From Polytrichum commune (lineage: Eukaryota; Streptophyta; Polytrichopsida; Polytrichales; Polytrichaceae), in NCBI GenBank assembly GCA_950295325.1, contig OX485809.1, positions 3,160,001 through 3,224,000 on the forward strand: a DNA stretch of 64,000 nucleotides, read 5' to 3'. Positions 1-64,000 of the stretch are shown piece by piece. The notes below the pieces were generated by a model that saw only the letters and a program-made list of their open reading frames with translations, did not search any database and was not told the DNA's origin. Within the stretch, counting starts at the first letter, position 1. Every line of letters starts with the position of its first letter. The translations under genes were made by a program, and so were the position numbers.

Positions 1-937
1 GAAGTTAAACTTCTTTCTCAAGATGTGGGAGCCATGGTCAACCTCAATAGTCTACCAACTAATAGTTTTCCTATTCATAGAGTGGTGAATTAAGGATGTC
101 TTCTTGCCCCTTAATTTTTTCGTATTATTACGGATGCATTTAACAAAGTGGTCAAGGCTTCTATAGCATGTGGACAACTTTAAGGAATCTTCCTCAACTT
201 TAAGGAAAACTACTGAACAACATATCACTAAATATGCAGACAATACTTCCATCACTATAAAAACCAAGGAGTATGTGGATGCTATTGTCACCATTCTAGA
301 AAAATTCAAGGTCGCCTTTGGATTAGCTCGGGGGTGTCACTAGCGAAAAGCATAGAAACAACGTGCAAGAAAAAATAGGGTCTAATATATTCATTGTAGA
401 TAAATTTTGCAAAAAATGTACATATGAAATAAGGGGGTTCTAAAATAATGAAACATGTTTACATGTAAATACCATCACATGTAATGGCCTTTTTTATCTA
501 GTCATTACATGTAAAACAACATGAAAAAATTACAAGAGGTAGCAGTCTAGGTAAGGTATAAACTAGTGGATGAAAAGAGGCAATATTCTATTTAAAAAGC
601 TTGGATGGATGAATTTGTAGGTTGGTTGGCTTGAACGTTACTGAATCAACGTATCCAATTTGGAGTTAATGTTCTTTACCTACGTGCCGAGAGGGAAAAT
701 TTCAATGCATTGTTTAGATTACAGTCTTCTTTCCAATTTTCTTTGGCAATATAAGTAAACTAGGGTATTTCAAAATGATTCCCCAAAAAAATTATAATTA
801 TTGATGGGATGTTTTAAAATATAAGCATTTACCTTTATTTGGAAAATGTCATACCTTATAATCTTTTATGCAAGGTAAATAACCCCCCGATAAATAAGAA
901 CTAGGCGCACGTGCATGCAAAATATAAGAGGCAGTGA
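1..937. other. AT-rich intergenic DNA, nothing recognised
   Basis: Both strands show only short, unrelated open frames with no protein family that I recognise. It probably belongs to decayed repeats, but no terminal repeats are visible. Confidence 0.5.
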
Positions 938-953
938 CCCCCCCCCCCCCCCC
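938..953. repeat. C homopolymer (16 nt)
   Basis: An uninterrupted run of C, one of many G/C homopolymers in this window. The length may be unreliable in the assembly. Confidence 0.9.
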
Positions 954-1639
954 GAATGGATTAGAGATCATTTGACCTAAGAGTGTGGCCTATTGGTTTG
1001 GCAAAGGTGACCATCTTGTAGGGCCATGAGAATACCAACGGCAATGGGCCGCAAATGGAAATATTTCCAAACTTCTTGGTACACCATTATCTATGATGTT
1101 GATTCTTACCTTTTGAACCAAGTTTGGATTAAAACAAGGCTATCCTTAGCCGTTAGAATCTCTATAGTAAACCATGTCCTTCCATCCTCATATTGTACTT
1201 TGTTATTATATGGGCGATTCTAACGATGTACTATCCAAACTCCGGACCTTCCTTTGAAATTACCTTTGGTCCAAGTTGCAATCTACTACCCAGACCCGAG
1301 TGAGGTGGGACACTACAGTACAACGCAAGAATGGAGGCCTAAGTATTACCAACCGGGAAAGTCCCTCACCGTCCTCATGTGCAAATGGTCCATTATGGCA
1401 TTCCTTCCCAATAACTCTAACCTCCAAAAGTTAATAAGATTTAGAACGTGTCAATTGCAATTCTCTCCTCATTTTAGCTGGAAACCACACCTTTTTTGGT
1501 ATTCACACCAAATTTTTGAATCAATGGCCACTCTAGGGTGTGACATCATGCAGCCAAAGTTTGGCGCCACATACTCCCCTTCCATTTATTCAAACATCCA
1601 ACCATCAAGGAGGAATTCAAACAACTCTTCATTATGGTA

Positions 1640-2091
1640 CAGTAACCTCCCGCTTAAGTACGCACCCATTTAAGTACGCATTTTTTGGCAAAAAATGTAG
1701 GGTTCAAGATTTGTTAGTTGAACATGTCGTGAATCGTCATTTGGCATATGTTTTGAAGTTTTTTTGCATTTGGCTTTGAGGCTAACTGCTCGGATCTTGC
1801 TTTGAAATGATTGAAATGATTTCTTAAGGTCATTGAATGTTTGCTCTGCTTCTACTTGAACTTCAAGGTAGAGCATCTGATCCTCGATGTCGAGAACTTG
1901 CTTCGTTATGTTAAGCTTTGAGATGATTTTGCAGCGTTCATGCTCATTGATACGCTTTCCGTTTGGTTTCTTCGACATTGTAGCGAAACACAAGTGATTT
2001 GGGAAACCCTAAACCCTAAAGTACGCACCTACCAGCTAAGTACGCACAAACTCCGCAGGTTCAAGTTGCGTACTTAAGCGGGAGGTTACTG
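1640..2091 (-). mobile_element. pogo/Tigger-like DNA element, TA-flanked (452 bp)
   Basis: Perfect inverted termini start CAGTAACCTCCCGCTTAAGT on the left, and the right end is the reverse complement, about 26 bp in total. The element is flanked by TA on both sides (1638-1639, 2092-2093). A second, subterminal copy of the TTAAGTACGCA motif lies just inside each end. CAGT termini with TA duplication are the signature of the Tc1/mariner-pogo superfamily. It sits inside the LINE remnant and contains a minus-strand ORF (1670-1993). At 452 bp it is non-autonomous. Confidence 0.85.
1670..1993 (-). pseudogene. possible N-terminal DNA-binding fragment of a pogo-like transposase
   Basis: A 107-codon open frame inside the TA-flanked element. 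The first 30 residues (GKRINEHERCKIISKLN) resemble the opening helix of the CENP-B/pogo-type helix-turn-helix, where a basic residue group is followed by E-x2-(K/R)-II. The following 60 residues look like a Lys/Gln-rich coiled coil (LKKSFQSFQSKIRAVSLKAKCK) rather than the rest of the DNA-binding domain. There is no DDE catalytic core. It might therefore be a truncated transposase exon or a fortuitous frame. The similarity is short and judged by eye, so confidence is modest. Confidence 0.4.
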
Positions 2092-3369
2092 TAATTGAAT
2101 GGCTTCATAGGTTCACAACTTGGCACTTCAATCCCTAATGTTGAACAATGGGCCTACGAAGGCTTTGATACCATTGGTGACACTTGGGATGAGGGCATCA
2201 ATAATTTCATCCCTTGGCAAGTGGTTCCACAACGGTTTGGAATCTTTGATATGGAAAAACTAATTTGGGAGCGCGTGTTGGAGAACTCGGAACCATGGGA
2301 AGAAGAACTTATGGCTCCTCCACGAGATATTCTATTTGGTGGTGACTGGGCCAATTTTTCTTGAGGAGCATGATGTTAGCCAATTCGAGGAATTTGCATT
2401 CAAAGAGACTTCCAATATGAAATTGGCTATGGCAAAATCTCACCCGAATATTTCAAAGAGGTGGCCAAGTTTATGGTGAAGTTATTACAAAATTACTTGA
2501 AAATTTTGAAGGAGAACTACTACTTGAGGATGGGGCAACTACTTTTGGAGGATGGTTCTTCCCGGTTGAGTGGAATCGATGACAAAGGGTAATGCACAAA
2601 CACATGTGGATATTCTTTATGAACAAATTTTTTATTTAGTTTTTGATCCCAAGGATCGGAGATGGGGTGATGCGTCAAGCTTTCTTTCTTATTCACCTAA
2701 GAGAATTAGGAGTTTCTTTGATGACTTTCGTCAACTTAGTAATTTCCTTGCATCAAAATGGCATGGACTAGTCCCCAACAATTTCACCTTGGCTTGAAAT
2801 TTGGTATGGCATAAACTCAAACTTCAAAAGAAAGCCGCTTTCCATTGATGTTTTCTTCAATGTGCAATTGATGTTTTCTTCAATGTGCAATTGATGTCAA
2901 TGACTGGAGAGGTTGTATTTCACCCCTTTTGAATGCTAATTATATATGTTGCTCACAAAATGTGCTAGAGACTCAACTTTATAGGATTCCACCATTGTCC
3001 TTTCACCTATAGAGCTTGGCAATGGGCCTCAAATTTGATCTACAAGCTGAAAGTGTCTTCATCCGACAACGGCCCTTGGATAGCCTTCTCAATGAAGAAG
3101 TGTCTATTCGATGAATTGCTTTGGTTACGATTTGAAAAGTTTCACAGTATTTGACAATTACTTTGTAGTCTTGTCCCTTGAACGGTTTGGAGAGCTTGGA
3201 ATGCCCTTGTCTTTAATAATGAGAAGTGGACGGATAACCGACTTTGCTCACATCATGTGGACTACCTTGCTTGATTACAGCCGTAATCATTGGTACAAAC
3301 TACTACAAGCATACCTAAAACCACCGGAGGTGGCTTGGCCTATTTTTAATGACAACTTTGATTTATGAT

Positions 3370-3879
3370 GGGTGCTAATAGTTTAATTTGTATTAGGAAT
3401 GAGTTGAATATCAGTTGGATTACTAGCAGCCCAAGTATAGGCATGTTTATGTAGAGGCATGTGATTTTTTTAATGTTTATGTGGTATGTTGGTAGGATTG
3501 AAGTTGGTGCATACATGCTAGCCAAGTTGGTCTCAACATTGTCTTTGGTACCAACTGTTGCAGGCAAACAATGGTTGATACCGAGCAAGTAGGGGCATGT
3601 TACCCAACCTGGTTGTTACATGGGCCTATGTACATGTTAGTGTCCTGCTTGGGAGGGTGGGGACTGGTCTTAATTTTCACCCTCTCAGATTTGCAATGAA
3701 GACTTTATTTGTACCAGAAGAAAACTTGGAAGAAGAATATGCAATGGAACCTCCATAGCTATGTACTTGATATTTACTCTACAAGAGCCATGGGCACTAG
3801 GATAAGGTGTGTGGGTGTTATTTAGCTACTTTTCAAGATTGGATGCTTATATTTGAATGTGGTATGGTTAGGTGTAGTT
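3370..3879. other. intergenic, nothing recognised
   Basis: AT-rich DNA without a supported ORF or terminal repeats. Positions 3810-3880 resemble the left part of the dispersed repeat that follows (compare 11521-11610). Confidence 0.4.
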
Positions 3880-4150
3880 ATATGAACAAACACCATAAAA
3901 GACGCATGTTTAAGAGAGATGGATTGCGACTTTAGATTTTAATAATTATCCTACATTCAATAGTAAAAATAATTGGGAGGGAGGGGGGGTATGTATTCAT
4001 TCAAGCAATCAACACACATGTCTTTTGATAATCATAAATAATTAAGGGAAGTCCAATCTAGAGTTTGATTTTTGTTGATGTTTCATCAAAAAAAAAATTC
4101 AACACAAACTTCATGACATGACTCCGGTCAGTAGAGGAAAGGGAACCCAA
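3880..4150 (+). repeat. dispersed repeat family R6, copy 1
   Basis: Shares a long, diverged alignment with 10990-11200, 11600-11890 and 24720-25010. Landmarks are a GAAGACACATGTTTAAAAGA-like start, a G-rich point followed by TATGTATC, then CTTTTGATAA(C/T)CAT and GATTTTTGTTGATGTTTCAT. No coding capacity is evident, so the superfamily is unknown. Confidence 0.7.
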
Positions 4151-5509
4151 AAGGGAGGATTTTTTTTTAAAAAAAAAAATTACATTTGCATACCTTATAT
4201 GGCAATTGTTACTACACCGGTTATCCCAATTATTGAGGGAGGGCTAATAGTGAGTGTGGAAAATAAGAGAAGGTGAGACTAAATTTCTTTACACTATGAA
4301 ATTAGTGCCACCAAAAGATCTAGGAAATATTGTTCATCCCGGCATTATTCATTGATAATATAACTTATAACAACACTAGTCATTATTCATCCTAGCACTA
4401 TTCACTTTCACATATGAATTTTCTATATTTTTTTTAATCACTCTACAAACACCTTAGGACATGCATTAATTTTTTGAAAATATTTGATAAATGAGCATGT
4501 ATTCATGAATTTAGTATCACTTAGTAAAAAAATTCAACCCTCACTAATTTGAGACTTGGAAAAATAGTGCAATTTTTTAGAATTGATCTCATAGCTTGCG
4601 TTTACTGTGGATCAGGGCCAATTTAAATGAGGATCCTAGCCAAAAAAAAGTGACCAAGTTCCAAATCACCTCCACAACCTAGCCAATCAAGTGAAACCCA
4701 AACAGAGGAAACATGGTCTCCTCTAACTACGGAGCACAAATTTTTTGGGAGGTTTTACGCTTTGTCGAAGCACTTGAGCAAATTCTAGGCTTTAGAGTCG
4801 GGGGTCAAGACCTTGAATTGTGTTAACCCCTTCATCGCAACAATCATCCACAACCTTGATCTTAAGGACCATGTACTTCATAATCATCTCTGCCTATCGT
4901 GAGACCTTAGGAGGATAAGGTAAAAGCGTGTCTTAAATGACGAGTTTTTGTTATTTGGCACGTTTCTCAACTTGAATTTCGGAATTAGAAAAAGTGTTTT
5001 TTTGGATTTGGCAAATGTCGTGCAAGATTTTCGTGATAATCTATGGAAATTTCTGATCTCTGGTGTTGTTGCTATGATTTTTCAAAGTCGAAGTGGTCTA
5101 AGCCATAAAACGATCATGCAGCCCTCCCCCTCTCCTTCCTTCCCTCCCTCCCCCCAAATTGTGTTGACTATTGAGCCTAAAATGCTCAATGAATTTTGAG
5201 CACGTAGTCCAGTTTCTTATTTACACACCACTCAAACATAGATGACCGATCAAAACAAGCAACCATACTAGGCACGTTTATCTCAACATACTCCAACACA
5301 TTGAGTCCTACTATGTGCAAGATATGTTGCCCTATTGTTGGCACTTTGAACTCCACAAATCATCTTGGCTTTTGGATCGGATTGCGAATCACTCCAGATT
5401 AGCGATTGATAATCGTGCAAAACAGACTTTGGTTCCATGAGAACATTTTGCAAGATTCATGTTTAAAGCGAATATTCTTGGGGAGCATCGCCTGTACCAG
5501 TGAAGGATA
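4151..5509. other. AT-rich intergenic, nothing recognised
   Basis: Poly-A/T tracts and short ORFs only (the longest, at 4948-5199, has no recognisable domain). No clear inverted or direct termini were seen. Confidence 0.4.
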
Positions 5510-5650
5510 TATAAGAAAAGAAAAGATAAGATAACGCCCGTATTATGCATACCGGCGTGAATGTGAGCCCGTTAACCCTATATTGATCTCGGGAATCCGA
5601 GATGCAATATTGGGTGTTATGCCTCCTGGAAGGATATATAGAAGGTGGTG
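5510..5650. repeat. short dispersed repeat with A/AAAAG-rich tract, copy 1
   Basis: An AAAAG-rich tract is followed by GTGAATGTGAGCCCGTTA and then GTTATGCCTCCT-like sequence. The same order recurs at 23880-24060 and 24175-24315. It could be a SINE-like or retroelement-end fragment; no promoter boxes were identified. Confidence 0.5.
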
Positions 5651-5913
5651 TGCTTCAGTCTTTAGATATTTGAATATCTTGTGTTTTTCTCAACGCTGTT
5701 GCAGAGATTGCGGATCGAGAACTGGATATCTAAGAATCAAAATCCATCTTTTGCTTTATGTTTAGCGTTAAAGATTGTTGTAGGAATCATCTTAACAGAA
5801 ACAAATATCTGCCAATTCGTTGAAAGTGAGCTCATTGTGTGCCAAGTTGAGTCAAACTTCTTGATTCGTGAATGATTCGATTGTAATGATCTTTGTGGAT
5901 GTTATAGTCTAAC

Positions 5914-6175
5914 TTATGCCATGCCCACACTAGGAGCCAGTCGTTGCTCCCTTGGCACTAGGAGGAGCCCCTTTTGGATAGGGAAAGCTCTCTTTTCTGT
6001 AATATATTGCTAAAAATAAGGATTTCTTTTCGTCCTACTCACAATATCTCATTCGATGTAATGTACTGTAGTTTCGCCCGCTCACTTCATTGCATACAAA
6101 ACAAAACAAAAAAAACTACTCCTATCAAGATGAAAACTCTCCAAATGTTGTGGGCCAATCGTTGGCCGTAGTGTG
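5914..6175 (+). repeat. dispersed repeat family R5, copy 1
   Basis: Matches 36844-37085. Both contain CCATGCCCACACTAGG, a TTCG(T/C)CCTACTCACA block, GGATGTAATRTA-like sequence, and an ACTCCTATCAAGATGRAAAC block ending near CAGTGTGGAC or TAGTGTGGAC. Non-coding as seen here. Confidence 0.6.
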
Positions 6176-6227
6176 GACATAGCATTCCTCACGTTCACAA
6201 TAAGGCAAGTTCACTCTCCACAGACTA

Positions 6228-6606
6228 CACTAAATATGATGATATTTAGTGTCACCAATTCTAATTGTCTTGCCCAACACTAATTGTACACCGCGGTGTA
6301 GTGTCACCAACACTAAATGTAAGTCCAACATTATTTGTCATTCCTTGTAAAAACAATTGGGGGAAAATAGATTTACAGCGTTGCAATTACTGTCACTTAC
6401 CAAGTGGATTTTTCATCCAAATCTCAATCGTCCATGACAACATTTCCTCACAAGTTGCTGACCAAGAGAAGGTAGGGTTTTGGCCAATGGATGAACTCAT
6501 CCATCATCCATGACAACATTGGTTCACTTATTCATAAGACGCGTCATCCAAAACGTTACCATAGTGACATAAAATACCATATGACACCTTAATATCATAT
6601 ATAGTG
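6228..6606 (+). mobile_element. TACACTA-type MITE, copy A (379 bp)
   Basis: Termini begin CACTAAATATGATGATATTT and end ATATCATATATAGTG, flanked by TA at 6226-6227 and 6607-6608. Internal sequence is shared with 7472-7849 and 47066-47447 (for example ACATTATTTGTCATTCCTTG). No ORF of transposase type, so non-autonomous. The TIR recalls CACTA elements, but a 2-bp TA duplication fits Tc1/mariner better. Confidence 0.8.
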
Positions 6607-6609
6607 TAG

Positions 6610-7468
6610 TCACGTGTTTCATATCCTTGGAGAGGTCGGCTAAGTTACTCGGGGGAAATAGTAACCATTCAAGACCCATTTCACCTTATGAACAACCTAC
6701 ACTACACCCTCCACACTATTATAATAGTGGAAGTACTTAAAAGACGGTGGAGGCGTGAAACTAGAGGCACATATTGAGACACGTGGCACTTTATGGTCTC
6801 GACCGCCAACCGTGGAGCTTTAATTCAAAGAAGGGGCTCACATTTCAAAGCATGCTTGCCTCACTGGCAAATTACTACATACTCCATTATGTGGCCGGTG
6901 ACAAACTATGTTTATAATATGTCAAATATGTGCTAATATAATAGTTTGAATTTTTAAAATTTTAAATACTCATTCTCATGCCACAGTGCCATACATATGC
7001 TCAGATATTGTATTGTTCCATTCATTGCATGCAGTGTGTATATAGCCGCCATCATTGAGGCTTTGGGAATGAGACTCGTGTGGTCAAGGGCTTGGGGGAG
7101 TATGAACCGTCGATTCACCGAGGCCCATCGAACGGGCTCAAAGAGTCGAGGTGGCATGGGAAAGGCATGAGGACAAATGCATGTCATGTTCACCTATTTA
7201 CGAATTCAGCTTGGATTAACTTTGAGCTCACCCACACAAACCGGTGTATCATGGGCCACCAGTGAACGGTTTGTACCATCATGGGCCACTTTTTTGGAGT
7301 TGGTTCAGCCAGTGAGAGTCACTGAATGTAACCAGCTGGTGGCCATGCACCAGTATGTGTGGGTGGGTTGTTATTAACTTAGTTGCAAGCACAAATGGTG
7401 GGGCTAGAACCTACTCAACTAAGTCAAGTGCACGCCAATTATATGTTTCTAGCCTCTACCTAGGGATG
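6610..7468. other. intergenic, nothing recognised
   Basis: Short ORFs on both strands overlap in shadow frames (6954-7377) and match no family I know. Confidence 0.4.
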
Positions 7469-7471
7469 CTA

Positions 7472-7849
7472 CACTAAATATGATGATATTTAGTGTCACC
7501 AATTCTAATGGTCTTGCTCAATACTAATTGTAAACAAGCGGTGTAGTGTCACCAACACTGTTGTTAACCCGACATTATTTATCATTCCTTGTAGATTTTT
7601 CGGGGGAATTATAGATTTACAGTGTTGCAATTATTGTCACTTACCAAGTGGATTTTTTCATCCAATTTTCAATCGTCCATGACGATATTTCATCACAAGT
7701 TGCTGAAAGACAAGGTAGGTTTTTGGCCAATGGATGAACTCATCCATCATCCATGACAATATTTGTTCACTTATTTATAAGAAGTGTAATCTGGAAAGTT
7801 TACCATAGTGACATCAAATGCCATATGACACTAAATATCATTTCTAGTG
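7472..7849 (+). mobile_element. TACACTA-type MITE, copy B (378 bp)
   Basis: Close relative of the element at 6228-6606 along its whole length. TA flanks are at 7470-7471 and 7850-7851. The reconstructed target, ATGC-TA-GCAT, is palindromic around the TA. Confidence 0.85.
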
Positions 7850-7851
7850 TA

Positions 7852-8600
7852 GCATGTTCCAAGGCTGGTGCTCTTGGGCTAGAAATAAGCCATGGCCTAG
7901 AAATAAGTCATGGCCCATGTCATTATGGTCACTTCCTGTCAAATTGTCATGTTATGAAACTACCACATTTTTATTATATTGAATATGTCAATTAGTGAGT
8001 GTGGAAAATTAAGTGAGGATTCGAAATTAGTGAAGGTGATACAAAATCCCTTTACACTACGAAACTAGTGCACCAAACGATTTAAGAAGCATTGTTTATC
8101 CCAACACTTGGCGCTTTTCATGGAAGGTACCGACTCTTGGCATGAAAGCACTAGCATTTGGCACCATTCACTTACAAAAATGTGGCATGCACTAATTTTT
8201 CTTGAAATCTATGGTAAATGACCATATATTCATGAATTTAGTGTCACTTAGTAAGATAATTCAACCCTTGGTAACTTTGAGAGTTGGCTAGATTGTGTGT
8301 GCGACTTGAATTAGTACCACCCTCAATAATTGGTATAGTTCTTGTAGTGACTGCAAGGGACACTTGTATGCACTAATTTCTTCTCACCACATATATGCTA
8401 ATATACAGGTTTTTGGAATGAAGTATAAGTCATAAGTTTATCTATATAGGAGAGGTGCCTATTCCTGATCAAGGCCCCATCAGCAATCTATAGGGTATTG
8501 GTATTCAATTAGGTTGGGATGGAATTTCGATCAGGCCGAAAGTATTAGTGCCATGACACATGTCCTCATTTTGAGTGCTAAAGTAAGGAGGAATGAGTGG
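7852..8600. other. intergenic, nothing recognised
   Basis: AT-rich sequence without supported ORF. Some short stretches (around 8000-8280) resemble 4240-4560 (GTGTGGAAAAT, AAATCCCTTTACACTA, TCATGAATTTAGT(G/A)TCACTTAG), so both are probably copies of one old repeat. Confidence 0.45.
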
Positions 8601-8601
8601 T

Positions 8602-8949
8602 TATGACAGACTCTAGACATTGGTAATATGTCTTGGGCCAACTTTTGGCTCTCAAAAGTTCACAACAATTTCAACACAAGGAAGAAAAAAAATTACCGAA
8701 AAATTGGCAATCCTCTTGGTTTCTATCTTCCTACATGGGAGAAATTTGCACTGCCTCATACTTCTCTAGATCTAGAGCATATTATGACAGACTCTAAACA
8801 TTGGTAATATGTTTAAGCCAACTTTTGACTTCACAATGATTTCAATATAAAGAATAAAATTACCAAAATAAATTACAATCGTCATGATGTCTATCTTCTT
8901 ACATGAAAAAATTTGCACCGCCTTATACTTCTCCAGATCTGGTGCATAA
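8602..8949 (+). repeat. tandem duplication, two units of about 180 and 167 bp
   Basis: Unit 1 starts with TATGACAGACTCTAGACATT at 8602 and unit 2 with the same motif at 8783. Both continue through TTGGTAATATGT, ATTACC(G/A)AAA, TTTGCAC(T/C)GCC and end at CTTCTC(T/C)AGATCT. The units differ by substitutions and small indels, so the duplication is old. Confidence 0.85.
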
Positions 8950-9356
8950 GCTCTTAAGTAATTGGTTATGGGCGCCTCTACTCTAAACACATTACACTAC
9001 ATTTTGCTTTGCATTGCATTGCCCTCCAAGGTTCCACTTGGGAGCTTGGTCTTCCATAAGTTAAAAGTAATACAAGAATCTGCAGCCGTCCCAAGGCTTC
9101 AGTCATCCGACTATTCATGTGTCTCCTAATTGATGCCAAAGAATGATGAAGAATTATTCACTCAGCCCCTTATTAACATGGAGAACTGACTGCCAATTAC
9201 AGAATTGGTTGGGTTGGAGAAATAACCAGTTGAAGTTCAAGACTTTGGGAAAATGACCGGTCGTGAAATTATGACGAATTGAGAGAATAGACCTTAATTT
9301 TAATAAAGGGAAACTGAAAGAAGTCATCACGGAACTGGTTGGACTTGAAAACACTA

Positions 9357-9495
9357 CACTAAATGTTGTATTTAGTGTCACCAATTCTATTCTAATTGTC
9401 TTGTTCAATACTAGTCAGAAATTGCCCGTGTAGTGTCACCAACACTAAATGCAACCTAACATTATTTGTCATTCCTTGTAAAAGAAAATTGGACA
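9357..9495 (+). mobile_element. TACACTA-type MITE, copy D, truncated on the right
   Basis: Starts CACTAAATGTTGTATTTAGT after a TA at 9355-9356 and follows the family through CACCAACACTAAATG and ATTATTTGTCATTCCTTG. It then breaks off and is joined to the right end of a Harbinger-like element (9505-9572). Confidence 0.75.
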
Positions 9496-9504
9496 GTATA
9501 CCTT

Positions 9505-9572
9505 TGGACACTTTCTTTCGGGCTCTCACAATTACATGGTCATGGCTCTTGGCTTGTATGTGTAGTGGCCCT
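9505..9572 (+). mobile_element. fragment of the 487-bp Harbinger-like family (right end)
   Basis: Matches the last about 70 bp of the copies at 20650 and 25119 (TTTGGACACTTTCTTTYGGG, TCATGGTCAYGGCTCTTGGC), ending GTGTAGTGGCCC followed by TAA. The left part is missing. Confidence 0.75.
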
Positions 9573-9726
9573 AACTGGTTGGACTTGGAAACATGCTCGG
9601 ATTTTGACCAATTATGCCCCAAAAACCTCCCGGGACACTGCTCCTTGAATTCTGATTCTCTCTAAATTTAGCAACACATCCAACCCAGTTGCCTCCCCAA
9701 GAAGATCCTCATAGTGTTGTTGTTAA

Positions 9727-10073
9727 GGTAGGGGTGGCAATTTCCGTGCGGGTCCTAAAGTCGACCCCTATGTTGGAAGCACCTATCAAGGTGCTTTTAC
9801 TGTTCACAGCTCTACCAACATTTCATTGGCTGCCAGCGGTCGGTTTTAGAAATCCACCCTGTGGATATACCACGTACCCTATGTGCGAGTGTTGGTCACT
9901 CTACAAGGTTTCCTTTAAAAAAATTGTAGGAAATCATAAACATGCTGGAAAATTTTGATTTTTCATAGTTGCTCTTGCACCAGCTTTGCGGAGTGCTCAA
10001 AATTTATAAAAAAATAGTTTCAGCATCCCAACTAGGCACATATGAAATTTGGACGGAAATAGCCACCCCTACC
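9727..10073. mobile_element. TTAA-flanked inverted-repeat element (347 bp)
   Basis: Left end GGTAGGGGTGGCAATTTCCG, right end CGGAAATAGCCACCCCTACC, about 20 bp of imperfect TIR, with TTAA on both sides (9723-9726, 10074-10077). The core TAGGGGTGGCAA is typical of plant hAT termini, but no 8-bp direct duplication is present. TTAA duplication would instead suggest a piggyBac-like mechanism. Non-coding. Confidence 0.75.
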
Positions 10074-10079
10074 TTAATT

Positions 10080-10454
10080 GTACAGAGATCAATCCCATCG
10101 TCTGATGTACTTTAGGGGGTGTCAGCACATTCTAATGTAATTGGAATCCACTGGTTATTTACTGGAATCCCTTGTAATACCAAAGCCGACTCTAAGAATT
10201 TACATAACCTACTTTTCTTGAAAGGGCAAGTTGCTTGAGGGGTCTCAAAGTCTCAATTGGGCTTTCCAGTGGAGGGGGAGCATCACATTCCCGAAGCCCA
10301 ACAATGCAAGGATCTCCCACCGATTTCACCGTCAATTTAAGTAGATGGGTGTAATTAAGTTACTCCCACCACCCCCCGAACGAAATATGGACACCTCACT
10401 TACGCCTCCCCCCCCCCCCCCCCCCTCCTTCCTTCCCACATGACTCTAGCTTAG
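10080..10454. other. intergenic with C-rich tract
   Basis: No gene. Contains an 18-nt C tract near 10407-10424, which lies at the edge of repeat family R7. Confidence 0.5.
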
Positions 10455-10910
10455 CCTCAAAATTCGTTCAAAGAAACACGGCCTTCACACCATCGGCGCA
10501 ATCTAATCCCAAGCCTTTTTGGCAAAGGATGCGGCATGGTTTAGAAGTCGTGGTTTGAAGCTTCGAGCACCAACCCTCCCATCGGTACCTAGACATGAGG
10601 CAGCAATGGAAGACCTTTAAAAGTGTCATCTCTTGCCCTTGTGATTGGTTGGTTTTAATCTTAGCTATGAGGGGCACGAGGAGCTCCAGTAACGGAAACT
10701 GATGGTAAGATAGATGAGTGGTAAGGCATTTGGGGATGAGACAAAACCTATCCAACATGTCATTACTCGGTGGATAAAACAATGAACATGTGTGAAAGCT
10801 ACTGAACTCGAACCTACTCGAAAAACCTCTGGAGCAAGTTCTTTAGGTGCATTGGGATAGCAGGGTGCCTCCGCTATAACCAAGAGAGCTTTACTTGGCT
10901 TTTAGGAAAG
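10455..10910 (-). repeat. dispersed repeat family R7, copy 1, with residual ORF
   Basis: Reverse-complement match to 26866-27334, and partial match to 15350-15520. On the minus strand an ORF (10468-10782, 104 codons) aligns residue by residue with the ORF at 27022-27333. Shared stretches are IPK.LTTHLSYH, SRYRWEG, GVKAVFL. No domain known to me. It is probably a fragment of a retroelement protein. Confidence 0.65.
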
Positions 10911-10989
10911 ACTTTGATTATTTGGAAAAGCATGTGGGGATGGGCCTAAATTTGGGTCGAGTGTGGTAAGGTGTGGATCTAAGGAACTA

Positions 10990-11200
10990 ACACCAAAGAA
11001 GACACATGTTTAAAAGATATGGGACTACATGCTCAAAAATGTGTTAACCATTCGAAGTTCAGTAGTCAACATTATTTGAGCGGGGGGGGGGGGGGGAGGG
11101 GGAGGGGGGAGGGGGGGGGGGGGGGGGGGGACTTATGTACCCAATTCATGAGACACAAGAATCTTCAATTTGGTGAGGAATAAGATATTTGATTGAGCTC
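10990..11200 (+). repeat. dispersed repeat family R6, copy 2, split by a G tract
   Basis: Same family as 3880-4150. The G-rich point of the family (GGGAGG in other copies) is expanded here into the long G tract at 11082-11130. Confidence 0.65.
11082..11130 (+). repeat. G-rich tract (about 49 nt)
   Basis: Almost pure G broken by three A residues. It could form a G-quadruplex in single-stranded DNA. Exact length is doubtful in any assembly. Confidence 0.85.
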
Positions 11201-11599
11201 CGAAAAATCACGAGGAAGATGACCACAAGCACGATTTGGATGTGCTAAATCATATTGCACTATGCTTACATGCATGTTGCATATCTTACAAGAAGTGGGT
11301 GCAGAGAGAAGAGTGTTTGTTTAGGGCCCACTTAGCCTACATGCATTGCCACCCCGACCCCGTTCCCATGCTGCAAATGATTTGCCATTTGCACATGAGG
11401 TGGGAGGCAAGTCGGTGAGAGACCAACTTAGGTAAGTTCAATGATGTTGAGGTCCAAAATGCGGAAGATATGCTGAATGCAATTGATGGCCCGGAGCTCG
11501 GTCGTAAAACATATAAGATATGTGGGTGTTATTTGGTTACTTTTCTCAATTGGACAAAAAGAATTTCATTGGTGTGTGGCTCAGTGAGGATCAAAGAAC

Positions 11600-11890
11600 A
11601 ACCTTCATAAAGACACATGTTTTAAACAGATTGGACTACTTCTTCATATTTTGTTAACTACTTCCCATTCAATTGTGAGGACCTATGCAATCAATTAAGA
11701 AACCAACAAACTTGTACTTCTGATAACCATTACTAAATATGAAGGAAATCTAATTTTCAATCCAAATTTTGTTGATGCTTCATTAAAGATTTTTAGTGCA
11801 AACCAAGCTCCATTGTGCAGATCTCATTGGTAGAAGTTGGAGGACATGAAAAGTGGACCAGATAACACCCACACACCTTGGCCACCCACT
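11600..11890 (+). repeat. dispersed repeat family R6, copy 3
   Basis: Third copy, with GACCTATGCAATCAATTAAG and CTTCTGATAACCATTACTAA matching 24820-24865. Its upstream part (11520-11600) also matches 24130-24170 (GTGAGGATCAAAGA). Confidence 0.7.
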
Positions 11891-11960
11891 GCAACTCCTA
11901 CAAACTCTAGTGTTTGAGGATTTTACATGCGGCAATTGGCAATAGTTGAGCATGGAGTGC

Positions 11961-11961
<1 letters not shown>

Positions 11962-12007
<46 letters not shown>
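11962..12007 (+). repeat. (CAA)n microsatellite
   Basis: About 15 uninterrupted AAC/CAA triplets. A second locus of the same motif is at 44203-44246. Confidence 0.95.
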
Positions 12008-12592
12008 CGCCCCAAACCCTAAATTCTAAACATGTACATTTGTTTACATAGGTAGTAGATTTCCAAAACATGGACCCACATTACAAATTACAATATGACA
12101 CCTTGAATATGCTTGAAGCAAATGTGGTGCGCAATTTTTTTGCACGTTGTCTTGCTCAATTATGGTTGCATGTTTTACCCAGTTTTGGGATAGCCTTGCA
12201 CTCGTTTCACTTCGCCACAACCTCCCATGAGACCCCACGAATAACTAGGCCACCATCTGCAACATCGACACATGACAACAATTGTGATGTGAGTGCATAG
12301 TGACCCAGAGAGCTCGTGGGAAGCAAGCCATGCACTCTTCGTGGGTGGGCTAAGGCACCATCTCATAATATGACGGTAACATGCATCTTGCCAGCACCAA
12401 AGTAAGGCCTTGCTCCCATACCCCCCGGCCTTCACCTTAATGTCATTATCAATTCAAATCATTGTAGTACACTAGGCATCATCCCCTGTCATAAGAGCCA
12501 TTGACATCCCTCCTCTAGTTTGCCAAGGCACTTATTCAATCCCACTACTTTATCCCGTGTTAAAAAGTAGGTGTCATTATCATATCAGCCAT
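12008..12592. other. intergenic, nothing recognised
   Basis: Overlapping short ORFs on both strands (12044-12435) have no family match that I can see. Confidence 0.4.

Positions 12593-12620
<28 letters not shown>
12593..12620. repeat. (TA)n microsatellite
   Basis: Fourteen TA units without interruption. Confidence 0.95.
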
Positions 12621-12623
<3 letters not shown>

Positions 12624-12659
12624 TCTGGTGTTGATGTATTCCGGTGGAATGCTCATATT

Positions 12660-12772
12660 CAGTGTAGTTAAGCCCTACCCCACCAAATTCCCTCTACATT
12701 TTGGCGGATTTGTCCATTTTACAGTAGAATACGGCGGGCAAGCGGCCTACATGGAAACTCACCTTTATGCCT
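12660..12772 (-). mobile_element. fragment of the 48046-48426 TWA element family
   Basis: In reverse complement it matches the left end of the element at 48046: GGTGAGTTTCCATGTAGGCC, then AATGTAGAGGGAATTT and GGGGTAGGG. One end only, so a truncated copy. Confidence 0.7.
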
Positions 12773-12896
12773 CCGCTCCCTCTAAAGTAAGGTAGGTAGT
12801 GTGGGACGGAGATATAGTAGTGGCTTTGGTGGAAATACTCAAAAACGGGAAACCTTCTCACAAAGTGGACTCAATTTACCCTCTTACTCCCTCTGT

Positions 12897-13106
12897 TTCA
12901 CAATAAAACCATGGTTTCTGCATAAACTCCGTGCCAGAATAAAACCATGGTTTCGTTACGGACCTCCTCCGGGCATGACAGAGACGTCGGCAACTTTTCG
13001 GCAACTCCCAATTTTGGTTAAAAAGCGCATTGTGGTTCAAATCCGGTCACTGTTCTTAATCCCGCACTGAAATAGAAACCATGGTTTTATTGTGAAACAG
13101 AGGGAG
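12897..13106. mobile_element. Stowaway-type MITE (210 bp)
   Basis: Termini CTCCCTCTGTTTCACAATAA and the reverse complement at the right, flanked by TA (12895-12896, 13107-13108). CTCCCTC termini with TA duplication define Stowaway MITEs, mobilised by plant mariner-like transposases. The AAACCATGGTTT palindrome near each end gives additional hairpin potential. Confidence 0.95.
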
Positions 13107-13109
13107 TAG

Positions 13110-14540
13110 TTATTTACATCCTGCTAATCTCATTAGCCACTTTTTCTCCTATAAGGCAATTGCAAATGAGGCACACTTTGTGTTGGAACATTCCCTATAT
13201 AACCACATGAGAGTTAAGTTTCCAACAATATTTTAGAACATAGTAATAGGAAAACCTGAAATCTTTCTTTCAATTGGACCATGAGTTGACATTAGCCTCT
13301 ATCTCACTCATATTACCATAGTCCACCACTTCATACAATTAACCAGTTTGAAACCATCATGATGGACTTTTAGTCCCATTAGCTTGTTAGTTTCCCATGC
13401 TCTAAAATCAATTTCATTTCATTTCATTCAATGATTCAAATCATACTTTTGTAAGTGCCTTTGCATGCCAGCCACATGATTCTGAAAGGAGGACTAGGCA
13501 ATTCTCGTTCAGGTAATAAGTTGCTTTTAAAAGAATGTTTTGAGGCTTGCAAGTTTCTATTCATGCCTTAATGCTTAATGCTTAATAATAATAATAATTA
13601 TTATTATTATTTTACAGGCGCTGCCTGTGATGACAGCTCACCACATCATGCCAGTGCTTAAATAAAACACTTTTCCTGGGAAACCCACCCGGGACCATCC
13701 CAATTAAAAAAAGGAAGGAAGGGCAGGGGCTTCAGTCAACAGAGTTGCACAGTATTCTCATCCACAGTGGATGAATTTGGAGAAATTTACAGGGGGCCTG
13801 GGTGGGTGGCTCACAATGCTTGTGCATCCTGCTGCAAGAGGTCATTTCAAGCGTCTTCTAGGCGCCGCTTGTGACCTACTTTGGCTCTTCATTTTGGATG
13901 ATATTCATCCATCCATCCATCCATTCTTTTTTCTATTCAAGGGAAAGGGGAGAGCTTCCATGTGACCTCCTTTCTCAAATACATGTGTTAGCTCTGTACT
14001 TGTCCTATTCTATATGGTTTTGTAGAAAACTCAAAACTCATGGAAGGACCACCTCACGTTGCTTTGGATATTTTTGAGAGCAACGTTTGCATGAAGTAAT
14101 GACTTAGTAGAAAATTGGCATATACATGTGCGACACGTGATGGACGGTGTAGGCAACTTCCGTCCAAGAGTAAGAGGAGGGGTAATAGGTGTCTTGATGT
14201 GATATTTATGTCAAATAATAATGGGTGCACGAGAAGCTTAGGAAATATGAAACATTTTCCCATCGGTCCACCACGTGAATTACGAGAGGAGGCATCACTC
14301 ACGTGTAATTTAAATCAACATGTGGATAGTTGCATGTGGGAGTATCGCAAACCAACTCTTCGTTATGTAAGTCAATCATCACAATAGTGTTTAGATGTTT
14401 GAGTAGTTGCATGTATGAGGACGGGAAATTGACTCTATAGTTAGAGGTCGGTCATCACAAATCTATTTGGATGTTTGAGAAATGAGATGTTGTTGTCTAC
14501 ACATGTATAATAGAGCAACCTTCTTCAAGACGGCGTCTCC
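13110..14540. other. intergenic with small simple repeats
   Basis: No supported gene. Holds a short TAA/TTA palindromic repeat (13584-13611) and CATC repeats (13908-13923). ORFs at 13771-14387 overlap in several frames and are not recognisable. Confidence 0.4.
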
Positions 14541-14544
14541 TTTG

Positions 14545-15065
14545 CGCTACATTGCCTAGGGTGTGAACTGTCACGTGCAGAATAGTGTGACTTACCCCAT
14601 TTTGAGGCACATGCTAGGTTACAACTACATCACTGATGTCGCCTCATGGCACTCGGCGTTCAAATGCACTTACTAATATCTTGGCATGATTGATCAACGA
14701 TGTTATGAAGTGCATGCATGTGTTACACAATGGCCTACATGTTGACTAAGGGTACACGAATGACACTTGACATTAGTATGCTCAAGAACATTGTCTTCTT
14801 GCATACTAAAATGTAGTTAGACCACACTTGCCATTAGTATGCTTAATCATATATGCCCCTTGCATACCACAAAGCCATCATCTCAAGTATCCCAATGTGC
14901 TACGCTAACTGTCATAATTTGATTTTTTTTTTCATTTCAAAAAATTATTAATGTTGACGAATAGTGTCATGTTGACAATTAGTCGATGTGACACTTTGAA
15001 ACCTCTAGATGTCTAGTTTAGACTGTTCACCAATAGTGTGTGTGACACTAAATAGCATACACAAT
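14545..15065 (+). repeat. repeat family R9, unoccupied copy
   Basis: Aligns with 18935-19957 (CACTTACTAATATCTTGGCAT, GTTACACAATGG, GACACTT(T/C)GA(A/G)ACCTCTAG). It lacks the hAT-like insertion and has CACAAAGCCATCATCTCAAG where the other copy has the insertion, so it records the empty target site. Its own ends are decayed. Confidence 0.75.
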
Positions 15066-15349
15066 GTATCTTTGATTTGAAGAACACACACAACCACCAC
15101 CTTGACCATGCAATGTATATAGCGTGGCAATTATTGGTCAGTGAAAGCTAAGTCAACATGATGTGCAAGTCTATGACTTCTTGGAAACTCAAGTAGGTTT
15201 ACACATTATAAAACTCTCTACATTCACCTCTACTTTCAATGATGGATTTTATTTATTTTTTAATTCCTCATTTATTTTCTAGTAAGAAACTCTTATAGTA
15301 GAGGTGCCACATCATTCACCTAATGCTCACACAAAATGCCCCTTCCCAC

Positions 15350-15520
15350 CTAATTTTAGCTCAACCTAGAATTTCGTTCTTAAAACATGGCCTTCACACC
15401 ATCGATATTATCTAGTCTTGAGCCCAGTTCATAAAGGACATGGATTGGTTAAAAAATGGATGTATTAAACCTCAAGCACCGAAATTATACTAAGGTACTC
15501 CCTATCATGCTTTGAGTTGT
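15350..15520 (-). repeat. repeat family R7, partial copy
   Basis: Matches 10400-10585 (TCGTTC..AAA.CATGGCCTTCACACCATCG). Only the 3' part of the family (in minus orientation, the 5' part is missing) is present. Confidence 0.65.
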
Positions 15521-16190
15521 AGCTTAGTGGGGGTGAGATAGCTCACCCTTGGAAGAAGAAGTGGAACCCCTGCTCCGATCTTAAACACATTCAGAGTTGT
15601 GCCTTATTGAATTTAATGTGAGTATTTGCTTAGATATGTTAGGCATTGATCAACATAGGTTGAATACGAGTTTTTTGTTGGAATGATTAAGGTTTAAAAG
15701 AGGAACATGGCTTCAAATCCAACTTGCAGATGTGGATTGTACAGGGCCTTATAAGGTAGAAGTACCATAACCCGTGAAAATAAGGTGGTTCGCATTGAAG
15801 ATCTGGTCTGACAATCATGAGATAATTTTCCAAGATAGGCGAGAAGGATTCATGAAGAATGCAAGTTGTTTCATATTTTTTTGCTCTATACAAAAAATGA
15901 TACAAATTTTCAAAGTGGAATGTTGTCCAAACCCTACTCATTCACTAGATTATCCCTACACCGAACACGGTAATCCGCATTTCCATACAAATGATTGCCT
16001 AAATCAGTTATCTCATGAGTACATTGACACTTGACTCCCATTGGTTACACTAAGTGTAAACGCATTGAAGTTGTCGCCGAGCCATGACCGGTTTTAGAAA
16101 TGGCACTTCACCATTGTGATGGCAGTTTAGTGCACGGCTAGAGGATGGTTAACGGGTTATGGTATTTCTACCTTAACAAGGTTCTTGGAA
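15521..16190. other. intergenic, nothing recognised
   Basis: Short ORFs at 15687-16034 are shadows of one another. No family recognised. Confidence 0.4.
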
Positions 16191-16199
16191 GGCTAGATC

Positions 16200-18120
16200 A
16201 ACACTTAGCCAGAACACTAAAATGGAGTTCTTTGCCAATAATATCATATTTGGAGGAGGAGTTTACTTTGATCAAATGATGGAAGAAAATAGTGGATGGG
16301 ATCTCAGGGGACGCTCCAAAACATAATGGGGAGATGGCGGATGCGGTAATTGAGGTGATAGCTAAGGCAAGCCAAACCGGATTTGAAGATGACCTCAATC
16401 CCTTTTGGGCACAAAGTGGTGAAACTTCCGTTAGATGTTGAAAGGAATTTTAGTGGGTTCTTAGTTAGGAAAGAGGTCGTAACATTCAAGGTTGATCCTC
16501 AAAAGTTGCTTAATCATATGGCATTTTTGAAGGATCAACTTGTGATCACCAAGTTGGTCGGCCCTAAACCCAACTCTTGTATTTTGATGAACTTGACCCA
16601 ATTCCGGGTAATTGTGTTGATGCCAATGTTGATTGGGTTGGAGTAGGCGATGCCTAGCGGCATGTTCATTGTTCAAAGCGTATGGTTACATGTAAACCTC
16701 CGGTGAGGCCCGTGTCTTGGGAAACCTTCTCGTACATTGGGATTTGTGTGAAGTGCAGGTGTTGGCACTACGTCCAGTCGTTTCGTGGGGAAGATAATTC
16801 GCTTGGGTTGTGGGAAGGCTCGCTGTATAGAGCAAATTTTTTGCATCTCACTTGCAGGTGTAACGGTGGAGATGAATTCCTCTTTGGTGCATTTCTCCTT
16901 CAGCTCTCGTTTGCCTCTTTGTGTGGCGAGTGTTTCCTTCATTTGGAAGACTAACCACATTTGTCCGATCATGTCTATGCTCAAGGTAGCTATCCATTTT
17001 GATCGTGCATGTGATGGTCTTGATGTAGGTTTTGCAAGTATTTCGGGTGTGGACATCGCGGTGTAGTCATCGGTTTTTTGTCCTTTGGTGGTTTGGCTCT
17101 CCGATGCATTTTTTATTCTTGGTTTACGGTATTGAAACATCACTGGTGTACATTCAATGATGTGCATGGTTTTAGGGAGTGTTGCTTGGGTGGCTTGCCT
17201 TGAGTTGTGATCGTATGACAACTCTTGCGCTCCGGTGACACATTCTCCAGTTGAGCGTCCATGTCTGAATCTTCTTCGGCATCTAAGTCATGGAAGCGAA
17301 GGGCCTAATTTGAGTGTTGTGGGTTGTGTGAGATTGGCAGTTGTGCGTGAACATGTTGTCTCAATTTATATTGGTCATTGAGTGTTGACCACTGCATTGT
17401 ATTCGGCTGCTAGTTAGGTTGCTATATGCTAGTGAGGGGTCAAGCCAGGAGGTTACATGTGTCACTATAACTACGTTGTGGGTGGGTTGGGGGTGTCGCT
17501 CCAGTTACTTGTTCGATGGTCGTTTCTGGGTGGTGTCTTGTTGTGGATTCGACATTGGTTTCAATGTTATGGCGTGTTACTCTAGTTGCAAGTTTGGTGT
17601 GGGTTCAACGTTGGCGTTCAAAGAGGGGGATGTGAGGTGGTAAATTATGTGCGAGGTGGGATGGAGTGTGCTATGGGGGGGATACCACTAGTGGGTGCTA
17701 TGGAGAAAGATGAAGGGGTGTGGCCAAGGATGAGTGTCTACTATGGTTTTGGGTTCCAAGAGGCTATCTTGTTGGTCATTAAGGTGTGCTATGAGGCTTT
17801 ATGAAGAGTGGACACATCTCCCTCCACAACATCAAAGCCTCATTGGTTGATGCAGTTGTCCTTTGGTGGTGCTTCTGCGGCAGTTCCATCGATTCCATAG
17901 TTGTCCTTTGGTGGTGGCTAAGCTCGGTAGATAATGCGTAGGTTGTGGCGTAGATCTGGGAGAGAGGGAGGAGAGGTGCATATTGAATGAGTTGTGGATC
18001 TATGGCTAGGTTGGCTAGAAGGTGCATTGAGTGTAAGAGAACACTCCGGGTAGCAGATGTAGGATATTGTTGGCTGGTTGAGGCTAAGCAGGGTACACAA
18101 CACTAATAAACTCGCATATT
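16200..18120. other. unrecognised, probably decayed coding DNA
   Basis: Holds the longest uninterrupted minus-strand ORF of the repeat-rich part (16673-17221, 182 codons, Thr/Lys/Pro-rich) and, on the plus strand, a broken frame at 16180-16650 with plausible protein texture (EEEFTLI, IVDGISGDAP, VKLPLDVERNFSGFLVRKEVV). Stops interrupt the plus frame. The two strands cannot both be coding, and I recognise no domain. The plus-strand part may be a LINE ORF1 remnant, given the LINE debris elsewhere, but that is a guess. Confidence 0.3.
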
Positions 18121-18849
18121 GATGATTATGAAGGTAGATGCGTTGATGACCATTGGTGTAGGGTTTTGTTGGTGATTGCTTTGTCCTTCTTGTGTTGTTG
18201 TGTATCTTCGGAGCATCATCTTCTATGTTTTGATCTTGATCTTGGAGCTCTGGTGTTTACGATCCACCAAGATAGTGCAACGTTTCTAGGAAGCGTGATG
18301 CAATGGCCATGCGAGCCGCCACCAGTGTCATAGCTCTCATCACATTTTTTCTCCCTTGTCCTCCATGCCACATGAAAACCCTACACACCGTAGTTTCTAA
18401 ACTATAATTTGTATGATTGGAATCCAACAAAGAACAATTAAATATCCAAGGCAAGAACCCCACAATCACTTGCAAAGTGCTTGATACTTCAAGTATATGG
18501 CACCTCGCTTCGCCTTCACATGTTATTCATGAAAATCCTCCTTGGGAAAACAACAAAAGAAAATGAAAAGGAAGTCGAAGAGGACAAATCTAATCACTCA
18601 TCTGTTAAAGGTCCGAGAGGCCCAATATGGACCTCAATATGTAATGAAGATATCTTCTTGAATGCTTAAGCTGAAAAGTCAAAAGTAACTTTTCAGTCTG
18701 AAATCAGCCAATTATCACATGCATTGCTCCAATCAGAACTTATCATAAATAATTCATATGTAGTTGACATATATGTGCATTGAATGTATACATTTATACA
18801 TAAATTCAATTTGTATTATATTCTACAATTATGACATATATAAGGAGCC
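18121..18849. other. intergenic, nothing recognised
   Basis: AT-rich, with short ORFs (18257-18669) only. Confidence 0.4.
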
Positions 18850-18934
18850 AATATAGTTATTCATAAAGTCTCTCAAAGAGGGACAAAACTCTATGCTTGA
18901 TCTTTCTTTTGTGAAAACTTTCTATTAAGAGCTA

Positions 18935-19957
18935 CACCATTCATAAATTTAGTGTTACATGTGTAATAGTGTCTTTTACCCTAATTCGAGGCTTATGTTA
19001 GGTTGCACTAATGATCAACAACTTCATCATTAGTGTCACCACATGGAACTTGGAGTTCAAATGTGCTTACTAATATCTTGGCATTCATGAGTACATTCAA
19101 TAATGTTAAGAGGTGTATGCATATGTTACACAATGGTCCACAAGTTGACTAGAGTGTACACAAAAGACACTTGCATGCTCAATAATATCTTCCCCCTTGC
19201 AAACTAAAACACAAAACCACCCACGGGTAGGTCACTCTAAGGCATTTTTGTGCACCACGTGCGGCTGGGGTTTTTTTGTTTTGGGGCTATTTACCTTCAA
19301 GGGCTGAATTAAAGCCTCCCTATAATTACTTAAATTTCAAAAATGGCCCATTTGTTTGCACCCTTCCATTACTTATATTGTCCAAGTCACTGCAATTTTT
19401 TGTACTCTATATTCCTTTTAAGTAATAAAAGCTAATTTACTTCCTAACGCATTGACGAGTGTTAAGGGAAACCATGGAAACAAAGAAGGGTGCAAACAAT
19501 AATATCATTGCAAACAAAGTTATGAAGAAAACACATAGGAGACCATAGCAAACATACTAAACATACCTTCTAGGATCCTTATCTTCAGCCCCTATATTAA
19601 TTTTACAAAAAAATAATGGCCCACATTTTATGTCCATCTAACTTACTTATAATGGGATTGTCTACATTTAATGGCCCCTTCATTATTTGGAATTCCTTTA
19701 TAATTTTTATTTCAAATGATTTTAATCCTCTCTATATTATGCCGCACGTCGTTTTTAAAATGCACTAAGTGACCTACCCGTGAAACCACCATCTCAAGTA
19801 AATGTCATGATCTTAACATTTTTTTCACTTAATTTTTACTAATGTTGTCGAAGAGTATTGTATTGGCATTTAGCGGATGTGACACTTCGAGACCTCTAGG
19901 CACCTAGTTTAGGCCCTTCACAAATAATGAACATGACACCAAATACCATAAATGATG
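18935..19957 (+). mobile_element. TA-flanked inverted-repeat element (R9), carrying a nested hAT-like element
   Basis: Left end CACCATTCATAAATTTAGTG and right end ACCATAAATGATG are imperfect inverted repeats, flanked by TA (18933-18934, 19958-19959). An uninterrupted relative lies at 14545-15065, and the R10 copy at 34690 shows the empty target. The TACAC start relates it to the TACACTA MITEs. Net length without the nested element is about 450 bp. Confidence 0.7.
19222..19782. mobile_element. hAT-like non-autonomous element with 8-bp duplication (561 bp)
   Basis: TIR starts CACGGGTAGGTCACT on the left and ends AGTGACCTACCCGTG on the right. Similarity extends, with gaps, to about 43 bp (to GTGCGGC). 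Perfect 8-bp target duplication AAACCACC at 19214-19221 and 19783-19790. The relative at 39580-39988 has the same ends. No transposase ORF. An 8-bp duplication supports hAT; a MULE would give 9 bp or more. Confidence 0.85.
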
Positions 19958-20180
19958 TAGTTAGCTCATTGTACACTAGAACCTATTTTGAAACTTGGGT
20001 GTCATTATTGGAATCTCCTCTTTCCACATCTCAAACTTTGACAAAATCTTTGGATCTAAAATAAGGTAGGTGCATGGAACCCATGTTCTTAAATCTTGGA
20101 TTGGCTTATGCAGAACTAGCTTGCCCCACCCATCCTAATAGGACAAGCTAGAAAGTCAAATAGCCCAACACCATTCTTTA

Positions 20181-20646
20181 TGTATGGTAATTTAATTATT
20201 AAGAAAATGTGGGTGACTTTATGTTCATTCATCTCCTTTACTTCGCAAATAACACTATCGGCTCTTATAGTTGCGAATGAGACACTCATAGGCAATATAG
20301 CAAATTAAATTTCATTTTGCTAGGACATTAAGAGATGTTGTTGAACCAAGCTTGGGAACCGTTTGGATATAAAGTATACTTAGGGCCACCAAGGAAACAT
20401 GACTTGGCGTCCACCAAACACAACAAATTACAACTTATACTATAACATTGACGCAACTACGTGCTAAACAACTAAGGAGGGTTATTTTGTTTTCCGGTTA
20501 CTATAGTGTCCATCCCCGGAAGGGGAGAGTAGTATTGTCCAAATTTCCCCTTGTCTGGTGGGCATTGGGTCATTTGACAATACGAACGGACACTTCATTC
20601 ATGCCGGCCCCTTCAAATAGGGACCGGAGTTTCTATCATCATATAC
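20181..20646. other. intergenic, nothing recognised
   Basis: No terminal repeats or recognisable ORF. The ORF at 20448-20768 runs into the next element and is not coding in appearance. Confidence 0.4.
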
Positions 20647-20649
20647 TTA

Positions 20650-21147
20650 GGGCCACTTTACACACGAGACTGAGTGCTTGTGACCATTACACTTCAAGCA
20701 CTCTCATTGGTGGTAAACGTGGACCTGGTTCAAGTTCACTTCACACTACTCTTGAGGGACCAACATAGTATGTGAATGCAAGATGGATGCAAAGTCTACA
20801 TGGATTCCTACATGGCATCAAATGGATCATGTTTCATGGTCACTTGGAATATTTTCAAAAACCACCTTTTGTAAGTAGGCCTAACACAAAACCAGGAAAC
20901 CATCGCACTCTGAACATTCACAACCGTTGATTTGTTCTATATTATAATGTGCGAAGACCCGCATGAATAGAAATTCATTGAAATAGCATTTGATTGAGGG
21001 TCCGGTCACATATGACTTCACATTACACTTGAGGATTCGTGACCACAATACATGAATTTGGAGGTATCTTGGGACGGCCTTTGGACACTCTCTTTTGGGC
21101 GCTCACAATTTCACGGTCACAACTCTTAGCTCGTGTGTGAAGTGGCC
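20650..21147 (+). mobile_element. Harbinger/Tourist-like element, 487-bp family, copy 1
   Basis: Left end GGGCCACTTTACACACGAGA after TTA (20647-20649). Right end GCTCGTGTGTGAAGTGGCC, decayed at the duplication. Full-length match to 25119-25605 and 28526-29012. Confidence 0.85.
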
Positions 21148-22194
21148 TTTGGCCCCATGCCTAAATTATGGACAAAATGGACTTGTATACAATTTGTCAT
21201 GTACGTTTATCAAGGGACAAGTCCGTGATACAAATTCCTATGAAAGAAAATGATGAAAGTAGCCTTAGATTAACACTTAACTTCTTAAGAAGCATGTTTT
21301 GGGCTTATGAATGACTCTTGAAGGCATATTCATTCAAGAGGAAGGTGCTAGGAAGGTTACAATGGGATCATTGTGTTCCTCGTGACTTTTCCCTTGGTTG
21401 ATAAATTGTTATATATAGAAACTTCATGTTATTTACATAGAATCAATTTTCCATGGACTCTTTTTCTTCCTCAAAGTGTATGTCTATTCTTAATATTATC
21501 TTCAAATTTTGGACTATAATTCAATTACATATATTTATCCAAAAAACTGAAGTTTAATGATTCTAAATTTATTATAAACAAATCAAAAAATACTAAATAT
21601 TGCTACCGCATTGATGTGATCTTAGAATCATAAGCAACAACTGTTCTTTTTGGTACAATAAAATTTGAGCTTAGCAAAATTTATTTTTAGATGATCTAAT
21701 GGAACCACAATACGCTCTAGGAAGTTAAGGGTTAAGGATCACATCTTTTGTTGCAAACACACTTTTGTTGCATGTACATGGTGTTCTTTGTGATTAATGA
21801 CATCCACAATGTTGTTTCAATCATATTGCTTCACATAATGGATGTATAATTGGAGGTGTTGACCTACATTCCAAGTTTATTCCAAGTTTCAAATGACATG
21901 TTTTGAAATGTGCATGTATTGACAACACAAAAACGTACTCTCATAACATTTTAACTTGTGAACAAATTTTTGTCAAGATTAACCGTTATTTATTCATGGG
22001 TGCATTCTAGTGAACTTGGAACTTCATACCACCTCTTAACATCTTGTCAGACCCTTAACATCTTGGAGAGTATTGTGGTGTTAATAGATCATTTAAGAAG
22101 TAATCTTTCTAGAGAGCATTTTTTTTTATTGTATTTAAATTTTTTTTGTTGCTAATGAATTCAAGATCACATCATGTACAAGCATAACTAATGA
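21148..22194. other. AT-rich intergenic, nothing recognised
   Basis: Strongly AT-rich. No ORF or terminal repeats seen. Confidence 0.4.
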
Positions 22195-22449
22195 TTCACC
22201 TTGACCATGAAACAAATGGCCTACCTCCAAGAGGTGGTTCTTGAGAATAGTCCAAGTGACCACGAGACATAATTCATTTGATGCCATGTAGAAATCCTTG
22301 TAGACTTTACATCCATCTTGCATTCACCTACTCCGTTGGTCCCTCAAGCGTAGTTTGAAGTGAACTTGGACCGGCTCCACCTTTTCCACCAATGAGAGTG
22401 CTTGAAGTGTAATGGTCACATGCTCTCAGTCTCATGTGTGAAGTGGCCC
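22195..22449 (-). mobile_element. Harbinger-like element, 487-bp family, truncated copy
   Basis: Minus-orientation match to about the first half of the family (GCCTACCTCCAAGAGGTG to TGTGTGAAGTGGCCC). The distal half is absent. It abuts the next element at a TTA. Confidence 0.8.
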
Positions 22450-22452
22450 TTA

Positions 22453-22962
22453 GAGCAAGCCCACTCTCCTTGCATTTGCATTTGCACTTTAACATCCGCA
22501 ATGCAGATGCAGATGCAGGGAAGTTGGCCACTCACTAACGTAAATATCAAGCACAAATGAAAATTTATGCAAGAAGCTTCGAATTCCTTGCATATGTGAG
22601 AGATATGCAGGGAGGGTTATATATAATACAATAATTTTTTTCTTAACCTTTGACCTACTGCTTTTCTCTAGTACCAGCTAGTTATAGATGAACGGGATGA
22701 GTTTGAAAAATAAACAATCGAAGTTTGAGACTCCAAAACATTAACCATCACAAATGAACCGGACGAGTTTAAGAAATAACTAGTTGAAGTTTATGACTTC
22801 ACACAATCACTTATCAGTTTAGAGGAAATTCAAAAGTTAGTATTGAAAACAATGCAAGATGAGACGCAGGTTTGCATGGGTATGCCACCAGCATCCTGGA
22901 CATACGCCAACACTTTTCATTCCCAGATGCAGATGCAGATCCAGGAACGACTGGGCTTGCTC
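22453..22962. mobile_element. Harbinger-like element with GAGCAAGCCC ends (510 bp)
   Basis: Ends GAGCAAGCCCACTC and CTGGGCTTGCTC are inverted repeats, each followed by subterminal short repeats (GCATTTGCATTTGC on the left, GATGCAGATGCAGAT on the right). TTA duplication at 22450-22452 and 22963-22965. It was inserted at the end of the truncated Harbinger-like copy. Internal ORFs are short and unrecognised. Confidence 0.8.
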
Positions 22963-22965
22963 TTA

Positions 22966-23879
22966 GACTACGTCACTTGCAAAGAAGCCGGGACGATTAC
23001 CCAACCCAAGATCGACCCGAAATGAGGGGCTCCACTTGAATTAAAATCACTGAATGGAGGCCTTTTGCAGCTTGAGTTGCAGAAATGTGTGTGGAGGCCA
23101 CTGAGACGGACAAAGTTGCCACCCACTCCTACTAAAAAACACACACCATGATTGCTCCTGAAATTGAAAGCAACGGTCTTCGTTGTTCTTGCGGCGCCAA
23201 TGTCAGGTGGGGAAAGATACTTTTGGCTTTGGGCTTACACTAGGCCCACCCATCCACTAGACCAACGGCCCCACCTCATAGTCAACCACCCCTAGTGGTT
23301 GAGGCATTTCTTTGCATTCAAAGGGGTTGGGTGCACACTAGGGTTTGGGAATAAGAAGATGATACGATGAGGAATTTGAGTGGCACGAATGTGGCATCAC
23401 TTTCTTGTCATCAAATGTCGACGATGGTTTCAGTCCAAGATGACCCAAAACTACTTGAGGGTAATGGACAGCTACCCCAAACCAAATGGATCAGCTAGCA
23501 GCTCGATTCCCGGTTGTGAAATCTTCTTTCTACTTGATGGAGAAACGAGCCAGATGGCCGTGCGTCTCCCATGTTTACCCAGAAATAAATAAGTAAATAA
23601 ACCATCTTTGATGGTTTCTAAACCATTCGTGTTTTAAGAAACCAATGTTTAAGCGTGGGTCTAATCTTAAGTTCGAAAGCAAACTACTGTAGTCCATTGA
23701 GGGTTGTTTTCAACCCCAAGTTACTTGGGCCGAAACCCTAATGGAATCCACCCATGTAAAGATGTTAGATTCCTCTCACACACTGTCGTTTTTGTTCTGC
23801 AAATTAAGTGGATGTGAAACACAATTTCATATGATAAGCCCTGATTACAAATCATGAGAAAGAGATTTACCATGTTAAG
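22966..23879. other. intergenic, nothing recognised
   Basis: No supported gene or element. Confidence 0.4.
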
Positions 23880-24060
23880 CCTGCATAAAGAAAAAGAAAA
23901 AGAAAAGAAAAAGAAAAAGAAAAAAAGAAAAAATTATTCCCGTACATTGTACCGACATGAATGTGAGCCCGTTATCCAAATGCTTAACGCAACGAACCGT
24001 GTTGTAGCATGAGGAGTTATGCCTCTTTTAGGAGGTGGGCTCTAGGCATGTAAAGCCTGC
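23880..24060. repeat. short dispersed repeat with A/AAAAG-rich tract, copy 2
   Basis: A run of AAAAAG units (23886-23935), then GTGAGCCCGTTA and GAGTTATGCCTCTT, as at 5510-5650. Confidence 0.55.
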
Positions 24061-24174
24061 ATACCTTAGAGGCTAAAGGTAGATGGGTCTTAAGCTCATG
24101 TTCTTAATCAAACCCTTGCATTTGATCGGTATATGTGGTTTGGTGAGGATCAAAGAGCAAACATCATGAAGACA

Positions 24175-24315
24175 TAAAAGAAAAGAAAAGAAAAGAAAAA
24201 CCAACGTTGGGCAATCCGACGTGAATTTGAGCATGTTGGCCCTATCATGCTCAAGAATCCCCTTGATGTAGGGTGGGGTGTACTGCCTACCTTGCGGTGG
24301 GTGGGCTTTTGTTTG
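24175..24315. repeat. short dispersed repeat with A/AAAAG-rich tract, copy 3
   Basis: AAAAG run at 24177-24200, then GACGTGAATTTGAGCATGTT. It appears to sit within repeat family R6, whose left part is at 24130-24170 and whose body resumes at 24720. Confidence 0.5.
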
Positions 24316-24719
24316 TAAATTTTTTTAAAAATGAGGTACAATATATTTTTCTGAAACCTATTTACGATGTGGAGGGGGGGGGGGAGTATTGATTCTTGTT
24401 TATTGGCGAGTTTTCTCTTATTAAGTACTAGGTATGTGAGATATTTGATGGCTATTTGGTGGATGGTTTTCATTGTTTTTCATTATTAGTGACGTGGGGA
24501 TATGTAGCTTTTCAAGGAGTTCTATGCTTCTTGTGTGAATGGCTCCCCTTACTCATGCGGTGATAACTATAAGGGGTCTAATATTCCAGCCTTGTGCTCT
24601 TATTGTGTCTACTAACGTGTTGTATTTATCTTCTTTTGTTTGTGTGGCTTTGTTAAGGAATCTATCATGCGTAAAGGTGAATTGAGTGATTTGGATGGAT
24701 AGGTCCCTTGTAGGTATTA
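24316..24719. other. intergenic, nothing recognised
   Basis: G tract near 24372-24383; otherwise no feature. Confidence 0.4.
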
Positions 24720-25010
24720 TTGGATCATGAAGACATATGCTTAAAAGAGATTGAACTGTGAAATCAAATACTAATAACTAATGTACACTCAACATTGAAC
24801 GCAATTGGGAGAACCTATGTATCTAATAAAGAAACCAACAATCATGCACTTCTGATGACCATAGCTAAATTAGGGGAAGACCGAATTCCAATTCGATTTT
24901 TGCAAACATTTCATCGCACATGTGCTAATGCAACATGAGATTTGTTGTGTAAATATAGTCTGTAGAAGCTGGAGAACATGAAAAATGAGCCAAATAACAC
25001 CTACACATCT
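24720..25010 (+). repeat. dispersed repeat family R6, copy 4
   Basis: Matches copy 3 closely (AAGAAACCAACAA, CACTTCTGATGACCAT, ACACCTACACA(T/C)CTTGG). Here the family's G-rich point is short (GGGAGAACC). Confidence 0.7.
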
Positions 25011-25118
25011 TGGAGTGAAGTTATGTACGCTCACCCGACCTTCATATGACCCAAAACATCATAATGTTGCAGCCCTTGTCCATCCATCACTACCATGGAT
25101 GGAGTCCTACATAAGTAA

Positions 25119-25605
25119 GGGCCACTTCACACACAAGACTGAGAGCCCAAGACCATTGAACTTCAAGCACTCTTATTTGTGGAAAAGGTGGGACCGGTCC
25201 AAGTTCACTTTACACTACGCTTGAGGGACCAACGGAGTATGTGAATGCAAGATGGATGTAAAGTGTACAAGCATCAAAGGGTTTATGTTTCATGGTCCTT
25301 TGGACTATTTTCAAAAAATCACCTCTTGGAGGTAGGCTTAACACAGACCCAGGAGACCATGGCACTCCGAACGTTCATAACTGTTCGTTTATTCTATTTT
25401 ATCATGTGTGAGGACCCACGTGAATAGAAATTCATCATAACAACATTTGGTTCAGGGCCCGGTCACACATGACTTCACACTACAATTGAGGGTCCATGAC
25501 CACACTACATAAATTTGGAGGTGTGTTGGGATGGCCTTTGGACACTTTCTTTTGGGCTCTCACAATTTCATGGTCACGGCACTTGGCTCGTGTGTGAAGC
25601 AGCCC
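25119..25605 (+). mobile_element. Harbinger/Tourist-like element, 487-bp family, copy 2
   Basis: Left end GGGCCACTTCACACACAAGA, right end GCTCGTGTGTGAAGCAGCCC, with TAA duplications at 25116-25118 and 25606-25608. Length is identical to the copy at 28526-29012. No transposase. TWA duplications and GGGCC ends point to PIF/Harbinger. Confidence 0.9.
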
Positions 25606-25659
25606 TAATAAGCATATTGAGGTGATGGCCTCTCCCCACATGACTTTACCAAATAACTA

Positions 25660-26863
25660 CAGTCTAACCTTGATAATATCACACCATCCGTTTCACCATA
25701 AAGTGTGATATAAACAAGGTGTGACATATTTGATAATGTCACATTTTGAAGATTTGTGCATAATGTGATATTATCAAAAAAAAAAGGTAGAAAATCAAAA
25801 TGAAATTACAATGTAAAAAAAAAAAAAAAAAAAACAAACACAAGACTTCAATGTTTTTGAATGTAAAATATAATTCAAAATTGTGAATAACAACATGAGC
25901 ACATCACAATGTGTCATTGAGATCAGCCAATCACTAGCTTCCAATGTAGCAACAACAACAAAAACAACAACACAACGAAGAACACCTGCACTGCATGAAG
26001 AAACACAAGCCTATGATAGAAAGTGTGCATTTAAATTCCAAATGAACAATGGTTCATTATATACAAGTGAGCTCGACCATGAGCTTGACTAACCTACCTA
26101 GGAGACTGTTTCTACTTATGAGCTTGACTAACCTACCTAGAAGACTGTTTCTACTTATGAGCTTGACTAACCTACCTAGAAGATTGTTTCTACTTATGAG
26201 CTTGACTAACTAATCTAGAAGATTGTTCCTAATTGAATGCCCACTTAGGATGAGCGGCTAACACTTATGATCTTACTAGATTCTCCTATGCGACTATTGA
26301 CTATAGAAACAGTGAAGACCGTGCCACATATCTTGAGATTTCTACATTGCAAACCAATTGAACTAATTTAGCTTAAGTCGACACTACTCTGTACCAGCTC
26401 AGCTAAACCGTAGAACTTAACATCCTAAATTACTTCACACAAGCTGAAACCCTCAAAGACACATAGGTGAACACATGTGACGGAAGGTGGGGTGCATAGA
26501 GGCCAAGAAGTCTTGGCAGCGCCGTCAAAGACAACACCTTTGAGTGCCGTGTATAGACAGCACCGTTCAGGGTTGGTGCACAGAGGCGGCTCATGACCCT
26601 TTGAATAACATTGCATTTATCACAGGGGTGGCTCATGACCCTTTTGGCTACTACAATATGTCCATCCAACCATCACATACAATCCATCCATATTTGATAT
26701 TATCACATTTACACTACGGATTTTGGAAAAAAAATAGTGACATTAACAAGGGTGATAGGGATAATAACGAGGGAGTTTTGCACTAAGAAAATCGGTTTCA
26801 AACTTTTAGGTGACAGTATCAAGGTGTCCCATTAACAAGGGTGACATTATCAAGGTTAGACTG
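25660..26863. mobile_element. pogo/Tigger-like element, TA-flanked (1204 bp)
   Basis: Inverted ends CAGTCTAACCTTGATAATAT and CATTATCAAGGTTAGACTG, flanked by TA (25658-25659, 26864-26865). Subterminal repeats of GTGA(C/T)A.TATCA follow inside both ends. No catalytic transposase is seen; ORFs at 25883-26092 and, on the minus strand, 26425-26669 are unrecognised. It contains a 39-bp minisatellite. Confidence 0.85.
26079..26234 (+). repeat. 39-bp minisatellite, four units
   Basis: Units start at 26079, 26118, 26157 and 26196 with ATGAGCTTGACTAACC. Units 1-3 are almost identical and unit 4 has diverged. It lies within the 1204-bp pogo-like element. Confidence 0.95.
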
Positions 26864-26865
26864 TA

Positions 26866-27760
26866 AAGTCTTTCCTAAAAACCGGTGAAGTTCCCTCGGT
26901 TATAGGGGAGGCATCTGGCTATCCTAAATGCACCTACAAGAACTTGCTCCGGAGATTTTTAAGTAGGTTTTAGTTAAGTAGCTTTCACACATGTTCATGG
27001 TTTTATTTACCAAGCAATGACATGTTGGATAGTTTTTGTCCCATCCCCAAATCCCTTACTACTCATCTATCTTACCATCGGTTTTTGTTAATGGAACTCC
27101 TCGTGCCCTCACAACTAAGACTAAAAAGTAACCAATCACAAGGGCGGGAGACAACATGTTCAAAAGTCCTATATTCTTACCTCGTCTCTAGGTACCGATG
27201 GGAGGGTCAGTGCTTGAGGCTTAAAACCTCCACTTGTAAACCATGCCACATCATTTGCCAACCATGCTTGGCACTAGATAATGTCAACGGTGTGAAGGCC
27301 GTGTTTTTAGAACCAACTTTTAGGCTTAGCTAACTTAGGGCCGGTTTACACTACGGTGGAGAAGGCCTCCGGTTGGTCAAGAATGCGTGGCCAAGACATG
27401 GTTATATGAGGCAAATGGTGGATGTGCCGGAGAAGAATTAAAGGCAATAAAATATTTTTATTGAGTTGGGCTTCTCCGGCCTCTTGAGGCCGGACAAGAA
27501 ACTCCTCCTCCGGAGAAGCCCAACTCCAAAAAGTGCCGCCATGTAGGCGGCCATGTCATTTTATCATCCATGAGAAAAGTTCACCACCATTGTTTTCTTC
27601 ACCTAGTGTAAACACCCACCGGTCAAGAGTTGCATTTTCGACCAATCGCAATTGAGAAACGCCCTTTTTTTCATGACCGGTGGACTTCTCCACCGTAGTG
27701 TAAACTGGCCCTTAAAGTCAGGTGGGGAGGGGGCATGAGTTTTCTAGGGACGCTAGCCAC
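26866..27760 (+). repeat. dispersed repeat family R7, copy 2, with an inserted element
   Basis: 26866-27334 matches the reverse complement of 10455-10910. After the Harbinger-like insertion (27338-27711) the match resumes with GTCAGGTGGGGAGGGGGCAT, equivalent to GTCATGTGGGAAGG in copy 1. The ORF at 27022-27333 (103 codons) is the counterpart of the 10468-10782 ORF. Confidence 0.7.
27338..27711. mobile_element. Harbinger-like foldback element (374 bp)
   Basis: Ends GGGCCGGTTTACACTACGGT and ACCGTAGTGTAAACTGGCCC, with TTA at 27335-27337 and 27712-27714. The TIR continues to about 27 bp. A second hairpin lies in the middle: arms 27473-27489 and 27510-27526, 17 bp perfect, 20-nt loop. Confidence 0.9.
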
Positions 27761-27812
27761 AAACACAGTCTATGAAAAGTGTGTACAGCGCACACGCACC
27801 ATGCGTAACTTA

Positions 27813-28147
27813 GGGCATCGCCAGTGGATCTAGGTAAAGCTCACTGCAAACCAAAACCTATCTTTTGACTGACCTAAAATTAGAAACTGAAATTACCATC
27901 ATTAGAAGCACACCTAAATAAACGTGAGATATTTCTCAAGAAAAAAGAATTGTAAAAATTTGACGTAGGTGAAATCCCTCATTGAAAACACGTAGGTCAA
28001 ATTTTTACAATTCTTTTTTCTTGAGAAATATCTCACGTTTATTTAGGTGTGCTTCTAATGATGGTAATTTCAGTTTCTAATTTTAGGTCAGTCAAAAGAT
28101 AGGTTTTGGTTTGCAGTGAGCTTTACCTAGATCCACTGGTGATGCCC
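27813..28147. mobile_element. near-perfect foldback, Tourist-like (335 bp)
   Basis: Left arm 27813-27964 and right arm 27996-28147 are reverse complements over 152 bp, with a single mismatch seen (G/A near the outer end, GGGCATCGCC against GGGCATCACC). A 31-nt loop separates them. TTA duplications at 27810-27812 and 28148-28150. Ends GGGCATC.CCAGTGG match Tourist/Harbinger MITE termini. A transcript through it would fold into an almost uninterrupted duplex. Confidence 0.95.
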
Positions 28148-28150
28148 TTA

Positions 28151-28517
28151 GTTATATATGTGGCCCTGGGCCAAATTAAATAGCCAATATATAGCACGGG
28201 ATCCTTTCATATTCTGGTAGACTAGTAAGCATGACTATACATGTAGGTGCTTCCTGGAATCATGAGGCTGACAAAAACCCCTGTGGACCATGCTCGCATT
28301 TGTTATTTCTTAGTATTTAGAACACTCACATGAAACTTTTCCGTGGAATGAAATGATGGAGCTTTTTTGCACTGTAATGAGGAGTGGACTCACACTTGCC
28401 ACTACTTGAGAAGTTGAGATATTTCCGGCATAGAAAACTGGGTATCAAAGTCAACATTGGACATGAAAAGAGAGAGAACCGAATCATGCAGGAGTTGGTT
28501 GGGTTTTGCCTATCAAC
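28151..28517. other. intergenic, nothing recognised
   Basis: No gene or terminal repeats. Confidence 0.4.
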
Positions 28518-28519
28518 TA

Positions 28520-29315
28520 CACTAAGGGTCACTTCACACTCGAGCCAAGAGCCATGACCATGAGATTGTGAGAGCCCAAAAGAAAGTGTCCAAAGGCCGT
28601 CCCAACACACCTCCTAAATCATGTTGTGTGGTCACGGACCCTCAAGTGTAGTGTGAAGTCACATGTGACCGGGCCCTCAACCAAATGCTATTTCAATGAA
28701 TTTCTATTCATGCGGGTCCTCATACATGATAATATATAATAAATCAACGACTGTGAGTGTTTGGAGTGCCATGGTCTCCCGGTTTTGTGTTGGGCCTACC
28801 TCCAAGAGGTGATTTTTTGAAAATAGTCCAAGGGACCATGAAACATGAACCATTTGTTGCTTGTAGACTTTACATCCATCTTGCATTCACCTACTCCGTT
28901 GGTCCCTCAAGCGTAGTGTAAAGAGAACTTGGACTGGCCCCGCCTTTTCCACCAATGAGAGTGCTTGAAGTGCAATGGTCACGGGCTCTCAGTCTCGTGT
29001 GTGAAGTGGCCCTAAATAGGATATTTAGTGTTTGATACACTAAATACAAATGCATACACTAAATATCGATAATCCTATGAAAGTAAGTAACATTAAATGT
29101 ACACTCAAACACTAAATATGAACTCTGGTAATATGTGGAAGTTACATATTTGAATTTAGTAGGGATATGGGGGAAAAAATGATATAAGGAGATTTCAAGC
29201 ATATCTTCTAGCATATGTTCTAACACTAATTATCAAAAAATTGAAAATTAGTGTTGAGCAGGGTAGGGTGGTAACAATATTAAATACAATCAAACACTAA
29301 ATATCGTATTTAGTA
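28520..29315 (-). mobile_element. TACACTA-type element, second family, split by a Harbinger-like insertion
   Basis: Left end TACACTAA (28518-28525) resumes after the insertion as TAAATAGGATATTTAGTGTT (29013 on). The right end CACTAAATATCGTATTTAGT reaches about 29315, with a damaged terminus. It is an inverted relative of 49279-49597 (shared ATATGTGGAAGTTA, TTGAAAATTAGTGTTGAGCA in this orientation). Net length about 310 bp. Confidence 0.75.
28526..29012 (-). mobile_element. Harbinger/Tourist-like element, 487-bp family, copy 3
   Basis: Minus-oriented full copy. Ends GGGTCACTTCACACTCGAGC and CTCGTGTGTGAAGTGGCCC, TAA duplications at 28523-28525 and 29013-29015. It is nested in the TACACTA-type element. 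Confidence 0.9.
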
Positions 29316-29319
29316 CACT

Positions 29320-30117
29320 GAGGGAGGAGGAGTAAGAGAATACCGCCTATAGGTTGGTTATTGGTTTGTCTATATTGACCCCTAAAATAGGTAGAAGCAA
29401 AATCGTTTTAAAATAGTTCAGTCCCATTTAGAAGCTTTTTGAGGAAAACCGGCTCCTTTCATGGTGCATCTGACCATACATATGAGAGGTTTGTAAAGTT
29501 AGGATTGTTTTTACAAAAGTTTTCAGCCGATTTTGTAGTGTAAACATGTGTATTGGTATTGTTAAGCATGGGTGACTATTCGGACAAAAACATCCGCCTT
29601 GGTCTTTAGGTGTTGAGTTCATTGGACTACTTTGGGGTCTTTGTTCCCAATTTAGGGGTTCGTTTATCTTCAAAATAATAATCATGGGATCGACAATAGT
29701 CATGAATGTTACCCCCCTCCCCTCCCCATGTTCGTTCTCCTTGTCGATAGGTGTTGAGAACATTCCCCCATGTAAGGTTAGAATTCTACGTACTCAACCT
29801 TTAGTGAGTGTTGTCTTTCATCATCAAACAAAAAGGGCCTTTCCTTGTCAAATATCGACGATGTCCCAACCATCCTCTGTGCATCAACAATGAAGAAGAA
29901 GAAGAACTCCGGTCTCTCAGGGGAGGCCGGAGTGAATAGAGTGTCTGTTCGTAGGACATCCTTGGCCATACCCCAGGGTAATGGCTTTGGATGTAATACT
30001 ACTTCACCCTTTGCAGGGAGTAGACACTATTTGAGTAACTAGTAGTTTTTTTTACCGGTTAGCCGGTAATCATGAACTAGAGGAGGGGGGGGGGGTGAAT
30101 GTGTTGGGTGTGGGATG
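29320..30117. other. intergenic, nothing recognised
   Basis: Overlapping ORFs on both strands (29428-29969) without a recognisable product. Confidence 0.4.
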
Positions 30118-30420
30118 TATTTTTATATATTGTGTTGAAGGTCGATGATGGGTTGGTTATTTTCTATTCTCCTTTTATGGATTAGTATTGAGTGTGCATA
30201 TTGTGTGGCAATTATGTTAATTTGTCTAAATGTGTTCCGGATTTGTGATTTAGGGAGTTTAAGTTTTGTCTCCAATTCTGCCATTGAAGGGATATATGTT
30301 GTAGCTCTGTGCATCAACAATGACCATTGTAGTCTCCCATACCATAGTTTGTCTTAAATTGGTGTGATAGTGGGATACATCTTGGATAGTCATGCTACAA
30401 ATCCTAGAGCATCCTCTATG
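30118..30420 (-). pseudogene. fragment of the unusual LINE family (C-terminal tail)
   Basis: Minus-strand ORF at 30123-30320 reads like the very end of a retroelement protein (a stop after QHNI, and an INIIATQYAHSILIHKRRIENNQPI motif). Its DNA aligns with 51200-51400, which lies just downstream of the zinc-finger/endonuclease region in the larger copy. So this is a 5'-truncated copy, as LINEs often are. Confidence 0.6.
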
Positions 30421-32107
30421 AGTTGAGAAATAATGTTATCGTTAAACATGCTCAGAAGCTTTGTTTTTGAAACATGGTTTAGTAGGTTGAGATAAAAGAA
30501 AAAAGACTCTGACATGTGACTTGTCCCAAAGTTTCACCCCCACATGCTTATATATATATATATATATGTTTTCAACTTTGATTCAATGTTGTGGTTTTCA
30601 AACTTACAGAACTTCATCTTGGAAATGTCCTTTTTGAAATAAAGTCTAGTGGATCAAGAGGAAAGAATTTTGACCGTCACAAATGCTCAACCTTGGGAGG
30701 ATTGGTCTCAAGTTAATTAGCTACTTTAGTTATTTTATGTATCATGTATTTATTTATTAGTATAAGCTAGATGTTTATTGCACACGATGGAACTCCCCCC
30801 TGTAGTTACGTTTTGCTATGACGGAAATAACCAAACCCCAGGGTACATACTCTCAAGGAAGGCTTTACTAGTGCCTATTACATGCATTTGTCATATGATA
30901 GTTCATTAATCAAACCATAGTGTTGCTATCTTCACTCTAAAATTCAATCATCTTTTACTCTCCTTTCTCTATAGGTTTCCTCTCATTATTTCTCATCCAA
31001 TGGGTATTGTGTGTCAGCCACTGTAAGTATCCATCTCATCATGAGATTGTAAAACAATAGTCTTTTGAGAACAATAGTCTTTGAGTATCACAATTGTCTT
31101 TAGTAACCATTTGTCAATGCATCTTCAAATCACAACAAGTCTTTCATTAATTGGTCAATGTTAATTCCAATACAAAACAAATTGTTTATTCCTTAATTCC
31201 AAAATTTAATCATTACTTACAACTTTTGCAACTAACAACGATTATTAGGGTCAAGCTATAGTTTTGATTACCCTGCACAACTTGCAACAACAACAACAAC
31301 AACCAAGGTAACACACAAGACAATAGTTGATCTGGCTAATTTGGACTTCATACTCAAAGATCAAGTCTCCAGACTATGTATTAATATAAAACTCTTAATT
31401 AAGTCTAGGACAACTTATGCCTAAATGTCCTTGATAATCCAAAGTTTATCATATCTCAATTCACTTAATCCCTCTTATTTTCTTTATTCCCTATTAATCA
31501 ACTAATCAAAGTTAATTTCTCATCACATTCAGTTGACGTGGTTCTCTCATCAGATTGACAACATATTTTACTACTACCAGCCTATAGTTTTTACTTTCAC
31601 TAAAGTCACTATGAGCTGCACAATTGACTCATTCCTTCCACACAACATCTCGAAGGCTTAACAATAGGCTATTGTGTCATTCAGAGACCGATGCTTAGCC
31701 GTTTGACTTCATCTCACTGCCTATCACAAGCCTCAAGCATCGCCAATAGTTCAACTACAGACTGTCTCTCGGCCTTCCAACTTCCTCCCTCTCTCATGGT
31801 TGTTCTTTACTGACACTCAACAATACGCTTCATTTACCCTCCAACTCATCAGATGATAACTCACTTTGTTGCTTTTTGTCACTCAAAATTACTCCTCATA
31901 AGGCGATATCAAATTATGGTTTCCCTACATTCCCTCTCATGTAGAGATCGTTTCTCACTCCTTGCACTAATGGTTTTATTGGCTCTGTCTGTAGGACAGA
32001 GACTATGCATCAACTTCTTCGTTTCAAGAGCAAATTTTCTAACCACTTTGCGTTCACACTTGGACGTTACTTGTTCTTGTTATTTTTGGTCCACTTTATT
32101 TAATGTG

Positions 32108-32168
<61 letters not shown>

Positions 32169-33233
32169 AAATTGCTCTCTAAAATGCATTGAAAGAAGTC
32201 TAGTTAACTATAATTATTTCGGCAGTTCTTGATTATTCATTTTTAAAAATTGAGTGATAAATGAGTAGCTTCAATCCTTGACCTGCATCTGAGAAGAAGG
32301 TGCTCAAAATCCAAAAAAGGTTTGGTATAGTGAATAACCATGGATTGGCATGAGTAAAGTGGACAACTACAATTGTAGTCTTTTATAGTAAAGGACAGAG
32401 CCTCACGGTTCTACCGTTTTCTTGTTTCCCTCTGTTCATGTTAACTCTCCATGTTCTCTCGCTCTCAAGTGCCGAACTTCGCAAGGATCTTTTCACTTGG
32501 ACGATGGCTACATGGTATTCAATCTTCTTCCAACTATAGTCTTTCACTCTTGAATTCCTCCTCTAATTCCTTCTGCATTCCCATTATACCATCTCTCATA
32601 TATCCTTTCATTGTTGATTCGTCTTTGTGATCCGTATCCTCTTCTTCACATGTTGATCAATTTGCTGTCCATTTTGCTTTACACTCAATCACTTCCCAAC
32701 CGCTCACTCTCACAATTTTGATTCACTCGATTTCTCTCACAACTCCGGCCTTCGTCAACAATAGTCACAACAATAGACAATGTTTTTTTGATCTTGCATT
32801 TATGAAATCCAAACAAACAAATTGTTCGACCAAATTTAGCCACTCAAAGTAGATATCATTCGAAATAACAATGTACTTAACAAACTTCGGTAACCCCACA
32901 ATCACTGCGGTGATTACTCAATCTATAAAGAAAATGATTTAACTATTTTCCTTGCACAATATGTGTCGAGGGAGATGATCCTATGGTTTAACTTTGCACT
33001 CAACAATAGTCAATGAATTTATACCTTCCTCTCCGCTGTCAGCCCCTTTGGCTCGGCCGGAGAGGTGATGATAGTATCTATAACCAACTATGAGAGCCTA
33101 AGCCCACGCTAATAGTTATAACTACATTCCTAGCCTATAGTTCAATTGTTTCCATCTACTTGGGTGAAACTTTATCCAAGTTTAACATCTGCCCATAGTT
33201 AAACTATTTGGCCAAAAATTCGGGTCACGCTCT
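30421..33233. other. AT-rich intergenic with microsatellites
   Basis: No gene. Contains (TA)n at 30549-30567, a (CAA)n tract near 31286-31302, and a (TC)n-(TA)n compound microsatellite at 32111-32168. The DNA is CT-rich on the plus strand over 31600-32800. Confidence 0.5.
32111..32168 (+). repeat. compound (TC)n(TA)n microsatellite
   Basis: About 19 TC units are followed by about 9 TA units. Confidence 0.95.

Positions 33234-33252
<19 letters not shown>
33234..33252. repeat. C homopolymer (19 nt) followed by A run
   Basis: Uninterrupted C tract, then ten A and five C. Confidence 0.9.
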
Positions 33253-33265
<13 letters not shown>

Positions 33266-34689
33266 CCGATATAAAGTGCAATTTCTAAACATGGTGTAAA
33301 TTGGAGACCATTTTTCCTTACATTTAGAGGTAGGGATAATACTTTCTTTCAAAATGCATGTACAGTTCTAACCTACAAACTTTGCTATGTGGAGAAAATT
33401 CATACTTCTCAGCCTCTCATACACCCACTACACTATATAATTTGCCTTTAGTGTCACAGATCACTTCCAAACATGCAATGCTATAAACATATAATGTAAA
33501 TCATTTTTTTGCCAACAAAGGTCAAATCGGTTGTTTGGACATTATAAAACATTCACATCTTCACATGGTCAATATTACATTAATAATAGTAAAGATCTAG
33601 CATCATGGAACTTGGAATAGTAAGTGACACTCAATACAATATTTAGTGTAATGTGTTGAGCAATAGAACTACTAATATATTTCATATAGGTAGGTATCAA
33701 ACGAATATAACTTGCCGAGTACATTATTGAAGAAGACAATTTTCTGGTGTAGATGTTGTGTTGAATGGAGAGGTTTCTCCAATAGTGAGATGGTTGCCAA
33801 ATAGATTTATTTGAGTATTGGAACTAACATCTTCTACACAAACATGGTACGTGAGGACCAAACCGTTGTGAACTAGAAGTGTAGTAAACGACATTCTCCT
33901 TGCACTAGGTTGGGGCATCCCATAATTATATCCTCGAGGCCCACATGAACGAATGCACACTGCTTAATAATGTTATGGTAACACGTGTTTTGTGTGAACA
34001 ACTTCTTTCATCTTCAATGGAGATTTCATCTTGTCGCTTCTCACCACTTGTGGAGGCACTATTGCTCAGGTGCTAGAATTGACTTTGTAACTCTCTTTTG
34101 CAACTAATCATAAACATATTTCTACAACATTTTAAGAGGTAAAGTTCACAACACAAAACTTGGCATACCACGTGAACAAAGTATGTGTTGCATGTCTTCC
34201 CATGTGCGGTATGATTTTGATACACTATTTGTATGACATGTGACATGTGGTTCATAGAAAGGTTGCATGTTTTACACATGCACACCAAAATTTGATGGAA
34301 ATTTGATAGAATTTGAGACATGTTCATGTGAATCACAAGCCTCAAACTCCAACCACGGTGGGAATTGCTTGATCATGCCACTAGCGTTTACAATGTGTTT
34401 TGGGATTGATATGTTCCACGCCAATCTCTTGTATATGGTAAGAAGTGTAGTGGAAAACAACCAATGCAGCAGACACTTCAACTTATGATCAGACTTGAAT
34501 AGTATTGTTTTGCAAGCCAAGGTTATACGATTTCTTTGCAAATTACAAAATTTGTTGAAAACAATTACTACGAGCATTAATAAAATGTCATAATGGAAAT
34601 GGAGAGTGCATTTTTTCAAAATTTATGTGAGAATTCAACCTTTCTTTATAATCCAAGTTTCGTCATTTCTATCCGTGGGCAATAGAGTT
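33253..34689. other. intergenic, nothing recognised
   Basis: Short ORFs at 33724-34619 overlap on both strands; none recognised. Some TTTAGTGTCAC-like fragments (33450, 33630) may be scraps of TACACTA elements. Confidence 0.4.
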
Positions 34690-34965
34690 ATGCCTAAAGT
34701 CTCTCAAAAGAGTGACGAAATTATGGGTTTCATCCTTCTTTGATAGAAATGTCTATTAAGAGTATGTGAGCTCGTCGTGTGTTAGAACCTATTTTGAAAG
34801 ATGGGTGAAGACTCCTTGGACCTCTCTTGGCATCCCAAAAACTGTGAGGAAACTTTAAGATCTAAAACATGATTTGCTCGTGAGAACTATCACCCTAAAT
34901 CTCATATTGGCTTATGGAAGGCTAGCTTGGCCCATTCATTCTAGTACGATAAGCTAGAAATCCAT
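34690..34965 (+). repeat. dispersed repeat family R10, uninterrupted copy
   Basis: Contiguous counterpart of 18850-18932 plus 19960-20180. At the junction it reads TATTAAGAGTATGTGAGCTC, that is, without the TA-flanked insertion. Confidence 0.75.
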
Positions 34966-35165
34966 TTTTTTTATAGCCAACGCCCCTCTTTGAACATGTC
35001 AAGCTTTAAGGAAAACTTTGGGGACTTTATGTTTACACTCTCAAACTCACATTCTAGCCAAGTCAACGAGAGTTTGATCATCAGAAGTCTTTATAATTAG
35101 AATTCAAAGAGCCCGATCTCACTTCACAAGTCCAAGATTTAAGAGAGAAATAATCAAGCACTTAT

Positions 35166-35456
35166 ATGAAGAGAAGCTCACACTACATCCAAATGACTAA
35201 GAATTTGGAGGCGAGATTTGTGTCTTTGGAGAGGGAGCTCAATATGGTGAATCTAAAGAGCTTAATCTCACATGCTAGGTTTAGGAGATTGAGGGAGAAA
35301 ACATTAAAAAATGGACACAAAGAGGAGTTGCAGTTTGAATGGTCACCAGCCCAAACGGCTAAGAGTTTGCAAGTGCACTGCAAATCCCAAGCCCTAACAA
35401 CTCCATCCACCCGCCTACTAGTGAGTATCTCTCTAGTAGCCATCTTGTTTCTATAA
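35166..35456 (+). pseudogene. coiled-coil repeat ORF fragment, plus copy
   Basis: 96-codon open frame, Lys/Glu/Leu-rich, helical in appearance. It begins MKRSS...MTKNLEARFVSLERE and about 50 residues later has a second, weaker version of the same block (HKEELQFEWSPAQTAKS). The same block occurs twice in the minus-strand ORF at 54508-54738. Function is not known to me. Both copies look like pieces of one long coiled-coil protein, probably of a mobile element. Confidence 0.45.
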
Positions 35457-35749
35457 TGAGATAGTCTTAAATATTGTCTTAAATAAATAGTCTTAATATC
35501 GTGGGCCACAATAATTTTCTAGAACCCATGCTAATTGTCATGATGATAATTACTATGGCCCACATTAAATTTTTGACCACATTAATTTGCCACCTATGTG
35601 GCGCTATGTGGCTAACATCATTTGGCAACTCTTTGCAAAAGGAGGTAATTTTAGCCCTTGGAAGTCTTCTCAATGATGCAATGCCTATTTGATCAATTAC
35701 TCCACAAATCTCTGAAACCTTTTAATAGAATTGGTTCTTTTTAAGAAGC

Positions 35750-36030
35750 AACCTCACACGATTCATTTGGCGTCAACGTAACAATTTGATTTTCAATGCT
35801 AGTCAATGGCCTTTGGAAAAGGCACACCAAGTGGTGTGGGACTCCTTACTTGACTATGGGAGATTGGAGTGGCAATGGACTCTCCATGACTTGGAAAAAA
35901 CTCCGGATGTTGCCTATGAGGATGTTTTTAAAGAAATTGTCTCATCAAGGTGTGTCAAAGGCCTTATTGTTACTTGTAACAATTTGTTGGTTACTTGGAA
36001 GGTTAGACCTCATATAGGCATTGTTTCTTG
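35750..36030 (+). pseudogene. LINE C-terminal tail remnant
   Basis: The frame at 35786-36031 reads WPLEKAHQVVWDSLLDYGRL then EWQWTLHDLEKTPDVAYEDV, and then CVKGLIVTCNNLLVTWKVRPH before a stop. The tail at 3230-3368 of the LINE remnant (IMWTTLLDYSRNHW..LL....PPEVAW) is a diverged version, so this is probably the carboxyl end of the same LINE class. The catalytic RT is not present upstream. Truncated and certainly non-functional. Confidence 0.5.
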
Positions 36031-36031
36031 A

Positions 36032-36843
36032 GTCCCCTTGGTTTTGCGTCGGTTCCCCCAAGGTGACATGTACTTTTATGTTGCAATTGAATTTGTTTTC
36101 AATGCGTGCCCCCCTGGCCCCAGGCCGCAAAAAAGAAGAAGAAGTGTAATTTGCACATATGACACAACTCCACAATTGACCACACCTTTCCCACCTTTTA
36201 CATTGGCTCATTATAATTTTGACATACCATGATCATTTTGATCAATGTAACCTTTTTAAACTCACATCATTGTTGAGCCCACAATATGGGTAAGTGTCCA
36301 TAATACCTATTGAGGGGGAGGGTGAATTAGGGATGGGAGGGTGGGAGTGTTGATTACCATTGTAGAGTCCAAGGAATTTTTTCTTTTTGGCCAAACTAAC
36401 TTCTAAATTGGGACCAGACCCCAAATTAGCCTACATAGTGCGCTTTAATTATGATGAATCAGTATCCAACTTAGATGGGGCATGTAGCTTACTCTTACCC
36501 TCTCTATGGGCATTATGAAACAAACATCCCATAATATCATATGTTCAAAGTGAAGAATAAATAAACAACAAAATTTTCCAAAGATAATGAAATATCATGA
36601 GCTGAAATACAATATCAAAATCATCCTAATAGTATAAAATATATCAATTTTTTCCCTTCTATTTCCATTATTATTTCATATTTGAATAATAATATTCTAA
36701 CAACCACCCCAATCTTCAACTCACATATAAACCACGGTGGACCACTATATTTTCTACCGCACTAATTTTTAGCCTACACTAATCGTATGTGTAATGATGC
36801 AACTGATATGCCTTGTCCTTGCTCAAAGTTGCTAGGCAAAGCT
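36032..36843. other. intergenic, nothing recognised
   Basis: AT-rich, no supported feature. Confidence 0.4.
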
Positions 36844-37085
36844 GATACCATGCCCACACTAGGGTTAGTCACTGCTCCTTGACAATCGTAGAAACCCTCT
36901 TAACAAGAAGAAGTTCATCTCTTCCCGAAATTCACTACTACGAGAATGGATTTTTCGCCCTACTCACAGTAACCTCACTTGGATGTAATATATTGCAACA
37001 TGACCAATGTATGCGAGGCAAAAACTCCTATCAAGATGGAAACTCTCCCATTGGTGTGGACCAGCTCCTGGTCCCAGTGTGGACC
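36844..37085 (+). repeat. dispersed repeat family R5, copy 2
   Basis: Counterpart of 5914-6175. The ORF at 36879-37370 that crosses it is not shared by the other copy and is probably fortuitous. Confidence 0.6.
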
Positions 37086-37769
37086 TCGTATAAAAGTTTG
37101 TGCCAACCATATACCACTTACGCCGGAAATTTGGAAGGCTTGGTAACTTGTGAATTTCCGGAGAGCTTCATAACTGCACACGAATCTCGATTGGCCAATG
37201 CCATGAGTGTTTTTGTTTTGTGGACATGCAATGCGTGCTTTTTAGTGGGCAAGCTAGTCATTCTTATAATGGAGATGGTGCTCATCAACCGTCTAGAATC
37301 TAGATTCGGCCGATGCCCTTCCACTCACTTTCACACACACACACATGTAGAAAGATTCATATATACATGAAGGTTCCACATTCCAAGTCCACACTTTATA
37401 ATTGTTCATTGACCTAGCTAGGGTTTGAGGTTTGGCATCTTCTAAAGACTTGGAGTGGTTGAAATTAATCATACGCTAAAGGACAAGGCTATGGCACCCA
37501 CAAGAAGAGTTTCCTATTCGCTCCAGATCTCTTGGACGTTGGGACACACTAGGTTTAAGCTAGCGAGTAGAGGGAGAATCTCATTCCTCCAATTGCAATA
37601 GGAATTGATCTCATGAGCCTGCTGCAAGAATCTCATAACTTATTAAAAGATCTCGTTACATGCGTTCCTTATTATTAACTCGTACGAAAGAAAGTGTGTT
37701 GGGTACGTACGTGGCAATGAAAACTGCAAACAAATTCATGTCCATGGCAAGGGGTTCGTGATGTCTAAT
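37086..37769. other. intergenic, nothing recognised
   Basis: No supported feature besides a short CA repeat near 37332-37346. Confidence 0.4.
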
Positions 37770-37772
37770 TAA

Positions 37773-38264
37773 GGGCCGCTTCACACTATGGTTGTCCAAG
37801 TTGAGAGGTTGTGGGATTGAATGGCCATATTTTGTTGAGAGTCTAAAGGAATGGGCTGAAAATAGCTAGCCAATACAATATAAAATTGGAGCCTTCGGGC
37901 GGGTACAATGTGAAGCCTCCAAAGGCCAAGCCCAAAGTCCAAAGGCAGAAGGAGCATCCCACTTTATTCCTTGCCTAAAATAACGCCTCCAATGTAACTG
38001 CCAAGATCTTGTCAATGTTTGATTTTTTTTATGGAAAAAAATCGATGTCCTCTCGACCATAGTTTGGGTTTCCATTCTCATCCCACCCAAAACTTCCTTC
38101 AAGAGTTCATCGCCTTGGTAAAAAGTTATGCATTTTAAATTGCGACAGCATGTGGACTTTGGACTCTAGTGTGAAAGGCCTAGAGGCCGAATTCTTGGTT
38201 TCTTGCAATCTGTTTGGTGGAAATCGACGGCCTCTCGACCTTTGACCATGGTGTGAAGTGTCCC
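37773..38264. mobile_element. Harbinger-like element (492 bp)
   Basis: Ends GGGCCGCTTCACACTATGGT and ACCATGGTGTGAAGTGTCCC, TAA duplications at 37770-37772 and 38265-38267. The ends relate to those at 41056 (GGGCC..TTCACACTATGG). The right half contains GGCCTCTCGACC and GGCCTAGAGGCCG motifs, suggesting internal foldback. Non-coding. Confidence 0.85.
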
Positions 38265-38639
38265 TAAGTAATGTGGTGCAATTTCTACCGAGTAGATGTA
38301 CACAACAAAATTGTGTGTTGCAATAGCAAACCTACGATGATGCACCAACAAAAAAATCGGGTTCGAAATCGGACTTACCCTGATTTACTTATGGTTATTG
38401 AAAGTGCATGTTTGTTGATATATCTTGTAAGCTTGAGTCTTTATGGTGTTTATTATTCGATCCTCACCTAAACCCACACCAATGAAATACATGTTTTTGA
38501 CTGAGTAAATCGACCAAGTATCACATGCATACCTTATGCATGTTCACGTATTGGGAAGGTTTCTATTTGAAGATTATTTGGGCATTGGAAATGGCTTTGG
38601 GAATAGTTGGAGTGTGGTGCACTTGAAATCCAGCCCTCG

Positions 38640-40090
38640 AGCATGTACCCATGGGGTGGACTCTTCATTGGAAACCTAAATGACTTGCATGGGTCATTAT
38701 GAAATTAACCCCTATACATGAGAAGTAGATAGAGAAAAACAAATGTACATGTACTAACATTAGGCTTGGAAATGGACTTGTGTATTTATACTACGTTTTC
38801 AACTTAATGTGATAAATGCCTCCACTACATATGCAAAAAAATAATTCATAAAATAATTATGCCTCTTTTATATGTGAAATCCATGTTCACTTTCCAATGA
38901 GAGAGTTATTGAGCAATTTTTCATTCATAGGATGTAACTCAATGATTGCATCAAATAAACAAAGAGAAGAGCAGAATCACTCAGCCACAATCAAGAGAGC
39001 AAAGACTCGAGGGAGCCCATGAGCACTCCAAAAGGCTCTAGCTTGTCCTAAAACCCAAATGTGAACCCTAACAAGAATGGACAAGGGAGTCATCGAGAAT
39101 ATTCAACGTATGACAACAACGGATGAATGTGAATTGAACGAAACTAACACATTTATTGTCAATTATTTCTCCAAACCTTAAGGCCCCCCTTTTGTTCATC
39201 TACCTTTACTTGCAAGAAACTCTAATAGCCTTTTTAAATGTACACAAAGAAAATTAATGCCTCTCCATTATGTATACTATGTATGCTACTGCCTCAAATA
39301 ATACCCCTTCTTACACTCATGTTAGTCGTACGTGGTATGAAGACTCTAACCCCCATGGGCTCTTCATTGAAAACCCAAATGACATGCATGGGTGACTATG
39401 AAATAAAACCCTCTATATACAAGACATTTAAAAAGAAAAAGAAAAGTATAGGTACTAATATTGGGCTAAGAAATGGACTCATGTATTTATACCAAGCTTT
39501 TCAATCTAATGCAATAAATGCCTCCACTACATACACAAAATACAAATCATTTAATAAATGGGCCTTTGTTAAATATATCCACGGGGAGGTCACTTCATTG
39601 TCAAGTTGACACCACGTGTGGACAAAGTTTGCTACCCCTATATTACATGCCATATATAATTTTAAAATTTATGATATTTTTTCTACATATACATAATCAT
39701 TGACAGTATCTTTTGTATACTTTTTTGAAAATTTTAGTCATCTTTATTTTTTTAGTAATTGTTTTAGTTCAATTCTGTGTCATTCTAGTTAGAAATGGTA
39801 TGTTTTATGAGAAAAACAAATCATCAAATTTAGTTACCACTTTTAAATATGTCATAGGTACTGTGTATATCTACTCATGAAAAAAAATTGATAAACATTT
39901 GACCCATTTTGGTGGTGCAACTTACCAAAAGAAGTTTTTTTTTGGTCGCACGTGGTGTTCAACTTGACAATGGAGTGATCTACCCGTGCATATATCATCC
40001 ACTTTCACTTTCCACTGAGAAAATGCCATCGACCATTTTTCCATCCACACGATGTAACTCATAAAAATCCACATGATACTCATGATACTC
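38640..40090 (+). repeat. direct duplication: 38640-38960 and 39345-40060
   Basis: Both units run CCCATGGG.TGGACTCTTCATTG, AATGACNTGCATGGGT, ATGGACT(T/C).TGTATTTATAC, AATGCCTCCACTACATA, CACTTTCCA.TGAGA, CGATGTAACTCA or GGATGTAACTCA. The second unit is split by the hAT-like element at 39580-39988. The two could be ends of a decayed element; no internal coding is visible. Confidence 0.75.
39580..39988. mobile_element. hAT-like non-autonomous element, relative of 19222 (409 bp)
   Basis: Left end CACGGGGAGGTCACTTCATT, right end AATGGAGTGATCTACCCGTG. The inverted similarity reaches about 40 bp, to CACCACGTG. Flanks AATATATC (39572-39579) and CATATATC (39989-39996) are an 8-bp duplication with one change. 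The first duplication unit (38640-38960) keeps the unoccupied site. Confidence 0.8.
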
Positions 40091-40149
40091 ATAAAAATCT
40101 AACACTCAAACACATGTCATTTGGATGGAATAAGGTAAATTAGATGAAA

Positions 40150-40700
40150 CTAATGCATCTTTTATTCCAAGATTTCCAAAAAGCTAGACTACTGGATCGG
40201 TTTCAATGGATGGTAAGGCGTGGGAAATTATGGTGAAGGGATTTTTTCAACTCCCTCCGCAAATGGGGATGGAACTGTTGCATGCCAATATTTGATGGTT
40301 GGAAGGGCTAGACATCATAAACCATGGTTTCACATATTCCAAAGGCCTTACTCTATACTGCAAGGGTATCCAATGTGTTGATGATGTTTGGGGTAGTGAA
40401 TGCCGAGACTTCCTCACATGAGCCAAAGCGCAAGTGAAGTTTAAACTTACCCCCGCGGATTTGGGGGACTGGGTCATGCTTATCAACAAACTTGTGGAAA
40501 AATGGAGGACCCATGCCAGAAAATGACTCAGACACTACACATGGCGGACAATGGGTTGATTTTTTACTTTCTAGGTAAAGAAGACCCAATCTTTGTTCTT
40601 AAGTGCACAAGTGACTTTATGTCCCAATGCTTGCAATTCCAACACCTTGTCATGCCCCTTAGAGCATTGCCACTCATCGAAGACTAAATTGAAAAAAAGG
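40150..40700 (+). other. decayed coding-like DNA, unrecognised
   Basis: The plus strand has protein texture over several frames (RKWGWNCCMPIFDGW, FKLTPADLGDWVMLINKLVE) broken by stops. It could be a LINE ORF1 or other retroelement fragment. I do not recognise a domain. Confidence 0.3.
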
Positions 40701-41055
40701 ATGTAGAGTAGTTCAGTTCAATATGGAATTGCCCCACCCATCTGTAACACGGATGAACTGAACACCGAGGGCAACCTCAATGCAGTGAATTTCTTGCAAA
40801 GCATAGCAAGTTTGCAGTAGACAAGCTGACCTGAATTGCAACGAAATGAGAATAAGACAAGAGAAAAAAATTACCCTGAGAAAAAAAAGGGGGAGAATGG
40901 TTTTGCCCTGAGGAGGATAAGTTCTCCCACAATCATTAGCAGTTCTCGCCACGCTTGGTGCATATTAAGTTTAAGCTTACTTGAAGCCAGTCGACGAACT
41001 TAACTTTCTGTCAACAATGTGCGGCCCATTCCCAGGGGAATTAGCAAGCAACTTA

Positions 41056-41417
41056 GGGCCAGTTCACACTATGGCCAAACTTCGAGAGGAGAAGCGTTTC
41101 GACCAATGAAAATGCAGAAATGTCCAAAGTCCGTCCTCTCAGCCTTCACATTAGAGGCCGAAGTCCAAAGGACGTCGCCTCCAAAAGAGCCTAGGTGGCA
41201 GCACTTTTAGGAAGATATGGCGCCAAGAGTTCGGCCTCTCGAGCCAAGTTTGGGTCGAGCAAAATGCTCGACCCAAACTTCCGTCGAGAGGCCGAACATT
41301 TTTAGCCGTGGATTATTTTAATATACTTTTTCAACCCAAAGGCTTCTCCTCTCGACATAGTTTGGTCTAGAAAAGTGACGCTTCTCCTCTCGACTTGGGC
41401 ATAGTGTGAACCGGCCC
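41056..41417. mobile_element. Harbinger-like foldback element (362 bp)
   Basis: Ends GGGCCAGTTCACACTATGGC and CATAGTGTGAACCGGCCC, with further inverted match CGAGAGGAGAAGCG/CGCTTCTCCTCTCG. TTA duplications at 41053-41055 and 41418-41420. A central hairpin spans 41230-41296 with arms of about 30 bp (TTCGGCCTCTCGA...GGTCGAGCA). Confidence 0.9.
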
Positions 41418-41599
41418 TTAATATTACGAACCGATGTCATCATCTTAAGTTGGACCTCATGTCAAACACAGGCATTCAAGCGAGTATATAGGTTCGAGGT
41501 TTCTAGAACTGAAATGAAATGAGGATAATTACTTCTCCCACAATCTGCATCTTCTCAACACACCGGATTCAGCTAGCTTGAAGCCAATCGACAAACTTT

Positions 41600-41800
41600 T
41601 GGGCCGCTTTACACCTAGAGGCCGGACCAATTCCCCTTGAGGCTGATTGCATGAAATTTCAGCCTCTTTTGGGTTGGAGGCCGGCCTCAAACTACACATT
41701 ACAATTAGATTATAATGGGGGTTAATTTTTCCATATGTAAAGGCCTTAGGGCCAAGAAGCTAGGCCGATTCAATAAATCTAGCATAATCCAACGGATCTA
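41600..41800 (+). repeat. probable fragment of a GGGCC-end element
   Basis: GGGCCGCTTTACACCTAGAG at 41602 resembles the Harbinger-like ends, and GGCC-rich short repeats follow. No matching right end or duplication found. Confidence 0.4.
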
Positions 41801-41814
41801 GCATAATCTAGTGG

Positions 41815-42430
41815 CTGTGGGTTGGGAAGGAAGCCGCGTTCATGTGGTCAGTTTGGCATAAAGCGGTGGCAGTCAATGAGCGGAGGGCTCGCATTGCTCC
41901 TACTTCCATTTCTAAGCAATGCATCTTATGCCTCCCTACCACGAGTGAGTTGGTTAAGCTCAAATTTTGGGATTGCATTCAAGCGCGGAGGGCTTGGAGA
42001 TGGGCCACGTTCATCATGCATGAGCTTTGCGGAGTGAGAATCGGCAATGATGATCGCTTCCATTGGAAACAAGTTATGTTTGGGGAAAGGATTTGGAAGA
42101 ATTTCCGCACACAAATTAAAAATTGGCACCTCCTTCGTGGCATTACTTTGTGGACCATTTGGATCGAGCGGAATGGCAAAGTCTTCAACCAAGAACAATG
42201 GCATGAATCCAAGGTCAAACACCATATCTAGGGCGAACTCATCATGCATGCCAAGGCAGCATGGAAGCAAGTGATTAAGCTTGTCAAGATTAGTAGGTTC
42301 GCTTCTCCGCTATGGCCTTGCTCGAAGGTTTTGACAAGACTTGGGGTGCTAGGAACGTCCTGTGTAGGAGGAACAATTCACATGTTGAGTGGAATTGGAA
42401 ACAACAACGTAGATAGGGTGTTCAACTTTT
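41815..42430 (+). pseudogene. LINE zinc-finger and C-terminal remnant
   Basis: Frame 41842-42231 reads VWHKAVAVNERRARIAPTS, then CILCLPTTSELVKLKFWDC and later RRAWRWA; this is the plant RVT zinc-binding pattern (VWH...C..C......H-position...W.C..A...W.W). It is followed by GITLWTIWIERNGKVFNQ, the W.IW..RN..IF motif that ends many plant L1 proteins. The His of the finger appears replaced (ELVKLKFWDC). A stop at 42232 ends the frame, and no RT core precedes it. Confident as LINE debris. Confidence 0.75.
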
Positions 42431-44202
42431 GACAGTGGTTGTCTTGGCATATTGGGGGCTGTCCTTGGTATATGGGGTGGGGGTGGTCCCTGGCTTGGTG
42501 GGATTGGTAGGTTATCCTTGGTAGGTTTGGGTGTTGTCAATGTAGCCTTACACGTCGATTACTACTTACTTGTGCAGCATGCCAAATGGAGGCGGAATGT
42601 GGACACGAGCAGTTCACTGCTAGGACACATGTGATTGCCAACTGTGTATATTTAATTTGGGACTTGCCCTTTACGGCTGCCAGCGAGGCACAAAGGTGTG
42701 GCTGGACCATGGTGACGTGGAAATGACTCATCAAACATTCACGTGTTGGCAGTGGTGGTGGGAGAGGGGTGCCTTTCATGTTTTTCTTTATATAAAAGCC
42801 TATTTCCTATAATAAGGTACATACCTATTACGTGAGCCTAGGTTTTGGTATTCAAAGAGATGTAGAGACCTTGCCACACTTTAGAAAATTTTACCACTGT
42901 AAGTTCAAGGCAGTGCCCGGGAAGTTTTTGGGCATATATAACTTAGTTGGTCAAGATCCTAGTGGCTGTAATTAAATCCGGCCGCTTACATGTTGACATC
43001 TTCCGGTCTTGCTTTCATTCATTAGAGGTATATTCTTCTATAGATTCCTCTAAAATGACCGGTAATTCTCCGGAACTTATCTCTCTAACTCAACCGCTTC
43101 ACATGCACCAAACCGCCGGTTCGTTCTCCCCGAGCCCTCAAGTACAATGAATGTCCATTCTAATAAGCTCACGTTACCTTCCATTACAAAACCAACACGC
43201 TTGAAGGAGTTCCGGTTTCTCTTTATCGTCAAAAGTCTGATATGTTCGGCTCTCATCATGAGCCTACAATGCGTACAACCCATGCTAAAAGGTGAAGGTT
43301 CACGTGTTGCTTCCCAAAATGCATTTGCATGTGTAAATATCACATTTCGTGTATTAAGTATTTGGATATGAGGGTGAGGTTTACGCTAGGGTACTGGTCC
43401 AAGAAAGGTTAATTTTCCGACACAAAATTGAACCCAACCTTGAACATTGGTACCTCAAACTAAAGACATTTTTCTTGAGTGGGGGGGAACTATGAGAATT
43501 GATGGGAAAGTGAGGCCAAATATACCAATATTTTGGACCCGTGTTCTAGTGTAAATTCCTTGGGTTCACGTTTTTGCTCTTGACCAATACGATCACTCAA
43601 ATTTGAAGTTTTCAATTTATTATATTATATTATATTATATGTTCGGATCCTAGTGCAAACCCACCTTTAGCTTGCATGTAAATTTTCTGAAGGCCTTGGA
43701 TATTGGTTCTGGTGGAGGGAGAGAAGGGATTCTCACACGCAAGCATAAATCTCATCCATCCAACATGAAATCATATTCCTCATAGTTTTGTGTCCGATTT
43801 ATCTCAATTGGCTTGTACTAAAGAATAATTTAAAGCCATATAATTTTTTTGTAGATCAAATCATCTCAACATAATACCCTGTAGATTGCATAATAATTCA
43901 TGGCTTTGTATTGAGTGAATGCGAGGTACAGTTGTATATGATAATTCCCTCTCTCCCTAGTGAAGTGTCATTTTGACTTTCTAATTCTTTACATATTGAT
44001 GGGAGCTTACCTCTGAAGGCTATGAAATGCAATAAAATGAAATTGATTATAGAGTCCAAAAAACCGTCAGGCTTATGGGACTAAAGCTATGGACACCTCA
44101 TATATGACACTTAGAGAGGAAATATTACCTTGTGCAATATTGAATTTTTTTAGAATGTCGGCCAGTCCATATTTCTTTTTGAAAAAATGCCTAGATACAA
44201 GT
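42431..44202. other. intergenic, nothing recognised
   Basis: ORFs at 42452-43371 are short and overlap on opposite strands. A short TATAT repeat lies at 43619-43640. No element ends identified. Confidence 0.4.
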
Positions 44203-44245
<43 letters not shown>

Positions 44246-44246
44246 T
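44203..44246 (+). repeat. (CAA)n microsatellite
   Basis: About 14 AAC/CAA triplets. Confidence 0.95.
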
Positions 44247-44639
44247 ATGCTCCCTTGTGTGTTTTTGAAAGTCGTAAGATGTGTTGGACTTTCACTACTT
44301 ACCACTAAACCATGTGAATCAAAACGCTGGTGTTTCTGTAATATTATCTCAAACTATATATAAAATTATGGCAAGCTCATATATAAGTCATTCCTTGAGT
44401 GCCAAGTAAGGAATAAAAATAATAAGATGGGAGTGTGTATGTTTGATGTTCAACTTCAAATCCAAAGTGTCACGTGACGTTTTGAAAAACAAAAATGAAT
44501 GTCAATTGACATATACATTTTATTCTAAAATGTCACCTCAATTTTGGGTTACACATTATTTTTGAAAAACTAATACTTTGAATAATCAAAATACAATCTT
44601 GATTTGTAATCAAAAAATTATCAATCAAGCGTAAGTATC

Positions 44640-45830
44640 CTTTGGTCTCACATGTTTCTCCAAATACTGAAGATGGTAGCCCAATCCATTGCATCCACTT
44701 CAAGCCCACAAAGAGAGACCCGCATAAGAGCATCAAGGGTCTTCAAGTTCAACCTATTGTGCAAGTGGCTTATGATTGCATTTTGTTTGGAAAATCCTCC
44801 TTTACAAATAATTAAACTTGATGGAATGAATATAACTTTCTGCCAAAGTTGCATAAGTTTAGGCCAATTTGTTTGTCATTCCAAATTGCTACCACATATG
44901 CACCAACCCTTAAATATGGTTTTGTTCTCACACATATGTCAAAGTGTTTCCGTAAATTCCAGGAGTTCTCCCTTACACATTTCGCTTTTTTTTCTTTAGT
45001 GTATTAAAACTTGAACAATATCCTTTCGTTCCACAATTTGATGTTTGTGATTCAGTCACTATCATCGCTTGTATAATTACGAGGGCTGAGAAGTTTGGCT
45101 GCATTGAATACTGGAAGGTCTAGGAAGTGATCATTCAAAACATGAACAACTCTTTGCACATAAGATGCACCCAAAAGTATGCATCGTTGTAGTTCATTGG
45201 GCCCATTAGTTGCCAACGCATAATTAATACGATCTCATGCATTGCTTTCATAACTCAATTGAAAATTTCTTGTAGATTCCCTCAGGAAGTTTCCAAAATT
45301 CTTGCTTGTACAACCAAACATAGGTCCATTCTCGGATTAAAAAATGACGTGATAAAATTGAAATTGTGATATCAATGGTTGCACTAATAGTTGTGATGTC
45401 AACTATATCATATTGAAATTTGATATTTAACTTATTTAACTCTTGTAAACCATCTACAAGCAAGTTCAAGCAAAAAAGGAATTTAAAAGAGCACATGATC
45501 TCATACCAATGCGGCTCTTCATCTTTGAATAACTCCAATAATGTCGGCATGCACTACAATATGCGGGTCATGACATTACCTTAAGAAAGCCACCGTACTA
45601 CATGAATTTGTAAAACCAGTACATAATTTTCTTCAAATGCATCCTTCAACAATCGTTTCAGCTCGTTGCATTGATTTGTACTACGGCCCACCCACTCATA
45701 AACTTTGTTGGCAAAACGATCCAACATTTGAATCTTTGGAAAAGCTCTAGCTGTATTTTTTGTAGCTAAAGCTTCACGATGCGCAATACAATGCACATTT
45801 ATGAAATTTGGAACCAAGGGTGGTCAACCC
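44640..45830 (-). pseudogene. hAT-superfamily transposase remnant (zinc-finger protein 862-like)
   Basis: Three minus-strand blocks lie in the correct order. Block 1 (45817-45581): HCIAHREALATKNTARAF, KVYEWVGRSTNQCNELKRLL and IHVVRWLS; the HC.AHR..L and RWLS motifs are typical of the central region of ZNF862/DUF4371-type hAT proteins. Block 2 (45550-45248): LLELFKDEEPHWYEIMCSFK to ISILSRHFL. Block 3 (44854-44652): GGFSKQNAIISHLHNRLNLK, TLDALMRVSLCG, as in the C-terminal dimerisation part (GFS..N..K...R..L....L..LMRI). Frames shift between blocks and the N-terminal zinc finger is not seen. Dead copy. Confidence 0.75.
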
Positions 45831-46192
45831 TTTGCGGCCATGCAAGCCAACATCACTAAACCGTTTTCCCACTCACTCGTCCAATTATATTGTATCTAAA
45901 GCATACGACAAGCATTTTACACTCGACCACATGACAATACACTCATATCGAGACAAATTACACATACTACACACATAATTATCATTTGTTAAGGTTCCTA
46001 TTCCCACCATTTAAAAAAAAAAAAAAAAAAAAACCTTGACAGTTAGGGCCTCCATGCCCACAAATATCATCAAAGAAGATTGGTCCCATACATAAGGTAA
46101 GAGCACCCCTCAAACTGAGAAGTCAAAGGATTTCGCATAAATGTGGTAGCTGCATGAACCGAAAAGGTTACCTAGGTAGGAAAAATAGACTA

Positions 46193-46860
46193 CAGTCTAC
46201 CCTCTATAAATGTTAACCCTCGGGAGTGGATCAAAGTTGACATTTATAGAGGTGTTAACAATTAACAATTATAAAATTACTTTTTTGAGCAATATACAAA
46301 TCATAACATTTATAAATATAAGCAATTGTGAAGAGTCCTTCTGAGAGAATACCATTCATAAAATTGCAAATCCAATCAAAACTTTATTCAATATCAAGTT
46401 TACAAATCACGAGTGAAGTATGAATCAATGGTTCTTTGGTGAGATTCATCTGCATGCACAACTTGCAAATAGTTCTCAATCTGCACCAACAAACCCACAT
46501 ACTTGGACACATCACATGAACGTGATTCCATGTACCTTCTAATGGTACCAAAACTAGATTGCAAGTCACTATAAGATGGAATGGGTTCCACCTCACACTC
46601 CTCTCCCTCACAATCATCATCTGAGACATTAGAAGTCCCACCAATACATTGTAACTGGATGTGTAGTTTTTATCATCCATATTATGGTTGTATTTCATTC
46701 ATTAACATTTATAGAGTCAAATTTACAAAGAAGGGAGTACCATTTTGTTAACAATTAACACGTTTAACATTTATAGTGTGCAATATGTGGGGAGTAGAAG
46801 AAAGTTAACATTTAGAGAGGGTTAACACTTATAAGTGTAACATTTATAGAGGGTGGACTG
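46193..46860 (-). mobile_element. pogo/Tigger-like element (668 bp)
   Basis: Left end CAGTCTACCCTCTATAAATG, right end CATTTATAGAGGGTGGACTG. TA precedes the left end (46191-46192) and CA follows the right (46861-46862), a decayed TA duplication. Variants of the TTAACATTTATAGAG motif repeat several times inside both ends. It holds a minus-strand C-terminal transposase tail. Confidence 0.85.
46400..46591 (-). pseudogene. C-terminal tail of a pogo/Tigger-like transposase
   Basis: 63 codons ending at a stop: SYSDLQSSFGTIRRYMES, DVSKYVGLLVQIENYL, HQRTIDSYFTRDL. This is the arrangement of the Tigger/jerky C-terminus: an acidic linker, a helix with a run of about 8 residues to an S.....L...E..L segment, then a terminal (Q/R)(S/T)I..(Y/F)F. 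The upstream continuation on the minus strand (46592-46640) is acidic in another frame (SDDDCEGEECE), again as in the family. The DDE core is deleted. Read with the TIRs of its host element, this supports the pogo assignment. Confidence 0.6.
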
Positions 46861-46862
46861 CA

Positions 46863-47063
46863 GATGTATTGCAAGTTTCTATTTGTATATTCCCCTATCC
46901 AATATTAAAATAAATGCAAATTTTTTAAGTGAAAAATGTGTTGGCACCCAAAACCATTAAGGAGGCCTTGATATTCACACGGTGAACATTCTCAAAACTA
47001 ACATGTCTTACTAGGCAAGACTTTGAGGGTGTTGGTTTGGTGCGTTGTTTTAGTTTAAGGTAC
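46863..47063. other. short spacer
   Basis: No feature. Confidence 0.4.
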
Positions 47064-47065
47064 TA

Positions 47066-47447
47066 CACTAAATAGGATATTTAGTATCATCAATTCTAAT
47101 TGTCTTGCTCAATACTAATTGTAAACGATGGTATAGTGTCACCAACACTAAATATTGATCCAACATTATTTGTCATTCCTTGTCATTTTTCTGGGGGATT
47201 ATGGATTTACTAGTTTGCATTTACTATCACTTATCAAGTGATTTTTCATCCAAATTTCAATCATTCATGACAATATTTCATCACAAGTTGCTGACAAGAG
47301 AAGGTAGGGTTTTGGCTAATGGATGAACTCATCCATCATCCATCATCCATGACAATATTTGTAAACTTGTTCATAAGAAGTGTTATCCAAAAAGTTACCA
47401 TAGTGACATTAAATACCATACAACACTAAATATCATTGTTATTAGTG
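47066..47447 (+). mobile_element. TACACTA-type MITE, copy C (382 bp)
   Basis: Family of 6228-6606. Ends CACTAAATAGGATATTTAGT and ATTAGTG, TA flanks at 47064-47065 and 47448-47449. Confidence 0.85.
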
Positions 47448-47523
47448 TACACTATTGTAGTCCAAGTGCAAAATACAGAGAGTAGCAACCAATTTTGGGC
47501 CCCATGCCCCCTTTAGGAGTTAA

Positions 47524-47744
47524 CTCTTAAAAGACATATGCTTTCCCGATACCACACCCAAAATATCTTTTAAAATTCATTTTAAGCATGATTAACCAAT
47601 TAATTTACATAGGCTTTATTCTAAAGAAGTATAGATCTTGCTAAGATGCTCGATTTGACAGTCTAAAACCCCCATTTGGTGCAATGGAGTAGAAGTTTTG
47701 AACAGGATTCTCCCAAAATAATACCAAGCATTGTCCTTTAAGGG
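47524..47744 (+). mobile_element. TTAA-flanked short element, copy 1 (221 bp)
   Basis: Ends CTCTTAAAAGACATATGC and GCATTGTCCTTTAAGGG, TTAA on both sides (47520-47523, 47745-47748). The whole element is an inverted relative of 49961-50193. Confidence 0.8.
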
Positions 47745-47748
47745 TTAA

Positions 47749-48042
47749 ACATAATGAATGAACCCCTAACTGAACTGGCAGCCAGTGTCTCTCTTCTTCT
47801 ATATTTTTGCGGAATGAAGTACAAATAAGTTATTTGTTTTTTTTCCCCGGCTTCCCAACCGCCGGATAGAAATTCACGGTTCTCTGTCTTTAGGTCTCTC
47901 TTCTAAAGTGCCTCGGAATGGAAGGTTGTAAGGCATTTCAGGGACACCATCAGTGCCTTTGGAAAATTCTACTTCTTTTGTGCTTTATGGCCACTTTATA
48001 TACACAGCTTGGGCCAGCCCGTTTCATGTACAGTAGATTCAT
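47749..48042. other. intergenic, nothing recognised
   Basis: No feature. Confidence 0.4.
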
Positions 48043-48045
48043 TAA

Positions 48046-48426
48046 GGGTGAGGTTCCATGTAGGCCGCTGACCCACTAGATTTTAGTGTAAATAAGGTAA
48101 ATGCCAACCAAATGTAGAGGGAATTTAGTAGGGTAGGGTTTGTATGTGTCAACTATCTACTCCCAACTGCTCAAATCCGGGGCCACAAATTAATCTTCTC
48201 CTCCTTCTAAAACTTGTTTTCCAAACCTTTGGTGATTGGCCCTTGTAGGTTGAAGGTCCTTTAGTGGATGCCTAGGAGTCTAGCAGCCCGTGTCCATGAA
48301 CCTCCACATTCTAGTGAACCGTTAGAATGTGGTTGGAGGGTGGCTTGAGTTTTATTACATGTGAACACCTCCAACCAACTATTTCCTAGAATCTAGTGGG
48401 CGAGTGGCCGACATGGAAACTCACCC
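48046..48426. mobile_element. Harbinger-like element with GGGTGAG ends (381 bp)
   Basis: Ends GGGTGAGGTTCCATGTAGGC and GCCGACATGGAAACTCACCC, TAA duplications at 48043-48045 and 48427-48429. Internal inverted motifs CCACTAGATT/AATCTAGTGGG and CCAACCAAATG/CATTCTAACGG-type match are partial. A fragment is at 12660-12772. Confidence 0.85.
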
Positions 48427-48429
48427 TAA

Positions 48430-49276
48430 GCCCTCCAACATGGAAACTTCCAACATGGCACTACATTTATTGTGCCATGTCACTCTACTTTATTGCCAAG
48501 TAGATCCCGAAGCAATATCCAAAGCAAAATCCAAAGCTAAAAAGTCATTGTTGCCACTCCCCATACTTCCTCTCATGCAACCACTTGCTCATTTGAACCA
48601 ATGCTATTCATCCAACTCACTGCCATTCATGCAAGTTTCCTACCATGTGGTTTGGGCCTAAGTTTATTACCTAGTGAGTGCTATGTGTTCTATATGGAGA
48701 AGCTCTTCTTGTGAAGAGATAGAGAGAGAAAGAGGAAATTACCACATGCATGTGAGCATGCCTCTCATTCATCCAAGATAAAAGCCTTCAAATACTATGT
48801 AGCTTGGTGGTTATTATCTTTAGTCGATTTAACATTGGATAAAGTTTATAATGATTCTATATTAGTCTAGTCCAAGTCATTTGAGATGAATTGGCCACAA
48901 ATTTAGGGGGAGAGGGGTTTCAAGTTTTTCATATTGGATGGATGAGAGGTACATCAATATGCGTTCATTCCCTCTCTCTCTCTTCTCATCCAATTTTTAT
49001 AGGTTTGGTAAAGTGAAGGGAGGATGACATGTGCCTCGTGCAATTCCCTTGCAATTCAACATAATGAAACTTTCGTTTCCATTTCACATTTCACATAAAC
49101 ACAATTTAATGATTTGAATAATTTCTCCTTAAAGAATTCCGGTATTTTTGTATATGTAAGCGTTTCAAAAGTCATATTTGCCCTGATTGAAAGGATTTTC
49201 ATTGCACTGAAGAAAAAGAAAGAGCAAAGGCTCATTTATTGGCCAAAACCATAAGCATTGGAATTCTCATGAACAC
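48430..49276. other. intergenic, nothing recognised
   Basis: CT-rich patch around 48972-48990. No gene. Confidence 0.4.
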
Positions 49277-49278
49277 TA

Positions 49279-49597
49279 CACTAAAAAAGATATTTAGTGC
49301 TTGATTATATTTAATGTTGTTACCATCTTACCATGCTCAATACTAATTTTCAATTCCTTGATAATTAGTGTTAGACATAAATGCGCCGCTACATTTCCTA
49401 TTGCCATCTCCCTTATTATATCTTTTTTTTTCATATCCTTACTAGCACTAAATTCAAGCATATAACTTCTACATATTACTATAGTTGATATTTAGTGTTT
49501 GACTTTACATCTAATGTTACTTACTTTCATAGGGTTATTGACATTTACTGTATGGGTTCGTATTTAGTTTATCAAACACTAAATATCATTTTTAGTG
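49279..49597 (+). mobile_element. TACACTA-type element, second family (319 bp)
   Basis: Ends CACTAAAAAAGATATTTAGT and ACTAAATATCATTTTTAGTG, TA flanks at 49277-49278 and 49598-49599. Same family, opposite orientation, as 28520-29315. Confidence 0.85.
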
Positions 49598-49599
49598 TA

Positions 49600-49956
49600 C
49601 TTGTTAAGTGTTTTTTGGAATGTGATCATGTGCACATCATTTAGAAGTTTGTTTTGGACTTGCAATTCACAATTGTAGACTTTTGACTTAGGTGTGACCA
49701 ACACCTTTGAGAAATCATAGGAGTTTATACATCAATTGATAGAGTACAATAATTGCATTGGAATCGAGTTGTAAGTAGTTGTCGTCCACCTTAGTATGTA
49801 GTTGCTTGCTTCTAAGTCCAACATAATAACAAAGTGTGCATGATTGATTGAGACCAAGAATGTAAAAGAGACTAAAATAATTGGACATCATGTTGTTGTA
49901 AAAAAATATTATATCAACATCAAGTGAACTTCAAAATTTTCAATGAATGTCGAGTA
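49600..49956. other. intergenic, nothing recognised
   Basis: No feature. Confidence 0.4.
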
Positions 49957-49960
49957 TTAA

Positions 49961-50193
49961 CCCTTAAAGAACAATGCTGCCCCACGGGCTTGGTGTTATT
50001 TTGGGAGAATCTTGTTCAAAACTTCTACTTCATTGCACCAAATGGGGTTTTTAGAATGCCAAATCGAGCACCTTAGCAAGATCTATACTTCTTTAGAATA
50101 GAGCCTATGTAAATTAATTGGTTAATCATGCTTAAAATGAATTTTAAAATATATTTTGGGTGTGGTATTGGGAAAGCATATGTCCTTTAAGGG
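49961..50193 (-). mobile_element. TTAA-flanked short element, copy 2 (233 bp)
   Basis: Ends CCCTTAAAGAACAATGC and GCATATGTCCTTTAAGGG, TTAA at 49957-49960 and 50194-50197. The internal sequence is the reverse complement of copy 1 with few changes (CTTAGCAAGATCTATACTTC, TTAATTGGTTAATCATGC). Confidence 0.85.
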
Positions 50194-50269
50194 TTAAGGT
50201 AACACCTTTTGATGAGGTTGAAAGGTTGAAACCAAGATCTATGCACTTCAAGGGGTCCCACTCAATAAA

Positions 50270-50312
50270 CTATGTATGATATTTAGTGTCCCCGATTCGA
50301 ATTGTCTTGCTC
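50270..50312 (+). repeat. scrap of a TACACTA-type MITE
   Basis: ATGATATTTAGTGTCCCCGA and AATTGTCTTGCTCA match the left end of the 6228 family. The rest is missing. Confidence 0.6.
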
Positions 50313-51119
50313 ACTCTCGCCCTTCCAACCATCATCACATTAAGAGGCAAGAATTACCATCCTTCTATGTTGTTGTTGAAGAACAAATGAAATTTGTTCT
50401 ACTTGTTAAGGATTCTTGGAGCCTTCCAAATCAATCCATCAAGGCTACATTGACTACATTGCCCCACAAAATTTCTTTTATAGCATTGCAAGAAATGCAT
50501 GGTCATGACATTGGAAACTGCTACTTTAATCAATTATATGGCACATACTCATAAACAAATGGTCCATGTCCAATGAGAATTTGTTTGTGGACACTGTTAT
50601 GAAAGCCTCTTCAAACAATGATATCTCTTTTAAATGTTGGTTATCATTTACAAAACAAAAGTCCATATGTAGAGCTTTTTGTGCTCTTTCCATAGAGAAG
50701 AGAGAAGAAACGTTGACCTTAGTGGGATCAACGTGATTGAAATGCCTGTTCGACCCACCCTTGGTATTACGTCCATTGGACATATTATTAGTGATGCAGG
50801 ACTACTAACCCCTCTTGGGATGGACACTATAGTAATCATGATGAGCAAAGTGACCATGGAAACTGAGTGATTGGATGATCTTTGTAGCGGGTTAGTGCAA
50901 TTATGGTGTTGTAGGGGTATACGATCAATTTTCTTCATGAGGTGACTGCCAAGTCATAAGATTTCTAAGTGGTTCATTGTAGCAACACATGTTTAGTGGT
51001 CCGGGTTCGATCCCAAATGGCCTTGCACGAGCAGTATATTGTGATGTGAGTGACTTGGCATTTCTTGTGTGAGTTATATGGCAGGAAAGTTATACGGAGT
51101 ATCTTATAGCCACCAACCC
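50313..51119. other. intergenic, nothing recognised
   Basis: Short overlapping ORFs, none recognised. A GGTTCGATCCC box at 51005-51015 is discussed under the rejected items. Confidence 0.4.
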
Positions 51120-54100
51120 CTACCGTAAGTTATGACAGTTCTTAGCCAATGTTGGCATTTATTCTTTTGTAATCCTAATTATTTATTGGTTGGTGGATAT
51201 TTTGGGGTTGCTATGGTAGTTGTGTGTCTATTGGTAGTGGTTTGTTGTTTTTTTATCCTCCTTTTATGTAGAATTATGGACATAGCATGTTATTATGGCA
51301 ATGATGTTGATTGCCTCAAATGTGTATTTGATGCTTAGCTTAGGGATTTTGAATGTTGTTTCAATACTTTCCATAGAAGGAATGTGTGTGCCTACCCTAA
51401 CACTTGATGTGATGACTATTAATGGATCTACCTTCCAACCTCTGTTGATAATATCGTCTATTAGTGGTTTATATATTTTTTAATTTTTTGGATCATAGTT
51501 ACATCTGGTATTCTATCGTTATAGTATGTAAATTCAATGAATTGTATTGTTAGGTTATCATTAGGTCCTGTTGGTGGTGGAAACTAATATGATAGTCTTT
51601 TCACACATAGAAGGTTTGGTTTGAATCTGGCATTGCAGTGGCATCTTTGTTGGCCACATGTGCAAGGTAATAGCCATGAAGGAACAATATTTTGTGGAGG
51701 GTCATTATTGAATGTGCATGCATTCATGAGAACATAGCATCTCGATTTTTTTGATGCCACTATAAGTTTTCTTAATTCCCATACTGCTTTATTGTGTCTT
51801 TTGGTTCGGAGGGCATGTATGTGGTGTTGTTTGCACTTTAGAAGTACATGTAGCCATGTATCAAGATCTGGGGAGTTACATATGGGGCATGTGATTGATG
51901 AAAAAACTTCTCTACCAAAGAACAATTGTTTTGGCATTCCCCATGTATTGACCATGTCTCAATTTTAGAAGAAATGTTTTTTGAGAGTCGGTTTTGTCTT
52001 TGTTTGTCCAAAATTTATTTGATAGCTTATTGTTTATTTTCTTGTTGGCTATCCATTTATCTATGTTGGGATATAGTATAGGGATCGGGTGTAGACTTAT
52101 ATTCTTATTGTATTTCATGAGATGTTTTTCTAGGGACCTGATAGGTCCTTTGTTGGAAGTTGTTATGATTGATGGCCATTTGTCCATCCGTGTAAAAACA
52201 ATATTTGGGGGGGGGGGGGGGGGGGGGGATTTAAGGGGTGTTTCATTCTTGTAGTTGGGAATTGGTGGGATTGTGTTATGTGAGCATGTATTTGGGATTG
52301 GGTAGGTGAGTCCATTCCATGTTTTACTATTGTTGACTTCTATATTTTGCGGGGTAGAAGGGGCAATTTGTGTGATTGTGTAGGTTATGTTAAGGTCGTT
52401 GCATACATTTTTAATTGTATCTATTTATTCTGTAGTACTGATACTATTATTTTGGTGATATACGCAAAGGACTCCTATAGTGAGTGGTTCTATACGTGGC
52501 TCGTTGAATTCTTGTGGTTTTGTTGGTTCCTTGTATTTTTTGGTGTTTGCTGGTATGTGAGTAATTACATGTGTGTCTGGGAAGGGGCCTAAATGTGGGG
52601 TCAAAGTTTGATACCAATTTATGCTTGGGATGGTAATTATTGTGGTGGTATGTGGGTCGTGTTAAGCTGCTAGTTTGGCCTAGAGGATGGTTGTTTGGGC
52701 TTCAGTTTCATTGTGAGGGTGAGCATAACTTATTCCTTGGCACCTGTGTGAGAATGCGTAACCAAGAGACCCAAAGATTTTATCTCTAGGAAATGGCGAG
52801 AAAAACTTTGTTAGATGAGTTGAGCATGTGACTGGAGAAGAGAAGTAGGAGTTTGTAATTTTAAAGGATGTTGTGATGTAATCTAGTGTTGCTTTGGGTA
52901 AGGCGTTGTGTGAGTTTTTGAGTGGGTCATTTTTTGGGATTATGTGTTTATATCTTTGATATAGCCATGTTATTTCAATTTCAAATGATTGGGTGGGGGG
53001 GGGGGGGGTATTAAGTCGTGTGGTTGGTGTAGCATTTGACTGTATTGGTTCCACAACCATACAAGTCTATTGTAGGGAATGGTGATAAGGTGTTTGCCTA
53101 TTTTGTCATTTTGTACGTGGATTTTGTTTGTATTAGTATTGATATATTTTTCAGGGTTGCATTCGTGTGTTGAGAATTTTACGAGGGGGATGTTTAGGGG
53201 TGGAGATATGTGTCTTGGATCTTTGTTTTGGGTCAAAAAATCCATTTTCTTTTATGGGGTTGTCATATATTGTATATATATTTTTAGTATAGCATGCGAG
53301 TATTATACTTGTGTTGTGTTGTATGACTTTTGGGAGATAATAAGGAAATAATTCTCTTTGTGGAATTTTGTTGTTGTTGTAAATTATGCCATTGGGTAGT
53401 ATCCATTGGCATAGGTATGTGTGTTGTTTTTATTTTATTTTTTAATTTAAAAATAATAATTTTGTGTTTATCTTTGGTTGGTTTTATGTAGTGGTCTATT
53501 ACTGAGTGTACTTGGTATCTTGTTGGGTTGTTTTTTTATATGTGTAGGTGTGGTCAAATGTGTTAGATGTGGTGGGGCAGGTGGGTGTGTGAGAATTTCT
53601 TTGATTAGTGGTTTTATTTTATGTTCCATTATAATGTATTTTTGTTTTAATGTATGTGGTGGATGATGGTCTTGGCATGTTTCTTGACAGTTTTCATTGC
53701 AACTTGGATGGCAAAATAGTTGCTATGCTATTTTTAATATATATTTTATCAAGTGTGTGGGTTTTCTTTGTAATAGTTTGTATACTCAGTGTGTGACATC
53801 AAGTGTGTGCCATTTGGTAGAGTGAGTTCTTTTTTGTGATATATTTTTTCTAGGAGTAATTTGTGTATGTATTTTAGGTTTTGACTAGAAAGTTGTTTGG
53901 GGGGGGGGGGGGTGTTGTGAATAGTTTATGCCATTATGTTTCAAGTGGTGTTGCTTCCAGGGGAATTTTTATTTTTTATTTAAAAAAAATTAATATCTTG
54001 CTTCTGAGATGGGCTCCAACTGCTACTTTGATGGAGTATAATGTCCTAGTGGGGGGTGATCGATTACAATCGTGGTGTTTGATCCTAGGTATATTTTCTG

Positions 54101-54300
54101 CACCCCATATTTGGCTAGTATATAGTGTGTGAAACCCCTGTATATTGTTCCAAGTTTGCCTTTGTCATTTAATCCATTTCTAAGTTGTTCTCCGATACAC
54201 CTTAGGTAGGCATTTTTCTAGTGAGAATGTTGCTATTCCAAAGATACCATGGGGTAGTTGGGGGACCATGTTCGGTGTGTAGTTAGGGAGTCCACATTTT
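51120..54300 (-). pseudogene. unusual non-LTR retrotransposon remnant, possibly RLE type
   Basis: The minus strand carries a decayed protein over about 3 kb, A/C-rich throughout. Blocks in coding order: 53245-52970 (GKHLITIPYNRLVWLWNQY), 53060-52680 (a P-rich start, then DKIFGSLGYAFSHRCQGISY), 52187-51912 (FLLKLRHGQYMGNA) and, one frame over, 51955-51584 (LFFGREVF, CPICNSPDLDTWLHVLLKC, RTKRHNKAV, ARFKPNLLCVKRLSY). CPIC...H-x4-C followed by R..RHN is the zinc knuckle/RHN pattern that precedes the restriction-like endonuclease in R2/NeSL-type LINEs, and KPN (for KPD) fits its PD residues. 51200-51400 matches the tail fragment at 30118-30420. No clear RT catalytic motif was found. LINE identity is moderate, RLE class tentative. 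Confidence 0.5.
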
Positions 54301-54507
54301 TTTTGGAATTACTATTATTATTTTAATCTAGTTTTATGATTCCGGGTAGTGAATGCAATTCCTGCTCTGATTATTGTATCTACCATATTGATTTTTTGTT
54401 TGATTGTTGTTGGACTGTTGCTAATTGACTGCATTGGTTGATAACTTTGGTGGTTGTGATGTGTATTTGTATTTTCCATTTGAGGGATAGGCTTTTTCCA
54501 TAAACAC
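54301..54507. other. decayed, possibly part of the retroelement
   Basis: A minus-strand ORF (54318-54554) is A/C-rich like its neighbour, but no motif is recognisable. Confidence 0.3.
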
Positions 54508-54738
54508 CTAGTAGGTTGCCTCTTGACTTCTAGTTGTTTGGGCACGGTGAGCATTGAGATTGCAACTCCTCTTCATGTCAAGACTTTTGTATGTTTCCCC
54601 CTCAAAATCTTGGACTTCGTATGTGAATTTAAGCTCTATGAATGTGCCTTCTCGAGCTTTCTCCATAGACATTAATCTCGCTTTGAAACTTTTAGTCATT
54701 TTGGTCCAATGACCATTCAAAGAGGAGCTTCTCTTCAT
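54508..54738 (-). pseudogene. coiled-coil repeat ORF fragment, minus copy
   Basis: 76-codon frame with two copies of a block, MKRSSSLNGHWTKMTKS at residue 1 and MKRSCNLNAHRAQTTRS at residue 55, so a repeat period of 54 residues. Between them are KARLMSMEKA and EVQDFEGETYKSLD, helical and charged. The ORF at 35166-35456 has the same opening block. It is probably a piece of a long, internally repeated coiled-coil protein. Upstream and downstream frames are broken. Confidence 0.45.
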
Positions 54739-54749
54739 GTTGATTTTTT

Positions 54750-55810
54750 ATGTTATCTCCCTCAGATTTTGGGCTTAGGAAGTGAGAATTGGGTAGGTCA
54801 TTGAATTATCATTCTCAAGAGCTTTGATATGATACATTAAGCATAACTAGAAAGTGAAAGACATGGAGTAGAGTGAATGGTTGAAGTTTCACATAAAAAC
54901 TGGCAGTTGCACTCTCCATTTCCATCATGACAATTTGCCAATACTCGTAATAATCAATTTTTACACATGATGTGTACTTTGCAAAGAATTGTTTAAACTA
55001 GTCTTGCAAAAGCATTGTACTTTTGGTCTTTGGAAGTGTCCCCACGGCACTGGTCCTTTTCCACTATGGTTTTTACTAAATACAAGTCATTGTTATGGAA
55101 CATCTCAACCCCAAAATGCACTAAGAATGCTAGTAGCATGACCACACAATTCCAGTGGTGTAAGTATCTAGACTACCTTTGTCAAGTCATGTCAGTCAAC
55201 GACGTGCAATAGGGAGCAAGTCAAGTCCACCCAACATGCGCATGTTGTCTATTTGTCATGAGCACCATGGTAGACATATGCAACTTTTTTGGACCTTTGC
55301 CAAACCTCTAGATTCAGACACTAATACAACTTGTATGAGGTATGTGGGCCCATCTACATTCCTCAAACCTTATGCATTCCTCATGTGATTTGTCCTCATA
55401 TACATTTCATTCAAACCACCTCTAATATTGTATGTTCCAAGAAAAGATAGAGGCATGCAAAAAACAATGAAATAACCAAGGAAACGAAATCACATGCAAT
55501 TACAAGTGATACGGCATTGACATTTAATGTATGATTCAATGGTCATGTTTGTCCAAGGAATGCACATATTACCCTATTCTCCTCGATATATCCCCAAATC
55601 CCATGCGTCTTATTTCCCCTTGCTCTCATTGGTAGTTATGATTTGATTTTTTGACAATTCTAAAGACCTTTCACCAATACTCCCAAATGAAATGGTTATC
55701 ATTGCATAAAGTATACCACACCTAAACAACATATAATAGTGAAACACTCAAGTATGATCATGCACATATTTGCCTAAATTCATTTCCACATCATATTTGA
55801 AAACTTGCAA
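54750..55810. other. intergenic, nothing recognised
   Basis: Short ORFs at 55015-55388, not recognised. 54850-55200 shares short words with 34350-34620 (CTCTCCATTTCCATCATGAC; CAAAATGCACTAAGAATGCTA against CAAAACACATTGTAAACGCTA in reverse), so it may be an old repeat. Confidence 0.4.
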
Positions 55811-57800
55811 TCAATCACATGATGACATGTGGTAGGTATTGGACCAAAACATACCTATGCTTAATGTCTAAACCAAATTTGAACCACCTCTATGGATGTT
55901 ATGTCCAATCCTTCTTTCATCCATCCACCCAAGGTGACAATGCTATGCTATGTGATGACAAGGCAAAATACAAGGGTTAAATGGTTACCATTGCATAAAT
56001 CATAACACACCTTGCAACCTAAAATAAAACGACATACAATAAAACCATGATTTGTATATTTTTCACTCATGTGAATGGATTACGTTTCCCTTTACGTTGG
56101 TCATGTTTTACCAAGCACCAGAGTAAGGATAATTCCTTCCTCTCGGAAGGTGGGCTTCATTGAAACCTAAAACAACTTTGTAAATTTTGGTATGTTTGGG
56201 CATTAATTTGCCCAAATGAAATTTCCCGCCATCTCTCTAAAGGTTTCAATTAGTCACATGATGACACATGGCACCTTTTGGACCCGCCTTGGGAGGAATG
56301 TTATAATCCAAGGCTCATATGTCTATGGTAGGTGACGTTGTTATGTTGTTGTGATGACAAGACATACGATCATGGTTGAAATCGGTAGTTTTTTTAATTA
56401 CTATTCCAACCAATCACTTGATGATACATGACTTTTTTTTGGATCCAAAACAATTAAGTTACACCTAATCTTGCATGTGTTGGATGGATAATATATCCAA
56501 TCCTCATCCATCCATTTGTCTATTCATCCGTTCATCATAAGTGATTATGCTAACTTTAATGTTGATGTGACAACATGACCAACCAAAAAACCATGTTTGA
56601 ATTTTCGTTGAATTCCTTCACCAATGCCAAAATTTTGCAAGAAGTTTACTTGCAATGTGGAACTCAATTGGAATGGTCATTTTTTCCAATCAAATGATGA
56701 TGACACATGGCACTCTTGGCTGGGACGAACGAACCCGTTCACTAGTTCCTTGGAGGCCAGGTTTTTAGACATCCAACAAGGAACGAGTGTTTGGGTTGGT
56801 TCGCCCAAATCCGGCACTTTTGGACCATAGATAATTTCATTACGCCTTGGTTGACCTAATTTGAATGGATGTCATGTAAAAAAGTTCGCATTCAACTATC
56901 TCTCCCTTGCCGAAATTGTTGCCCCTCTGGTGACAAAAGTGCTCGAAGGCCATGACTGATACCAGGGCCACACCAAAAACCCCAGCAACTCCAGTCACCA
57001 AAAACATTAGCCCTATGTATTCTCCGGAAATACAGGGCTGGGTTTCAGTTGGTTGAAGCTACTGGAATGACTGGAAGAAGGGGGGTAGCCTGCAACCAGC
57101 AGCTCTAGCCAACTGAAATCCCAGCCCTGTATTTCCGGAGAATATGTAGGGTTGATGGTTTTGGTTGGGCCGCCCGGTGTGGCCCTGGTATGAATCTCTT
57201 CACCAGTGTCAAATTATAAGAAGTTGCTTGCAATTTATATACTGCTAGACCGACCAATTTCAACCAATCACATGATGCCACCCGACATGCTGTGGACCCA
57301 AAAAACGACCAGTTTAAGGCAACCCTATTTTTCCAAGGCAAAAAGGGCTAGATGAAAAAGTCTAAAAATAGATACAAACTAAATATTCCGTCATTTTGTC
57401 GCGGATGAAATCACCTGAAACATCTCTTAAAAATTTACAAATTTTTGGAGAGTGTTATCTATTTCGGGTGAACATGCTCATATCTGGATGATAATCAGTA
57501 CTATCATCCACATGTGGCTCCATCATCTAATCGGTGTCGCAGTTTCGGCTTTCTTGATATTTTGAAAATACAAGGGCCTGGTTTAGGCCTAACCTGACCC
57601 TCCTTGGATGGATGATATGTCTAATACTCATCCATCCATCTCTTCAAGTATCCATCCATCATGCATCAGTCTGCTGCCGCAACGGTGACGACAGGAGTGG
57701 CGACAGAGGGGAGACATGGCCGTCGCTGAATTTCGATGGGTTTCTTCACCAATGTCAGAACAATCGCAAGAAGTTACAGTACTTTCTCCGCTGAATCTGC
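55811..57800 (+). repeat. degenerate repeat array upstream of the AAH gene
   Basis: A CCAATCACATGATGACACATGG-like core recurs at about 55811, 56247, 56406, 56695 and 57261. It is accompanied in part by TGGATGGATGATATGTCCAAT with CATCCATCCATC, and by TTCACCAATG(C/T)CA..AA...TGCAAGAAGTT (56610, 57200, 57745). Order is conserved, spacing is not. Interrupted by the foldback at 56962-57188. Confidence 0.65.
56962..57188. mobile_element. foldback element, TA-flanked (227 bp)
   Basis: Ends CCAGGGCCACACC and GGTGTGGCCCTGG, TA on both sides (56960-56961, 57189-57190). A second inverted block, ATTCTCCGGAAATACAGGGC with TTTCAGTTGG, faces its complement at 57109-57145, so most of the element folds into a hairpin. 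Non-coding. Confidence 0.85.
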
Positions 57801-58327
57801 ACCCACCATCGGTGGTTATAATTTGCTTGGACAGATCCTTTGGCTCCTGGGGACAGCGAATTTCGAGCCGTCACTCTGATTCTGGAATCATCGCCGCTGC
57901 TCCTTCTGCTCCCGCATGTGTGTGAGGCAGGAAGGCACCACCAATCAGCCGGCGGCCCGGTGGGGGGTTTAAGTAAAAGTTAACTTTGTTTGATTCTTTG
58001 ATATCGACGAAGCCTGAGGAGCTCGGCCTACCGTTCAAACCATCATCATGACGCTTTTCAGTTGTAAGTTGGGTAAAATCGATTGTTTGTAAGAAAATTA
58101 CTCCGTCAGAGAGCAGAGATTTGAGGAACTTGACGGAGTTCTTTCCTCTCTGGCTGCATCCATCATTGAGTGCTGGCAAGGAATCTGGACGTGGTTAATA
58201 CAAGTTCACAGATTCGGCCCCACAGCAGTGCATTTCCCTCATTGCCAAGCTGCGAGCTGCAAGCTGCGCTTCACAGTCAGCTCCCTCTCCCCCGAGGGCA
58301 GAAGACTCTCTAGCCAGCACCAGCAAA
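57801..58327 (+). promoter_or_regulatory. presumed promoter region of AAH
   Basis: Non-repetitive, more GC-rich DNA between the repeat array and the first exon. No convincing TATA box at a defined distance was found and the transcription start cannot be placed. The assignment rests on position only. Confidence 0.3.
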
Positions 58328-58361
58328 CAGCAGCAGCAGCAGCAACAACAACAACAACAGC
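58328..58361 (+). repeat. (CAG)n(CAA)n triplet tract in the presumed 5' UTR
   Basis: Five CAG are followed by about five CAA units. In frame with the downstream ATG it would read Ala then Thr residues, which is one reason to treat it as untranslated. Confidence 0.9.
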
Positions 58362-58369
58362 AAATTTTA

Positions 58370-58393
58370 CTCCCTCACTCCCTCACTCCCTCA
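58370..58393 (+). repeat. three CTCCCTCA repeats in the presumed 5' leader
   Basis: CTCCCTCA repeated three times in tandem. CT-rich leaders are common in plant 5' UTRs, so this is compatible with transcribed leader, but not proof. Confidence 0.8.
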
Positions 58394-58668
58394 CATCTCA
58401 TACCGTCACATATCGGCTTCCATCGTGTTCAGCAGCGCTTTATGTTGGCGGAAGAATTGCCTGGGAGGAGGGCGTGAAGATCTACGGTTTGTCGGCTGAG
58501 CAAGGAAGGAAGGAAGGGAGAGAGGAAGGAATTCTGTGTCTCTTTTTCAATACTTTTGTTGGCGACAAGGGGAATCTGCATTTGAGATTTGGGTGGGGCT
58601 GTAATTCGAGGCGGGCACCCCTGTGTGGTTGCGGTGGACAGGGAGAGTGCATCATCCTGAGGCCGGTG

Positions 58669-61600
58669 ATGAAGAACCTTCTTGCGGTCTGTTTCATTAC
58701 ATTTTTGCTGTTCCTGCAATCACGTTTAGCGGCTGCGTTTCTCGTGAGCGCAGCGTCGCAAGCGTTTTCAGCAGGTCAGGCCCTGGCCTCCTCCTTCTCC
58801 TGCAATTGCTGTTTTCACTCTTTTTTTTGGGTTTTTATGTTTCAAAGTTATATGGTTGGGTCTACAATTGTGCTTATTGACCTTTTCGTGAGACCAGTCG
58901 TAAGGAGGTAGCCGTTGGAGCCTGTGCGTGAAAGCTGAAAGCTGAAAGCTGAAGGGATGAACGTGTTGGCTTATGTATGTGTGCAGGAGGACACAATGGT
59001 TACTCGGCGGAGGAATTCAACGTCATGCGACACCGCACAATTCTGCGGGACGAAGTTGCGGCAAGGTTGCAAGAGCTCGGCAATGTAAATTTACTCTCTC
59101 TCTCTCTCTCTATATATATTTATGTATATCTCTGTGGACACAGGGAATCGGGACGGATCTGCTGACTTTTGCAACAAATTGCAACAAATTCCTCGTGTAT
59201 GTGTGTGCAAGATAGATAGAGTCTGTTAGTTTACAGAGGTTACCATAGTTGCCTTCTATTGAGCGTTTTGTCTTCATGGCTACTCAACATTGTGCTTACA
59301 TTGTGGCATGGTTACGTTGTGTTTGTTTGCAGGTAAGTGACTCGAACGAGTTTCTGGAACGCACATTTCTTAGCCCCGCCGCTGTGAGGGCCGGCCTCCT
59401 GATTTCGTCGTGGATGAGAGACGCTGGTCTTTTCACGTATGTACCCAGCCCCCTGCCAAGTCTTGCAGAGAGAGAGAGAGAGAGAGAGAGAGGTTTCATT
59501 GAGCTGGAAATTGTCCATTCCTCTGTGCAGATATTAGCTGTGCTGTTTTCATGGTTGGGGTTTGGCAGCAAGTCTGAAAGATTGAATTTGTTGGGATTGC
59601 AGATGGGAAGATGCTATGGGAAACGTGCATGGTCGCTCCAACGGTGCCAACGCCACTGCACCGGCTCTTCTCCTAGGCTCTCATTATGTATGCACTTCAC
59701 TCTTCAGATTTATCCCTTCATTGATATATACATGTATGTATGTATGTGTGTGTGTGTGTTCAGTGAACTTGTTTGGTTTCTGAACATTCTCCCTCTTAAA
59801 CATTTGTGGATTTCTCTCTTCCACACATCTTCGTACTGCAAAAACCGTTTAGGTGTGGAGTGTTCCTCCTCTTCATGAATCTTCTGGAAGGATGTTAAAG
59901 AAGAGGATGGTGTTGTGTGTATTTTCGCATTTACCGAGCTCATTGGTGGGGTTGATGCAACAGGACACAGTCATCGATGCAGGAAAGTATGATGGTGCAT
60001 TGGGTATTGTTGCAGCAATTGCAGCTGTCAAGGCTTTGAAAGCGGAGGGAAAATTGCAACAGTTTCCTCGTCCCATTGAGGTTGGTTCTGCTCAACTTTG
60101 TCTCCACAGTAGAAATGGAGTCATGTCCTGCGGCTTCCTTTGTTTCTGGCTCATCGAAGATAGGAATTGGAAACTGACCGTGTCGGTCGAATACAGATTA
60201 TTGCGTTTAGTGATGAGGAGGGAGTTCGATTCCAGACCACATTCCTTGGAAGCAGTGCTGTTTCGGGAACTTTCAAGCCTAAGTACTTGATGGGCGAAGA
60301 TGCAAGGTTAGTTCACTACTTCCATAGCATTTTCTTACTCCATGACACCACATGCACACGATTCAATGTAAATTTTTGAGAAGTAGGAAACACTTGTTTT
60401 CACTTTGACTATGAGGAAGAACATGTAACACTATGCTGCTGAGGTAGATCCCTGACGCGAAGAAGCGGGGTGGATCTTATAATTTTGCATACATTTGCAA
60501 TGTTTTCAGTGAGAGTTGCCTAGAACTACCTTCTTGGTGTATGTGAGAGTAGGTTCTAAATTAAATATATGTACTATCTTGTCATTTCAGAGGAATATCT
60601 GTTGGAGCTGCTCTGAAGGCGGCCTCACATGAAGGGAGTATGGAAAGCGTTGCAGCTATCAGATACAAGCCTGATTCAGTTTGGGGTTACGTTGAGGTAT
60701 GAAACTGCTTCCATTGTCAAAGCCGCTATTTCAGTGTCCATCTTTTGAAGGAGACATTGAAATTAATTGCTGCCCGTGGGAATGTCTGTGCAGTTGCATA
60801 TAGAACAGGGGCCTGTTCTGGAAGCAGAAGGGCTTCCCTTAGGAGTTGTTGAAGCAATTGCTGGTCAAACACGGTTAACGGTGAGCATCATGAACACTCA
60901 TGTTTCTTACCTCTTGTCTTTGAATATGGGTTGTTTGTTTGCAATCCTGGCCTTGGCTGTGACGCTATTCTCATGAAATGCTGAACTTATTGGAGTCATC
61001 CTCCCTAACTCTATGGGACGTCAAGTTGGGAGTTGGTTCCCGATGCTTTTCATTTGGTTGTTTTGCATACAATACATATCGTTTTTTTCCTTCTTGTGAT
61101 AGTGCATGCTTGGAGGTAGTGTTCGAATTTTAATGACGAGCAACCTATTTCATGCAGTTCATTAGAGAGCCAAATTCATTTTAGTAGCACCTCTTGGCAT
61201 GCCAACATGAGTTTGATCCTCAATGAACCGATATACAATTTACTTCGTTTATATTTCCACACTAACTCCAAATATGGATCTTGAACTTACCGAACATGGA
61301 AGGTGTTGTATACAAATCAACCAACTCCCGACCAAAAGTCATTTTGAGTTAGAGGATAACTCCATAACTACGAGTCTACCTCTAGTCAACTAATTTTGTT
61401 GCAGCATGTTTGTACTCTATGAATTCTTACAGTTTGTAACCACTGGATCTTTACTAACCTGATGGGTTTTGGGTTTTTGTGTGTAAAAGGTGCGAGTTCG
61501 GGGATCACAAGGACATGCAGGCACAGTGCCCATGACAATGCGGAGGGATCCTATGATAGCAGCTGCCCAATCTATTGTGGCCATTGAGAATATCTGCACG

Positions 61601-62748
61601 CATCCTGAAAAAGCAAGAGCTGGGAGTCGAGGCTCCAGTACCATGTCATATGCTGTGAACCACGCAGGTGCAATCGTGTGTACAGTTGGAGAGATTCATT
61701 CATGGCCGGGTGCGAGCAATGTCATTCCTGGAGAGGTAAAGGCTTCTGCCTTCAGCTAGTAATTTTTGTTTTGATACTTTGTGTACCTTAACAACGGTTT
61801 GCATTACCTTTGGATTTGTTATTGGTTGTTCTAAATTACTTTATTTTATTTTTGTAAGCAGGTTATGTTTACAATTGATGTGAGGACCAAAGACGATATA
61901 CAGCGGGAGCTTGACACCAGGCGAATTGAGCGCCAAATCTCCATAATATGTAACAAGCGAGGTGTAGTATGCAATATTGAGAGAAAGGTACAGCAGTCTA
62001 CTGGAACCTTTGGGACATTTTGTAGTATTTATCTCCTTTGTATCCACATGCTTCCAATTTTGAAGTTATTTTTATGGTGACTTAATCTATAAGCTGGAGA
62101 TGATGAGTCTTGGATTTAGTGTTGATGTTCTGTACAATTGATGTGCTGCAGCATGAGGCGAATGCTACCTCTTGTACCAAATCATTGAGTGATCAGTTGG
62201 AGGCAGCAGCCCAGATAGCCATGAAGGAGTTGCCACCATTTCAGAGAAATATTGCTTTACTGGAGGAACGGCAGGGGACATTGACAGTCCCAACACTTGT
62301 TAGTGGTGCTGGTCATGATGCAATGGCAATGTCACATCTCACCCAGGTCAGTCTCATTTTATTTTACATTTCTAAATTATGTTGAAACTGCAGTTTAACT
62401 ATATTGTTGGGTTTCTTGGACAGGGTTACTTATCTCAATTCTCTTGAACAAAGAGAAGTAGGCTTCTAGAGTGCAAAGTAAAAGCTAAGTAGCAGTCTTT
62501 TAAAGTTTTCTGCAGCATAGACAGTAGTCTTCAAAAGTCCTCTAAAAGTTTAGAACCTTTGTTAACTTCTTACCAAAGTTCTTATCAAGAATTATGGTCA
62601 TCTTTTGCAGGTGGGAATGCTGTTCATGAGATGCACAGGTGGTATCAGCCACTCCCCTGCGGAGCATGTGTTAGATGATGATATCTGGGCTGGCAGCTTT
62701 GCACTTCTTCGTTTCCTGGAGGGTGCTCTTGGTGACCTATCCTCATAG
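58669..62748 (+). CDS. AAH: allantoate amidohydrolase (allantoate deiminase), 12 exons
   Basis: Exons: 58669-58774, 58987-59084, 59333-59436, 59603-59687, 59964-60080, 60197-60306, 60591-60696, 60794-60880, 61490-61735, 61862-61987, 62152-62346, 62611-62748. They join in phase to 505 codons and a TAG, and all introns are GT-AG. The enzyme (M20 metallohydrolase family, Mn-dependent, ER-located in plants) converts allantoate to ureidoglycine, CO2 and ammonia during purine catabolism. Residues 1-23 are a hydrophobic signal peptide. Seen motifs: GSHYD (H130), KYDG (D141), SDEEG (E177, E178), HIEQGP (H244), GHAGTVP (H280), GAGHDAM (H450), HSPAEH (H474). By family knowledge H130, D141, E178, H244 and H474 are metal ligands and E177 the base. 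The DEEGVRF, GQTRL and HSPAEHVLDDD stretches match AAH rather than ureidoglycolate amidohydrolase. The start at 58669 was chosen for the signal peptide, although the frame is open upstream to 58228. Confidence 0.93.
58775..62610 (+). other. AAH: the 11 introns of AAH
   Basis: Sizes in order are 212, 248, 166, 276, 116, 284, 97, 609, 126, 164 and 264 bp; phases are 1, 0, 2, 0, 0, 2, 0, 0, 0, 0, 0. Introns 2, 3 and 4 carry CT (59094-59111), GA (59467-59492) and TG (59745-59759) microsatellites. Intron 8 is the only long one, with no recognisable element in it. Confidence 0.9.
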
Positions 62749-62910
62749 GTGCATGCACGTGGTGCCTCTGGGTGATTTTTTACCAATGAGGTAGTTGTAT
62801 ATATCAAAGGAGGTAACTGTAAAGAAAGTATTTTATTCATAGTTGGGGAACCCACGTATTTTTTTTAGTATTTGTGTCTGTACAGAAATTAAAGATGTGC
62901 TTTTACCATT
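62749..62910 (+). terminator. AAH: AAH 3' UTR with candidate poly(A) signal
   Basis: AT-rich sequence follows the TAG. ATTAAA at 62888-62893 is a plausible near-upstream element about 140 bp past the stop. A canonical AATAAA also occurs at 63682-63687, so a much longer 3' UTR is possible. Confidence 0.45.
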
Positions 62911-64000
62911 CAACTTAGGTCTAGCATAAGATACTAGATCTGCAGAGCCGTCAAAGGACTTGGGTCAAGATTCCTTGACCCTATCCAAAATTATTGATTT
63001 GAACATTTCCAGTTGACACTGGACTGTGATTTTGTACCAAGGACGCCATTTTCCGCCTATTAATATGAAGGAAAGACGATTTATTCATTATTCTACATTT
63101 GTGACTGGTTGTTGTCCAACAGCTTTCCCGGTATGTATGGCAAGCTGTTTGATAGGTAAGGAGGTATACATACTTGAAGATTGGGCTACTCTTTTAAATT
63201 GAAGATGGAGGTCGCAATGTTTGAGTCCTTTGAAACTTGTCACCATGCTTGACCTTCTACAGCAACAGACTTTGCATGCTTAGGAAGGGATCCTTCACAA
63301 AGGAGGAAATTTTGACACAAAGTTTCAGCACTTGCAACGAGTGATTTTACCAGCCATCTCTGTTGAGAAAGGTTTGGCCAAGGACTCCCAGAAGAAGATA
63401 AGATATTTTGTGCTCTCTTCTGTTTCTTTTTCATTTTATGAGTGGAGACTAGTACTGTAGTGGCATCTCATAATCTGGAGAACAAGCAATAGATAATGTC
63501 TCAGAAACAAGGTGTAGTTTGAAGAATAGGAACATTCTTCTCCTGTTGCTTGCATATCTCCTATGGTGTTGATACATACCCGTCAAGGTTTAACAGCTCT
63601 GCAGCACCAACTCAGTGTCTAGCTAAAGATTCAGTCGACATTTTTTGAACTCATATAACATGGCGTTTTAAGTCTTGTAACAATAAAACATCAAAACAGA
63701 AGGTGAATGCTTGGCAGGCGTTCATTCAATGTTGATGTGATTGAATCTATGTGAAATTAATGTGGATATATGAATTTAGGGGTATTGGATGATAGAATCA
63801 GGCAAGCAGCCTTGCAATGTTCTTAATACATTATAATTATATGTTTAGAAAGAGGTTGGTTCAATTGTTAAGGATTTTGTTGTCTAGCACCTGCCATTGG
63901 GGGGTGTAGTGTCTGGGCTCTACATAGCCATCACTGTTTTCACCCTCCCTTGGTAGGTGCTACGAAACCTCACCCAATTGTTGAGTGAGGTGTCAAAACG
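62911..64000. other. downstream region, nothing recognised
   Basis: No further gene start is visible to the window edge. The last 150 bp (GCACCTGCCATTGGGGGG, CCCTTGGTAGGTGCTACG) contain a short inverted pair and may be the edge of a repeat. Confidence 0.4.

Follow-up and report, generated by a model that had tools for sequence, protein, structure and literature searches.

The 64,000-nucleotide stretch of DNA analysed here (the window) carried a 335-bp foldback at positions 27813-28147, and the question was why its two arms were almost identical. In the original prediction, the foldback was given 152-bp arms with one mismatch and TTA on both sides, and all of this was confirmed upon realignment. 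The arm-to-arm comparison placed the arms of 152 bp each at 27813-27964 and 27996-28147, with a 31-nt loop between them at 27965-27995. Their sole difference was G at left-arm position 27820 versus A, the right-arm site being 28140. A repeat finder described the same foldback as 166-nt arms that were 98% complementary and 17 nt apart. The target site duplications were TTA at 27810-27812 on the left and TTA at 28148-28150 on the right. By our judgement, chance was far from a plausible origin, in 64 kb, for inverted arms of 152 bp that differ at a single position. It had also been stated that every other element here had heavily diverged ends. This was roughly right within the window, where nine other inverted pairs (at least 40 nt, within 3 kb) were 70-94% complementary, but it did not hold for the family of the foldback, in which near-perfect arms were the rule.

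Several other features of the window were recorded. Inverted 210-nt arms with 94% complementarity, separated by 2258 nt, were located at 47520-50197. At 27337-27712, about 100 bp left of the foldback, lay an element of roughly 376 bp that was flanked by TTA on either side and whose inverted ends were AGGGCCGGTTTACACTAC..GTAAACTGGCCCT. A repeat of roughly 490 bp with AGGGCCACTTCACAC-type ends was represented around the foldback by four related stretches in both orientations (20646-21144, 22218-22453, 25116-25606, and 28525-29015), of which one was short. An exon-like open reading frame at 59853-60287 weakly resembled chains of ureidoglycolate hydrolase (E 0.024) and had no Pfam match. The Pfam search on six open reading frames of the window gave 0 families, and the tRNA scan of the window gave 0 tRNAs.

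The predicted RNA energy of the 335-nt foldback was -274 kcal/mol. Such a very stable fold would suit a hairpin maintained by selection as an siRNA or miRNA-like precursor, and a passage of PMC3086885 put the share of MITEs among 92 TE-related miRNA loci of rice at 80%. However, the Rfam scan of the window gave 0 matches at gathering score, and the copy studied here was conserved no better than its siblings. We regarded selection for small RNAs as a very improbable cause of the arm identity.

The foldback was predicted to be Tourist-like, and its form bore this out, with a target duplication of 3 bp and terminal repeats. In the 60 loci of its subfamily, which is defined below, the left target triplet was TTA in 32, TAA in 21, TCA in 4, TGA in 2, and CAA in 1. 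The right triplet was the same as the left in 30 of the 33 two-ended copies, and in these copies the target duplication enclosed a terminal inverted repeat at either end. No listed stop-to-stop open reading frame of at least 130 aa overlapped the 335-bp element, which was short and non-coding. The family ends read GGGCATCGCC, GGGCATCTGTAG, or GAGCATCCTCAG, and the motif G(N)5GTT at the terminal repeat start was absent from them. In contrast, a passage of PMC2213677 gave this motif as a condition for mining Tourist-like elements in Medicago, which does not establish it as universal. Because the ends were without G(N)5GTT, the element was filed as Tourist-like in form only, that is, as a putative non-autonomous DNA transposon of this kind.

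A copy search across the genome had been proposed, and it was performed in a space of 408 Mb and 64 contigs, seven contigs of 42-78 Mb among them. The search by DNA similarity gave 389 candidates, of which 40 were scored. The foldback recurred elsewhere in the genome and had many relatives. The exact 30-bp CGCC end was found at 78 sites with 0 reversed-control matches, which gave 55 loci. The CGCC subfamily of 60 loci (GGGCATCGCC-type ends) consisted of these 55, four loci without the exact end from the similarity search (L021, L026, L040, and L041), and L064 from a looser end pattern. By our own classification, nine of the 60 were two-ended and nearly full, 24 were two-ended and deleted, 26 were one-ended, and L026 was a hybrid whose right end lay at 394, so it was not counted among the one-ended halves. 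The notion that 55-60 loci were the whole family was ruled out by an inner-arm word that had 359 exact sites genome-wide. Control subfamilies were therefore examined.

The CGCC subfamily descends from a palindrome of 517 bp whose centre is a single base. The nine nearly full copies were 515-528 bp long, each with two nearly full 258-bp arms, and the two-ended copies L013 and L014 had the one-base centre. The exact symmetric centre word was found only in these two and in the half L035, so that two-ended survivors were 2 of 60. The symmetric arm end had 29 sites, all inside already known CGCC loci upon hand check. In addition, the 23 paired CGCC loci had 17 different lengths. The original prediction had overlooked that this palindrome is the full form, of which the foldback in the window shows only a shortened version, and that the majority of copies have been broken or shortened, usually centrally.

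The anatomy of the foldback was read against this parent. It was 182 bp shorter than the 517-bp form. Its left arm on the plus strand (27813-27991) corresponded to consensus arm positions 1-179 and was 100% identical in many other copies, and the loop was mostly the inner part of this arm. Its right arm on the minus strand (27996-28147) corresponded to arm positions 1-152 reversed and was kept to about 152, or to 159 if the junction scar was counted. The scar was GTAG on the plus strand (27992-27995). GTAG stood at both the start and the end of the loop, and the last one occupied the place of CTAC in the parent. The scar was probably produced by a 4-bp inversion of the right-arm CTAC or by a templated insertion from the GTAG at 27965-27968. 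Since the 182 bp around the centre were lost, this copy was a survivor without the symmetric centre. It had no breakpoint at the palindrome centre itself, because the left arm ran to 179 and the right to about 152-159.

The breakpoints of the other CGCC copies were concentrated at the centre. In the case of the one-ended halves, 24 of 26 ended at consensus 248-270, within 11 bp of the centre at 259 (binomial 4e-30 against a uniform break). The exceptions were L044 at 224 and L061 at 140. The listed end of L033 at 252 was due to a base change, and its arm truly ran to 261; L037 had an additional short inverted arm piece inside. Seventeen of the 26 extended beyond the centre base, all with a symmetric C[T/A]G centre, and the remaining nine ended at or before this base (L028 and L058 on it), where the centre type is unreadable. 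The asymmetric TTTTTGA centre was present in none of the CGCC halves. The 24 two-ended deletions represented 21 types by hand classing (L007=L057; L011=L012=L015). In 17 of the 21, one arm ended about 12 bp or less from the centre and the other was cut short, which gave 6e-10 even when the deletion was required to span the centre. The four types without a central breakpoint were the foldback of the window, L006, L045, and L059; that the foldback itself is among them counts against central breakage as its history. The occurrence of the same derivatives at different target sites suggested that two-ended deletion forms still moved. A locus with one end, in contrast, should have been unable to move in that form, so each of the 26 halves was probably a separate event. 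L016 carried three TTTAGGG telomere-like units at the palindrome centre (locus 1246-1300), such as break repair could leave. Together with the types of element present, these units suggested that the genome is that of a plant. As a separate observation, the deletion junction of L059 (1-777) carried CACCTACGTCAAATTT in three tandem copies.

Two other origins of the one-ended loci were considered and rejected. They were not large elements with a distant right end, as neither GATGCCC nor GATGCTC with the left triplet behind it was found downstream, over about 7 kb for 15 of the 26 and over about 700-800 bp for the other 11. Their flanks were not inverted duplications round the break, as 4-17 of the 40 flank bases nearest to the insert were mirror-identical in the 60 loci. 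BLAST mirror matches in 8 loci were located away from the insert.

The target sites were relevant to when the halves were formed. One possibility is that they were formed at insertion: the excised palindrome would break centrally, the transposase would join one terminal repeat, the host would join the broken end, and resident copies would break no chromosome. L044 was consistent with this. Its one-ended insert had TTA on both sides, and insert-free matching sites were found in L031 and in the window, the latter being a paralogous empty site on another chromosome (16043-16060, minus strand, outside the foldback). This meant that no target was lost at L044. In addition, a single terminal repeat should not remobilise, which would make each half a separate event, and 26 of 60 are many for later breakage. 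However, in 5 of the 26 halves the target triplet reappeared in the 10 nt that follow the break, when 3.9 were expected from their own downstream DNA. L044 was thus not the rule, and there was no general trace of a second duplicate. The right flank of L032 began within a repeat whose leftward continuation was absent beside the insert, which indicated loss or joining of DNA; its junction shared 3 nt (AGA), and the original right flank was known in few halves. The joined flanks of L038, L040, L054, and L062 aligned to partial repeats, and the evidence from empty sites was thin overall. We considered formation at insertion rather unlikely as the explanation of the halves.

The arms were then compared across the subfamily. 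In the 33 two-ended CGCC copies, arms were unequal at 32 of 5136 compared positions, so the 1/152 mismatch of the foldback was ordinary for the family. The subfamily is young, since its 93 arms were off consensus at only 99 of 20031 bases (0.49%). Youth alone, in which a fresh MITE insertion has arms without time to diverge, would fit this low divergence and the closeness of 1/152 to the family mean. It leaves unexplained the central breakpoints and the private paired changes, and we considered it unlikely as a full account. These changes came from 11 positions in CGCC copies at which both arms had the same non-consensus base. Nine of the positions were private, in eight copies (L010, L014, L017, L021, L022, L047, L056 twice, and L059). 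As independent double mutation is very unlikely to produce this, the changes indicated that the arms were corrected or remade from each other. Arm correction was not universal, because the 19 copies of the sister subfamily had 0 paired and 18 unpaired changes. The original prediction had offered very recent insertion or gene conversion. Both parts stood, as the subfamily was young and the arms were corrected or remade, but the two were not alternatives. Because one arm may be corrected by the other or remade from it, the arm identity of a foldback MITE is no simple clock of its insertion.

The sister subfamily, whose arms nearly equal those of the CGCC subfamily, gave the main contrast. Its GGGCATCTGTAG ends were found at 101 sites, and the 100 of these that were listed gave 65 loci. 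Among the matches listed, all 35 paired loci were exactly 517 bp, 20 and L065 being read in sequence and 14 judged by length alone. The sister centre was CCAAATTT TTGA CATTTAG. The two arms mismatched at 251, 256, and 258, and frequently at 221 or 205 as well. From the 30 single loci among the matches listed, 22 were read (20 with L071 and L073): six were of the 517 type with a changed right end, 13 were of a shared 395-bp form, and three were broken, namely L110 at its asymmetric centre, L113 at 52, and L120 at 308. Broken copies were thus 3 of 57 examined sister loci, counting the 13 of the shared 395-bp form as unbroken, versus 46 of 55 broken or shortened exact-end CGCC loci (Fisher 1.5e-18). 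For halves only, the numbers were 3 of 57 versus 23 of 55 (3.5e-6). When shared deletion forms were counted once and the 395-bp form was omitted, the contrast was still 6.6e-15, with the 21 deletion types including L021 from outside the exact-end set.

Another control consisted of 20 inner-arm loci that were not yet in the set (L065-L084). Most of them were the earliest listed on contig C1, and all were selected for an intact inner arm (100 of 359 sites listed). Their centre was unbroken in 20 of 20, and a right end with the same triplet after it was present in 19 of 20, L071 having none. Fifteen of them were 394-395 bp long with GAGCATCC ends. The GAGCATCC, GGGCATCTGTAG, and GGGCATCGCC ends matched at both ends in L065, L081, and L082, whose bodies were nearly identical, and L026, L050, and L073 each had two ends unlike each other. 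These end variants suggested end exchange or conversion between subfamilies.

It was examined whether age could account for the contrast. Sister bases were off consensus at 18 of 9823, or at 7 without shared sites; L100, a sister copy with indels, was excluded from substitution counts. The CGCC divergence without shared sites was about 0.32% by hand estimate. Judged by sequence divergence, the sister subfamily is the younger one. Under age scaling, which assumes a constant breakage rate, total sister breakage was 3 seen versus 19-28 expected (18.6 at an age ratio of 4.6, 6e-7), and centre halves were 1 seen versus 6-9 expected, with P 0.02-0.0005 (5.7 and 0.018 at ratio 4.6). Halves of all kinds were 3 seen versus 6.4 expected at the larger age ratio of 4.6 (P 0.11). 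Total breakage differed between the subfamilies beyond age, and centre breakage did so more weakly. For halves as such, a difference beyond age may be absent.

The same data were used to evaluate an assembly artefact, in which reads are cut or misjoined at perfect palindromes and the halves and odd junctions are unreal. The concentration of breaks in the copies that are hardest to assemble is in line with it. However, the near-perfect 517-bp sister pairs were assembled cleanly (35 of 35 among the matches listed), as were the perfect L013 and L014, and no N was present in the loci checked for it or in the window. The halves also ended at differing points, and L044 had its target duplication and empty sites. 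An artefact was considered quite improbable.

We favour, as the probable reading, that perfect symmetry led to central breakage and that the foldback of the window is a deletion-stabilised survivor of the CGCC subfamily. Its observed basis was the structures, the copy table, the breakpoint positions, and the sister contrast; cruciform cutting, end joining, and the order of events are what we infer. The sister forms suggested that the ancestor was a 517-bp imperfect palindrome whose inner arm ends differed near the centre. In the CGCC subfamily, one inner arm end would have been rewritten to match the other, giving the one-base-centre palindrome seen in L013 and L014. Palindromes are known for breaking at the centre. 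By extrusion, the perfect centre might form a hairpin or cruciform whose tip would then be cut, either during transposition or later. End joining of an arm intact to the centre with a shortened second arm would give a two-ended derivative, and its joining to unrelated DNA would give a one-ended half. In the foldback studied here, the sequence around the centre would have been removed from both arms with the 4-bp scar remaining, and it is now an interrupted foldback that is presumably stabler. Its arms would be alike because of a young family and occasional mutual arm correction. The full sequence of steps stands at about an even chance in our estimate: arm correction produced the perfect 517-bp palindrome, its centre broke at or after insertion in some 24 independent halves, and centre-deleted survivors remained, with the sister, which has three mismatches beside its centre, amplified mostly whole.

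To our knowledge, work on palindromes that break at the centre has dealt mainly with human PATRRs, with transgenes, and with yeast and bacteria. The present family seems to be a natural experiment at dozens of places in one genome, with a control in its sister, which is set apart by few bases that lie mostly in the centre and the tips. It makes testable the protection of a hairpin-forming transposon by central asymmetry, the curbing by MITEs of their own spread through excess symmetry, and the role of foldback MITEs as a source of chromosome rearrangement.

The family was compared with known systems. Tourist-like MITEs, which are associated with PIF/Harbinger, are likewise short and non-coding with terminal inverted repeats, a TTA/TAA 3-bp duplication, and high copy number. 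In contrast, the arms of the full form here reach the centre. Centre-break stabilisation, in which central symmetry is lost through rearrangement at the centre, was reportedly described by Cunningham et al. 2003; the present case differs in that the copies are natural transposons and one-ended products are frequent. Centre breakage in MITEs came up nowhere in our literature search, which is no proof of absence, and nothing was found for the end sequence or for perfect palindromic MITEs. A 2025 plant MITE review (PMC12595863) had no word starting with 'palindrom' and one starting with 'hairpin', and its passage about structural variants invoked recombination. Galileo of Drosophila is also foldback-like with solo-TIR copies, but the passage of PMC3573991 on it made no claim of breaks at the palindrome centre. 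A passage of the palindrome review PMC7999016 described a loop at the centre of symmetry. A further likeness was to the human PATRRs of recurrent translocations, for which a part of PMC4255720 described symmetric alleles breaking at the centre of symmetry and an asymmetrically deleted allele. The deletions at PATRR breaks were described there as symmetric, whereas those found here were mostly one-sided and occurred in dozens of dispersed mobile copies of a plant-like genome.
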